From: an uncultured Porphyromonadaceae bacterium
GTDB taxonomy: Bacteria > Bacteroidota > Bacteroidia > Bacteroidales > Muribaculaceae
Direction: 5' to 3'
NCBI GenBank assembly: GCA_947175495.1
Contig: CAMWNB010000017.1
Location: 1-43,797, forward strand
DNA: 43,797 nt
Below the pieces are notes generated by a model that ran no database searches, was not told where the DNA came from, and was given only the letters and a program-made list of their open reading frames with translations. Of this stretch, positions 1 to 43,797 are shown piece after piece. The position numbers were made by a program, and so were the translations under genes. Position 1 is the first letter of the stretch. The number at the start of each line of letters is the position of its first letter.

Positions 1-17
1 TTTTACAGCAGCTTATA

Positions 18-53
18 AAAAGAGGCTGCGCCTATTTTGACACAGCCTCTTTT
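18..53. terminator. bidirectional terminator hairpin
   Basis: An inverted repeat pairs AAAAGAGGCTG (18-28) with CAGCCTCTTTT (43-53) around a 14-base loop, and each strand ends in a T-run. It lies just downstream of the minus-strand Fur-family gene that ends at 76, so it should end that transcript. It may also end whatever converges from the left of the window. Confidence 0.8.
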
Positions 54-75
54 GTTTTATCATGCGCACGGGGTC

Positions 76-486
76 TCAGTCGGTGCAGGAGGCGCAGGTG
101 CCCTCGACAACGTAGTTGGCAGCTGTGGCGCGGAAGCCGTCGGGAAGCGGCACCACGGGCACGGGCGAGTCGAGGCAGTAGGTGCGGCCGCATGCCGTGC
201 AGTGAAAGTGCACGTGGTGGTCGGCGGCGGTGTGCCGGTGGCCGTGGGCGGGACACAGCTCGTATTTGAGCGAGCGCGTGCCGTCGTTGATGGTGTGGGC
301 CACATGGTGGTCGGCCAGCAGGGTGAGCACGCGGAAAATGCCCGAACGCTCCATCGTGGGCAGCATATCCTCAAGGTCGGCGAGGGCCATGGGCTGTCCG
401 GTGCGCAACAGCGCGTCGACCACAATGATGCGGTTGGGAGTGGCCGGTATGCCGGCGTGGTCGAGTATTTCGGCTGCCTGCTTCAT
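76..486 (-). CDS. Fur-family metal/peroxide-responsive transcriptional regulator
   Basis: This 136-residue protein has the size and layout of the Fur/Zur/PerR family: an N-terminal winged helix (about residues 1-80, with the segment TPNRIIVVDAL in the position of the usual 'TxQR' helix), then a His-rich metal-binding dimerisation domain. HHVHFHCTACGRTYCLD (about 90-106) and a closing CASC pair (131-134) supply two Cys-X2-Cys pairs for a structural zinc site. The ATG at 486 overlaps the stop of the upstream pseudouridine synthase as ATGA, so the two genes are translationally coupled in one minus-strand operon. Family membership is secure. Whether it senses iron, zinc or peroxide cannot be told from the sequence, though a rubrerythrin elsewhere in the window would suit a PerR-type regulon. 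I saw no own promoter. Confidence 0.88.
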   Translation of the reverse strand: MKQAAEILDHAGIPATPNRIIVVDALLRTGQPMALADLEDMLPTMERSGIFRVLTLLADHHVAHTINDGTRSLKYELCPAHGHRHTAADHHVHFHCTACGRTYCLDSPVPVVPLPDGFRATAANYVVEGTCASCTD

Positions 487-1403
487 GCGAGGGTGCGGAA
501 CGCGGCGGGCACGGGGGTGGAGAAGTTCATGTCGCGGCGCGTCACGGGGTGGACGAAGCGCAGCGTGCGCGCGTGGAGTGCCAGACGGTGGATGGGCGAT
601 GTCTTGGCGCCGTATTTGCGGTCGCCGGCTATGGGATGGCCTATCTGCTGCATGTGCACGCGAATCTGGTTCTTGCGTCCGGTGGCCAGTTGCAGTTCCA
701 CGAGGGCGTAGTTGCCGCGCGCCGACAGGGTGTGGTATTCGGTGAGCGCTTCTTTGCCCGCGGCCGGGTCGTTGGTGACGTAGACCACGTGCTCGGCGTT
801 CTCGGCGAGCAGGCTGCGCACCACGCCGTCGGCTGGGTCGGGCGCTCCGCCTTCCACCACGGCCACATAGCGGCGCTCGAGTACCATATTGTTCCAGTTG
901 TGCTGCATGGCTTCCTTGGCCCGCGGTGTCTTGGCGAACATCATGAGGCCGGAGGTGTGCTGGTCGAGGCGGTGGACGATAAAGAGTTTCTGGCGCGGGT
1001 CGACGCGTTTTACATAGTCGCGGAGCATCGAATATGCGGTGCCTTCGCGCTTGTTGTCGGTGCCCACGGATAGCAGTCCGTAGCCTTTGTTCACCACTAT
1101 TATGTCGTCGTCTTCGTAGACAATCTTGAGACGGTGGTTGGAGAACACCTGGAACTCGCGTGAGGTGTTGACGCACACCTCGGTGCCGGGTGCTACGGGG
1201 GTGTCCCACTGCGTGGTGACTACTCCGCCAGCCATCACCTGGTGGTGTTTCAGATAGTCCTTGACGGTGGTGCGCTTGCGTTCGGGCATGGCCGCGAAGA
1301 GGAAGTCGAGCAGGCGACACTCTTCGGTGGCGGTGAACGACAGTATGACGTCGGGGCGGCGCTTGGCGCGCTCGGCTCCGGGCTTGCAGGATAGTTGTTT
1401 CAT
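483..1403 (-). CDS. RluA-family RNA pseudouridine synthase
   Basis: A 306-residue RluA-type pseudouridine synthase, which isomerises specific uridines in rRNA or tRNA. An S4-like region that would contact RNA lies at about residues 25-85. The catalytic domain follows, with the signature IVHRLDQHTSGLMMFAKT whose Asp (HRLD) is the nucleophile. Further conserved blocks are YEDDDIIVVNKGYGLL and ATGRKNQIRVHMQQIGHPIAGDRKYG. It lies 19 bases downstream of topA on the same strand and overlaps the Fur-family gene by four bases, so it is probably the middle gene of a topA-synthase-fur transcript. The RNA target (RluA, RluC or RluD type) cannot be assigned by eye. Confidence 0.92.
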   Translation of the reverse strand: MKQLSCKPGAERAKRRPDVILSFTATEECRLLDFLFAAMPERKRTTVKDYLKHHQVMAGGVVTTQWDTPVAPGTEVCVNTSREFQVFSNHRLKIVYEDDDIIVVNKGYGLLSVGTDNKREGTAYSMLRDYVKRVDPRQKLFIVHRLDQHTSGLMMFAKTPRAKEAMQHNWNNMVLERRYVAVVEGGAPDPADGVVRSLLAENAEHVVYVTNDPAAGKEALTEYHTLSARGNYALVELQLATGRKNQIRVHMQQIGHPIAGDRKYGAKTSPIHRLALHARTLRFVHPVTRRDMNFSTPVPAAFRTLA

Positions 1404-1422
1404 TGATGATTAAAACAGGCTC

Positions 1423-3768
1423 TTATTTCTTTTTTGCGGCTGTGCGGCGCTTTGTCTTGGGCTTGGATTCCTGCGAGGCTATGATTTCGCGCACTTCGTC
1501 GAGGGTGAGCGCGGCGGGGTCGGCCACGGTCTTGGGTATCTTGTAGTTGGCGCCGTCGCTGGCGATGTATACGCCGAAGCGTCCGTTGAGAATCTGCGTG
1601 CCGGGAGCCTCGTCGAAGGTCTTTACCACCTTTTTGCTCTCGCTCTCCCGCTTGGCGAGGATGAGCTCTATGGCGCGCTCAAGGCCCACGGAGGCGGGAG
1701 CCTCGTCCTTGGGTATGCTCACAAACTTGCCTTTGTGGCGGACATAGGGGCCGAAGCGGCCGATGGCCACTGTGACGTCGGCGTCCTCGAATGTGCCGAG
1801 CTCGCGAGGGAACTCAAAGAGTTTGAGTGCCTCGTCGAGGGTGATGGTGGCGACGCTCTGTCCCTTGAGCAGCGACGCGAAGCGGGGTTTGCTGTCGCCA
1901 TCGCCGTCGCCCACCTGCACCAGCGGGCCGAAGCGGCCAATCTTGACGCTGACCGGCTCGCCCGTGGCGGGGTCAGTGCCGAGCATGCGCTCGCCCACCT
2001 TGTGCTCGAGGCGCATGTTGAGGGTTTTGTCGACGACGGGATGGAACATGTTGTAGAACTCGCTGATTTCGTCGGCCCAGGGGAGCTTGCCTTCAGCGAT
2101 GTCGTCGAAACGCTCCTCCACGCGGGCTGTGAAGTTGTAGTCGAGGATGTCGGGGAAATACTGCGTGAGGAACTCGTTGACGACAGTGCCTATGTCGGTG
2201 GGCACGAGGCGTCCCTTGTCGCTGCCCACGCTTTCGGTGCGCTCGTGGCGGGTGATGTGGCCGTCGGCATCGAGTGCGAGCACGGCGTAGGTGCGCTCGT
2301 GGCCGTCTTTCTCGCCTTTTTCCACGTATTCGCGCTGCTGGATGGTGGAGATAGTGGGGGCATAGGTGGAAGGTCGGCCGATGCCGAGTTCTTCCATCTT
2401 GCGCACGAGGGTGGCCTCGGTGTAGCGCGGCGGCTGCTGGGTGAATCGCTCGGTGGCCGTCATGCCGATGGTCGTGAGAGTCTGACCCTTGGCCATGTGC
2501 GGCAGGGTCGGGCTGTCGTTCTCGTCGGCTTCGTCGGCGTCATTGTCCCGGGTGTGCGCTGCGTACACGCGCAGGTAGCCGTCGAATTTCACCACTTCGC
2601 CGGAGGCCGTGAAGCGGTCGGAGCTGCCGGTGCCGTCGGAGATTTCCACTGTGGTTTTCTCTATCTGTGCGTCGGCCATCTGCGATGCCAGCGTGCGTCG
2701 GCGTATGAGGGCGTAGAGGCGTTTCTCCTGAGATGTGCCTTCGATGGAGGGGCGGTCGATGTAGGCCGGGCGTATGGCTTCGTGTGCTTCCTGCGCGCCC
2801 TTGCTGTTGGTGTGATAGCGGCGCACATGCAGATATTCGGCGCCCATCTTGGCTGTGATTTCTGCTGAGATGGCGGAGATTGCTTCTTCGCTGAGGTTGA
2901 GCGAGTCGGTACGCATGTAGGTGATGTGGCCGGCTTCGTAGAGGCGCTGCGCCACCATCATGGTCTGTGCCACGGTGAATCCCAGGCGGCGCGAGGCCTC
3001 CTGCTGAAGAGTCGAGGTGGTGAAAGGCGGCGCGGGAGCCTTGGTGTGGGGCTTGACGGTGACGTCGGTCACTTTGAATGTGGCGCCGGAGCAGTGTTCG
3101 AGCAGCTCGTGGCCGGCCTTTTCGGAGTTGAGGCGGCGGTTGAGTTCGGCGTTGAAAGCGGTGCCGTCGGCGGTGGCGAACGTGGCTCCCACGCGCCAGT
3201 AGGGCTCGCTGACGAAGCGTTTGATTTCTTCCTCGCGCTCTACGATGAGGCGCACCGCCACGCTCTGCACGCGGCCTGCCGAGAGTGCCGGCTTGATTTT
3301 CTTCCACAACACGGGCGAGAGCTCGAAGCCCACGATGCGGTCGAGCACGCGGCGGGCCTGTTGGGCGTCGACGCGGTTGATGTCGATGCCGCGTGGATTG
3401 GCTATGGCGTTGAGTATGGCTTTCTTGGTGATTTCGTGGAAGACAATGCGGCGGGTGTTGTCGGGATTGAGATTGAGCACCTCATAAAGGTGCCATGCTA
3501 TGGCTTCTCCCTCGCGGTCTTCATCGGACGCGAGCCACACGGTCTCGGCTTCGGCGGCGGCTTTCCGCAGTTCGCTGACGAGCGACTGTTTCTCGTCGGG
3601 AATCTCGTAGACGGGGCTGAATCCGTGGTCGACGTCAATGCTGAAGCTCTTGCGTTTCAGGTCGCGCACATGCCCGTAGCTCGACATCACTTTGTAGTCT
3701 TTGCCCAAAAACTTTTCGATGGTTTTTGCTTTGGCAGGCGACTCGACTATCACTAAATTCTTCAGCAT
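1423..3768 (-). CDS. topA: DNA topoisomerase I (type IA)
   Basis: A 781-residue type IA topoisomerase that relaxes negative supercoils by single-strand passage. The TOPRIM domain opens the protein: VIVESPAKAKTIEKFLG with Glu9, and SDEDREGEAIAWHL with Asp82/Asp84 for magnesium. The active-site tyrosine is Tyr284 in HITYMRTDS. After the core the protein carries at least three C-terminal GRFG repeats (GRFGPLVQVG, GRFGPYVRHKG, GRFGVYIASDG) and a basic Lys/Arg/Ala tail. There is no Cys4 zinc ribbon; only one cysteine (Cys226) is present, so DNA contacts must come from the GRFG repeats and tail. The ATG at 3768 is fixed by the conserved N-terminus. A -7 box on the minus strand lies at 3818-3825. 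Confidence 0.97.
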   Translation of the reverse strand: MLKNLVIVESPAKAKTIEKFLGKDYKVMSSYGHVRDLKRKSFSIDVDHGFSPVYEIPDEKQSLVSELRKAAAEAETVWLASDEDREGEAIAWHLYEVLNLNPDNTRRIVFHEITKKAILNAIANPRGIDINRVDAQQARRVLDRIVGFELSPVLWKKIKPALSAGRVQSVAVRLIVEREEEIKRFVSEPYWRVGATFATADGTAFNAELNRRLNSEKAGHELLEHCSGATFKVTDVTVKPHTKAPAPPFTTSTLQQEASRRLGFTVAQTMMVAQRLYEAGHITYMRTDSLNLSEEAISAISAEITAKMGAEYLHVRRYHTNSKGAQEAHEAIRPAYIDRPSIEGTSQEKRLYALIRRRTLASQMADAQIEKTTVEISDGTGSSDRFTASGEVVKFDGYLRVYAAHTRDNDADEADENDSPTLPHMAKGQTLTTIGMTATERFTQQPPRYTEATLVRKMEELGIGRPSTYAPTISTIQQREYVEKGEKDGHERTYAVLALDADGHITRHERTESVGSDKGRLVPTDIGTVVNEFLTQYFPDILDYNFTARVEERFDDIAEGKLPWADEISEFYNMFHPVVDKTLNMRLEHKVGERMLGTDPATGEPVSVKIGRFGPLVQVGDGDGDSKPRFASLLKGQSVATITLDEALKLFEFPRELGTFEDADVTVAIGRFGPYVRHKGKFVSIPKDEAPASVGLERAIELILAKRESESKKVVKTFDEAPGTQILNGRFGVYIASDGANYKIPKTVADPAALTLDEVREIIASQESKPKTKRRTAAKKK

Positions 3769-3817
3769 ATTATATAAAATTATAATTATTGTGTGTTGGG
3801 TTTTTGATTTCAGCCGA

Positions 3818-3825
3818 CAAAATTA
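3818..3825 (-). promoter_or_regulatory. -7 box of the topA promoter
   Basis: TAATTTTG on the minus strand matches the Bacteroidota -7 consensus TAnnTTTG, about 50 bases before the topA ATG. I saw no convincing -33 TTG at the right distance. Confidence 0.5.
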
Positions 3826-3941
3826 TGAAAAAGAAACGAACTTCGAAGCATAAAAGTGCGAATTAGGGCAAAAAAAATACTGAAAATGCCGTCGGAGTAT
3901 GATTAACATGTCCGTGCAGGCAGTGTGTCGGAAAAAATGCG

Positions 3942-3949
3942 TAAATTTG
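3942..3949 (+). promoter_or_regulatory. -7 box for the LRR-trmB-mrp-aroQ unit
   Basis: TAAATTTG, followed by C, lies 21 bases before the ATG at 3971. It matches the Bacteroidota -7 consensus, giving a predicted 5' leader of roughly 17 bases. Confidence 0.6.
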
Positions 3950-3970
3950 CACTAAGTTTTTGAAAACGAT

Positions 3971-5443
3971 ATGAAACGATACGCAACTATACTTATTGCG
4001 TTGCTCGCGTGCGTGGCCGCGCATGCGCTGGCAGTGCGCGTGGAGGTGCCCGGCACCCTGCGCGATGCCGTGGCCGAGCCTGCCGCGGTGGTGCAGCTGA
4101 CGGTGAGCGGCACGGTGGATGCCTCGGACTTCGCATTCATGGCCGAAGAGATGGCTTCGCTGGCGGCGCTCGACCTCAGCTCCGCAACGGTAGCAGCCTA
4201 CGAGGGCGAGCCTCTGCAGGGGCTACGCTCGTTTCCGGCCGCCACGTTTCCGCAACTTCTGCTTGCAGGCACAGGCCTGCAGACTGTGACATTGCCTGCC
4301 ACGCTCGAGGCCATCGGCGATTGTGCCCTGGCCGGCACGCGCCTGGCGACCGTAGTGGTTCCGGCGAGTGTCAGGTTCGTCGGTTCCGGGGCCTTTGCCG
4401 GCTGCACGGCGCTGCGCGTTGCCGACGTGAAGGCGGCGTCGTTGGCCGACGGTGTCTTTGCCGGCTGCACCGCGCTTGAAGAAGTGTCGCTGCCCGAAGG
4501 GGCGGCCGTGGGTGCGCGCTGCTTTGCCGGCGACATCGCGCTGGCGACGGTGGACGCTCCCGGCATCACTGCCATCGGCGAGCGCGCTTTTGCCGGCTGC
4601 ACGGCGCTTAAAAACATGGATTTCGGCACTAAGGTGACGGCCGTCGGAGCGCATGCTTTTGCCGGCAGCGGCCTTGAGAATGCCGATCTCAGCGGTTGCC
4701 GTTCGCTGGCCGAAGTGGGCCGGGGTGCCTTTGCGGGGTGCGCGGAGCTGACTGTGCTGTCGCTGCCTGCCGACGCCGACATAGCCGACGCCCATGCTCT
4801 GGCGATGGGCTGTCCGCGGCTGATGGCTGCTGAGCTGCCCTCCGGTGTCGTGCCGGATTACGCTCTGGCCGGAGCCGGCTCGGTGGATGCCGGCGCAGCG
4901 GTGGCCGGCGCGTCGCATATCGGCGACTATGCCTTGAAGGGCGCCGCGGCTACGGCAGAACTGACCCTGTCGGGCTCTCTCGAATATATAGGCGACCATG
5001 CCATGGAGGGCATGACCGGGCTGCAGCGCATCGACGCCACGGCGCTCGCCGCCGTGCCCGAACTTGGCGACGACGTGTGGCACGGCGTAGAGCAGCCTTC
5101 GGTGCATCTCGTGCCATCCGACGAGATGCTCGCCGCATTCCGAGCGGCCGACCAGTGGAAAGACTTTGAGGTGCGCAGCCTGTCGTCGACAGGCAATGTG
5201 CTCAAGGAGCGCGACGGCCGCCTGCGCGCGAGCTTCAGCGGCGCGTTGCTTCTGGTGGAGTGCACGCTCGCCGATGTGGAAAGCATTCTTGTGGCCGACA
5301 TGGAGGGACGTGTGCTGGCCACACTCGTTCCGGACACCGACGGCCGGGCCGCGCTCGACACATCGCGGCTGACCACCCGCATATATCTGCTCGCCACCTC
5401 CGGCAGCTGCAAAGCCACTATCAAGATAGCACGCAAATTCTGA
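3971..5443 (+). CDS. BspA-type leucine-rich-repeat secreted protein
   Basis: A 490-residue secreted protein. The first 21 residues (MKRYATILIALLACVAAHALA) form a signal peptide. Residues of about 85-370 contain repeated units of about 23 residues with the BspA/LRR_5 pattern 'IGxxAFAGCTALxxVxLP', for example AIGERAFAGCTALKNMDF. The last 70 residues look like a por (type IX) sorting tail: ILVADMEGRVLATLV, then RIYLLATSGSCKATIKIARKF, which resembles the usual 'GxYxLxxxxGxxKxxK' ending. The likely location is the cell surface. BspA-type LRR proteins in this phylum bind host or matrix proteins, but no ligand can be inferred here. It is the first gene after the -7 box at 3942, and its stop lies only five bases before trmB, so a surface protein and a tRNA methylase probably share an mRNA. 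Confidence 0.82.
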   Translation: MKRYATILIALLACVAAHALAVRVEVPGTLRDAVAEPAAVVQLTVSGTVDASDFAFMAEEMASLAALDLSSATVAAYEGEPLQGLRSFPAATFPQLLLAGTGLQTVTLPATLEAIGDCALAGTRLATVVVPASVRFVGSGAFAGCTALRVADVKAASLADGVFAGCTALEEVSLPEGAAVGARCFAGDIALATVDAPGITAIGERAFAGCTALKNMDFGTKVTAVGAHAFAGSGLENADLSGCRSLAEVGRGAFAGCAELTVLSLPADADIADAHALAMGCPRLMAAELPSGVVPDYALAGAGSVDAGAAVAGASHIGDYALKGAAATAELTLSGSLEYIGDHAMEGMTGLQRIDATALAAVPELGDDVWHGVEQPSVHLVPSDEMLAAFRAADQWKDFEVRSLSSTGNVLKERDGRLRASFSGALLLVECTLADVESILVADMEGRVLATLVPDTDGRAALDTSRLTTRIYLLATSGSCKATIKIARKF

Positions 5444-5448
5444 CGCAT

Positions 5449-6228
5449 ATGGGCAAAAATAAACTGCGCAAGTTCAGCGAACTCAGTGAAATAGATTTCG
5501 TGTACCAGTATCCTTTCGCGCGCCTCGCCGCTGAGGGCTTCCCTATGCGCGGCCGGTGGCACGAGGTGTTCGGCAACGACCGGCCCATCGTGCTCGAACT
5601 GGGCTGCGGCAAGGGCGAGTACACCGTGGGCATGGCCCGCAAGGACCCGTCGCGCAACTACATCGGCGTCGACATCAAGGGCGCGCGCATGCACAGCGGC
5701 GCAACCGCCGCCAAGCGCGAGGGACTGGCCAACGTGGCCTTCATCCGCACCAGCATCGAGCTGCTCGAGCGCTTCTTCGCTCCGGGCGAGGTGGCCGACA
5801 TCTGGATCACCTTCCCCGACCCGCAGATGCAGAAGGTGAACAAGCGCCTCACGGGCACGCGTTTCTGCTCGATGTACCGCCGTGTGGCGGCTCCGGGTTG
5901 CCTCGTGCGGCTGAAGAGCGACAGCCCCTTCCTCTACACCTACACCGCGCGCATGGCCCGCGAGAACGGCCTGCACATCGCGGCCGACACCGCCGACCTT
6001 TACGGCGAAGGCTACACCACCACGGAGCCGTGGCTGGGCATACGCACCCACTACGAACAGCAGTGGCTCAACCGAGGCCTCACCATCAAATATCTGGCTT
6101 TCAGCCTCGACGGCGATGCCGAGCTTGTCGAACCCGAGGCCGACGACATTCCCCGCGACACCTATCAGAGCTACTCCCGCGGCTACATCCAGATGCCGCA
6201 GATGCTCGACGAGGAGAATAAAAAATAA
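5449..6228 (+). CDS. trmB: tRNA (guanine-N7-)-methyltransferase
   Basis: This 259-residue TrmB family enzyme transfers a methyl group from SAM to N7 of G46 in the tRNA variable loop. The SAM-binding motif is VLELGCGKGEYTVGMA, followed by IGVDIKGARMHSGA. The family signature ITFPDPQMQKVNKRLTGTRF is present in the place of the usual 'FPDPWPKKRHxKRR'. The ATG at 5449 is five bases after the preceding stop and is followed by the conserved KFSELSEIDFVYQYPF block, so upstream in-frame starts inside the LRR gene are unlikely. The next gene (Mrp-like) begins 34 bases later on the same strand. Confidence 0.94.
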   Translation: MGKNKLRKFSELSEIDFVYQYPFARLAAEGFPMRGRWHEVFGNDRPIVLELGCGKGEYTVGMARKDPSRNYIGVDIKGARMHSGATAAKREGLANVAFIRTSIELLERFFAPGEVADIWITFPDPQMQKVNKRLTGTRFCSMYRRVAAPGCLVRLKSDSPFLYTYTARMARENGLHIAADTADLYGEGYTTTEPWLGIRTHYEQQWLNRGLTIKYLAFSLDGDAELVEPEADDIPRDTYQSYSRGYIQMPQMLDEENKK

Positions 6229-6262
6229 TCAGAATTTAAAAAACTTCCTTGCGTATATCGTC

Positions 6263-7375
6263 ATGGAAAATCCCCTTTACCCCGCACAAATCACCGATGC
6301 CCTGCGCAATGTGCGCTATCCGGGTTCGGGCAAAGACATAGTAAGCCTCGGCATGGTCGAGGACGATCTGCGCATCGACGGCCGCCATGTGAGTTTCTCG
6401 CTCATTTTCGACAAGCCCACCGACCCCTTCGCGCGCTCGGTGGTAAAAGCCGCCGAAGCCGCCCTGCGCACATATGTGGCCGACGACGTGACGGCCGACA
6501 TCAGCATAAAGTCGAGGAAGCCCGCGCCTGAGGCCAAAGCCCCCGCGCTGCCCGGCGTCAGGAACATCGTGGCCGTGTCGAGCGGCAAGGGTGGCGTCGG
6601 CAAAAGCACCGTGGCCGCCAACCTGGCCGTAGGCCTTGCAGCCGAGGGCTATCGGGTGGGACTGCTCGACGCCGACATCTTCGGCCCGTCTGTGCCCAAG
6701 ATGTTCGGCATTGAGGACGAACAGCTGTTCATGCACGAAGTGGACGGCCGCAACCTCATCATCCCCGTGGAGAAATACGGTGTGAAGCTGCTTTCCATCG
6801 GTCTGCTCGTCGAGAAGGACAGCGCCGTAGTGTGGCGCGGAACCATGGCCTCCAACGCTCTCAAGCAGCTCATCGAGCAGGCCGACTGGGGCGAACTCGA
6901 CTATTTCGTCATAGACATGCCCCCCGGCACAAGCGACATACATCTTACGCTCGTGCAGACGCTCGGCATCACCGGCGCACTCGTGGTCACAACTCCGCAG
7001 GAGGTGGCACTGGCCGACGCACGCAAGGGCATAGCCATGTTCCGCGACGCAAAAATCAACGTGCCAGTGCTCGGCATAGTCGACAATATGGCGTGGTTCA
7101 CCCCCGAGAAGCATCCCGACGAGCGCTACTACATCTTCGGCTCCGACGAATCGGTGCGCCGCATGGCTTCCGACTTCGGCGTGCCCGTGATTGCCGAGAT
7201 TCCTCTCGTGGCCGCGGTAGGCGAGCATAGCGACGCCGGCACGCCCATCGCCCTGGGCGACACCGTGAGCGCGCAGAGCTTCGCCCACCTCGCCCGCATG
7301 GTCATCGACGCAGTGGACCGCCGCAATCGCGAACTGCCTCCCACGGAAGCCGTCAACGTACACAAAAAGCAGTAA
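6263..7375 (+). CDS. Mrp/ApbC-family P-loop ATPase lacking all cysteines
   Basis: A 370-residue protein of the Mrp/ApbC/Nbp35 family, which load or carry iron-sulfur clusters. The N-terminal region (about 1-90) is a MIP18/DUF59-type domain. The ATPase domain begins with the deviant Walker A SSGKGGVGKSTVAANLAVGL and continues with DADIFGPSVPKMFG and VIDMPPGTSDIHLTLVQ. The segment that normally holds the cluster-bridging CxxC reads NMAWFTPEKHPDERYYIFG here, and I find no cysteine anywhere in the protein. It therefore cannot bind an Fe-S cluster through cysteine as ApbC does. The start at 6263 is chosen because homology begins with MENPLYPAQI. It sits between trmB and aroQ in a compact operon. 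Confidence 0.88.
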   Translation: MENPLYPAQITDALRNVRYPGSGKDIVSLGMVEDDLRIDGRHVSFSLIFDKPTDPFARSVVKAAEAALRTYVADDVTADISIKSRKPAPEAKAPALPGVRNIVAVSSGKGGVGKSTVAANLAVGLAAEGYRVGLLDADIFGPSVPKMFGIEDEQLFMHEVDGRNLIIPVEKYGVKLLSIGLLVEKDSAVVWRGTMASNALKQLIEQADWGELDYFVIDMPPGTSDIHLTLVQTLGITGALVVTTPQEVALADARKGIAMFRDAKINVPVLGIVDNMAWFTPEKHPDERYYIFGSDESVRRMASDFGVPVIAEIPLVAAVGEHSDAGTPIALGDTVSAQSFAHLARMVIDAVDRRNRELPPTEAVNVHKKQ

Positions 7376-7381
7376 CGGAGC

Positions 7382-7813
7382 ATGCGCAGGATTCTGATAG
7401 TCAACGGCCCGAACCTCAATCTCACCGGCCGTCGCGAGCCGGAAATCTACGGCACGCGCACGATGGACGACATCATCGCCGACACACGCGCCGCCATGGA
7501 CGGCAGCGCCGAGATCGACTACTTCCAGAGCAACAGCGAGGGTGCCATCATCGACCGTCTTCACGCCGCCGGCTTCGGCGCCGTGGACGGCATCGTGCTC
7601 AACGCCGGCGCCTATACCCACACATCGCTTGCAATAGCCGACGCGATAGCCGCCATCGCCACGCCCGTCGTCGAGGTGCATATGAGCCGCGTCGCGGCCC
7701 GCGAGCCCATCCGCCGCCAGTCGCTCATAGGCCCTGTGTGCCGCGGCACCATCGCCGGCTTCGGCCCCGACGTCTACCGCCTTGCCTGCCACGCTATTCT
7801 CGCCCTTGCCTGA
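7382..7813 (+). CDS. aroQ: type II 3-dehydroquinate dehydratase
   Basis: At 143 residues this is the normal size for the dodecameric type II dehydroquinase, which converts 3-dehydroquinate to 3-dehydroshikimate in the shikimate pathway. The opening ILIVNGPNLNLTGRREPEIYG is the family signature and holds the catalytic Tyr of the flexible lid. FQSNSEGAIIDRLH and the block VHMSRVAAREPIRRQSLIGPVCRGTIAGFG follow; the last usually reads 'VHLSNxxAREEFRHxS'. The ATG is six bases after the mrp-like stop. The gene closes the plus-strand operon ahead of the hairpin at 7840-7874. Confidence 0.93.
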   Translation: MRRILIVNGPNLNLTGRREPEIYGTRTMDDIIADTRAAMDGSAEIDYFQSNSEGAIIDRLHAAGFGAVDGIVLNAGAYTHTSLAIADAIAAIATPVVEVHMSRVAAREPIRRQSLIGPVCRGTIAGFGPDVYRLACHAILALA

Positions 7814-7839
7814 CGGGAACACTGCTTTACGCAAAAAAC

Positions 7840-7874
7840 AAAGCGCTGCGGCCGTTGAGGCTTGCAGCGCTTTT
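7840..7874. terminator. bidirectional terminator between aroQ and tRNA-Leu
   Basis: AAAGCGCTGC (7840-7849) pairs with GCAGCGCTTT (7864-7873), with A-rich sequence on the left and a short T-run on the right. It can end the aroQ transcript on the plus strand and the tRNA transcript on the minus strand. Confidence 0.8.
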
Positions 7875-7881
7875 CGCATAG

Positions 7882-7963
7882 TGCCCGGAACCGGGATCGA
7901 ACCGGTACGGATTGCTCCATCGGTGTTTGAGACCGACGCGTCTACCGATTCCGCCATCCGGGC
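7882..7963 (-). tRNA. tRNA-Leu (anticodon CAA)
   Basis: Read on the minus strand, the 82-base gene starts GCCCGGA and ends with the matching TCCGGGC plus discriminator A. The anticodon stem TCGGT/ACCGA holds the loop CTCAAAC, so the anticodon is CAA. The extended variable arm and the T-arm ACCGG-TTCGATC-CCGGT are those of a class II leucine tRNA, which reads the UUG codon. The CCA end is not encoded. A well-formed promoter lies just upstream (7973-8002). Confidence 0.95.
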
Positions 7964-7972
7964 TTTGCGCGG

Positions 7973-8002
7973 CAAAGTTACGAATTTTTCGCTGCTCTGC
8001 AA
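7973..8002 (-). promoter_or_regulatory. promoter of tRNA-Leu
   Basis: On the minus strand a TTG (8000-8002) is followed after 19 bases by TAACTTTG (7973-7980), an exact match to the Bacteroidota -33/-7 promoter. Nine bases separate the -7 box from the mature tRNA 5' end. Confidence 0.8.
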
Positions 8003-8011
8003 AGTTTTTTG

Positions 8012-8019
8012 TATTTTTG
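8012..8019 (+). promoter_or_regulatory. -7 box of the glycosyltransferase-epimerase-dgt unit
   Basis: TATTTTTG lies 25 bases before the ATG at 8045 and is divergent to the tRNA promoter. No clear -33 TTG is visible. Confidence 0.55.
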
Positions 8020-8044
8020 TGGATTGAACAATAAAATTGCAGCG

Positions 8045-9211
8045 ATGAATCCACTTGTGATAGGAATGGACGCGAAGCGCGCCGTGCTCAACAGCACCGG
8101 CCTCGGCAACTACAGCCGCTACGCCGTCGACGCCATTTCCGGCGCTTTTCCCGACGCGCGCCTGCGCCTCTACACGCCCCGCGTGGTGGAGAACAGCCGT
8201 CTGCAGCCGCTGCTCTCGCGGCCCAACGTGGCACTCGCCGCGCCCCGTCGCCGCGGCCTGACGGGCAGCGGAGCGCTGTGGCGCACATGGGGCATAGCCG
8301 CCGATCTGCGCGCCGACGGCCTTGATGTGTTCCACGGCCTCAGCAATGAGCTGCCGCAGAGCATAGCTGCCGCAGGAAGCGCGTCGGTCGTGACCATACA
8401 CGATGTCATCTGGCGCCGCGTGCCACACGACTATTCTTTCGCCGACCGCTGCCTCTACGACTGGAAATACGGCAGCAGCCTTCGCCGCGCCACGCGTGTC
8501 ATAGCCATCAGCGAGTGCACCAAGGCCGACATTGTGGCCGACTTCGGCATAGAACCGGACAAAATCGACGTCATATACCAGGGAGTGGCACCCTGCTTCC
8601 GCCGGAATGTCGACTCTGCGCGCCGCGAGGCCGCACGCAAGGCTCTCGGCCTGCCCGAGCGCTACATCGTGCAGGTGGGACGCATCGAGGGCCGCAAAAA
8701 TCAACTGCTGACGGTGAAGGCTCTGCGGGCGCTCCCGGCCGACGTGAAACTGCTCCTGTCGGGTCCTCGGCGCATGGGCGGCTATGCCGCCGAAATCGAC
8801 CGCTACATTGCAGCCCATGGCCTGGACGACCGTGTGATATGGGTCGACGGCATCGGCTTCGATATGCTGCCTGCCGTATATGCCGGCGCGCAGGCCGTGG
8901 CCTATCCGTCGCGCTACGAGGGTTTCGGCCTGCCCGTGGCAGAGGCCTTGAGCATGGGCACGCCCGTGGTGGCGGCCACCGGTTCGTGCCTTGAGGAAGC
9001 CGGCGGCGACGGCGCCATATATGTCGACCCCGACGATCCCGGGGCCATGGCCGACGCCCTGCGCGCCATCATCGACGACAGCGCCCTGCGCGGGCGCCTT
9101 GCCGCCGCCGGAGCCGACCATGTGCGCCGCTTCACCATGGATGCCTTTGCCGAAGCCACGATGCGATGCTACAGCCGAGCCATAGAAGAATATAATCAAT
9201 GCAAAATATGA
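8045..9211 (+). CDS. glycosyltransferase family 4 (GT-B fold)
   Basis: A 388-residue GT-B glycosyltransferase of the GT4 type. It opens with GMDAKRAVLNSTGLGNYSRY, which resembles the acceptor-side loop of mannosyltransferases such as WbaZ or MtfB. The C-terminal half holds the donor-nucleotide-sugar site: YIVQVGRIEGRKNQLLTVKAL and the EX7E element in YPSRYEGFGLPVAEALSMGTPVVA. No signal or membrane segment is visible, so it should act on the cytoplasmic face in cell-surface glycan or O-antigen assembly. The first ATG after the -7 box (8045) fits homology. Its stop overlaps the epimerase start as ATGA at 9208-9211. The sugar donor cannot be read from the sequence. Confidence 0.88.
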   Translation: MNPLVIGMDAKRAVLNSTGLGNYSRYAVDAISGAFPDARLRLYTPRVVENSRLQPLLSRPNVALAAPRRRGLTGSGALWRTWGIAADLRADGLDVFHGLSNELPQSIAAAGSASVVTIHDVIWRRVPHDYSFADRCLYDWKYGSSLRRATRVIAISECTKADIVADFGIEPDKIDVIYQGVAPCFRRNVDSARREAARKALGLPERYIVQVGRIEGRKNQLLTVKALRALPADVKLLLSGPRRMGGYAAEIDRYIAAHGLDDRVIWVDGIGFDMLPAVYAGAQAVAYPSRYEGFGLPVAEALSMGTPVVAATGSCLEEAGGDGAIYVDPDDPGAMADALRAIIDDSALRGRLAAAGADHVRRFTMDAFAEATMRCYSRAIEEYNQCKI

Positions 9212-10242
9212 AAAAGACACTGCTCATAGTAGGCGCCGGAGGCTTTATCGGCGGATTCATCGCCGAGGAAGCTCTCCGCCGCGGCTACGACACATGGGCC
9301 GGAGTGCGCGCCACCACATCGCGCCGCTGGCTCGACAATCCGCAGCTCCACATCGTCGATTTCGACTACGACGATCCCGAGGCCGTGGCGGCCACGCTCC
9401 GCGAGGCCGCGCCGTCGCCGCAGGGCTGGGACTACATAATCTGGAACCTCGGTGCCACGAAGTGTGCCAACTTCGCCGACTTCAACCGTATCAACTTCGA
9501 ATACGTGCGCACCTTCACCGACGAGCTCCGCCGCGCCGGCATGCTGCCCGCGCGCTTCCTCTACATGAGCTCGCTCAGCGCTCTCGGCCCCGGCGACGAA
9601 AAAGGCTATGCGCCGCTGACGTCGGCCACCGTCCCGCAGCCCAACACGCGCTACGGCCTGTCGAAAATCAAAGCCGAGACATGCCTGGAGCTGCAGCCCG
9701 ACCTGTCCTGGACCATATTCCGCCCCACGGGCGTCTACGGCCCTCACGAGCGCGACTATCTGATGATGATCAAAAGCATCGACGCCGGCTGGGACTTCGG
9801 CGTGGGCTACCGCCGCCAGATGCTCACTTTTGTCTATGTGGCCGACCTTGTCGAGGCCATGTTCAAGGCACTCGAAGCGCCGGCAGCGCTGAAGAAGAAG
9901 TACATAATCAGCGAGGACCGCGCCTATTCGCAGGCCGAGTTCCGCAGTCTCACGGCCCGTCTGCTCGGCAAGAAGTTCGTGGTGCCGGTGCGCCTGCCCC
10001 TGTGGGCCGCATATGTGGCCTCCACCGTGGCCGAGAAGGTGGCGGCGCTCCAGGGCAAGCCCTCCACGCTCAACCGCGACAAATACAAGATAATGCGCCA
10101 GCGCAACTGGAATTGCGACATCAGCGACGCACGGCGCGACTTTGGCTTCGAGCCGCAGTGGCCGCTTGAGCGCGGCCTGGCGGCCACTGTGGCCGAATAT
10201 CTCAAAGAGAAGAAAGCGGCGCGGGAGAGCCGCCGCCGATGA
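9208..10242 (+). CDS. NAD-dependent epimerase/dehydratase (extended SDR)
   Basis: A 344-residue extended short-chain dehydrogenase. The Rossmann motif VGAGGFIGGFIAEEA (GxxGxxG) is at the N-terminus. YMSSLSALGPGD supplies the catalytic Ser region and YGLSKIKAE the YxxxK pair. The C-terminal half (FRPTGVYGPHERDYLMMIKSI) is the substrate domain. I chose the ATG at 9208 because it forms a four-base ATGA overlap with the glycosyltransferase stop; an in-frame ATG at 9199 adds three residues and cannot be excluded. Context with a glycosyltransferase suggests nucleotide-sugar chemistry, but the substrate is unknown. The 3' end overlaps the small membrane protein by four bases. Confidence 0.88.
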   Translation: MKKTLLIVGAGGFIGGFIAEEALRRGYDTWAGVRATTSRRWLDNPQLHIVDFDYDDPEAVAATLREAAPSPQGWDYIIWNLGATKCANFADFNRINFEYVRTFTDELRRAGMLPARFLYMSSLSALGPGDEKGYAPLTSATVPQPNTRYGLSKIKAETCLELQPDLSWTIFRPTGVYGPHERDYLMMIKSIDAGWDFGVGYRRQMLTFVYVADLVEAMFKALEAPAALKKKYIISEDRAYSQAEFRSLTARLLGKKFVVPVRLPLWAAYVASTVAEKVAALQGKPSTLNRDKYKIMRQRNWNCDISDARRDFGFEPQWPLERGLAATVAEYLKEKKAARESRRR

Positions 10243-10481
10243 AAGGCTGGACCGACGCACCCGCCGCGCTGAAACTCGGGCTGGCCGTGTCGCTGCTGCC
10301 CGTGCTCGCGTGGCCCGCGTTGCTGGTGCGCGCGGGCGGCAATCCTCTGGTGTGGCTTTATCCGCTCGCCACGGTGGCCTATGCCGCTCTGGCCCTCGCC
10401 TGTGGCCGCGAGCGCCTCACGCTGGCGTGGGTGCTGACGGCCATGAGCATTTTAACCTCCATAGCAATCTGGCTTATATGA
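10239..10481 (+). CDS. small two- or three-helix membrane protein, unknown function
   Basis: I do not recognise this 80-residue protein. It is almost entirely hydrophobic. Segments at about 13-31 (LGLAVSLLPVLAWPALLV), 36-54 (PLVWLYPLATVAYAALALA) and 62-79 (AWVLTAMSILTSIAIWL) look like membrane helices joined by short charged loops. It overlaps the epimerase stop by four bases (ATGA at 10239-10242) and the dGTPase start by four (10478-10481), so it is translated in a chain with both neighbours. This precise packing argues that it is real despite its size. Confidence 0.72.
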   Translation: MKGWTDAPAALKLGLAVSLLPVLAWPALLVRAGGNPLVWLYPLATVAYAALALACGRERLTLAWVLTAMSILTSIAIWLI

Positions 10482-11815
10482 TGAACTGGGACAAACTCAT
10501 CTGCGACAAGCGCTTCGGCCTCGAGCACTACCACGACCCCAAGAAGAGCGCGCTGCGCAGCGATTTCCGCCGCGACTACGACCGCCTGGTGTTCTCGTCG
10601 CCGTTCCGCCGCCTGCAGAACAAGACACAGGTGTTTCCGCTGCCCGGCAGCATCTTTGTGCACAACCGCCTGACACACTCCATGGAGGTGGCATGCGTGG
10701 GCAAGAGCATCGCCGACCGCATCGCCGACGCGCTGCGCGAGCGCTACGCCGGCGAGCCGTGGGCAGGGAAGTTCCACGCTCTCGGCGACATCACCGCCGC
10801 CGCCTGCCTGGCCCATGATCTCGGCAACCCGCCTTTCGGCCATAGCGGCGAGAAAGCCATAGCCACATTCTTCAGCGAGGGCGCCGGCGCCGCTCTGCGT
10901 GAGCGGCTGAGCGACGCCGAGTGGCGCGACCTCATCACCTTCGAGGGCAACGCCAACGCTTTCCGCGTGCTCACCCACCAGTTCAAGGGCCGCCGTGCCG
11001 GCGGTTTCGCCATGACCTACAGCACGCTGGCGTCGATAGTGAAATATCCTTACGAGTCGGCTCTGGCCACCAAAGGAAAGTTCGGCTTCTTCGCCAGCGA
11101 GCGTGCCGACTTCGTGCGCGTGGCCGACGAGCTGGGCATGAAGCGCCTGCCCTCGCCCGATGGCACCGTGCGCTATGCGCGCCATCCGCTGGTGTTCGTC
11201 GTCGAGGCTGCCGACGACATCTGCTACGAGGTGATGGATATAGAAGACGCCCACAAGCTCAAAATCCTGTCTACGGCCGAGGTTATCGACGCCTTCATGG
11301 CCTTTTTCGACGACGGACGCCGCGTCCACATGCACGACGTGATGGCATGCGTGGACGACCCCAACGAGAAAATAGCCTATCTGCGTTCTTGCGTCATCGG
11401 CGCGCTTGTGGACCGCTGCGCCGAGGCCTTCCTTCGCCGCGAGGCCGACATCCTGGAGGGCACCTTCCAGGCACCGCTGCTCAGCGACATCGACGAGCGC
11501 GAACGCGAGGGCTACCGCCGTTGCACCGAGCTGTCGTGGGCGCGCATCTACACCGCCGGCTCCGTGGTCGACGTGGAGCTGGCCGGCAACCGCATCATCA
11601 CCTATCTGATGGAGAAACTGATGAACGCCGTGACGCGCCCCGAACTGAACTATTCGCGCCTGCTGCTGGCCAAATTCCCCGAGCAGTACGACGTGGAGGC
11701 GCCTACGCTCTACGGAAAGGTGCAGTCGGTGCTGGACCACATCTCGGCCATGACCGACGTCTACGCCCTCAATCTCTACCGCACCCTCGAAGGTTCCTCC
11801 CTCCCCGCCGTGTAG
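10478..11815 (+). CDS. dgt: dGTPase-like HD-domain triphosphohydrolase
   Basis: A 445-residue protein of the Dgt family, which cleaves dGTP (or other dNTPs) to the nucleoside and tripolyphosphate. The N-terminal block FSSPFRRLQNKTQVFPL is diagnostic. The HD metal site is formed by NRLTHSMEV and CLAHDLGNPPFGHSGE, with a later conserved VVEAADDICYEVMDIEDAHK. Two ATG codons lie in tandem (10478 and 10481). I take the first because it overlaps the upstream stop as ATGA, like every other junction in this operon. The gene converges on the outer-membrane protein at 11827 with only 11 bases between stops and no visible terminator. Confidence 0.9.
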   Translation: MMNWDKLICDKRFGLEHYHDPKKSALRSDFRRDYDRLVFSSPFRRLQNKTQVFPLPGSIFVHNRLTHSMEVACVGKSIADRIADALRERYAGEPWAGKFHALGDITAAACLAHDLGNPPFGHSGEKAIATFFSEGAGAALRERLSDAEWRDLITFEGNANAFRVLTHQFKGRRAGGFAMTYSTLASIVKYPYESALATKGKFGFFASERADFVRVADELGMKRLPSPDGTVRYARHPLVFVVEAADDICYEVMDIEDAHKLKILSTAEVIDAFMAFFDDGRRVHMHDVMACVDDPNEKIAYLRSCVIGALVDRCAEAFLRREADILEGTFQAPLLSDIDEREREGYRRCTELSWARIYTAGSVVDVELAGNRIITYLMEKLMNAVTRPELNYSRLLLAKFPEQYDVEAPTLYGKVQSVLDHISAMTDVYALNLYRTLEGSSLPAV

Positions 11816-11826
11816 CGAACGGGGTC

Positions 11827-12552
11827 TTATTTGATGAGGACGCCTATGGTGATGAACACCTGGCGGTTCCAGGAACGCGTGCGCCAGGTGATGGCATCGG
11901 CGTGGTAGGGCATCATGTGGGTGAGGGTGATGTTGGCCGGCTTCAGTGGCCAGCGGTAGCCTGCTTCAAGCAGTAGGCCGAGATTGGGGTTGAAACACCA
12001 CTCCATTGTCAGCGCCGTGGTGAGTATGGTCTGCGTGCGCACGCCGCTGTAGTGCCACATCGGCCATGCCACGCTTTCAACGCGTTTGTCGAGCGGCGTG
12101 TAGTCGGCGTAGCTCGTAGCGCCTACGATGGGCGTGGCGAAGCCGTAGCCCACGCGGCCGTGGAGGTTGAAATACTCGCCGAGAGGCAGATGGCCCGCGA
12201 TGCCGACGCTCCCTCGCATGGAAAACACGCGGTAGCAGTCCGAGTAGTCGTAGGGCAGGCCGTACGGGTCCAGCTCGGGCCCGCGGCTGTCGGCACCGGA
12301 GAAGTCGCCTTCGACGAACACGCCGACGTAGCGGCACGGATTGTAGCCGATGCGCACGTCGACCTCGCCGCGCGTGCGGTTGTGCACGAATGCCCTCGGA
12401 GCCGTGTTGTGCACGCCGAAAGCGTAGCCGGCAGTGACGGCGAGTTCGAAGCGAGGCCACGAAGGCCGCTCCACACGCAGCGAATCGGCGCGTGCGACGG
12501 CTGCTGCGGCAAACGGCAGCAGGGCGAGCAGGAGTGTGGCTATGCGTTTCAT
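11827..12552 (-). CDS. outer-membrane beta-barrel protein, unknown function
   Basis: I do not recognise a named family for this 241-residue protein. The first about 22 residues (MKRIATLLLALLPFAAAAVARA) are a signal peptide. The rest alternates polar and hydrophobic residues with aromatic girdles (FELAVTAGYAFGV, VGVFVEGDFSG, YFNLHGRVGYGFATP, LGLLLEAGYRWPL), ending in QVFITIGVLIK, as expected of an eight- to ten-stranded outer-membrane barrel. The start is the ATG at 12552, ten bases after a minus-strand -7 box (12562-12569). Upstream in-frame sequence runs into the rubrerythrin gene and is not used. It appears to be transcribed alone. Confidence 0.75.
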   Translation of the reverse strand: MKRIATLLLALLPFAAAAVARADSLRVERPSWPRFELAVTAGYAFGVHNTAPRAFVHNRTRGEVDVRIGYNPCRYVGVFVEGDFSGADSRGPELDPYGLPYDYSDCYRVFSMRGSVGIAGHLPLGEYFNLHGRVGYGFATPIVGATSYADYTPLDKRVESVAWPMWHYSGVRTQTILTTALTMEWCFNPNLGLLLEAGYRWPLKPANITLTHMMPYHADAITWRTRSWNRQVFITIGVLIK

Positions 12553-12561
12553 ATTCGCTTG

Positions 12562-12569
12562 CAAAGTTA
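12562..12569 (-). promoter_or_regulatory. -7 box of the outer-membrane protein gene
   Basis: TAACTTTG on the minus strand, followed by C, lies nine bases before the ATG at 12552. No -33 TTG is visible at the usual distance. Confidence 0.55.
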
Positions 12570-12630
12570 TGCAAAATATTCCATATGCGCGGGGCGAAAC
12601 GTCAAATGGACCAACAAATTGTCCAAAATA

Positions 12631-12660
12631 AAAAGACAGGAGCGCACGCTCCTGTCTTTT
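12631..12660 (-). terminator. rubrerythrin terminator
   Basis: A perfect 14-bp inverted repeat (AAAAGACAGGAGCG, two-base spacer, then its complement) begins about 30 bases after the rubrerythrin stop. The A- and T-rich arms make it functional on either strand; the minus strand is the relevant one. Confidence 0.85.
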
Positions 12661-12692
12661 TATTTTAGTTTTACGAGTGGTTAGACGGGGTC

Positions 12693-13244
12693 TTATTTCT
12701 TGAAGAAGCGGTTGTAGAGTCCCTGGAAGCCCTGGCCGTGGCGTGCTTCGTCCTTGGCCATCTCGTGCACGGTGTCGTGGATAGCGTCCAGACCGAGTTC
12801 TTTGGCGCGCTTGGCGATGCGCATCTTGTCGGCGTTGGCACCTGCTTCGGCAGCCATGCGTTTTTCGAGGTTGGTCTTGGTGTCCCACACGCAGTCGCCG
12901 AGCAGTTCGGCAAATTTCGAGGCGTGCTCAGCCTCTTCCCATGCGTAGCGCTTGAAGGCTTCGGCCACTTCGGGATAGCCCTCGCGGTCGGCCTGACGTG
13001 CCATGGCCAGATACATGCCCACTTCGCCGCACTCGCCGTTGAAGTGTGCGTTGAGGTCCTTGATCATCTCTTCGTCGCAACCTTTGGCTACGCCGATTTC
13101 GTGTTCGGTGACGAACTGAAGCTCGGCTTCAGTGTCGAGTTCCTTGAATTTCGACTTGGGAGCGCCGCAGATGGGGCACTTTTCGGGAGCTTCGGGGCCT
13201 TCGTGCACGTAGCCGCACACAACGCAGATAAATTTCTTTTCCAT
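12693..13244 (-). CDS. rubredoxin-first (reverse) rubrerythrin
   Basis: A 183-residue non-haem iron peroxidase that reduces hydrogen peroxide in anaerobes. Domain order is reversed relative to classic rubrerythrin. The rubredoxin FeS4 centre comes first ([12 protein letters not shown] and [13 protein letters not shown], within residues 4-35) and the ferritin-like di-iron four-helix domain follows, with the ExxH-type ligands visible in [34 protein letters not shown] and [18 protein letters not shown]. The ATG at 13244 starts directly at the rubredoxin fold; a longer in-frame start at 13292 would overlap the -7 box and is rejected. A good promoter (13290-13318) and terminator (12631-12660) make it a single-gene unit, consistent with stand-alone peroxide control. 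Confidence 0.92.
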
Positions 13245-13289
13245 GATTACTTGAATTAGCGAATTAGCAATTGGTCTTTTTTTCTTTTG

Positions 13290-13318
13290 CAAAAATACGA
13301 ATAAAACCGAGAATACAA
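13290..13318 (-). promoter_or_regulatory. rubrerythrin promoter
   Basis: Minus-strand TTG (13316-13318), an 18-base spacer, then TATTTTTG (13290-13297). This gives a leader of about 40 bases before the ATG at 13244. Confidence 0.65.
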
Positions 13319-13397
13319 AAATAAGAGTTTGTATAAAAACTCACCTGCGCATGCGATGGCGGTCGGTCTTTTGGCGATTATGATGGCTTGTTTCATC

Positions 13398-13433
13398 TTG
13401 TTTCACTGTTTCACTCCGAAACAGTGAAACAAG
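13398..13433. repeat. 15-bp perfect inverted repeat
   Basis: CTTGTTTCACTGTTT (13398-13412) is exactly complementary to AAACAGTGAAACAAG (13419-13433) across a six-base centre. It lies between the rubrerythrin promoter and the pckA terminator, and the GTTTCA unit recurs beside it (13389-13394). It could be a second hairpin of the pckA 3' end or a protein-binding palindrome. Confidence 0.7.
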
Positions 13434-13443
13434 CGAAACAAAA

Positions 13444-13473
13444 AAATCGACCCCGCAGTGGCAGGGCCGATTT
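13444..13473 (-). terminator. pckA terminator
   Basis: AAATCG/CGATTT arms plus an inner CCC/GGG stem enclose AGTG, with two mismatches. On the minus strand the hairpin is followed by a run of T. It lies about 27 bases beyond the pckA stop. Confidence 0.75.
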
Positions 13474-13499
13474 CTTTATTGTGAGTGTGGCGCGGCAGC

Positions 13500-15119
<1,620 letters not shown>

Positions 15120-15204
15120 AGTGTTGTGTAAATTATGGAGATATATTTGAATGTTCAGCTATGTATCGGCTATGCGCTTTCGACAAACTCTTGTTTATCG
15201 AGTG

Positions 15205-15238
15205 CAAAGTTACAAACAATTATTGAATCTTTGTGCAA
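15205..15238 (-). promoter_or_regulatory. pckA promoter
   Basis: Minus-strand TTG (15236-15238), a 23-base spacer and TAACTTTG (15205-15212). The 5' leader to the ATG is about 80 bases. Confidence 0.6.
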
Positions 15239-15296
15239 ATTGAGGAAAAATTTCTTTAATACTTCTTAAGGTCGAACACTTATACCCCTTCACACG

Positions 15297-15331
15297 AAAA
15301 AAAGCGCGGTCCCGTGGCGGGGCCGCGCTTT
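15297..15331 (-). terminator. terminator of the secreted beta-protein gene
   Basis: AAAGCGCGG-T-CCC pairs with GGG-G-CCGCGCTTT around GTGGC. On the minus strand it ends in a run of seven T. It begins about 20 bases after the stop at 15354. Confidence 0.85.
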
Positions 15332-15353
15332 GCATATGAAGAAGTTTCTATTA

Positions 15354-16451
15354 TTACTTCACGAGGATCTTGCTCACCTGGTTGCCCTGGCGGCGGATTA
15401 CGATCTGGCCGGCAGCGGGCTCGTTGATGCGCATGCCCTGCAGGTTGAAGAACTCGACGGGAGCGTTCTCATCGGCAGTGATGTCGCTGATGGCGTCGCT
15501 CTTGCTTACGTAGAGCTTGGGAAGAACGCGGGTCTCGCTCAGTTCGGGGTAGCTGCCGAAGCTGTTGAAGCCTACGCCATAGGCCATGGTCTTGTTCACG
15601 TTGGTGTTGACGATGGTAGCGTAGCCGTCGGCTGCGATGGTCACGGTGAACACGCCTTCGGTGGCGGAGGGAGTGCTTACGAGGTTGAAGCTGTTGTAGT
15701 TGCCGGTCTGAATCAGGTAGTTGCCCTTGGCGTCCTTGATGTAGTAGCCGCCTTCGGCGGTTTCAAAGCTGTAGGTGGAGGCAGTGGTGGTGATTTCGTT
15801 GCCGTTTACGGTGGCGTCAACAACGGGCATGTAGCCGTAGGTCTTGCCGTCTTCGTAAGCGGTGGCAGCCTTGTAGGAGCCTGCGTCGTCAGCGCCGATG
15901 ATGTAGTTGCCGGCGGCCATGGTGGTCAGCAGGGTGTAGGTGGTGCCTTCGGGCTGGGGATCGGGTGTGGGATCTTCGCCGCCTTCGCCGCCTTCGCCGG
16001 TGATGGTGATGGCAGAGAAGCGGAGCTGGCCGGCTTTGGTTTCGCCGTCGCTGCCGTAGATGGCATAGTCACCGACGGTGAAAGTAACGCTGGTGGCGTC
16101 GCCGGTCCATTGAACGTCGGTGTCGCCGGCGGCCTGTGCGGCAACGGTGCCGGTGCTGGCGGTCACGGAAGTGTGGCGGAAGCCTGCGTCGCTTGCAAGG
16201 GTGAACACAACCTTGCTTACGTTTTCGCCGCTTACGGTCACGGTGCCTTTGGCGTAAAGGCGGATGCTGCCGTCGTTGCGGAATGCGGGAGCGGTGGTGC
16301 CGTTGGCCTTGTCGATTTTTACGGTGAAGCCGTCCTTTGTGGCAGTGAGCGTGGACTGGTTGAAGTCGGAAGCTTCAATTACAACGTCGGCTGCTGCGGC
16401 TGCGAAGCCCATCGACAGCAGGGCTACCATAGAGAGTAAAAATTTCTTCAT
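15354..16451 (-). CDS. secreted beta-rich protein sharing a module with the DUF5689 lipoprotein
   Basis: A 365-residue exported protein of unknown function. MKKFLLSMVALLSMGFAAAAA is a signal peptide. Residues of about 24-155 form a beta domain (ASDF, DGFTVKIDKANGTTAPAF, SIRLYAKGTVTVSG, VVFTLASDAGFRHTSV, TWTGD-type blocks) that clearly matches the last 135 residues of the large lipoprotein at 37178-39937. A DPTPDPQPEG linker follows, then a second domain with YYIKDAKGNYLIQTGNYNSF. The end (VEFFNLQGMRI then IVIRRQGNQVSKILVK) is the Bacteroidales por-like secretion tail. The ATG at 16451 was chosen for the signal peptide; a promoter lies about 190 bases upstream and the leader holds an unusual hairpin and short ORF. 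Confidence 0.8.
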   Translation of the reverse strand: MKKFLLSMVALLSMGFAAAAADVVIEASDFNQSTLTATKDGFTVKIDKANGTTAPAFRNDGSIRLYAKGTVTVSGENVSKVVFTLASDAGFRHTSVTASTGTVAAQAAGDTDVQWTGDATSVTFTVGDYAIYGSDGETKAGQLRFSAITITGEGGEGGEDPTPDPQPEGTTYTLLTTMAAGNYIIGADDAGSYKAATAYEDGKTYGYMPVVDATVNGNEITTTASTYSFETAEGGYYIKDAKGNYLIQTGNYNSFNLVSTPSATEGVFTVTIAADGYATIVNTNVNKTMAYGVGFNSFGSYPELSETRVLPKLYVSKSDAISDITADENAPVEFFNLQGMRINEPAAGQIVIRRQGNQVSKILVK

Positions 16452-16502
16452 ACGGTTGATTTTTGGGTTAAAGTATAGGGTTGACTGGTTTGTTGGTATG
16501 CG

Positions 16503-16555
16503 TAAAAAATAAAATACCCCGCACTGCATCGACACGTCAATTGCAGAACGGAGTA
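16503..16555 (-). promoter_or_regulatory. attenuator-like hairpin with U-tract in the 5' leader
   Basis: On the minus strand TACTCCG (16549-16555) pairs with CGGGGTA (16515-16521). An inner stem CTGC(A)ATTGA/TCGATGCAG closes a CGTG loop. A T-rich run (16503-16514) follows at once. This is the form of an intrinsic terminator, lying between a -7 box at 16646-16653 and the secreted-protein ATG at 16451. It could be a regulated attenuator or the end of an independent small RNA of roughly 135 bases. Confidence 0.55.
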
Positions 16556-16641
16556 CCGCTGAATGTTAAGCCCGAAAAAGCACCGGCCTGTCGCTTGAAC
16601 AGACTTTCCGAACACAAGTTGGGGTGCATATACGGATTCAT
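16537..16641 (-). CDS. possible 34-residue leader peptide
   Basis: A short frame starts with ATG exactly four bases after the -7 box TAACTTTG and encodes 34 residues beginning MNPYMHPNLCSES and ending TFSGTPFCN. Its TGA stop falls inside the attenuator-like hairpin. No homologue is known to me. It may be a leader peptide whose translation controls the hairpin, or a chance frame in a non-coding RNA. Confidence 0.3.
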   Translation of the reverse strand: MNPYMHPNLCSESLFKRQAGAFSGLTFSGTPFCN

Positions 16642-16645
16642 GCCG

Positions 16646-16676
16646 CAAAGTTAAGTATATTTTCCCACCCGCGCAA
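16646..16676 (-). promoter_or_regulatory. promoter of the secreted-protein leader
   Basis: Minus-strand TTG (16674-16676), a 20-base spacer, then TAACTTTG (16646-16653). Predicted transcription starts at or near 16641, giving a leader of about 190 bases. Confidence 0.65.
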
Positions 16677-16700
16677 CAAATTTCCTTTCTAATTTTTTCG

Positions 16701-16708
16701 TAAATTTG
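16701..16708 (+). promoter_or_regulatory. -7 box four bases from a start codon
   Basis: TAAATTTG is followed by CCGC and then the ATG at 16713. With the usual placement of the -7 box, transcription would begin at or next to the A of ATG. Confidence 0.6.
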
Positions 16709-16712
16709 CCGC

Positions 16713-17717
16713 ATGACACGTCTATGCTATATCTCGCGTGCCTACCGCGACCGCACCACTGCGGGCAACAAGGCCAAAAGCGACTATGAGGACATCCTCG
16801 CCGGCGCCGGTGCCGTCAATCTGGGTCTGCGCCGCACCTACGGCGGCGGAGCGGCGGCCACATTCCTGCGCAACCTCGCCGGCGTGGCGCGCTTCGCGCT
16901 GCGTGTGCGCCCGGCCGACACCATAGTGCTCCAGTATCCCGTCAAGAAATATTTCTCGCTGCTGTGTCGTCTGGCCCGCATGCGCGGCGCGCGCACCGTG
17001 GCCCTTGTGCACGACCTCGGCTCGTGCCGGCGCCGCAAGCTGACGGTGGAGCAGGAGATGCGCCGCCTGGGCCGCGCCGATGTCGTCGCCGCTACCAATC
17101 CCGTCATGGCCTCATGGCTCGTGGAGCAGGGCTTGCCGGCTGAACGCATCGAGGCTCTCGGCCTTCACGATTATCTTTCGGCCGCCGTGCCGCCCGCGGC
17201 CCCGGCTTCCGACCTGCGCACTGTGGCCTATGCGGGCTCGCTCAACTTGCGCAAAAACGCCTTTCTGCTGAAGATGGCCGAGGTGGATGGCGTGCGCGTG
17301 GAGCTGTACGGCAGCCTGCGCGACTATCGTCCCGAGCACATCTGCGAGCACGGCTTCGTCGAGCCGGACGAGTTCATCGCCGGAGCCGCGGGCGCGTGGG
17401 GGCTTGTGTGGGACGGCGACTCGCTCGACGCCTGTACGGGCGACTGGGGCGGCTATCTGCGCCTCAACACGCCCCACAAGAGCGCCTTCTACCTGCGCGC
17501 CGGCCTGCCGCTGATAGTGTGGAGCCGCTCGGCCCTCGCCCCGATAGTGCGCGAGCAGGGTCTCGGCCTGTGTGTCGACAGTCTGCGCGAGTTGCCCGCG
17601 CTTCTCGCTTCCGTGTCGGCCGCCCGCTACGCCTCGCTGCGCGCCGCTGCACTGCGCGCCGGCTTCGCGGCCTCCCGCGGCGCCAACCTCCGCGCGCTCC
17701 TGGCCCGCCTGAAATAG
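16713..17717 (+). CDS. glycosyltransferase resembling Gtf3/galactofuranosyltransferases
   Basis: A 334-residue GT-B-like protein. It opens with YISRAYRDRTTAGNKAKSDYEDIL, a start typical of the Gtf3/WbbI-type sugar transferases. VRPADTIVLQYPVKKYFSLLCRLARMRG and TVALVHDLGSCRRRK form the N-terminal Rossmann half. LRTVAYAGSLNLRKNAFL, YGSLRDYR, WGLVWDGDSLDACTGDWGGYLRLNTPHKSAFYLRAGLPLIVW (donor site) and APIVREQGLGLCVDSL form the C-terminal half. No signal or membrane segment is present. The activity is probably transfer of galactofuranose or glucose to a surface glycan; the donor is inferred only from resemblance. The ATG is four bases after a -7 box, so its mRNA may be leaderless. It converges on the GT32 gene with 34 bases between stops. 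Confidence 0.8.
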   Translation: MTRLCYISRAYRDRTTAGNKAKSDYEDILAGAGAVNLGLRRTYGGGAAATFLRNLAGVARFALRVRPADTIVLQYPVKKYFSLLCRLARMRGARTVALVHDLGSCRRRKLTVEQEMRRLGRADVVAATNPVMASWLVEQGLPAERIEALGLHDYLSAAVPPAAPASDLRTVAYAGSLNLRKNAFLLKMAEVDGVRVELYGSLRDYRPEHICEHGFVEPDEFIAGAAGAWGLVWDGDSLDACTGDWGGYLRLNTPHKSAFYLRAGLPLIVWSRSALAPIVREQGLGLCVDSLRELPALLASVSAARYASLRAAALRAGFAASRGANLRALLARLK

Positions 17718-17751
17718 CATAAGGAACGTGGCCGGAGGCGCTGTTTGCGGC

Positions 17752-18471
17752 TCAGCGGTGAAAGAGTGCGTAGCGCACGACGTGCCAGACGTGTTTCACG
17801 GCAATCTCGATGCGCCGTCCGCGCTTGCGCTGGTGCTTTCGCCAGCTGCCGTAAACGCGGTGCTGCCCCACGGTGTCGCTGTCAATCCTGTAGCGCTTGC
17901 GCGGCGCAAGATAGCGGGTGGGATACACCGTCAGTCCCGGCAGACGCTGCTCCTCGTCGCGTATTTCATAGCCCAGCTTCACAGCCTCCTCGCGCATCAC
18001 TACGGGCGAGATTGTGTCGTCGTGCGAGCCGTCGGGCAGCAGGTAGTGGTGGTTGCGGTAGTACTCCACGAGGCGGCGGCAGTACTCGTTGCCTTTGTCG
18101 CCCATGACGAATGCCGCCTGCAGGCCGAAGTCGGAATGTTCGGGATATATTTTTTCGTGGAATGTGGAGCATCCGCCCTCTTCGGGCAGGAAGCGGTCGA
18201 AACGGCGATAAAGGAATATGTCGCTGTCCATGTACACGCCGCCCTCGGCCCAGAGGGCATAATAGCGCACCACGTCGGCCGCAAAGGCCCACCGGCGCGC
18301 GTCGAGAGCTTCGTTCACATAAGGAATGTCGAGGGCGCGCGCGTCGGCCATGCGCCATACTTTCACTTCGTAATCAGGCAAGACGCGCTTCCATGAATCG
18401 AGACAAACTTTGATTTCTACAGGATAGGGGTCGGTGCTGAACCAGCACATGTGTATAATTTTCGGTATCAT
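17752..18471 (-). CDS. GT32-family glycosyltransferase
   Basis: A 239-residue GT32 (OCH1/capsular polysaccharide) glycosyltransferase. The start MIPKIIHMCWFSTDPYP is the standard GT32 opening, which fixes the ATG at 18471. The DxD donor/metal motif is in ALWAEGGVYMDSDIFLYRRFD (Asp-Ser-Asp). It has no signal peptide and probably adds a hexose to a capsule or lipid-linked glycan in the cytoplasm. Like the convergent neighbour, its ATG is only four bases after a -7 box (18476-18483), so the transcript may be leaderless. It is divergent from the EEP nuclease gene, with overlapping promoter regions. Confidence 0.88.
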   Translation of the reverse strand: MIPKIIHMCWFSTDPYPVEIKVCLDSWKRVLPDYEVKVWRMADARALDIPYVNEALDARRWAFAADVVRYYALWAEGGVYMDSDIFLYRRFDRFLPEEGGCSTFHEKIYPEHSDFGLQAAFVMGDKGNEYCRRLVEYYRNHHYLLPDGSHDDTISPVVMREEAVKLGYEIRDEEQRLPGLTVYPTRYLAPRKRYRIDSDTVGQHRVYGSWRKHQRKRGRRIEIAVKHVWHVVRYALFHR

Positions 18472-18475
18472 GGTG

Positions 18476-18483
18476 CAAAATTA
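18476..18483 (-). promoter_or_regulatory. -7 box of the GT32 gene
   Basis: Minus-strand TAATTTTG followed by CACC and ATG. It lies 14 bases from the divergent plus-strand -7 box at 18498-18505, so the two promoters occupy the same stretch of DNA. Confidence 0.6.
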
Positions 18484-18497
18484 GTAAATTTTTTTGC

Positions 18498-18505
18498 TAA
18501 CTTTG
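18498..18505 (+). promoter_or_regulatory. -7 box of the EEP-envC-wzx-SDR-phoH unit
   Basis: TAACTTTG, followed by C, lies 33 bases before the chosen ATG at 18539. It is the only promoter-like element I see for the five-gene unit that ends at the hairpin at 24162-24204. Confidence 0.6.
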
Positions 18506-18538
18506 CGGTGAATGAGAAAATCCATAAAAACACCCTAT

Positions 18539-19582
18539 ATGAAACGAATTATCTTGATTCTCGTAGCGGCCGTCGCACTGACGTGGACGGCACAGGCACA
18601 GGAAAAGCGCACCGCCGTGCAGGTGGCCGGCATCGCGTTCTACAACCTCGAGAACCTTTTCGACACAATCCCCAACAATCCCGAAGGCCGCGACGCCGAG
18701 TACACACCCGACGGCAAGAACCAGTGGGACGGCCGCAAGTACCGCAACAAAATCAACAACATGGCCTACGCCATCTCGCAGCTCACCACGAAGTACACGC
18801 CCTATGGCCCCGCCATCATCGGTGTCAGCGAGATTGAGAACCGCAGCGTGCTCGAAGACCTCGTGGCCAACGAAGCCATCGCCAAATGGAACCTGCAGAT
18901 CGTGCACCACGATTCGCCCGACGCACGCGGCGTCGATGTGGGCCTGCTCTACAACCCCCGCTACTTCAAGGTGGAAAACGCCACGCACCACCGCCTCCAC
19001 GCGGTGCCTTTCCGCACCCGCGACCAGACGTGCGTCGTAGGCTCGCTGATGGGCCAGCGCATCGCCGTCATCGTCAACCACTGGCCCTCGCGCCTCGGCG
19101 GCCAGGAGCAGTCGTCGCCCAACCGCGAGGCCGCTGCCGCGCTCAGCAAGCAGATCGCCGACTCGCTCTGGACTGTCGACCCCAACATCGGCGTCATCAT
19201 CATGGGCGACCTTAACGACGACCCCCAGGACACCTCGTGCGCCAAGGTGCTCGGCGCCAAGCGCGATATAAAGGACGCTACTGCCCACGGCTTCTACAAC
19301 CCCTTCTGGAAGATTCTTGACCAGGGCATCGGCACCCTCGCCTACAAGAGCTCGTGGAACCTCTTCGACCAGATAATTCTCTCCGGCAACCTCGCCGAGG
19401 CTCCCGCCGACCGCTGGCACTTCCAGCGCGCCATCGTCCACAACCACGACTTCCTCAAGGACAAGGAAGGCTCGCGCCAGGGCTATCCCAAGCGCACCTT
19501 CTCTGCCGGCAGCTATCTCAACGGCTACTCCGACCACTTCCCCACCGAAGTGATTCTCGTCCGCACGGTCGAGCGCAAGTAA
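18539..19582 (+). CDS. secreted endonuclease/exonuclease/phosphatase-family protein
   Basis: A 347-residue EEP-superfamily hydrolase (DNase I/phosphodiesterase fold). MKRIILILVAAVALTWTAQA is a signal peptide, so it acts outside the cytoplasm. Catalytic blocks are all intact: FYNLENLFDTI (Asn, Glu), IGVSEIENRSVL (Glu), ARGVDVGLLYNP, VIVNHWPSRLGG, IIMGDLNDDPQD (GDxN) and NGYSDHFPTEV (SDH). The substrate is a phosphodiester, perhaps extracellular nucleic acid. An in-frame ATG at 18512 would add nine residues before the signal peptide. I prefer 18539 because it gives a normal signal peptide. It heads a unit with envC, a flippase, an SDR and phoH. Confidence 0.85.
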   Translation: MKRIILILVAAVALTWTAQAQEKRTAVQVAGIAFYNLENLFDTIPNNPEGRDAEYTPDGKNQWDGRKYRNKINNMAYAISQLTTKYTPYGPAIIGVSEIENRSVLEDLVANEAIAKWNLQIVHHDSPDARGVDVGLLYNPRYFKVENATHHRLHAVPFRTRDQTCVVGSLMGQRIAVIVNHWPSRLGGQEQSSPNREAAAALSKQIADSLWTVDPNIGVIIMGDLNDDPQDTSCAKVLGAKRDIKDATAHGFYNPFWKILDQGIGTLAYKSSWNLFDQIILSGNLAEAPADRWHFQRAIVHNHDFLKDKEGSRQGYPKRTFSAGSYLNGYSDHFPTEVILVRTVERK

Positions 19583-19631
19583 GGTTCCGGGTCCGGAGGC
19601 CGGAGGCCAAAAGACCTTCATCAGACTGAAA

Positions 19632-21062
19632 ATGCGAAAGATTCTTCTCGTCATACTCGCCACATTCGTGCTCGCCGCATCCACAGCTCCCGCTGCCGAT
19701 GCGGCGAAGCCGCGTACGTCGCAGAAATCGACCGCGCGAAAGAAGAGCACGAAAGCCAAGGCCGCGCCTGCCAAGCCGCGCACCTCGGGCGATGTGCGCT
19801 GCGAGCAGCGCCGCACCGCCGGAGAGATAGAGAAGACTCAGCAGCAGATAAACACCAACACCCGCGAGACGCGCCGACAGCTCAACCGCCTGGCAAGCCT
19901 CGACGCCGAAATCAACCGCAACGAGGTCTCTATCGGCGAGATGCAGCGCCGCGTTGCCACGCTCGAAAGTCGCATAGACCTGCTGAGCGACAGCATCGCG
20001 CAGACGGAGACGCAGGTGGCCGACATGCGACGCGCCTACGGCCGCAGCCTGCGTGCCATGCGCTCGAGGCGCTCGCGCATCAGTCCCATAGCCTTTGTGC
20101 TGGGCGCACGCAGCATCAGTGAGGCATGGCGGCGCTCGCGCTATCTGCGCGAGCTTTCCGAGGCGCATGCCTCCAAGGCCCGCCGCCTGCGCGCCGCCGC
20201 CGACACCCTGGCCGCGCGCCGCACCCGCCTCGCCGCCCTGCATGAGGAGCAGAAGGCCGAGCTCGGCCGCATGGCCGTGGCACGCACGATGTTGCGCGAG
20301 AAACAGCTGAAGGCCGACACGCTGGTGGCCTCGCTTAAGCGCGAAGGCGCCTCGCTGAAACGCGCCCTTGCCGAAAAACGCACCCTGGCCGCGCAGCTCG
20401 ACCGCGAGCTCGACCGCATCATAGCCGAAGAGCAGCGGCGCGCCGAAGAGGAAGCCCGCCGCAAGGCTGCCGAGGAAGAGGCCCGCCGCAAAGCCGCTGC
20501 CGAAGAAGCTGCCCGCAAGGCCAAGGAGTCGCCGGCGCCGGCTCCCGAGGAAGGCGGGAAGTTGCCGGCTCCGAAGCCGGCTCCCGACAAGCCCGAAAAA
20601 GCCCCCGCCATGTCGTCCGCGGCTGCCGAACGTGCCCTCAGCGGCAGCTTCCGGAGCAACAAGGGACGCCTGCTTTTCCCCGTGGCAGGCAGCTACAGGG
20701 TGGTGGGCACATTCGGCCGCACCGACCATCCGCGCATTCCCGGCGTGCAGGTGCAGAACAGCGGTATCGACATTGAGGCGGCCGGAACCAACGCCTACGC
20801 CCGCGCTGTGTTCGACGGCACCGTCACTTCGGTGTTCCGCATCGACGGCTACCAGAACATCGTGATACTGCGCCACGGCGAGTATCTCACCGTCTATGCC
20901 GGTCTCGACCGCATCACAGTGCGCAAGGGCGACAAGGTGAAGGCGGCGCAGCCTCTGGGCCATATATTCAGCGACCCCGACGACGGCGGTCGCTCCGTGC
21001 TGCACTTTGAGTTGCGCCATGAGAAGCAGAAACTTAATCCCTCGGAATGGGTGAAGCCGTAG
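19632..21062 (+). CDS. EnvC-like murein hydrolase activator with degenerate LytM domain
   Basis: A 476-residue periplasmic protein. A signal peptide (MRKILLVILATFVLAASTAPAADA) is followed by a basic segment, a long coiled coil (about 60-300, rich in Arg/Glu/Ala heptads, ending in repeated EEARRKAAEEEARRKAA), a Pro-rich linker, and a C-terminal M23/LytM domain (about 345-476). The zinc ligands are lost: the usual 'HxGxD' reads NSGIDIEAAG and the usual 'HxH' reads LHFEL. The domain is therefore probably catalytically dead, as in E. coli EnvC, which activates amidases at the division site. The 3' end overlaps the flippase gene by 16 bases. Confidence 0.88.
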   Translation: MRKILLVILATFVLAASTAPAADAAKPRTSQKSTARKKSTKAKAAPAKPRTSGDVRCEQRRTAGEIEKTQQQINTNTRETRRQLNRLASLDAEINRNEVSIGEMQRRVATLESRIDLLSDSIAQTETQVADMRRAYGRSLRAMRSRRSRISPIAFVLGARSISEAWRRSRYLRELSEAHASKARRLRAAADTLAARRTRLAALHEEQKAELGRMAVARTMLREKQLKADTLVASLKREGASLKRALAEKRTLAAQLDRELDRIIAEEQRRAEEEARRKAAEEEARRKAAAEEAARKAKESPAPAPEEGGKLPAPKPAPDKPEKAPAMSSAAAERALSGSFRSNKGRLLFPVAGSYRVVGTFGRTDHPRIPGVQVQNSGIDIEAAGTNAYARAVFDGTVTSVFRIDGYQNIVILRHGEYLTVYAGLDRITVRKGDKVKAAQPLGHIFSDPDDGGRSVLHFELRHEKQKLNPSEWVKP

Positions 21063-22423
21063 ACAAGGCCCGGCGCACAAGCCTCTCGCAGCGCATACTG
21101 AAGACGATGGGGCTGTTCGGCGGCGTGCAGTTGGCCACCATAGTGCTGAGCATTGTGCGCACGAAGTTCGTGGCCGTGTGGCTCGGACCGATGGGGGTGG
21201 CGCTCAACACCATATTTATATCCACGCAGGAACTGATCACTTCGGCTGTCGGACTGAACCTGCGCTCGAGCGGCGTGCGCGAGCTCTCGGCCGCCGATGA
21301 GGCCGCGCGTCCCCGCGTGGCCGGCATGTTGCTGCGTGTGGGCGTCGGGCTGGCCGTCATAGGCGCCGTCATCACTCTGATGCTGTCGCCGGCACTCAGC
21401 CTATGGACGCTCGGCAGCACCTCCGACTGGTGGTGCTTTGCATTGCTTGCCGCGGGAGCGGGCAGTGCCATCTATCTCGATGCCAACCTGGCAGCTCTGC
21501 AGGCCTACGGCCGCTTCAAGGCTCTCGCCAGAGTGACGCTCGCGAGCGCTCTGGTGTGCACCGGAGTGGCCGTGCCGCTCTACTACGGATTGCGCCTCCG
21601 GGCCGTGCTGCCCGTCTATCTCATCACCACCATAGCCTACATGCTGTGGGCGCTCCGCGAGCGCCGGCGCTGCTGTCCCGCGCCCGAGATGCCGTCGATG
21701 CGCAGGGCATGGCGCGAGGCATCGCCCATGCTGCGCCTCGGCATGTATATGACGTTCGCCGCCGTCATGGAGCGACTGTCGGCCTATATCTTTGTGGTGT
21801 ACATGAGCAACGACGCTGCCGTCGGCGACCTCGGCATATACCAGGCCGGCTACACGCTGGTCAACACCTATGTGGGCGTCGTCTTCGCCGCCCTCAGCAC
21901 CGAATATTATCCGCGCCTCGCCTCTGTCTGCACCTCGCGTCTGCGGGCGCAGGCCTTCGTCAGCCACGAGTTCAGGGTCGTGGCCATGGTGCTGATGCCG
22001 GTGGTGGTGCTCTTTCTCGCGGTTGACCGTATAGCCGTGAGCCTGCTCTACGCCGACAGTTTCCTGCCCATGCTGCCCTACATCGATGTGGCCGTGTGCG
22101 GCGTCGTGCTCCGTGCCTTCTCCTTCTGCTTGGCCTATGTGATATTGGCTCGCGGCGATGGCCGTGTGTATGTGGTCACAGAGGCCATCGGCGTAGTTCT
22201 CGGTCTCGTGCTGCGCATCGCGGGCTACCGCATGTGGGGCTTTCCGGGCCTCGGATGGGCCTATGTGGTCGAGTATGCGGCCTACAGCGCCGTGGTGCTG
22301 TGGGTCTACCGCCGTGTCTACGGCATGCGCCTCGGCCGCGGCATCCCGTGGCTGTGCGCAGGCGCTACTGCCGTGGGTTTCGCCGCCCTCGCAATCAAAT
22401 CCGCAATTGAAAATGTTATATAA
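21047..22423 (+). CDS. Wzx-type polysaccharide flippase
   Basis: A 458-residue polytopic membrane protein of the MOP/Wzx family, which flips lipid-linked oligosaccharides across the inner membrane. The opening LSQRILKTMGLFGGVQLATIVLSIVRTKFVAVWLGPMGVAL is characteristic of O-antigen translocases of the WzxE kind. About 12 hydrophobic segments are spread evenly to the end. The ATG at 21047 lies 16 bases inside envC; a later ATG at 21107 would cut into the first helix. It is six bases before the SDR gene. The glycosyltransferases upstream could supply its lipid-linked substrate, but no polymerase or initiating transferase is present here. Confidence 0.87.
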   Translation: MGEAVDKARRTSLSQRILKTMGLFGGVQLATIVLSIVRTKFVAVWLGPMGVALNTIFISTQELITSAVGLNLRSSGVRELSAADEAARPRVAGMLLRVGVGLAVIGAVITLMLSPALSLWTLGSTSDWWCFALLAAGAGSAIYLDANLAALQAYGRFKALARVTLASALVCTGVAVPLYYGLRLRAVLPVYLITTIAYMLWALRERRRCCPAPEMPSMRRAWREASPMLRLGMYMTFAAVMERLSAYIFVVYMSNDAAVGDLGIYQAGYTLVNTYVGVVFAALSTEYYPRLASVCTSRLRAQAFVSHEFRVVAMVLMPVVVLFLAVDRIAVSLLYADSFLPMLPYIDVAVCGVVLRAFSFCLAYVILARGDGRVYVVTEAIGVVLGLVLRIAGYRMWGFPGLGWAYVVEYAAYSAVVLWVYRRVYGMRLGRGIPWLCAGATAVGFAALAIKSAIENVI

Positions 22424-22429
22424 ATATAT

Positions 22430-23182
22430 ATGAAAGGAGTATTCATCACCGGAGCGGCATCGGGCATTGGCCTGGCGGCGGTGCGACGATTCGCCGCCGA
22501 AGGCTGGCGTGTGGCGGCTGCCGACATCGATGCCGATTCCCTGCGGCGCAATCTTGCCGACATTGATGGCGTAGATGCGCTGCTCGCCGTAGACATATCC
22601 GACCGCGTGGCTCTCGAGGCTGCTTTCGCCGAGGCCGACCGCCTCACCGGCGGCCTTGTCTGCGTCGTGGCCAATGCCGGCATCCACGCCCGCAACACCG
22701 TGCTCACCATCACCGACGATGAGCTCGACCGCCTGCTGCGCGTCAACGTCGTCGGCACCGTCAACACCCTCCGCTGCGCCGCCACGCTGCTCGCAGGCCG
22801 CGAGGGTGCCGCTGTCGTGCTCACCTCCAGCGACCAGGCCTTCATCGGCAAACCGGGCAACTTCGGCTACGGGCTCACCAAGGGCGCCATTGCCCAGATG
22901 ACACGCACCGCCGCCCTTGAGCTCGCTGCGCGGGGCATTCGCGTAAATGCCGTCTGCCCCGCTACGGTCGACACGCCCCTCGTCGAAAAGATATTCGCCG
23001 ACGCCAGCGCGGCCGGAGGCGGTGACATCGACTCCATGTGGGCCGAAGAGCGCGCTTTGTTCCCCCTGGGCCGCACATGCACGCCGGCCGAGGCTGCCGA
23101 CGCCATCTATTTCTTAGGTGCGCAGGCCACATTCTGCACAGGCTCTCTTTTGAAAGTAGACGGCGGACTCACTGCCGGATAA
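22430..23182 (+). CDS. short-chain dehydrogenase/reductase
   Basis: A 250-residue classical SDR. The cofactor motif VFITGAASGIGLAAVRRF (TGxxxGxG), VVANAGIHARN (NAG), the catalytic Ser in VVLTSSDQAF, the YxxxK pair in FGYGLTKGAIAQMT, and the closing FCTGSLLKVDGGLTAG are complete. It should be an active NAD(P)-dependent oxidoreductase. An acidic residue after the second strand (AAADIDADSL) favours NAD(H), which is an inference from the family. The substrate is not apparent. It lies between the flippase and phoH with short AT-rich gaps and no promoter of its own. Confidence 0.9.
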   Translation: MKGVFITGAASGIGLAAVRRFAAEGWRVAAADIDADSLRRNLADIDGVDALLAVDISDRVALEAAFAEADRLTGGLVCVVANAGIHARNTVLTITDDELDRLLRVNVVGTVNTLRCAATLLAGREGAAVVLTSSDQAFIGKPGNFGYGLTKGAIAQMTRTAALELAARGIRVNAVCPATVDTPLVEKIFADASAAGGGDIDSMWAEERALFPLGRTCTPAEAADAIYFLGAQATFCTGSLLKVDGGLTAG

Positions 23183-23197
23183 CACCTTATATAATAT

Positions 23198-24148
23198 ATG
23201 ATAGAACGCATCATCATCATCGACTCTGCCGACCCCGTCAGCTTCTATGGCGTGAACAACAGCAATATGCAGCTCATCCGCAACCTCTTTCCCAAGCTGC
23301 GCGTGGCTGCCCGGGGCTCTGTCATAAAGGTCATTGGCGAGGACAGCGAGACTGCCGAGTTTGAGCGCAAAATCAAGGAACTCGAGGAGTATGCCGTCCA
23401 CCACAACGCGCTCACTGAGGAAGTGATACTCGACATCGTCAAAGGCGATGCGCCCAAGGAGCTGAAACGCGACGACGTCATCATCTACGGCATCAACGGC
23501 AAGCCGATCAGCGGACGCACGCCCAATCAGCAGCGCCTTGTCGAGGAATTCACCCGCAACGACCTCACATTTGCCCTCGGCCCTGCGGGCACGGGCAAGA
23601 CCTATGTGGCCATCGCCCTTGCCGTACGCGCCCTTAAGAACCGCGAGGTGCGCAAAATCATTCTCTCCCGCCCCGCCGTCGAGGCCGGCGAGAAGCTCGG
23701 CTTCCTCCCCGGCGACATGAAAGACAAGATCGACCCCTATCTGCAGCCGCTCTACGACGCGCTCGAGGACATGATACCCGCCGCCAAGCTGCGCGAGTAC
23801 ATGGAGAGCAAGGTCATCCAGATAGCGCCTCTTGCCTTCATGCGCGGACGCACCCTCAGCGATGCCGTCATAGTGCTTGACGAGGCGCAGAACACCACCA
23901 CCCACCAGATAAAGATGTTTCTGACGCGCCTCGGCATGAACGCCAAGATGATAATCACCGGCGATGTCACTCAGATTGACCTTCCGCGCAGCACGGCCAG
24001 CGGTCTCGTCCAGGCTTTGCGCATCCTCAGGGATGTTCCGGGCATCGGCCGCGTCGAGTTCGGCAAGAAAGACATCGTCCGCCACGCTCTTGTCCAGCGC
24101 ATCGTCGAAGCCTACGAACGCGCCGCCGAAGCAGAAACAAAAGAGTAA
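23198..24148 (+). CDS. PhoH-family ATPase
   Basis: A 316-residue PhoH-like P-loop ATPase. An N-terminal KH-like region (GSVIKVIGEDSETAEFERKIKEL, about 25-60) precedes the ATPase core: RTPNQQRLVEEFTRNDLTFALGPAGTGKTYVAIALAV (Walker A), SRPAVEAGEKLGFLPGDMKDKIDPYLQPLYDAL, and Walker B VIVLDEAQNTTTHQIKMFLTRLG followed by MIITGDVTQIDLP. The family is linked to RNA metabolism and often occurs near ybeY, which is not seen here. It is the last gene of its unit before a strong terminator. Confidence 0.93.
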   Translation: MIERIIIIDSADPVSFYGVNNSNMQLIRNLFPKLRVAARGSVIKVIGEDSETAEFERKIKELEEYAVHHNALTEEVILDIVKGDAPKELKRDDVIIYGINGKPISGRTPNQQRLVEEFTRNDLTFALGPAGTGKTYVAIALAVRALKNREVRKIILSRPAVEAGEKLGFLPGDMKDKIDPYLQPLYDALEDMIPAAKLREYMESKVIQIAPLAFMRGRTLSDAVIVLDEAQNTTTHQIKMFLTRLGMNAKMIITGDVTQIDLPRSTASGLVQALRILRDVPGIGRVEFGKKDIVRHALVQRIVEAYERAAEAETKE

Positions 24149-24161
24149 ACTTAAAAACGAG

Positions 24162-24204
24162 AAAAGCGGGATGCACCGGCCGAAGAGGCTGCGCATCCCG
24201 CTTT
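24162..24204. terminator. bidirectional terminator between phoH and the dehydrogenase gene
   Basis: AAAGCGGGATGC (24163-24174) is perfectly complementary to GCATCCCGCTTT (24193-24204). Convergent genes end on either side, so it probably serves both strands. Confidence 0.85.
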
Positions 24205-24227
24205 CTTATAGGGGTTTTCCGGATGGC

Positions 24228-25436
<1,209 letters not shown>

Positions 25437-25438
25437 TT

Positions 25439-26473
25439 CTATATATATGTTGGTTGTTTTTTTGTTTTATGGTTCTGCCAGAGGATGCAGGCGAAGGTGA
25501 GGATGCCGAGGGCGATGAGCAGAAGTGTCTGCGTGCCGAGCACCATATTGGCGAATGCTCCGGACTCGGCCCGGCCTATTCCGTAGCTGCCGAGAGCGAA
25601 GATGACGGCCCACTGCCATGGGCCGATGCCGCCGTTGCTGGGCACGCCCATGGCCACGCTGCTGAGCACATAGGTGACGAGCACGGCGATGACGCCGCCG
25701 GGTGCCGAGGCCAGCGCGGCGGTAAATGGAAATGCGTAGAATGCCACATATAGCTGCACAAAGTAGCAACCCCAGATGGCAATGGTGAGCAGCAGCCAGC
25801 GTCCGCGGCCGGGCATGGTGGCGAGTACGGCGAATCCGTGCCAGAGGCCGCTGACAGCCTCGCGCACTTTCAGCGCAAGCGGCGAGCGGCTGCGCGCCAC
25901 ATAAATCCATCCGCCTGTCAGTCCGACGGCAAAGAGCGCCCACATCCAGGGCGAGCCGAGCATGCCGGCGAGCTCGCCGACGGCACCTGCCGAGCCTTGC
26001 AGGTAATCTATCATGTGGCCGGAGGCCAGGAAGAACGTGGCGGTGAGGATGAGCACGACGGTGCACATGTCGACAAGGCGCTCGGCCACCATAGAGCCGA
26101 ACACTTCCGAGAACGGTGCGCCGCTGCGGCGCGAGATGTAGGTGGTGCGCCACACTTCGCCGAGGCGTGGAAACACGAGGTTGACGGCGTAGGTGCCGAA
26201 GATGCTGAGTGTGAGTTCCCACAGGCCGCTGCGCAGGCTGAGGGCACGCAGTTGCAACTGCCAGCGTGCGGCGCGCGCCACATGGCTGAGCACGCTTATG
26301 GCCATGGCCAGGAGCAGCCACTGCGGGCGGCACTGCTCGCGCACTATGGTCCTCATTTCGGCAAAGTCGATGCTCGTGAAGAGCATATAGCAAAGTCCGA
26401 CGCTTACGGCGAGCGGGATGCCGTAGGCTGCAATCTTTCCGATTATTCCTTTCTTTCGAGCGGTGTCTGTCAT
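25439..26473 (-). CDS. YbhN/UPF0104-type (lysylphosphatidylglycerol synthase TM-like) membrane protein
   Basis: A 344-residue polytopic membrane protein with about eight hydrophobic segments. Conserved elements are LSHVARAARWQLQLRAL, LSIFGTYAVNLVFPRLGEVWRTTYISRRSGAPFSEVFGSMVAERLVDM and the late GGIGPWQWAVIFALGSYGI. These are the marks of the UPF0104/MprF-flippase-like family. It lacks the soluble aminoacyl-transferase domain of MprF, so lipid transport or lipid modification are both open. The ATG at 26473 was chosen over 26509 because the -7 box at 26507-26514 would overlap the longer start. It is the first gene of a two-gene unit with the polyamine dehydrogenase. Confidence 0.82.
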   Translation of the reverse strand: MTDTARKKGIIGKIAAYGIPLAVSVGLCYMLFTSIDFAEMRTIVREQCRPQWLLLAMAISVLSHVARAARWQLQLRALSLRSGLWELTLSIFGTYAVNLVFPRLGEVWRTTYISRRSGAPFSEVFGSMVAERLVDMCTVVLILTATFFLASGHMIDYLQGSAGAVGELAGMLGSPWMWALFAVGLTGGWIYVARSRSPLALKVREAVSGLWHGFAVLATMPGRGRWLLLTIAIWGCYFVQLYVAFYAFPFTAALASAPGGVIAVLVTYVLSSVAMGVPSNGGIGPWQWAVIFALGSYGIGRAESGAFANMVLGTQTLLLIALGILTFACILWQNHKTKKQPTYI

Positions 26474-26506
26474 AGAATGGTTGCGTTGTGCGCGCGTGCG
26501 TATCTG

Positions 26507-26514
26507 CAAAGATA
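26507..26514 (-). promoter_or_regulatory. -7 box of the ybhN-like/dehydrogenase unit
   Basis: Minus-strand TATCTTTG, followed by C, lies 33 bases before the ATG at 26473. No -33 TTG is obvious. Confidence 0.5.
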
Positions 26515-26839
26515 CACATTTATTCCGAATATAGTGCGGGCGTGGATGCGGAGGGCTGATTTTTTAGTTAAAAACCCACTTTAACAATAGCGAAAATAAA
26601 CCATATTTACCCCCTTGTGTTGTTCATAGTGTAAAGTTGACAAAATGGTGCATATGTGGTTTCAAAAATGTTACAGAATAGTAGTTGTGACGATAAAGTA
26701 TGTCAATTGTAACAAAAATGAAACAAAATAAGCTATATTTAAATATTTGGTAATCAAATTTTTAAATAAGATAAAATGCTAAAAATTGCATAATTAACAC
26801 ATATTAACACAAAAACTCTTGCATTTGTCAAATATTGCG
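26515..26839. other. AT-rich intergenic region upstream of the ECF sigma gene
   Basis: About 325 bases of markedly AT-rich DNA with stop codons in all frames and no gene-like frame. It contains scattered TTAACACA repeats (26792-26812) and several A/T runs, but no strong hairpin that I can see. Such length before a sigma-factor promoter is compatible with upstream activator binding, though nothing specific is visible. Confidence 0.5.
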
Positions 26840-26847
26840 TAACTTTG
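26819..26847 (+). promoter_or_regulatory. promoter of the ECF sigma gene
   Basis: TTG (26819-26821), an 18-base spacer and TAACTTTG (26840-26847) match the Bacteroidota housekeeping promoter closely. The 5' leader to the ATG at 26920 is about 68 bases. Confidence 0.7.
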
Positions 26848-26919
26848 AATCGTCAACAGCAAAAAAGCATCACAGAACCGAGTAAAAAAGCTCAAAAAAA
26901 CATCATAAATATTACTACT

Positions 26920-27423
26920 ATGGGAACTGAGAAATTTCAAAACGACCTGATGAAACTCCAGGGCAATCTCCTCAACTTCGCCTACATGCTCACCAGCAAC
27001 CGTGACGACGCCTACGACCTGCTGCAGGACACCACTCTCAAGGCCCTTGACAATGAAGCCAAGTACGCTGAGAACACCAACTTCAAAGGCTGGGTGTTCA
27101 CTATCATGCGCAACATCTTCATCAACAACTACCGCCGCGGCGCCCGCGCAGCCACCGTGACCGACAGCACCGACAATCTCTACCACCTGAACCTCTCGCA
27201 GGACAGCGGGCTCGAGACTCCGGAGGGTTCTTACACGGCTGCTGAAATCACTGACGCAATCAACAACTTCTCCGACGAATACCGCATCCCCTTCTCGATG
27301 CACGTGGCCGGCTACAAGTACAACGAGATAGCCGAGAAGATGGAGCTTCCTCTCGGCACCGTGAAGAGTCGTATCTTCTTCGCACGCAAGAAGCTCCAGG
27401 AACAGTTTGCCGATTATCGGTAG
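26920..27423 (+). CDS. ECF-type RNA polymerase sigma factor
   Basis: A 167-residue extracytoplasmic-function sigma factor. Region 2 spans about residues 5-75 (LLNFAYMLTSNRDDAYDLLQDTTLKALDN, then NFKGWVFTIMRNIFINNYRR, the -10 recognition helix region). Region 4 spans about 107-165 (FSDEYRIPFSMHVAGYKYNEIAEKMELPLGTVKSRIFFARKKLQEQ, a helix-turn-helix). An in-frame ATG at 26845 overlaps the -7 box and cannot be used by a transcript from that promoter, so I take 26920. No anti-sigma or FecR-like gene follows; the next gene is a pseudokinase 380 bases away with its own promoters. The leader is AT-rich and the coding part has normal genomic composition. Confidence 0.93.
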   Translation: MGTEKFQNDLMKLQGNLLNFAYMLTSNRDDAYDLLQDTTLKALDNEAKYAENTNFKGWVFTIMRNIFINNYRRGARAATVTDSTDNLYHLNLSQDSGLETPEGSYTAAEITDAINNFSDEYRIPFSMHVAGYKYNEIAEKMELPLGTVKSRIFFARKKLQEQFADYR

Positions 27424-27661
27424 GCCGCGCCGGAACAAACAAAGCTCATCCTCCTCCCTCCCTACCGAAATTTTCTCTACACCCGACCAGCTGCCGCCGC
27501 GCCCCCTGCGCTACTGCAGGGGGCACGGACGGGAAGCTTAAAAAGCAATTTGTGTCCCAAAAAGGAATAAGATATTGGACGAATAGGACACAAAAGTGTT
27601 AAATAAGTTTAACTTAACACATTTTTAAACCGAAAAAATATGTTATAAAACATATAATGCC

Positions 27662-27669
27662 TAAATTTG
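27662..27669 (+). promoter_or_regulatory. distal -7 box upstream of the pseudokinase
   Basis: TAAATTTG, followed by C, sits six bases after a 7-bp palindrome (27638-27655) that would fill its spacer. No -33 TTG is seen. Confidence 0.45.
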
Positions 27670-27682
27670 CAACGTGTTTTTC

Positions 27683-27790
27683 ATGGTATTAGATTTAAGG
27701 TTAAGAAGATTGCTCGTCGAGATGACGGGTAATTTTTTTATATATACACTCGAACTCGCAAAAAAAATCAGTAAATTTGCAGTGAAATAA
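27683..27790 (+). CDS. possible 35-residue small ORF
   Basis: A short frame begins 13 bases after the -7 box at 27662 and ends 12 bases before the pseudokinase ATG. The peptide is basic and hydrophobic (MVLDLRLRRLLVEM, ending SKFAVK). Its codon use is AT-rich, unlike the neighbouring genes, so a chance frame is quite possible. Confidence 0.18.
   Translation: MVLDLRLRRLLVEMTGNFFIYTLELAKKISKFAVK
27772..27779 (+). promoter_or_regulatory. proximal -7 box of the pseudokinase gene
   Basis: TAAATTTG, followed by C, lies 23 bases before the ATG at 27803. No clear -33 TTG. Confidence 0.5.
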
Positions 27791-27802
27791 TATATTGCCG
27801 AG

Positions 27803-28552
27803 ATGACTGATAAAGCCGAACGCTGGACCGAGATAGAACATCTGCCCGAATGGGATGAGGAATTCTATCTGGTGTACACTGCCCGCAAGCTGGGCAAATG
27901 GGTGATGCTTAAGACGCTGCGCCCGGAACTGCGCGACGACCCGAAGTACATGCGCATGATTGAGCAGGAGTTTGACGTGCGTTACAATCTGGCGCATCCA
28001 AACATTGTGATGATCAACGATTTCGAGGATGTGCCGGGCCTCGGACGCTGCATCGTGTGCGACGACGTGTATGGCACGTCTCTGCGCAAGCTTATCGACG
28101 AAGGCAAGGTGACTCCGGCCCACATCGAGCAGCTGCGCCGCTGTCTTCCCGATGCACTGGCCTACATACAGGCCAACCACATAGTGCACCATCCCATCCG
28201 CCCCGAGCGTATCATATTCACCGAAAACATAGGCAACCTCAAGCTCATCGACGTCGGCTTCGAGCAGCGCGCCGCCTTGAGCCGCGCCGCCGCGTGCGAC
28301 GACATCCGCGCCTATGGTGATGTGGTGCTCGAGACTCTTGATGCTTCCGGCATCGACGACCCGGCGTTGCGCGAGGTGGCCGAGCGCTGCGTGCGCAAGG
28401 ACCGTCGCCGCATTTCCGACGTGCAGGACTTGAAACTGGCACTCGCCGGGCCCAGTCGCAGCAATCGGCTGTATGTCATGATAATAGCGTTTCTTGTGGT
28501 CATGGTGGCTGTGCTCGGCTGGCTGTGTGCCCGACCCGTAAATAATCTCTAA
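27803..28552 (+). CDS. membrane-anchored serine/threonine pseudokinase
   Basis: A 249-residue protein with a Hanks-type kinase fold. The nucleotide-contacting Lys is present (VMLKTLRPEL, Lys37), as is a likely helix-C Glu (Glu54) and the metal-binding Asp in the DFG position (LKLIDVGF, Asp150). The catalytic loop is broken: the usual 'HRDIKPEN' reads HHPIRPER, so the catalytic Asp is Pro131 and the metal-binding Asn is Arg135. No glycine-rich loop is evident. Residues of about 223-241 form one membrane helix with a short tail. It may bind ATP but should not phosphorylate, acting instead as a membrane-tethered scaffold or sensor. The stop overlaps the next gene's ATG by one base (TAATG). Confidence 0.8.
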   Translation: MTDKAERWTEIEHLPEWDEEFYLVYTARKLGKWVMLKTLRPELRDDPKYMRMIEQEFDVRYNLAHPNIVMINDFEDVPGLGRCIVCDDVYGTSLRKLIDEGKVTPAHIEQLRRCLPDALAYIQANHIVHHPIRPERIIFTENIGNLKLIDVGFEQRAALSRAAACDDIRAYGDVVLETLDASGIDDPALREVAERCVRKDRRRISDVQDLKLALAGPSRSNRLYVMIIAFLVVMVAVLGWLCARPVNNL

Positions 28553-29697
28553 TGTCAGAAAAGAAAAAAATCACAATAAAAGCTCTCAGACCCACCCGCA
28601 GAGAGCTGTTGGAGTACATCCATTTCGGTATTGATCTTTACAAGGGCAACGCGTGCTTCGTGCCGCCGCTCATTGTCGACGAGCTGGCCACGCTCAATCC
28701 CAAGTCCAACCCGGCGGCTGAGGTGTGCGACTCGCAGAGTTTCATCGCTTTGCGCGACGGCAAGCCCGTGGGCCGTATCACCGCCATCATCAACCGCGAC
28801 GCCAACCGCCGTTATGGCGAGGAAGCCATGCGCTTCGGTTTTGTCGATTTCGTGGACGATGCCGAGGTGGTCGACGCGCTTTTCGACGCTGCCATAGCGT
28901 GGGGCCGCGACCGCGGAGCCACGGCCATAATCGGACCCATGGGATTCACCGACATGGACCACGAGGGCATGCTTGTGGAGGGTTTTGACGAACCCGGCAC
29001 CATGGCCACTATCTACAATCACCCCTACTATCCGAAGCATATGGAGCGCATGGGCTTTGCCAAGGATGTGGACTGGGTGGAATACCGGATAAAGGTTCCG
29101 GAGGCGATTCCCGAAAAAATGATGCGCATAGCCGACATCGTGCGCCGCAAGCTGGGTCTGCGCAGCGCCGTGGTGAAAAGCCGCTCCGAACTGAAGAAAA
29201 AATACGGCCGCGAATTTTTCCATCTCATCAATGAGGCTTACGCCGACCTTTACGGCTTCACTCCGCTGACCGACCGTATGATTGACCACTATGTGGACAA
29301 TTATCTGAGCATTCTGCGTCTTGACGACCTCAGCATCATCGTGGACGGCGACGGGCGGCTGGCCGCCGCCGGCATCGCGATGCCGTCGCTTACGAAGGCC
29401 CTGCAGAGCTGCGGCGGCAAGCTGTTGCCGACGGGCTGGTTCAAGCTGCTGCGCGCCGTGCAGGGCAAGGGTGTGGACGTGGTGGACCTCATGCTTGTGG
29501 CTGTGCGCAAAGACCTGCAGGGAAAGGGTGTGAACTCGCTGCTGTTCTGCGAGCTGATTCCGCGTTTTGTGGCTCACGGCTACCGCGAGGCCGAGAGCAA
29601 TCTCGAGCTTGAAGGCAACGAAAACGTGCAGCGGCAGTGGGAATATTTCGAGCGCCGGCAGCATCGCCGCCGCCGCGCCTGGCGCAAAGAGCTCTAA
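28552..29697 (+). CDS. GNAT-like acyltransferase, function unknown
   Basis: A 381-residue cytoplasmic protein resembling the large N-acetyltransferase-like family common in Bacteroidota. The first half has a GNAT-like pattern (FIALRDGKPVGRITAIINRDANRRYG, then FGFVDFVDDAEVVDALFDAAIAWGRDRGATAIIGPMGFTDMDHEGMLVEGF). A second GNAT-like half follows, with VDLMLVAVRKDLQGKGVNSLLFCELIPRF, where the RxxxGxG-like acetyl-CoA loop is visible. The C-terminus is very basic. It overlaps the pseudokinase gene by one base, so the two are probably co-translated and functionally linked. The substrate is unknown; the phospholipid genes just downstream are only suggestive. Confidence 0.72.
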   Translation: MSEKKKITIKALRPTRRELLEYIHFGIDLYKGNACFVPPLIVDELATLNPKSNPAAEVCDSQSFIALRDGKPVGRITAIINRDANRRYGEEAMRFGFVDFVDDAEVVDALFDAAIAWGRDRGATAIIGPMGFTDMDHEGMLVEGFDEPGTMATIYNHPYYPKHMERMGFAKDVDWVEYRIKVPEAIPEKMMRIADIVRRKLGLRSAVVKSRSELKKKYGREFFHLINEAYADLYGFTPLTDRMIDHYVDNYLSILRLDDLSIIVDGDGRLAAAGIAMPSLTKALQSCGGKLLPTGWFKLLRAVQGKGVDVVDLMLVAVRKDLQGKGVNSLLFCELIPRFVAHGYREAESNLELEGNENVQRQWEYFERRQHRRRRAWRKEL

Positions 29698-29717
29698 GCA
29701 AATAAACGCTAAAAAGT

Positions 29718-29747
29718 TTGCGACTACGGAAAAATAAGCTAACTTTG
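29718..29747 (+). promoter_or_regulatory. promoter of the psd-pssA unit
   Basis: TTG (29718-29720), a 19-base spacer and TAACTTTG (29740-29747). The leader to the ATG at 29791 is about 40 bases. Confidence 0.75.
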
Positions 29748-29790
29748 CATTTGAAACGGCCCGCACGCGCGTGCCAATATTAAAGAGCCG

Positions 29791-30468
29791 ATGAGAGTAA
29801 AGGTCCACCATGAGGGCATAAACATACTGATTGTGACGTTGATAGCGCTTCTCGCCATCAACCTTCCGCTGTGGCTGTGGGGCAAGCACCCCGTGGTGGC
29901 TACAGTGTGCACTGTGGTCAGTGCGGTGCTCTATCTCTCGGTGGTGAACTTTTTCCGTTCGCCGCGCCGTGCTTTCAAAGGCGATCCGAAGAATGCCGTG
30001 GTGTCGAGCGCCGACGGCAAGGTGGTGGCCTTGGAAGAAACCTACGAAGGCGAGTATCTGCACGGCAAGGCTGTGCAGATTTCCGTGTTCATGACTGTGT
30101 TCAATGTCCACGCCAACTGGTTTCCGGTAGACGGCGAGGTTATATATACCAAGCACCACAGCGGCCGCTTCCAGGCTGCGTGGTTGCCGAAGTCGAGCAC
30201 CGACAACGAGCGCTCCACCGTTGTGATCCGCACGCCCGAGGGGCAGCTTGTGGTGGTGCGCCAGATAGCCGGCGCCATAGCCCGTCGCATCGTCACCTAT
30301 GCCCATCCCGGCATCGAGGCCTCGATTGAGGACCACATGGGCTTCATAAAGTTTGGCTCGCGTGTCGACATCTTCGTGCCCGTCGGCAGTGAAATCCTGG
30401 TCAAGCTCGGCGACCATACCACCGGCGGCGTCACCCAGGTGGCGAAGCTAAAACCAACTGAGAAATGA
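29791..30468 (+). CDS. psd: phosphatidylserine decarboxylase proenzyme
   Basis: A 225-residue short-form (PSD-A type) pyruvoyl enzyme that converts phosphatidylserine to phosphatidylethanolamine. Two N-terminal hydrophobic segments (about 10-30 and 35-54) anchor it in the inner membrane. NFFRSPRR, SVFMTVFNVHANWFPVDGEV and the self-cleavage site HMGFIKFGSRVDIF are conserved. Cleavage is expected between Gly189 and Ser190, making the pyruvoyl group at Ser190. Its last codons overlap the pssA start by four bases (ATGA). The pair covers both steps from CDP-diacylglycerol to phosphatidylethanolamine. Confidence 0.95.
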   Translation: MRVKVHHEGINILIVTLIALLAINLPLWLWGKHPVVATVCTVVSAVLYLSVVNFFRSPRRAFKGDPKNAVVSSADGKVVALEETYEGEYLHGKAVQISVFMTVFNVHANWFPVDGEVIYTKHHSGRFQAAWLPKSSTDNERSTVVIRTPEGQLVVVRQIAGAIARRIVTYAHPGIEASIEDHMGFIKFGSRVDIFVPVGSEILVKLGDHTTGGVTQVAKLKPTEK

Positions 30469-31169
30469 TCAGACGCATCATATCCTGCATCCCCAACACC
30501 ATCACGCTGATGAACCTTCTCAGCGGATGTGCGGCCGTCATCTTTGCTTTCAGCCACACGGTGCAGTTCGGCCCGTTCAGCGGCCAGGAGTGGGCCTACA
30601 TAATGATAGGCGCCGCCGCCGTGTTCGACTTTCTCGACGGAGCCTCGGCCCGTGCGCTGCGTGCCTACTCGGCGCTGGGCAAGGAACTTGATTCGCTGAG
30701 CGATCTTGTGAGTTTCGGCGTGGCCCCGGCCATGCTGGTGCTGAACGTGATGCTCGGCCATTCGGCCCATCCGTGGCTGTGCTATGCCGCATTGTTCATT
30801 CCCGCCATGGGCGCGTTGCGTCTGGCCAAATTCAATGTCGACACCACGCAGAGCACCGTGTTCCGCGGCCTGCCCATTCCGGCCAATGCCATATTCTGGA
30901 TAGGCATGTGCGGCTGGGTAGAGCGCTACGGCTATCCCGGCACGGGCCTCATAGTGGTGCTCATCGTGCTTGTGTCGCTCGCCATGGTGTGCGACATGCG
31001 CATGTTCTCTCTCAAATTCAAGAATTTCGACTGGCGCGAGAATTTTCCTCGCTACGTCATCATACTTGCGGCCATCCTGTTTGTGGTGTGTTACGGTGTC
31101 AGCGGCCTTGCCTGGACGATAGTCCTCTATATGCTGCTGTCGATGCTCACCCGTCGCCGTCAGGCATAA
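30465..31169 (+). CDS. pssA: CDP-diacylglycerol--serine O-phosphatidyltransferase
   Basis: A 234-residue integral membrane CDP-alcohol phosphatidyltransferase that makes phosphatidylserine from CDP-diacylglycerol and serine. The signature DG(x)2AR(x)8G(x)3D(x)3D is fully present in FLDGASARALRAYSALGKELDSLSDLVSFG. NTITLMNLLSGCAAVIFAF at the N-terminus matches PssA proteins, and about six further hydrophobic segments follow. It is coupled to psd by a four-base overlap. The next gene (DUF4834) starts 42 bases downstream. Confidence 0.95.
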   Translation: MIRRIISCIPNTITLMNLLSGCAAVIFAFSHTVQFGPFSGQEWAYIMIGAAAVFDFLDGASARALRAYSALGKELDSLSDLVSFGVAPAMLVLNVMLGHSAHPWLCYAALFIPAMGALRLAKFNVDTTQSTVFRGLPIPANAIFWIGMCGWVERYGYPGTGLIVVLIVLVSLAMVCDMRMFSLKFKNFDWRENFPRYVIILAAILFVVCYGVSGLAWTIVLYMLLSMLTRRRQA

Positions 31170-31211
31170 AGCCGTGCGGCCGGAGCCGTGTTTCTCCCTC
31201 TATTGATTCCT

Positions 31212-31553
31212 ATGTCTACATTCCTTTTTCTTCTTCTTTTCTTTTTTGTGTTGTTGCCCCTCGGGCGCATTGGCTGGGCTATGTGGCGCCAGTACAGGCT
31301 TATAAAGCGTCATATGCGCCAGGCCGAGGAGTTTCGCCGTGCTTTCGAGGGCGCGGCAGGGCAGGGCGGACGCCCGGAGGAGCCGCAGCCGGCTCCGCGC
31401 AAGAAAAAAATCGCAGGGGATGTGGGCGAATATGTCGCCTTTGAAGAGGTGCGTGTGTACAATTCCGAATCCGACACTGCCGCAGAGACGGGCTCCACGC
31501 ATGTGAAAGCCGAAGCACAGGTGGAGGATGCCGACTGGGAGGAGATAAAGTGA
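31212..31553 (+). CDS. DUF4834-like single-pass membrane protein
   Basis: A 113-residue protein of unknown function. One long N-terminal membrane helix (STFLFLLLFFFVLLPLGRIGWAMW, residues 2-25) is followed by a basic stretch (RLIKRHMRQAEEFRRAF), a Pro/Lys-rich linker, and an acidic C-terminus ending with DADWEEIK. This layout matches the small DUF4834 family of Bacteroidota. I chose the ATG at 31212; an in-frame GTG at 31188 would add eight residues. It follows pssA and overlaps the DUF2461 gene by one base (TGATG). Confidence 0.75.
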   Translation: MSTFLFLLLFFFVLLPLGRIGWAMWRQYRLIKRHMRQAEEFRRAFEGAAGQGGRPEEPQPAPRKKKIAGDVGEYVAFEEVRVYNSESDTAAETGSTHVKAEAQVEDADWEEIK

Positions 31554-32230
31554 TGGCACGGGTGAAGCTGCATCCCGCATTTTCGTTTCTCCGCCGTCTG
31601 GCCGAGAACAATGACCGCGCATGGTTTAACGCGCACCGCGCCGAGTACGACGATGTGCGCCAACAGTGGCTCGCCGAAGTGGACCGCATGATTGCGCGCC
31701 TTGCATTGAGCGATGCGCGCGTGGCCCGCGTGACTGCCAAATCGGCCGCCTACCGCATATATCGCGACACGCGGTTTTCGCCCGACAAGTCGCCGTTCAA
31801 GACGTATTTTTCGGCCGCCGTGCATGTGCAGGGACGCCGCGACGAGCGCGCCGGCTACTATCTGCAGTTCGACGAGCGCGCAGGCGAGGGCGGTCTGTAC
31901 TCCGGCATGTACTGTCCGGACAGCGCGCAGCTGCGCAAGATGCGCCACGCCATAGTCGACAACATCGAGGAATTCCGCGAAATCATCAATGCTCCCGATA
32001 TGGTGCGCGTATATGGCGACGCATGGGTGGGACCGCAGCTTAAGACAGTGCCGCAGGGTTGGCCGAAGGACCACCCCGACGCCGACCTGCTGCGTCTGAA
32101 ATGCTATGGCAAATACAGCGAACAGAGTCCGGCTTTCTTTTCGCGCCCGTCGTGGCCGGAGGAGGCAGCCGACATGCTTGCCGTCAGCCGGCCCCTGATC
32201 GACTTCATCAACTACTCCCTCGACGAGTGA
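31553..32230 (+). CDS. DUF2461 (TIGR02453-like) protein
   Basis: A 225-residue soluble protein of the DUF2461 family, whose biochemical role is not known to me. Diagnostic blocks are FSFLRRLAENNDRAWFNAHRAEYDD, YRIYRDTRFSPDKSPFKTYFSAAVH, GYYLQFDERAGEGGLYSGMYCPDSAQLRKMRHAI, and LKTVPQGWPKDHPDADLLRLKCYG. The start is the ATG at 31553, which overlaps the preceding stop by one base. It ends the phospholipid-gene unit. No terminator hairpin with a T-run is obvious after it. Confidence 0.85.
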   Translation: MARVKLHPAFSFLRRLAENNDRAWFNAHRAEYDDVRQQWLAEVDRMIARLALSDARVARVTAKSAAYRIYRDTRFSPDKSPFKTYFSAAVHVQGRRDERAGYYLQFDERAGEGGLYSGMYCPDSAQLRKMRHAIVDNIEEFREIINAPDMVRVYGDAWVGPQLKTVPQGWPKDHPDADLLRLKCYGKYSEQSPAFFSRPSWPEEAADMLAVSRPLIDFINYSLDE

Positions 32231-32478
32231 GAGACAAGGCCTGCGTGGGGTTGTGTGCCCACATAGGCGGCGCCGTGCGCGTTTTGTTCGCCGGGCAGGA
32301 TTGAAATTGGCAGAATGTCGTGATGTGGGGGTGAGGAAGGCGTAGCGCTTGCATTTTGCGTACAAAAACCTCTTCAGATTTGCGAATCCGGCTCATTTAT
32401 GTGGCTAATTGCTTGAGGCTACCGCTCGGCCGTATGTTAAAAAACGCGCGCGCGTATTATAGATTGGATTTTTTTAAG
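32231..32478. other. intergenic region upstream of the TonB-receptor promoter
   Basis: This gap contains no gene-like frame. It includes a CGCGCGCGCG run at 32445-32454 next to A-rich sequence and becomes AT-rich toward the promoter. No operator-like palindrome is apparent. Confidence 0.4.
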
Positions 32479-32486
32479 TATATTTG
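32479..32486 (+). promoter_or_regulatory. -7 box of the TonB receptor-lipoprotein operon
   Basis: TATATTTG lies 86 bases before the ATG at 32573. A -33 TTG at the right spacing is not visible, which may mean dependence on an activator or an alternative sigma factor. Confidence 0.45.
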
Positions 32487-32489
32487 ACG

Positions 32490-32518
32490 GCTGTTTGCCT
32501 GCCTTCCCGGCAAGCGGC
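32490..32518 (+). promoter_or_regulatory. stem-loop at the predicted 5' end of the receptor mRNA
   Basis: GCTGTTTGCC (32490-32499) pairs with GGCAAGCGGC (32509-32518) over ten base pairs, including two G-U pairs, around a nine-base loop. It begins four bases after the -7 box, so it would be the extreme 5' end of the transcript. It is likely to stabilise or regulate the mRNA. Confidence 0.55.
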
Positions 32519-32572
32519 ATTTCGATACGATAATTTTTTTAAATTTATATCTGTATAACACCTTTAACACGT

Positions 32573-35350
32573 ATGAGACTAAAACTGTTTCTACTGATGC
32601 TGCTGGCGTCGACATTGGCGATGACAGCACAGACCTCTGCGCTCACAGGCGTGGTGGTCAACGGCACCTCGGGCTCTCCCGTCGGAGGCGTTACCGTGGA
32701 GATTAACGGCGTGAAGGCCGTGACGGGTTTCAACGGCGATTTCAGCCTTAAGGGTCTGAATGCCGGCCCGGCATATGTTGTAATCACCGCCGAGGGCTAC
32801 GAGCCGGTGGGCATGGATGTCCAGGTGAACGGCTCCGAGCTCAACCTCGGCACGGTGAAGATGACGCCCGTAGCCGAGAACGCTGTCGACGAGTACTTCG
32901 GCAACAACGACGACCTTATGTTTGACGAAACGGCTCTCGACGATGAAGAAGGTGTGAGCCAGGGCGTCTCGTCGCTGATGGGCGCCAACGACAACATCTA
33001 CTACAGCACGGCCAGCTACAATTTCGGCCCGATGTACTTCAACTATCGCGGCTACGACAGCCAATACCAGAGCGTATATATCGACGGCGTCAAGTTCAAC
33101 GACCCCATCCGCGGCCGTTTCAACTTCAATTCGCTGCTCGGCATGAGCTCGCGTGCTTTCCGCAACCGCACCAACACTGTGGGCCTTTCGGCTTCCAACT
33201 ACGGTTTCGGCGACATCGCAGGCTCGACCAACTACAACACCACCACCGACCTCTATGCTCCCGGCTTCAACGGCTCCGTGGCATTCTCCAACAGCAGCTA
33301 TCTGCTGCGCGCCATGGTCACGTATTCGTCGGGCGTGAACAAACACGGCTGGGCCTACACCGTCAGCGCCATCGGCCGCTATGCCAAGGAAGGCGTGCAG
33401 CCCGGCACATTCTACAATTCGGGTGGCCTCTTCTTCAGCCTCGAGAAAATTTTCAACGACAACAACAAGCTGACGCTCACCGCATTCGGCGGTCCCACGC
33501 AGCGTGCTACAGGCGGCGCCACCTATCAGGAGGTGTACGACCTCACCGACGACAACCTCTATAACCCCTTCTGGGGCTGGCAGGACGGCAAGAAGCGTTC
33601 CAGCCGCATAACGGAGACATTCGACCCGACCGTGATTCTCAACTGGCTGTGGGGTAAAGGCAACACCACGGTGAACACCGCGGCGGCTTTCCGCTACACG
33701 CACTACACTCGCAGCGCACTGCAGTATTTCAAGGCCAACGACCCCAACCCCACCTACTACCGTTATCTGCCCTCCTACTATCTGGACGACAATGACCAGC
33801 CCACCGAGCAGAGCGAGTACTACACATGGCTGTGGAAGAACGACGATAGCTTCCGCCAGATCAACTGGGACAACCTCTACGGCATCAACCGCCTCAACAA
33901 CATCCAGAACGAGAACCTCAGCGACGCCGACAAGAAAGGCTCGAGCTACATCCTGGAAAACCGCACCAACAATCAGGTGCAGGCCCTGCTCAACAGCTAT
34001 GTGAACACCCGTCTGAGCAATGTGGCATCGCTGCAGGGCGGCGTTGACTTCAACTACACGCGCCAGAGCAATTACAAGACCATCCGCGACCTGCTGGGCG
34101 GCGAGTTCTGGACCGACGTCGATCCCTTCTCCGACCGCGACATCACCATCGCCCCGGACAACCTGCAGAACGACCTCGACAACCCCAACCGCCGTGTGGT
34201 GGTAGGCGACAAGTTCGGCTACGACTACGACTACAACTACATCAACACGGGCCTGTGGGCTCAGACTGTGATCAACCTGCCCAAATGGGACATCAACGTG
34301 GGCGCCCGCATGAACTACACCAACTTCTACCGCGAAGGCTACATGCGCAACGGCCGCGCTCCCGAAGTGGGCGAGAACGGCTCGAAGGGCAAGAGCAAGA
34401 CGCTCGACTTCCTCACCGCAGCTGTTAAGGCCGGCTTCACCTACAAGCTCAACGGCCGCAACCAGTTCGTGGTGCAGGCCGAGTATGGCTCGCGCGCTCC
34501 TCTGGCCGACAACGTGTTCATCGCTCCGCGCGTGAAGAACACCACCATCGCCAACCCCGAGGCTCAGATCGACTTAAGCGTCGACGCATCCTATGTGTGG
34601 AACTACCGCCGCTTCCGCGGTTCTATCACCGGCTTCTACACCAACATGTCGCACGCCGTTGAGCGCACCGGCTTCTACGACGAGCAGTACAACACCTACG
34701 CCATCTACGCCCTCGAAGGCGTGAAGCGCGAGTACAAGGGCGTGGAACTGGGCATGGCCTACAAGATCACTCCCAGCATCACCGCTACCTTCGCAGGCAC
34801 CTACGCCCGCTTCCAGTACAAGAACAATCCTCTGGGCACTCGTTCGTTTGAGAACGGTCTCTATCCCGACGTGTCCAACACCGTTTACCTCAAGAACTAC
34901 TATCTGGGCTCGACGCCTCAGAGCCAGTTCAACGTAGGCATTGACTATGCCGCTCCCAAAAACTGGTTCTTCAACCTGAACGGCACCTGGCAGGGCGACG
35001 CCTATGTGAACCTCTCGCCGGCATACCACGAAGCAATGCCCGGCCTGGCCACGATGTACCCCACGGAGGCTGAAATCCTTGCGAAAATTGAGGAACTTGC
35101 CCACCAGGACAAGCTCGACTCGCACTTCACCCTCAACTTAAGCGTCGGCAAGGCCATCTACCTGCGCAAGGGTCCGAGCCTCAACTTCAACCTCAGCATC
35201 AACAATGTGCTCAACAACCGCGACGTCGTCACCTACGCCTACCAGCAGGGTCGCGTCGACACGAAGAACTACGACCGCAACGCCTACCCCAACCGCTACC
35301 AGTACGCGCAGGGCATCCGTCTGTTCTTCAACTTCGGTGTGCGCTTCTGA
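32573..35350 (+). CDS. TonB-dependent outer-membrane receptor without a SusD partner
   Basis: A 925-residue TonB-dependent transporter. A signal peptide (about 1-20, ending AMTAQ) is followed by a carboxypeptidase-regulatory-like domain (about 22-98: ALTGVVVNGTSGSPVGGVTVEINGVKAVTGFNGDFSLKGL), an acidic linker, a plug (about 120-240, with YFNYRGYDSQYQSVYIDGVKFNDP and GFGDIAGSTNYNT), and a large beta barrel ending with LFFNFGVRF, whose terminal Phe is typical of outer-membrane barrels. It should move a bound ligand into the periplasm using TonB energy. No SusD-like gene follows. Instead, two modular surface lipoproteins come next, 34 bases downstream. This suggests a ligand other than a typical polysaccharide. 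Confidence 0.92.
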   Translation: MRLKLFLLMLLASTLAMTAQTSALTGVVVNGTSGSPVGGVTVEINGVKAVTGFNGDFSLKGLNAGPAYVVITAEGYEPVGMDVQVNGSELNLGTVKMTPVAENAVDEYFGNNDDLMFDETALDDEEGVSQGVSSLMGANDNIYYSTASYNFGPMYFNYRGYDSQYQSVYIDGVKFNDPIRGRFNFNSLLGMSSRAFRNRTNTVGLSASNYGFGDIAGSTNYNTTTDLYAPGFNGSVAFSNSSYLLRAMVTYSSGVNKHGWAYTVSAIGRYAKEGVQPGTFYNSGGLFFSLEKIFNDNNKLTLTAFGGPTQRATGGATYQEVYDLTDDNLYNPFWGWQDGKKRSSRITETFDPTVILNWLWGKGNTTVNTAAAFRYTHYTRSALQYFKANDPNPTYYRYLPSYYLDDNDQPTEQSEYYTWLWKNDDSFRQINWDNLYGINRLNNIQNENLSDADKKGSSYILENRTNNQVQALLNSYVNTRLSNVASLQGGVDFNYTRQSNYKTIRDLLGGEFWTDVDPFSDRDITIAPDNLQNDLDNPNRRVVVGDKFGYDYDYNYINTGLWAQTVINLPKWDINVGARMNYTNFYREGYMRNGRAPEVGENGSKGKSKTLDFLTAAVKAGFTYKLNGRNQFVVQAEYGSRAPLADNVFIAPRVKNTTIANPEAQIDLSVDASYVWNYRRFRGSITGFYTNMSHAVERTGFYDEQYNTYAIYALEGVKREYKGVELGMAYKITPSITATFAGTYARFQYKNNPLGTRSFENGLYPDVSNTVYLKNYYLGSTPQSQFNVGIDYAAPKNWFFNLNGTWQGDAYVNLSPAYHEAMPGLATMYPTEAEILAKIEELAHQDKLDSHFTLNLSVGKAIYLRKGPSLNFNLSINNVLNNRDVVTYAYQQGRVDTKNYDRNAYPNRYQYAQGIRLFFNFGVRF

Positions 35351-35384
35351 TAGATTCTCCTCACACATATATATAATATAAGCA

Positions 35385-37136
35385 ATGAAGAAATCGCTCT
35401 TATATATCGCAGCCGCCGCTCTCAGCTCCGTAGCCCTCGGCGCATGCGACGACGACATGGCCCTGCCGCCCATCGCCGAACCCGAATCGGAATGGGTGGG
35501 TATGGAGAACACAACTGTCGAACAGGTGAAAACCGACTACTGGCAGGACGTCAACAACTACAACACACCCGTCAACCTCAATGAGAACGAGGAAGAAATC
35601 ATCCTCAAGGGACGTGTGATCAGTTCGGACGCCACCGGAAATATCTACAACAACCTTGTGGTGCTCGGCGAAGACGGCTATGCCATGACCATCGCCGCCC
35701 GCACCGAAAGCAGCTCCAAAAAGCTGGCCGACCAGTATCCCTTCGGCTCCGAGGTGTACCTCAATCTGTCGGGTCTCAGCGTGGGCCGCTACGCAGGTCT
35801 CTTCCAGGTGGGCGCCCCCAGCGGCACGGAAATCACCTTCCTCACCAACGCGGTGCTCGTGGAGCATCTGCAGGCCAACAGCATCGGCTATCCCTCGAGC
35901 GTCGAGCCTCTGGTGGTCGACATCGCCACCCTCACCGAGGCCAAAAACTCCACCGAGGGTCTGCGCAAATACATGAGCCAGCTCATCCGCATCGACGGCG
36001 TCACATTCCAGAACGCCGGCAAGCCCTTCGCTGCCACCGCCACCGAGAACCAGTATGTGACCGATGCTGCCGGTGCCCGTATCAACGTGCGCTGCAGCAA
36101 CCGCGCCACCTGGCACAACGACATCATCCCCGGCGGCGCCGGCTCCGTGGTCGGTATCCTCAGCTATTTCAACAACGACTGGCAGATACTGATGAACGAC
36201 GCAGCCACCGACCTTATCGACTTCGACCCCTCCGCCATTCCCGGCCCCGCTCCTGAGGTTGACCCCGAAGGCGACGGCACCGCCGCTTCGCCCTACAACG
36301 TGGCAGCCGCCCTCAAGGTGATTGCCGCAGGTCCCGCCAGCACCGAGGTGTATGTGAAGGGTATAATCACCAACCTCAGCATCGACACCAGCTACGGCAA
36401 CGCCACCTACGACCTCGTGGACGTGATTGGCGGCGAGAGCGTCAAGGCTTACCGTGGCTACTGGTTCAACGGCGACCGCTTCACCGCTACCGACCAGATG
36501 CAGAACGGCAAGGAAGTCGTCGTGTGCGGCGTGCTTGAGAACTACATGGGCAACACTCCCGAGATAAAGCAAGGCAACAAGGTCGTGAGCTACGACGGCA
36601 AGACCTCCGACGACAGCTCCACGGATCCCACGCCCGACCCCACTCCTTCCGACGCCATCTACTCGGAGACCTTCCAGGGCGGCACGCTCGGCGACTTCAC
36701 CGTCGAGAACAAAATCTCCAACGACTACAGCGGCTGGTATGCCAAAACCTCCAACCCTGCCTGCGCCATTGCCAACAGCTACACCAACAGCGTGAATCTC
36801 GAGGCCGAGAGCTGGCTGATCTCGCCTGAAATCGACCTCGCCGGCTGCACCGGCATCAGCATGAGCTTCAAGCAGGGCTTCGGCTTCGACTTCCCCACCG
36901 AACAGGACGAATTTTATGTGGTGAAAGTGCAGGCCGACGGCGGCGACTGGACCGACCTCACATGCACGGTGTTCCCCGAAAAGGGCAGCGGCAACTGGAC
37001 CAGCATGGGCGAGAACAAGTTTGACTTCGACGCTTATGCCGGCAAGAAAATCCGCGTGGCCTTCGTCTACAAGAACGACGGCACCAAGAGCCGCGCATGG
37101 GAGATCCAGGACTTCCTCGTGACGGCTTCCAAGTAA
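35385..37136 (+). CDS. modular surface lipoprotein: DUF5689-like, OB-fold-like, choice-of-anchor-J-like
   Basis: A 583-residue lipoprotein. The lipobox LGAC places the lipidated Cys at 21, and the following DDD is an acidic lipoprotein-export signal, predicting exposure on the cell surface. Residues of about 43-282 are DUF5689-like (TVEQVKTDYWQ, IILKGRVISSDATGNIYNNLVV, MSQLIRIDGVTFQN, GSVVGILSYFNNDWQILM). Residues of about 300-404 are OB-fold-like (ASPYNVAAALKVIAAG, VYVKGIITNLSID, VVVCGVLENYMG). A DPTPDPTP linker leads to a choice-of-anchor-J-like jelly-roll domain (428-582). That last domain is nearly identical to one in the next gene. I infer ligand capture for the upstream TonB receptor. 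Confidence 0.82.
   Translation: MKKSLLYIAAAALSSVALGACDDDMALPPIAEPESEWVGMENTTVEQVKTDYWQDVNNYNTPVNLNENEEEIILKGRVISSDATGNIYNNLVVLGEDGYAMTIAARTESSSKKLADQYPFGSEVYLNLSGLSVGRYAGLFQVGAPSGTEITFLTNAVLVEHLQANSIGYPSSVEPLVVDIATLTEAKNSTEGLRKYMSQLIRIDGVTFQNAGKPFAATATENQYVTDAAGARINVRCSNRATWHNDIIPGGAGSVVGILSYFNNDWQILMNDAATDLIDFDPSAIPGPAPEVDPEGDGTAASPYNVAAALKVIAAGPASTEVYVKGIITNLSIDTSYGNATYDLVDVIGGESVKAYRGYWFNGDRFTATDQMQNGKEVVVCGVLENYMGNTPEIKQGNKVVSYDGKTSDDSSTDPTPDPTPSDAIYSETFQGGTLGDFTVENKISNDYSGWYAKTSNPACAIANSYTNSVNLEAESWLISPEIDLAGCTGISMSFKQGFGFDFPTEQDEFYVVKVQADGGDWTDLTCTVFPEKGSGNWTSMGENKFDFDAYAGKKIRVAFVYKNDGTKSRAWEIQDFLVTASK
36915..36961 (+). repeat. 47-bp block identical to 39218-39264
   Basis: Within the choice-of-anchor-J-like domain, 47 bases are identical to 39218-39264 in the next gene. 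The surrounding about 460 bases (36666-37130 and 38964-39430) are also very similar. This points to domain duplication with recent exchange. Confidence 0.85.
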
Positions 37137-37177
37137 AACGAAACCTCATTGTGAACAAAACAGCAATCACATCGAAT

Positions 37178-39937
37178 ATGAACAAGATAAAATCATACGC
37201 AAAGGCATTCGCCGTAGCTGCAGTCGCCGCAATGGGTTTCACCGCCTGTCAGGACGACTTCGACACCCCGAATCTGCCCGTGCCCGAAGCCACCAAGCAG
37301 GCCAACTACACGCTTGCCCAGGTGAAGGCCCTCTACTGGCAGGAAGAAGCCAACTATGCCCACACCGTGACCGAGTGGGGCGACCTGCAGGAGCATAAAG
37401 CCGACTCCGCTGCCGCTCTCAACACCGACCTGCCTCGCCTGCAGGCCGGCGAGCACATCGTCGTGAAAGGTCGCGTCGTAAGTTCCGACGAGGCCGGCAA
37501 CGTGTTCAAGAGCCTCGTCATCGACGACGGCACCGCGGCCCTTCCTTTCAGCATCAACCGCTACAACCTGTATCTGAACTACCGTGTGGGCCAGGAAATC
37601 GTCATCGACCTCACCGGCATGGACATCGGCAAATACAATGGCTACATGCAGGTGGGCAAAATGGACTTCTACGAGGCCGGCAACGCCTGGGAAGTGTCGT
37701 TCATGGCCCCGGAGACCTTCACACGCGGCTCCGAGCTCAACGGCCTGCCCGATGTGTCGAAAGTCGACACCCTGCAGATCAACAGCTTCGACCAGATACC
37801 CGCCACGCCGGCCGGCCTGCAGACCTACCAGGGCCGCCTCGTGCGCTTCAACAACGTCGAGTGGCAGAACGGCGGTGTGGAGACTTATTCCACCTACCAC
37901 AGCAGCGGCGTGAGCCAGAACATCATCGACGTCAACGGCCAGACCCTGGCAGCACGCACCAGCGGCTACTCCAACTTCTGGAACCAGACGCTGCCCGAAG
38001 GCCGCTGCGACGTGGTCTGCATCCTGGGCTACTACAGCTCGGCATGGCAGCTCACTCTCATCGACGGCAACAGTAGCATGAACATCGGCAATCCCACCGC
38101 CCAGCCCGGCGGCGAGAGCAACCCCTACAGCGTGGCCGAGGCCATCGCCGTGCAGGCAGCCGGCACCGCTCCCGTATCGGCCGTATGGACCGAAGGCTAC
38201 ATCGTCGGCACCGTGGCTCCCGAGGTGGAGGAAGTAAAGACCAACGAAGACATCGAATGGGGCAGCGACCCGATGCTGGCCAACACGGTTGTCATCGGCT
38301 CCAACCCCGACACCAAGGACATCGCCGACGCTATCGTGATCGCCCTGCCCGCCGGCAGCGTGATGCGCGAGTACGTCAACATCCAGGGTCATCCCGAAAA
38401 CTTCGGCAAGAAACTGGCCGTGCGCGGCATCCTGGCCTCCTACATGGGCACCTTCGGCATCACCGGCAACAACGGCACCGCTTCCGAGTTCCATCTCGAG
38501 GGCGTGGAGATTGGCTCCGGCATCCCCGCCGGCAACGGCACGCAGACGTCTCCCTACAACCCCGAGCAGGTAATAGCCGTGAATCCCACGTCTAACACCG
38601 AGGCTCCCGAGGGATATTCCAGCGTATGGGTGAAAGGCTATATCGTAGGCTCCATGCCCGCCGACGGCACCTATATTGACAAGACCATCTTCGGCACTGC
38701 CGCCGAACTCAAGACCAACATCGTGCTGGGTCCGACACCCGACTGCACCGATGCGTCGAAGTGCATCGGCATCCAGCTGCCCAACAACAACATCCGCACG
38801 GCGCTCAACCTCATGGACAACCCCGGCAACCTCGGCAAGGCCGTCAGCGTGCTCGGCGACGTGATGAAGTACTGCGGCGGTCCCGGCGTGAAGAACCTCA
38901 CCAACTATGTGCTCGAGGGCGGCGATCCCACACCCGATCCCGACCCCGTCGGCTCCACGCTCTACAGCGTGAGCTTCCAGGACGGTTCGCTCGGAGCATT
39001 CTCCGTCGAGAACAAGATTGAGAGCACATTCACCGGATGGTACGCCAAGACCTCCACGCCTCCCTGCGCCATGGCCAACAGCTATGTGGGTGGCGTTAAC
39101 GTGGCTGCCGAGAGCTGGCTCATCTCCCCGACCATCAACCTGTCCGCCTGCACCGGCGTCGGCATGAGCGTGAAGATGGGCTGGGGCTTCGACTTCCCCA
39201 CCGCGCAGGACGAATATTATGTGGTGAAAGTGCAGGCCGACGGCGGCGACTGGACCGACCTCACCATCACCAACTTCCCCGCAAAGGGCACAGGCAACTG
39301 GACGAGCATGGCCGAGAACAAGTTCGACATCGCCGCCTACGCCGGCAAGACCATCCGCGTGGCTTTCGTCTACAAGAACGACGGCTCCAAGAGCCGTGCG
39401 TGGGAGCTGCAGGACTTCACCATCACCGGCTCGGGCAATGCCGTCATCGGCGGCACTGTCACTCCCGACCCCGATCCCACTCCTGATCCCGACCCCACAC
39501 CCGATCCGGACCCCACGCCCGGCAGCGACGTGACGGTGAATGCCTCTGATTTCACCATCAGCGGTTCTACCGGCACCGCCACAGCGGGCGCCTATACCCT
39601 CACCCTCGACAAAGCCACCGGCACCACCAATCCTCTGTACCACGCCGGCACAGGCGCCATCCGCCTCTACAACGGCGGCACGCTGACCGTCAAGGGCGCA
39701 GGCATGACCAAGATTGTGATTACGCTGGCCAGCGACGCCGGCTTCCGCTACACCACCTTCACGCCCAGCACCGGCACCATTGAGCCCGCACAGGCCGCCG
39801 GCGACAAGAGTATCACATGGGTGGGCGACGCATCGGAAGTCACTTTCACCGTGGGCGCACAGGCCACGATGGGCTCCGACGGCGAATCTGCCAAGGGCCA
39901 GATCCGCTTCACCGCTGTCGACATCACCGCGAAGTAA
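37178..39937 (+). CDS. large modular surface lipoprotein: DUF5689-like, two OB-fold-like, choice-of-anchor-J-like and C-terminal beta domain
   Basis: A 919-residue lipoprotein. Lipidated Cys24 is followed by QDDFD, an acidic surface-export signal. Modules, by eye: DUF5689-like (about 45-305), OB-fold-like 1 (315-445, SNPYSVAEAIAVQAAG, VWTEGYIVG), OB-fold-like 2 (455-582, VWVKGYIVG, CIGIQLPNNNIRTALNLMDNPGNLG), choice-of-anchor-J-like (594-751), a DPDPTP repeat linker (762-784) and a C-terminal beta domain (785-919) shared with the secreted protein at 15354-16451. Both OB-like modules resemble DUF6359. I chose the ATG at 37178 for its clean signal peptide; upstream in-frame codons lie inside the previous gene. 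It probably acts with the TonB receptor at the surface. Confidence 0.82.
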   Translation: MNKIKSYAKAFAVAAVAAMGFTACQDDFDTPNLPVPEATKQANYTLAQVKALYWQEEANYAHTVTEWGDLQEHKADSAAALNTDLPRLQAGEHIVVKGRVVSSDEAGNVFKSLVIDDGTAALPFSINRYNLYLNYRVGQEIVIDLTGMDIGKYNGYMQVGKMDFYEAGNAWEVSFMAPETFTRGSELNGLPDVSKVDTLQINSFDQIPATPAGLQTYQGRLVRFNNVEWQNGGVETYSTYHSSGVSQNIIDVNGQTLAARTSGYSNFWNQTLPEGRCDVVCILGYYSSAWQLTLIDGNSSMNIGNPTAQPGGESNPYSVAEAIAVQAAGTAPVSAVWTEGYIVGTVAPEVEEVKTNEDIEWGSDPMLANTVVIGSNPDTKDIADAIVIALPAGSVMREYVNIQGHPENFGKKLAVRGILASYMGTFGITGNNGTASEFHLEGVEIGSGIPAGNGTQTSPYNPEQVIAVNPTSNTEAPEGYSSVWVKGYIVGSMPADGTYIDKTIFGTAAELKTNIVLGPTPDCTDASKCIGIQLPNNNIRTALNLMDNPGNLGKAVSVLGDVMKYCGGPGVKNLTNYVLEGGDPTPDPDPVGSTLYSVSFQDGSLGAFSVENKIESTFTGWYAKTSTPPCAMANSYVGGVNVAAESWLISPTINLSACTGVGMSVKMGWGFDFPTAQDEYYVVKVQADGGDWTDLTITNFPAKGTGNWTSMAENKFDIAAYAGKTIRVAFVYKNDGSKSRAWELQDFTITGSGNAVIGGTVTPDPDPTPDPDPTPDPDPTPGSDVTVNASDFTISGSTGTATAGAYTLTLDKATGTTNPLYHAGTGAIRLYNGGTLTVKGAGMTKIVITLASDAGFRYTTFTPSTGTIEPAQAAGDKSITWVGDASEVTFTVGAQATMGSDGESAKGQIRFTAVDITAK
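39218..39264 (+). repeat. 47-bp block identical to 36915-36961
   Basis: Partner of the repeat in the upstream lipoprotein gene, inside the choice-of-anchor-J-like domain. Confidence 0.85.
39464..39525 (+). repeat. tandem DNA repeat encoding a Pro-Asp-Pro-Thr linker
   Basis: Imperfect copies of a GATCCCGACCCCAC-like unit encode the linker DPDPTPDPDPTPDPDPTP between two extracellular domains. Shorter versions occur at 36625-36655 and 38927-38950. Copy number could vary by slippage, altering spacer length. Confidence 0.75.
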
Positions 39938-39956
39938 GAATCCACTCCCCTTATAG

Positions 39957-39993
39957 AAAATCGGCGACTCCATCCGGGTCGCCGATTTTTTTT
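39957..39993 (+). terminator. terminator of the TonB receptor-lipoprotein operon
   Basis: AAAATCGGCGAC (39957-39968) pairs perfectly with GTCGCCGATTTT (39978-39989) and is followed by further T. It lies 20 bases after the lipoprotein stop. Confidence 0.9.
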
Positions 39994-40002
39994 GTAAAAA
40001 AC

Positions 40003-40033
40003 TTGCATAACTAAAATATTAGTTATACCTTTG
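40003..40033 (+). promoter_or_regulatory. blaI promoter
   Basis: TTG (40003-40005), a 20-base spacer and TACCTTTG (40026-40033). The spacer is almost entirely filled by operator-like palindrome 1 (40007-40026). Confidence 0.7.
40007..40026. promoter_or_regulatory. operator-like palindrome 1 for the BlaI-type repressor
   Basis: ATAACTA-AAATAT-TAGTTAT, seven-base arms around a six-base centre, occupies the spacer between -33 and -7. A near-copy follows at 40041-40058. Placement and duplication fit autorepression by the BlaI-type protein encoded at once downstream. Confidence 0.7.
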
Positions 40034-40040
40034 CTGCATC

Positions 40041-40058
40041 AACTAAAAGATTAGTTAT
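40041..40058. promoter_or_regulatory. operator-like palindrome 2 for the BlaI-type repressor
   Basis: AACTA-AAAGAT-TAGTT plus AT repeats the 18-base sequence of palindrome 1 with one mismatch. It lies from just after the predicted transcription start to the first two bases of the start codon. Confidence 0.7.
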
Positions 40059-40437
40059 GGCAAGCAAAACAAAACGACTTACCGAGAAAGAGGCTCCCAT
40101 CATGAGCATGCTCTGGGAGCACGGGCCGATGTTCGTGCGCGAGATGCTGCCGCACTACGACGAGCCGCGCCCGCATGTGAACACCGTGTCGACCATCGTG
40201 CGCATCCTCGAGGACAAGGGCTATGTGGCCCACGAGGCCGTGGGCGGCTCGCACCGCTATTATGCCGTGGCCATGCCCGCCGACTTCCGCGAGCGCTCGC
40301 TGGCGCAAGTGGTGAAAAACTATTTCAACAACAGCTATGCTTCGGCCGTGTCGGCTCTCGTGGAGGAGGAGAAAATCTCCGTCGACGAGCTGCGGCGCAT
40401 CATCGACATGGTGGAGCAACGCAATAAACCCTCTTGA
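40057..40437 (+). CDS. BlaI/MecI-type transcriptional repressor
   Basis: A 126-residue winged-helix repressor of the BlaI/MecI/CopY family. The N-terminal DNA-binding domain (LTEKEAPIMSMLWEHGPMFVREMLPHY, then RPHVNTVSTIVRILEDKGYVAHEAVGGSHRYYAV) is followed by a helical dimerisation part (ERSLAQVVKNYFNNSYASAVSALVEEEKISVDELRRIIDMVEQ). In this family a membrane M56 partner signals proteolytic release of the repressor. That partner is encoded three bases downstream. Two matching palindromes around its own promoter (40007-40058) indicate autoregulation. A beta-lactamase target gene is not present here, so the regulon may be cell-envelope stress. Confidence 0.92.
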   Translation: MASKTKRLTEKEAPIMSMLWEHGPMFVREMLPHYDEPRPHVNTVSTIVRILEDKGYVAHEAVGGSHRYYAVAMPADFRERSLAQVVKNYFNNSYASAVSALVEEEKISVDELRRIIDMVEQRNKPS

Positions 40438-40440
40438 ATC

Positions 40441-42024
40441 ATGCCCTCACTTTTTGCCTATAGCCTTTATTCAGGTCTGTTCCTGCTGGCAGGATATCTG
40501 GCCTACCGCGCCCTCCTCGCTTCCGAAAAGCAGCCGTCGCTCAACCGCGCTGCGCTGCTGGGCTTGTATGTCGTGGCGCTGCTTGCGTTGCCGGTTGCTG
40601 CCGGCCTGGCAGCCCTGCGTCCTGTCCACGTCGCCCCGGCGGGAGTGGCAATTGATCTGACGGCGATTGCGGTGGCCGTCGCGGATGCGCCGCGCGCGCA
40701 GTGGCAGGAGTGGCTTCCGATGGTTGTGTGGGCCTACGCCGCCGGCGCGGCGGCCGTGGTGTTGCGCACGCTGTGGGGCTACGGCCGGCTGGTGCAGCTG
40801 ATTGTGCGCGGTCGCCACGAGCGCCGCGACGACTACACGCTCGTGGTTCTTCCCGAGGCAGTAGTGCCTTTCAGTTTCATGCACTATATTGTAATCGGCG
40901 AGGCCGACAGTTGCCGTGCCGACATGATGGTGACGGCCCACGAACTCGGCCACCTGCGCTGCCGCCACTGGATTGACCTTGTGCTGGCGCAGGCCGTGTG
41001 CGCGCTCATGTGGTACAACCCGGCCGCATGGCTCATGCGCTCGGAACTGCGCCGCGTGCACGAATACCAGGCCGACGCCGCCGTGCTGGGCAGTGGCTTC
41101 GACGCGCGCTCCTATCAGATGCTATTAATAGAAAAGGCTGCCGGCGTAAGATTGCAGTCGCTCGCCAACAGCCTTGATCACAGTAATCTTTCAAAACGTA
41201 TCACTATGATGTACAAACAAAACAATGGGGCTGCGCGCCGCCTGCGCGTGCTCGCCCTCGTGCCGGCCCTGGTGCTGGCCGCATTCGCTGCCGGACAGCC
41301 GGCCGTGGCAGCCACACTTTCGGCCGTCAAAAGCCTTACGATGGCGGCGGCTCCCGCCGCCACGGCTTCGGCGGCAGCCACTATCGACAGCAAAGTTACG
41401 GAAAAAACCGAAACTGCACAACCCCGTCCCGCTCAACTGCCTCGCTACAAGGGCGGAGAAGGTGCGATGTTCTCCTACCTCGCAGGCAACATCCGCTATC
41501 CCGAGGAGGCCGTGAAGGCCGGCAAGCAGGGCCGCGTGCTGGTCAAGTTCACCGTGCAGCCCGACGGCCGGGTGACCGACGTTGAGATAGAACGCGGCGT
41601 GGACCCGGCGCTCGACAAGGAGGCCGTGCGCGTCATCTCCGCCATGCCCGCGTGGGAGCCCGGTCTCGACGAGGCCGGCAAGCCCGTGGCCTGCGCCTAT
41701 GCGCTGCCCGTCACCTTCAAGCTCGCAGGCGGTGAAAAAAGCAAGACAGAAGAACCGAAGGCCGCTCTCGTGGCCGTGGCCGGAGAGAAAGGCGATAAAG
41801 CCACTGCCGACGGTGCCGAGCTCGACAACGTTGTGGTCATCGGCTACAACGGCATTGCCAAAGTCGCCACAGAGAAGCCCGTCATCTTTATAGGCGGCAC
41901 TCTGTACGAAGGCGACCTCAGCAGCATCGACCCGAACCGGATCGAGAGCATCACAATACGCAAGGACGACCCGAAGTACCCTACAGGCGTAGTGGATATC
42001 ACCCTCAAGGAGAAAAATCAATAA
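40441..42024 (+). CDS. BlaR1-like M56 metallopeptidase fused to a TonB C-terminal domain and a plug-like tail
   Basis: A 527-residue membrane protein. Four hydrophobic segments in the first 300 residues (about 7-25, 38-58, 92-110 and 268-290) frame an M56 zinc protease domain with HELGH at 167-171 and a downstream Glu/His/Asp set (RRVHEYQADAAVLG, 205-217). A TonB C-terminal-like domain occupies about 336-428 (IRYPEEAVKAGKQGRVLVKFTVQPDGRVTDVEIERGVDPALDKEAVRVISAMPAW). The last 65 residues (LDNVVVIGYN, then VIFIGGTLYEGDLSSIDPNRIESITIRKDDPKYPTGVVDITLKEK) resemble the plug start of TonB receptors. No penicillin-binding domain is present. It should sense an envelope signal and act on the BlaI-type repressor. 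Confidence 0.87.
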   Translation: MPSLFAYSLYSGLFLLAGYLAYRALLASEKQPSLNRAALLGLYVVALLALPVAAGLAALRPVHVAPAGVAIDLTAIAVAVADAPRAQWQEWLPMVVWAYAAGAAAVVLRTLWGYGRLVQLIVRGRHERRDDYTLVVLPEAVVPFSFMHYIVIGEADSCRADMMVTAHELGHLRCRHWIDLVLAQAVCALMWYNPAAWLMRSELRRVHEYQADAAVLGSGFDARSYQMLLIEKAAGVRLQSLANSLDHSNLSKRITMMYKQNNGAARRLRVLALVPALVLAAFAAGQPAVAATLSAVKSLTMAAAPAATASAAATIDSKVTEKTETAQPRPAQLPRYKGGEGAMFSYLAGNIRYPEEAVKAGKQGRVLVKFTVQPDGRVTDVEIERGVDPALDKEAVRVISAMPAWEPGLDEAGKPVACAYALPVTFKLAGGEKSKTEEPKAALVAVAGEKGDKATADGAELDNVVVIGYNGIAKVATEKPVIFIGGTLYEGDLSSIDPNRIESITIRKDDPKYPTGVVDITLKEKNQ

Positions 42025-42048
42025 GCTACAGACATATATGAGAATTTG

Positions 42049-42079
42049 GCCGCGGCACGGGTTGCCGCGGCATTTTTTT
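42049..42079 (+). terminator. terminator of the blaI-blaR1-like unit
   Basis: GCCGCGGCA (42049-42057) pairs with TGCCGCGGC (42063-42071), followed by A and seven T. Confidence 0.9.
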
Positions 42080-42134
42080 CGACAAAAATTGCAAAAAAAC
42101 GAAAAAAGGCCGCGTGCGTTTGGCGAGAATGTGC

Positions 42135-42142
42135 TATCTTTG
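42135..42142 (+). promoter_or_regulatory. -7 box of the meaB-DUF1573 unit
   Basis: TATCTTTG lies 19 bases before the ATG at 42162. No -33 TTG at the proper distance was seen. Confidence 0.5.
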
Positions 42143-42161
42143 AAAATTAATCGTTACGCAC

Positions 42162-43277
42162 ATGCACGACACTCACCATATACATCCCGAGAACGACGCG
42201 CAGTACGCCGGACTGGTCGTAAACAGCGGCGTGGCACAGCCGCCGAGCGTCAATCCCTACGCATCGCGCCGCCCCAAACGCAAACCGCTGCCATCGGCAG
42301 GAGAGCTTGTGGAGGGCATTCTGCGCGGCGATGTGACCATGCTCAGCCGCGCCGTCACCCTTGTCGAGAGCCTGTCGCCCACACACCAGGCCGTGGCGCA
42401 GGAGGTGATAGAGAAATGCCTGCCCTACAGCGGCCGTTCGCGCCGCATAGGCATCACCGGAGTGCCGGGTGCCGGCAAGAGCACGAGCATCGATGTGTTC
42501 GGCCTGCATGTGCTCAAGCGTGGAGGCAAACTGGCCGTGCTTGCCATCGACCCCTCGAGCGAGCGGACGAAAGGCTCGATTCTCGGCGACAAGACCCGCA
42601 TGGAGAAGCTCTCGCAGCATCCCGGCGCGTTCATTCGTCCCAGCCCCTCGGCTGGCAGTCTCGGCGGTGTGGCGCGTAAGACAAGGGAGACGATAGTGCT
42701 GTGCGAGGCCGCGGGCTACGACAACATATTCGTGGAGACCGTAGGCGTGGGGCAGAGCGAGACGGCCGTGCACTCGATGGTCGACTTCTTCCTGCTCATC
42801 CAGCTCGCCGGCACCGGCGACGAGCTGCAGGGCATAAAGCGCGGCATCATGGAGATGGCCGACGGCATTGTAATCAACAAAGCCGACGGCGACAACGTCG
42901 GCCCTGCGCAGCTGGCGCAGGCACAGTTCCGCAGCGCGCTGCACCTGTTTCCGCCCACGGCCAGCGGATGGAAGCCCGAGGTGCTCACCTACAGCGGCTA
43001 TTTCGAGCTCGGCATCCCCGAGGTGTGGGACATGATCGACCGCTACTTTGCGTTCACCGAGGCCAACGGCTACTTCACCCACAAGCGCCGCGAGCAGGCA
43101 CGCTGGTGGATGCGCGAGAGCATCGACGAAGCTCTGCGCGGCAATTTCTACAACAATCCCGAAGTGGAGCGCATGCTCGCCGGGCTTGAGACCGAGGTGC
43201 TGGCCGACCGCCGAAGCTCGTTCACAGCCGCACGCGACGTGCTCGACTATTATTTTTCCTCACTCCGCGAGAAATGA
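42162..43277 (+). CDS. meaB: MeaB/ArgK-type G3E GTPase, methylmalonyl-CoA mutase chaperone
   Basis: A 371-residue GTPase that protects and reloads B12-dependent methylmalonyl-CoA mutase, used in the succinate-propionate pathway. The P-loop is GITGVPGAGKSTSIDVFG (about 104-121). LAVLAIDPSSERTKGSILGDKTRMEKLSQHPGAFIRPSPSAGSLGGVARKTRE and FVETVGVGQSETAVHSMVDFF are the MeaB hallmarks. The GTP-specificity motif NKAD is present (VINKADGDN). The first 40 residues are His-rich and atypical (MHDTHHIHPEND). The mutase genes are not in the window. It overlaps the DUF1573 gene by four bases. Confidence 0.93.
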   Translation: MHDTHHIHPENDAQYAGLVVNSGVAQPPSVNPYASRRPKRKPLPSAGELVEGILRGDVTMLSRAVTLVESLSPTHQAVAQEVIEKCLPYSGRSRRIGITGVPGAGKSTSIDVFGLHVLKRGGKLAVLAIDPSSERTKGSILGDKTRMEKLSQHPGAFIRPSPSAGSLGGVARKTRETIVLCEAAGYDNIFVETVGVGQSETAVHSMVDFFLLIQLAGTGDELQGIKRGIMEMADGIVINKADGDNVGPAQLAQAQFRSALHLFPPTASGWKPEVLTYSGYFELGIPEVWDMIDRYFAFTEANGYFTHKRREQARWWMRESIDEALRGNFYNNPEVERMLAGLETEVLADRRSSFTAARDVLDYYFSSLREK

Positions 43278-43696
43278 CAATGAAAAAGACACTCATTCTC
43301 TTTATGGCCATCGTGGCCTGCATAGCCATCACGGCAGCGACGCCCGCCAAGGACGGCGCGCAGATACAGTTCGACGAGAAGAGCCACGACTTCGGCACCA
43401 TAGGCGCCGAAGGAGGCGCGGTGACACATGTGTTCACTTTCACCAACACCGGCACAAAGCCTCTGATTGTGCTCAGCGCCACGGCCAGCTGCGGCTGCAC
43501 CAGGCCCGAGTACACCACCGACCCGGTCAAGCCCGGCAAAAAAGGTAAAATCAAGGTGACATATCTGCCGTCGGGACAGCCGTTAGGCGAGTTCAACAAG
43601 GTCGTGCGCGTGCGCACCAATGCTTCCGGACGGCGCACCACGCTGCAGATAAGCGGCGCGATCGTGCCCGGCACCAAGAAGCCCGAACATCCGTAG
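43274..43696 (+). CDS. secreted DUF1573 (Ig-like) protein
   Basis: A 140-residue exported protein. After a signal peptide (MTMKKTLILFMAIVACIAITAAT) comes one DUF1573 immunoglobulin-like domain with the standard blocks FDEKSHDFGTIGAEGGAVTHVFTFTNTGTKPLIVLSATASCGCTRPEY and PGKKGKIKVTYLPSGQPLGEFNKVVRVRTNA. The CGC pair in SCGCT is typical of the family. Its role is not established. I start it at 43274 because the ATG overlaps the meaB stop (ATGA); a second ATG at 43280 would give a shorter n-region. Confidence 0.88.
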   Translation: MTMKKTLILFMAIVACIAITAATPAKDGAQIQFDEKSHDFGTIGAEGGAVTHVFTFTNTGTKPLIVLSATASCGCTRPEYTTDPVKPGKKGKIKVTYLPSGQPLGEFNKVVRVRTNASGRRTTLQISGAIVPGTKKPEHP

Positions 43697-43708
43697 GGAT
43701 ATAAACCA

Positions 43709-43740
43709 AATGCGGAGTTGCCTCACGGCATCTCCGCATT
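43709..43740 (+). terminator. putative terminator hairpin after the DUF1573 gene
   Basis: AATGCGGAG pairs with CTCCGCATT with an inner TGCC/GGCA stem around TCAC. The T-run on the plus strand is weak, so its strength is uncertain. Confidence 0.55.
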
Positions 43741-43773
43741 CGTAATAAACCAATCATTATCACATTTCTTGCA

Positions 43774-43797
43774 ATGGAAAAAGTAATCTTGCTATGT
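43774..43797 (+). CDS. start of an unidentified gene, cut by the window edge
   Basis: An ATG after AT-rich sequence opens a frame of eight codons (MEKVILLC) that runs off the end. Too short to identify. The preceding 77 bases hold the hairpin at 43709-43740 and no clear -7 box. Confidence 0.35.

Follow-up and report, generated by a model that had tools for sequence, protein, structure and literature searches.

The window, an analysed stretch of 43,797 nucleotides from an uncultured Porphyromonadaceae bacterium, contains a plus-strand operon of three open reading frames, for a putative TonB-type receptor and two lipoproteins, A and B (Table 1), which raises the question of what such an operon would import. 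An earlier note on this DNA suggested nucleic-acid capture and uptake, and stated that no characterised function was known for the combination; this overlooked the genetics reported for Riemerella anatipestifer, a bacterium of ducks, in Huang 2021 (PMC8459023). The start of lipoprotein B was set at 37178, and not at the listed 37097, because of the lipoprotein signal found there.

Table 1. Features of the operon and of the EEP nuclease gene in the window.
Feature	Position	Strand	Remarks
EEP-family nuclease (PF19580)	18512–19582	+	signal-peptide-like start; homologue of RA0C_RS04910
Promoter-like −7 element TATATTTG	32479–32486	+	fits TAnnTTTG
Leader hairpin	32490–32518	+	folding of 48-nt leader
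Putative TonB-type receptor, 925 aa	32573–35350	+	orthologue of R. anatipestifer RA0C_RS04915, by homology
Predicted surface lipoprotein A, 583 aa	35385–37136	+	homologue of RA0C_RS04920
A: DUF5689	35505–36203		
A: OB module	36345–36605		
A: choice-of-anchor-J	36660–37118		
Predicted surface lipoprotein B, 919 aa	37178–39937	+	homologue of RA0C_RS04920
B: DUF5689	37424–38059		
B: DUF6359, first copy	38183–38503		
B: DUF6359, second copy	38624–38920		
B: choice-of-anchor-J	39032–39424		
B: additional C-terminal part			beyond the named modules
Intrinsic terminator	39955–39991	+	−23.2 kcal/mol, z −5.1

The first product may be called a TonB receptor, as in the earlier note, by its gene-product layout and a weak Plug match at residues 144–216 (17.4 bits, E 0.0065, below the Pfam cut-off); the part of this label that finds no counterpart is the barrel, for which no TonB family is listed in Pfam to E 1. 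CarboxypepD_reg (residues 24–89) is the only family reaching the Pfam cut-off, OmpW and PEGA matches being also below it. NCBIfam yields no SusC/RagA match (TIGR04056), and no family at all, to E 0.1. Solved structures gave only insignificant matches to the single receptor sequence, and matches confined to about 80 N-terminal positions to the receptor profile; an 85-residue chain named SusC homolog is among the latter.

SusC/SusD importers generally consist of an outer-membrane receptor with an N-terminal carboxypeptidase-regulatory-like domain and a lipoprotein partner. The window operon shares with them the CarboxypepD_reg-like receptor N-terminus and the lipoprotein partner, but differs in the absence of TIGR04056 from the receptor and of SusD, SusE, or SusF matches from the lipoproteins. 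None of the three operon proteins matches a SusC, SusD, SusE, or SusF family at E-values of up to 1 in Pfam and 0.1 in NCBIfam, in agreement with the earlier report that a SusD partner is missing.

Both lipoproteins have acidic residues behind the lipid Cys (C-DDDMA and C-QDDFD), read earlier as surface-export signals, and the DUF5689 modules noted at the same time are found by Pfam with E-values of 1e-45 and 2e-42. Pfam also reports two DUF6359 copies in lipoprotein B. A choice-of-anchor-J domain, absent from the earlier note, is seen in both proteins. The DUF5689 half of the NCBIfam model NF052645 (M949_1556 family) matches them with 80 and 106 bits, far under the cut-off of 475, and their middle modules are other than in that family. 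Searches of solved structures with the single lipoproteins gave no match. With pI values of 4.3 and 4.5, both lipoproteins have a strongly acidic character that is unfavourable for holding a polyanion, and this counts against import of nucleic acid.

Three OB-like copies had been proposed in the lipoproteins, and one of them stands. For the lipoprotein A module (residues 321–407), 24 of 29 family members match the OB family PF01336 when E-values of up to 1 are admitted, the best being 3.5e-6; the window's own copy shows E-values of 0.073 with PF01336 and 0.014 with PF13742, below the curated cut-offs; by sequence, this module is an OB fold. The same assignment is suggestive for DUF5689, judging by PF01336 matches in 6/33 members (best 0.0016); a profile comparison with the OB module gives a probability of 5%. 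The two DUF6359 copies were dropped from the OB argument, since none of 30 family members matches OB families and the resemblance to the lipoprotein A module extends over 23 columns only. Against solved structures, the OB-module profile retrieved two single-strand-binding proteins at insignificant E-values (0.35 and 0.48), and the DUF5689 and DUF6359 profiles gave no significant match.

The R. anatipestifer genome contains one match to the window receptor (E 0.001 or better), spanning residues 19–925 with 31% identity (E 4.3e-91), and the next gene encodes a DUF5689 lipoprotein. The gene order there, from frames of at least 100 aa with gene names by our own reading, is recA, polIV, sdhB, sdhA, sdhC, comEC, two genes, the EEP nuclease, the receptor, and the DUF5689 lipoprotein. 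Huang 2021 (PMC8459023) gives the tags RA0C_RS04870 for RecA, 04895 for ComEC, 04915 for the receptor, and 04920 for the lipoprotein; the gene count from recA and comEC fits the tags RA0C_RS04870–RS04920, hence the two matches are RA0C_RS04915 and RA0C_RS04920. Each is reported as essential for natural transformation of R. anatipestifer, both markerless deletions bringing it below detection (about 4e-10) from 5.4e-5 in the wild type (PMC8459023). The requirement for the homologous pair is independent genetic support for a role in nucleic-acid uptake; this part of the earlier proposal thus gains from the Riemerella genetics, while its OB argument holds for one module only.

The window receptor is homologous to RA0C_RS04915 over the full length, both having the CarboxypepD_reg domain, although receptor identity is 28–31%. 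A lipoprotein with DUF5689 and anchor-J lies directly downstream in both systems, and a homologous EEP nuclease gene is nearby in both. Riemerella has one lipoprotein; the window has two, with added OB and DUF6359 modules, and its EEP gene is 13 kb upstream of the operon. The transformation phenotype is known for Riemerella, whereas the window operon is known from sequence alone. Published work (beyond PMC8459023, we drew on PMC8383284, PMC7965970, PMC12566107, and PMC5294843) reports that deletion of tonBA or tonBB reduces R. anatipestifer transformation, the tonBB effect being put down to iron by its authors, and that attempts to transform Flavobacterium johnsoniae, of a genus reported to have the pair, failed in the conditions used; the tonB effect counts for TonB-driven DNA import, the iron explanation and the F. 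johnsoniae result against it.

Receptor and lipoprotein form a conserved pair, as the survey proposed in the earlier note was to reveal. In a phylum sample of 148 genomes including the window's own (up to six candidates scored per genome), 22 receptor orthologues score 1009–1243 bits with the family profile, well clear of the following match at 254 bits; within the window genome, the score is 1243 bits for the operon receptor and 187 for the next candidate scored. According to the NF052645 model, a DUF5689 lipoprotein is present in all 21 other receptor-positive genomes of this sample, while among the 126 receptor-negative ones a single genome has a weak lipoprotein fragment and five have the anchor-J half only. 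The receptor is found in 93/198 sampled genomes of the window's order (about half, at 435 bits or more), and 40 loci of the order survey were hand-picked among these 93 by score and contig room. Of 83 loci (82 counted plus L207, the receptor of genome G057; window and Riemerella excluded), 82 have the lipoprotein gene immediately downstream of the receptor gene. In G057 the receptor (L207) and lipoprotein (L071) genes are at separate places. The fetched loci L071, L103, L104, L106, L107, and L108, having no receptor frame, were dropped; the receptor tree comprises 84 receptors in all, those longer than 780 aa together with those of the window and Riemerella. Scans of viral contigs found no relatives. 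We take the class over which the pairing extends to be Bacteroidia.

The EEP nuclease, another pointer of the earlier note, proves to be linked to the receptor: 44/83 loci have a divergently oriented EEP gene no more than 1.5 kb away from it, and an EEP nuclease is present in 45/45 receptor-positive versus 3/7 receptor-negative genomes tested. The nuclease itself gave no match to solved structures.

With the operon, its homology to the Riemerella pair, the class-wide pairing, and the EEP linkage established here, we regard the operon as a fairly probable TonB-driven importer of nucleic acid, likely DNA, and a module-expanded form of the outer-membrane pair needed in Riemerella transformation. 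The two lipoproteins, composed of DUF5689, OB-type, and anchor-J modules and inferred to be surface-exposed, would directly bind nucleic acid from outside the cell, in all likelihood DNA, and pass it to the receptor barrel; the barrel would draw on TonB energy to bring the DNA through the outer membrane, and the exported EEP nuclease would trim or convert it; then ComEC would take one strand, or the breakdown products would serve as food. The screen of Huang 2021 named two proteins of unknown function, and its model for DNA crossing the outer membrane, described as speculative, includes a processing enzyme (PMC8459023). New here are the ties between these two proteins and a class-wide module, and the proposal that this processing enzyme may be the linked EEP nuclease. 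Among the open-licence papers that literature searches listed, no title or abstract outside the Riemerella work deals with DNA uptake by way of TonB. TonB-driven import of DNA would be unusual as a mode of bacterial gene acquisition, and gene transfer in such bacteria would then gain, next to conjugation and phages, an entry route that can be tested.

We also considered, tentatively, that a pilus-independent DNA importer (TonB-powered receptor, OB-type lipoproteins, linked EEP nuclease) is shared by the whole class, taken as Bacteroidia, many members of which are naturally transformable; this broader proposal is possible, although doubtful. If true, the importer would be common throughout the order and genus of the window organism, with transformability under conditions not yet found.

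Transformation of the window organism itself is in doubt given the state of comEC and the helix-hairpin-helix gene. The ComEC frame of the window genome has 377 aa and lacks DUF4131; DprA is present. Among receptor-positive genomes, two (G017 and G026) lack any match to ComEC, and the ComEC matches of G155 and G032 contain two and one in-frame stops, respectively, G155 dprA also having a stop. The candidate Riemerella helix-hairpin-helix protein, whose gene we guess to be RS02645, has no match in any of the nine window-genus genomes tested, and is commoner in receptor-negative (22/22) than in receptor-positive genomes (17/35, Riemerella included). Co-occurrence of the operon with ComEC (57/59 genomes tested), DprA (59/59), and HHH_3 (PF12836; 148/148) was discarded as evidence, these being near-universal and hence uninformative.

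Retention of the operon in the four genomes with undetected or stop-bearing ComEC, the helix-hairpin-helix result in the window genus, and the constant presence of the EEP nuclease all favour scavenging, in which receptor and lipoproteins import EEP-made pieces of DNA or RNA for phosphate and nucleosides, and Riemerella transformation uses the same door. We consider this unlikely: a Pfam scan of 27 window proteins shows none that is obviously for nucleoside or phosphate uptake, and the Riemerella mutants were, in the available part of the source, assayed by transformation rather than by growth on DNA. That the operon imports a glycan or other nutrient, or is an envelope or surface-antigen factor, the loss of Riemerella transformation being indirect, is quite improbable: the acidic lipoproteins would suit it, as would the Riemerella lipoprotein belonging to NF052645 (591 bits, cut-off 475), with M949_1556, putatively the same gene, cited in papers for antigenicity, pathogenicity, and O-antigen, but SusC or SusD matches are lacking, glycoside hydrolases are absent among the 27 proteins scanned, the nuclease gene is linked to the receptor, and the Riemerella transformation defect is all-or-nothing (PMC8459023).

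The promoter-like element, 5' stem-loop, three genes, and strong terminator described earlier for the operon are all recovered. The terminator is absent from the list of a simple terminator scan, and an Rfam scan of 31500–40200 gave no match. The 48-nt leader folds with −16.1 kcal/mol (z −1.8; 15 of 200 shuffles are equally good), and the hairpin sequence shows no conservation in the same-genus comparison. A sigma-70-type promoter scan has no match at the position of TATATTTG. The Bacteroidota −7 consensus is TAnnTTTG; when the window was compared with 20 relatives from its genus, 19/21 sequences had this motif in the 170 bases preceding the receptor start, and a contig end shortens one of the other two.

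The operon at 32479..39993, on contig 17 of a 2.34-Mb genome, is best read as a nucleic-acid importer across the outer membrane. DNA would be its likeliest cargo, because loss of either gene of the Riemerella anatipestifer pair described below abolishes transformation. The three genes are separated by gaps of 34 and 41 bases, preceded by a TATATTTG element and a hairpin, and followed by a strong terminator. TAnnTTTG occurs 25 times across the whole window against 7.9 expected, and hence probably marks promoters in this genome.

Features of the operon and related genes of the window
Feature	Coordinates	Strand	Length	Position
Receptor	32573-35350	+	925 aa	operon gene 1
Lipoprotein A	35385-37136	+	583 aa	operon gene 2
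Lipoprotein B	37178-39937	+	919 aa	operon gene 3
EEP nuclease (PF19580)	18512-19582	+		13 kb upstream of receptor
BlaI-type repressor, then M56 peptidase with TonB C-terminal domain	40057-42024			directly downstream of operon

The receptor matches CarboxypepD_reg (2.6e-9) and, weakly and under the cut-off, Plug (0.0065); it shows no match to the SusC family. Lipoproteins A and B share DUF5689, with no other DUF5689 match in the genome, and a choice-of-anchor-J domain; B also carries two copies of DUF6359. Within the genus, receptors have a median identity of 64% to that of the window (19 comparisons), the lipoproteins are less conserved (38% and 47%), and middle modules, as detected by custom profiles, number from zero to five per lipoprotein. 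At least two of the five residues after the Cys are acidic in 51 of 74 lipoproteins with this Cys in the first 75 residues. The earlier note proposed three OB-like copies. The lipoprotein A module groups by sequence with nucleic-acid-binding OB folds, DUF5689 is possibly an OB fold, and the sequence test for DUF6359 came out negative. OB folds are also found in proteins binding other ligands, so the fold by itself does not fix the cargo.

Of the open-licence papers found, the sole one that names DUF5689 screened transposon mutants of R. anatipestifer for natural transformation (Huang 2021, PMC8459023). In that screen, the genes of a predicted outer-membrane, carboxypeptidase-regulatory-like protein (RA0C_RS04915) and of a DUF5689 protein annotated as anchor J (RA0C_RS04920) are predicted to form a single operon; each is essential for natural transformation, and markerless deletion of either brings transformation under the detection limit. 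The RA0C tags belong to ATCC 11845; the genome searched here is CCUG25054, where the window receptor has a single, full-length match (31% identity, E 4.3e-91; reverse comparison with the window receptor, 28.7%, 8.8e-98). The Riemerella lipoprotein matches lipoprotein B at 2e-17 and lipoprotein A at 4e-11. Among frames of at least 100 aa, which shorter genes would escape, the order is recA, polIV, sdhB, sdhA, sdhC, comEC, two genes, EEP nuclease and, on the opposite strand, receptor and DUF5689 lipoprotein; names beyond those in the paper are what we take these genes to be. With locus tags rising by five per gene, RecA (RS04870) and ComEC (RS04895) place the receptor at RS04915 and the lipoprotein at RS04920. 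Domain agreement backs this assignment: Pfam assigns the comEC, EEP and receptor domains, and the lipoprotein carries DUF5689 and anchor J. The Riemerella lipoprotein (locus L216) is also a member of the M949_1556 family, cited for antigenicity and O-antigen in other papers; in the literature as far as seen, these lines of work and that on transformation are not joined.

For this one species, the pair is already known as essential transformation genes. As far as the literature was searched, three things are new: an operon with two lipoproteins of expanded module content, the receptor–lipoprotein pairing across the class, and the EEP nuclease linkage. TonB would drive the import step, consistent with the receptor type and with Riemerella tonB mutants, although the tonBB effect on transformation is put down to iron by its authors. 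In the window organism, imported nucleic acid may enter the chromosome or be consumed as food. The EEP nuclease would be a candidate processing enzyme of the Riemerella uptake model; the main text of Huang 2021 mentions the Riemerella EEP gene, RS04910, once, for unchanged transcription (PMC8459023).

The phylum sample comprised 148 genomes, including that of the window, with at most six candidates scored per genome; the profile was built from 23 receptors, several of them from sampled genomes. The 1e-30 threshold was passed by 47 genomes; 22 orthologues score 1009–1243 bits and all other candidates scored at most 254, and nine genomes absent from the profile also reach at least 1009 bits. One orthologue (genome G170) is listed with an internal stop. 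Apart from that of the window genome, the orthologues fall in 21/36 same-class and 0/111 other-class genomes. In the order survey, 97/198 genomes pass 1e-100 and 93 score at least 435 bits; nine of these 93 are listed with one internal stop each, and two of the genomes (G250, G354) have two receptor genes each. Huang 2021 describes homologues as widely distributed in Bacteroidetes and also reports that those of RS04915 were found in Flavobacteriaceae only (PMC8459023). In a quick-method tree of 84 receptors, the window genus clusters (21 rows, support 95), and same-class rows, Riemerella among them, are interspersed with some same-order rows at weak forks, a pattern compatible with purely vertical descent but also with other histories.

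Pairing of the receptor with DUF5689 and EEP genes, which the earlier note had proposed surveying, was examined at 83 receptor loci (18 same-class, including L207, 5 other same-order, 20 same-genus, 40 order-survey). A DUF5689 lipoprotein immediately follows the receptor at 82/83 loci; in the exception, genome G057, receptor (L207) and lipoprotein (L071) lie on separate contigs. Since 42 loci were located via the lipoprotein, the pairing is unbiased only in the other 41, where it holds for 40. A divergent EEP nuclease lies at most 1.5 kb upstream of the receptor at 44/83 loci (13 same-class, 2 other same-order, 2 same-genus, 27 order-survey), the upstream sequence being too short for a call at 5/82. 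As the tested genomes have just one or two EEP genes (fragmented matches counted once), this rate is, by estimate rather than by a statistic, far above chance. In the window genus, the EEP gene is mostly away from the receptor. The window EEP shares 74 and 76% identity with the two EEPs that adjoin a receptor in its genus; other receptor-adjacent copies give 219–375 bits (34–55% identity) and second copies distant from the receptor at most 201 bits, a contrast that is small at the low end. Non-adjacent copies near receptors show 37% (locus L102) and, for a partial copy, 52% (L192).

Several observations favour a role wider than transformation alone, and keep nutritional scavenging, in which imported nucleic-acid pieces would be used as food, as a phosphate or nucleoside source, as a less likely alternative to the main reading. 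The lipoproteins are acidic, which also counts against nucleic-acid import as such. ComEC has no match in two receptor-positive genomes (G017, G026), and the matches in two others (G155, G032) contain in-frame stops, with a further stop in dprA of G155. The window-genome ComEC (L210, contig 1) has 377 aa and lacks DUF4131, compared with 544–742 aa in seven matching same-genus relatives and 588 aa in Riemerella. No helix-hairpin-helix homologue was found in any of nine genomes of the window genus. ComEC matches occur in 34/36 receptor-positive and 23/23 receptor-negative genomes, so the operon does not track ComEC.

The small genome of G155 keeps the receptor, lipoprotein and EEP frames (L208, L209) despite its comEC and dprA stops. 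A helix-hairpin-helix match adjoins comEC in G077 and G104 (L205, L206), which suggests a ComEA-like partner. In G029, of the same order, comEC has a second EEP-type nuclease gene as its convergent neighbour (L203), which again hints at a link between nuclease and ComEC.
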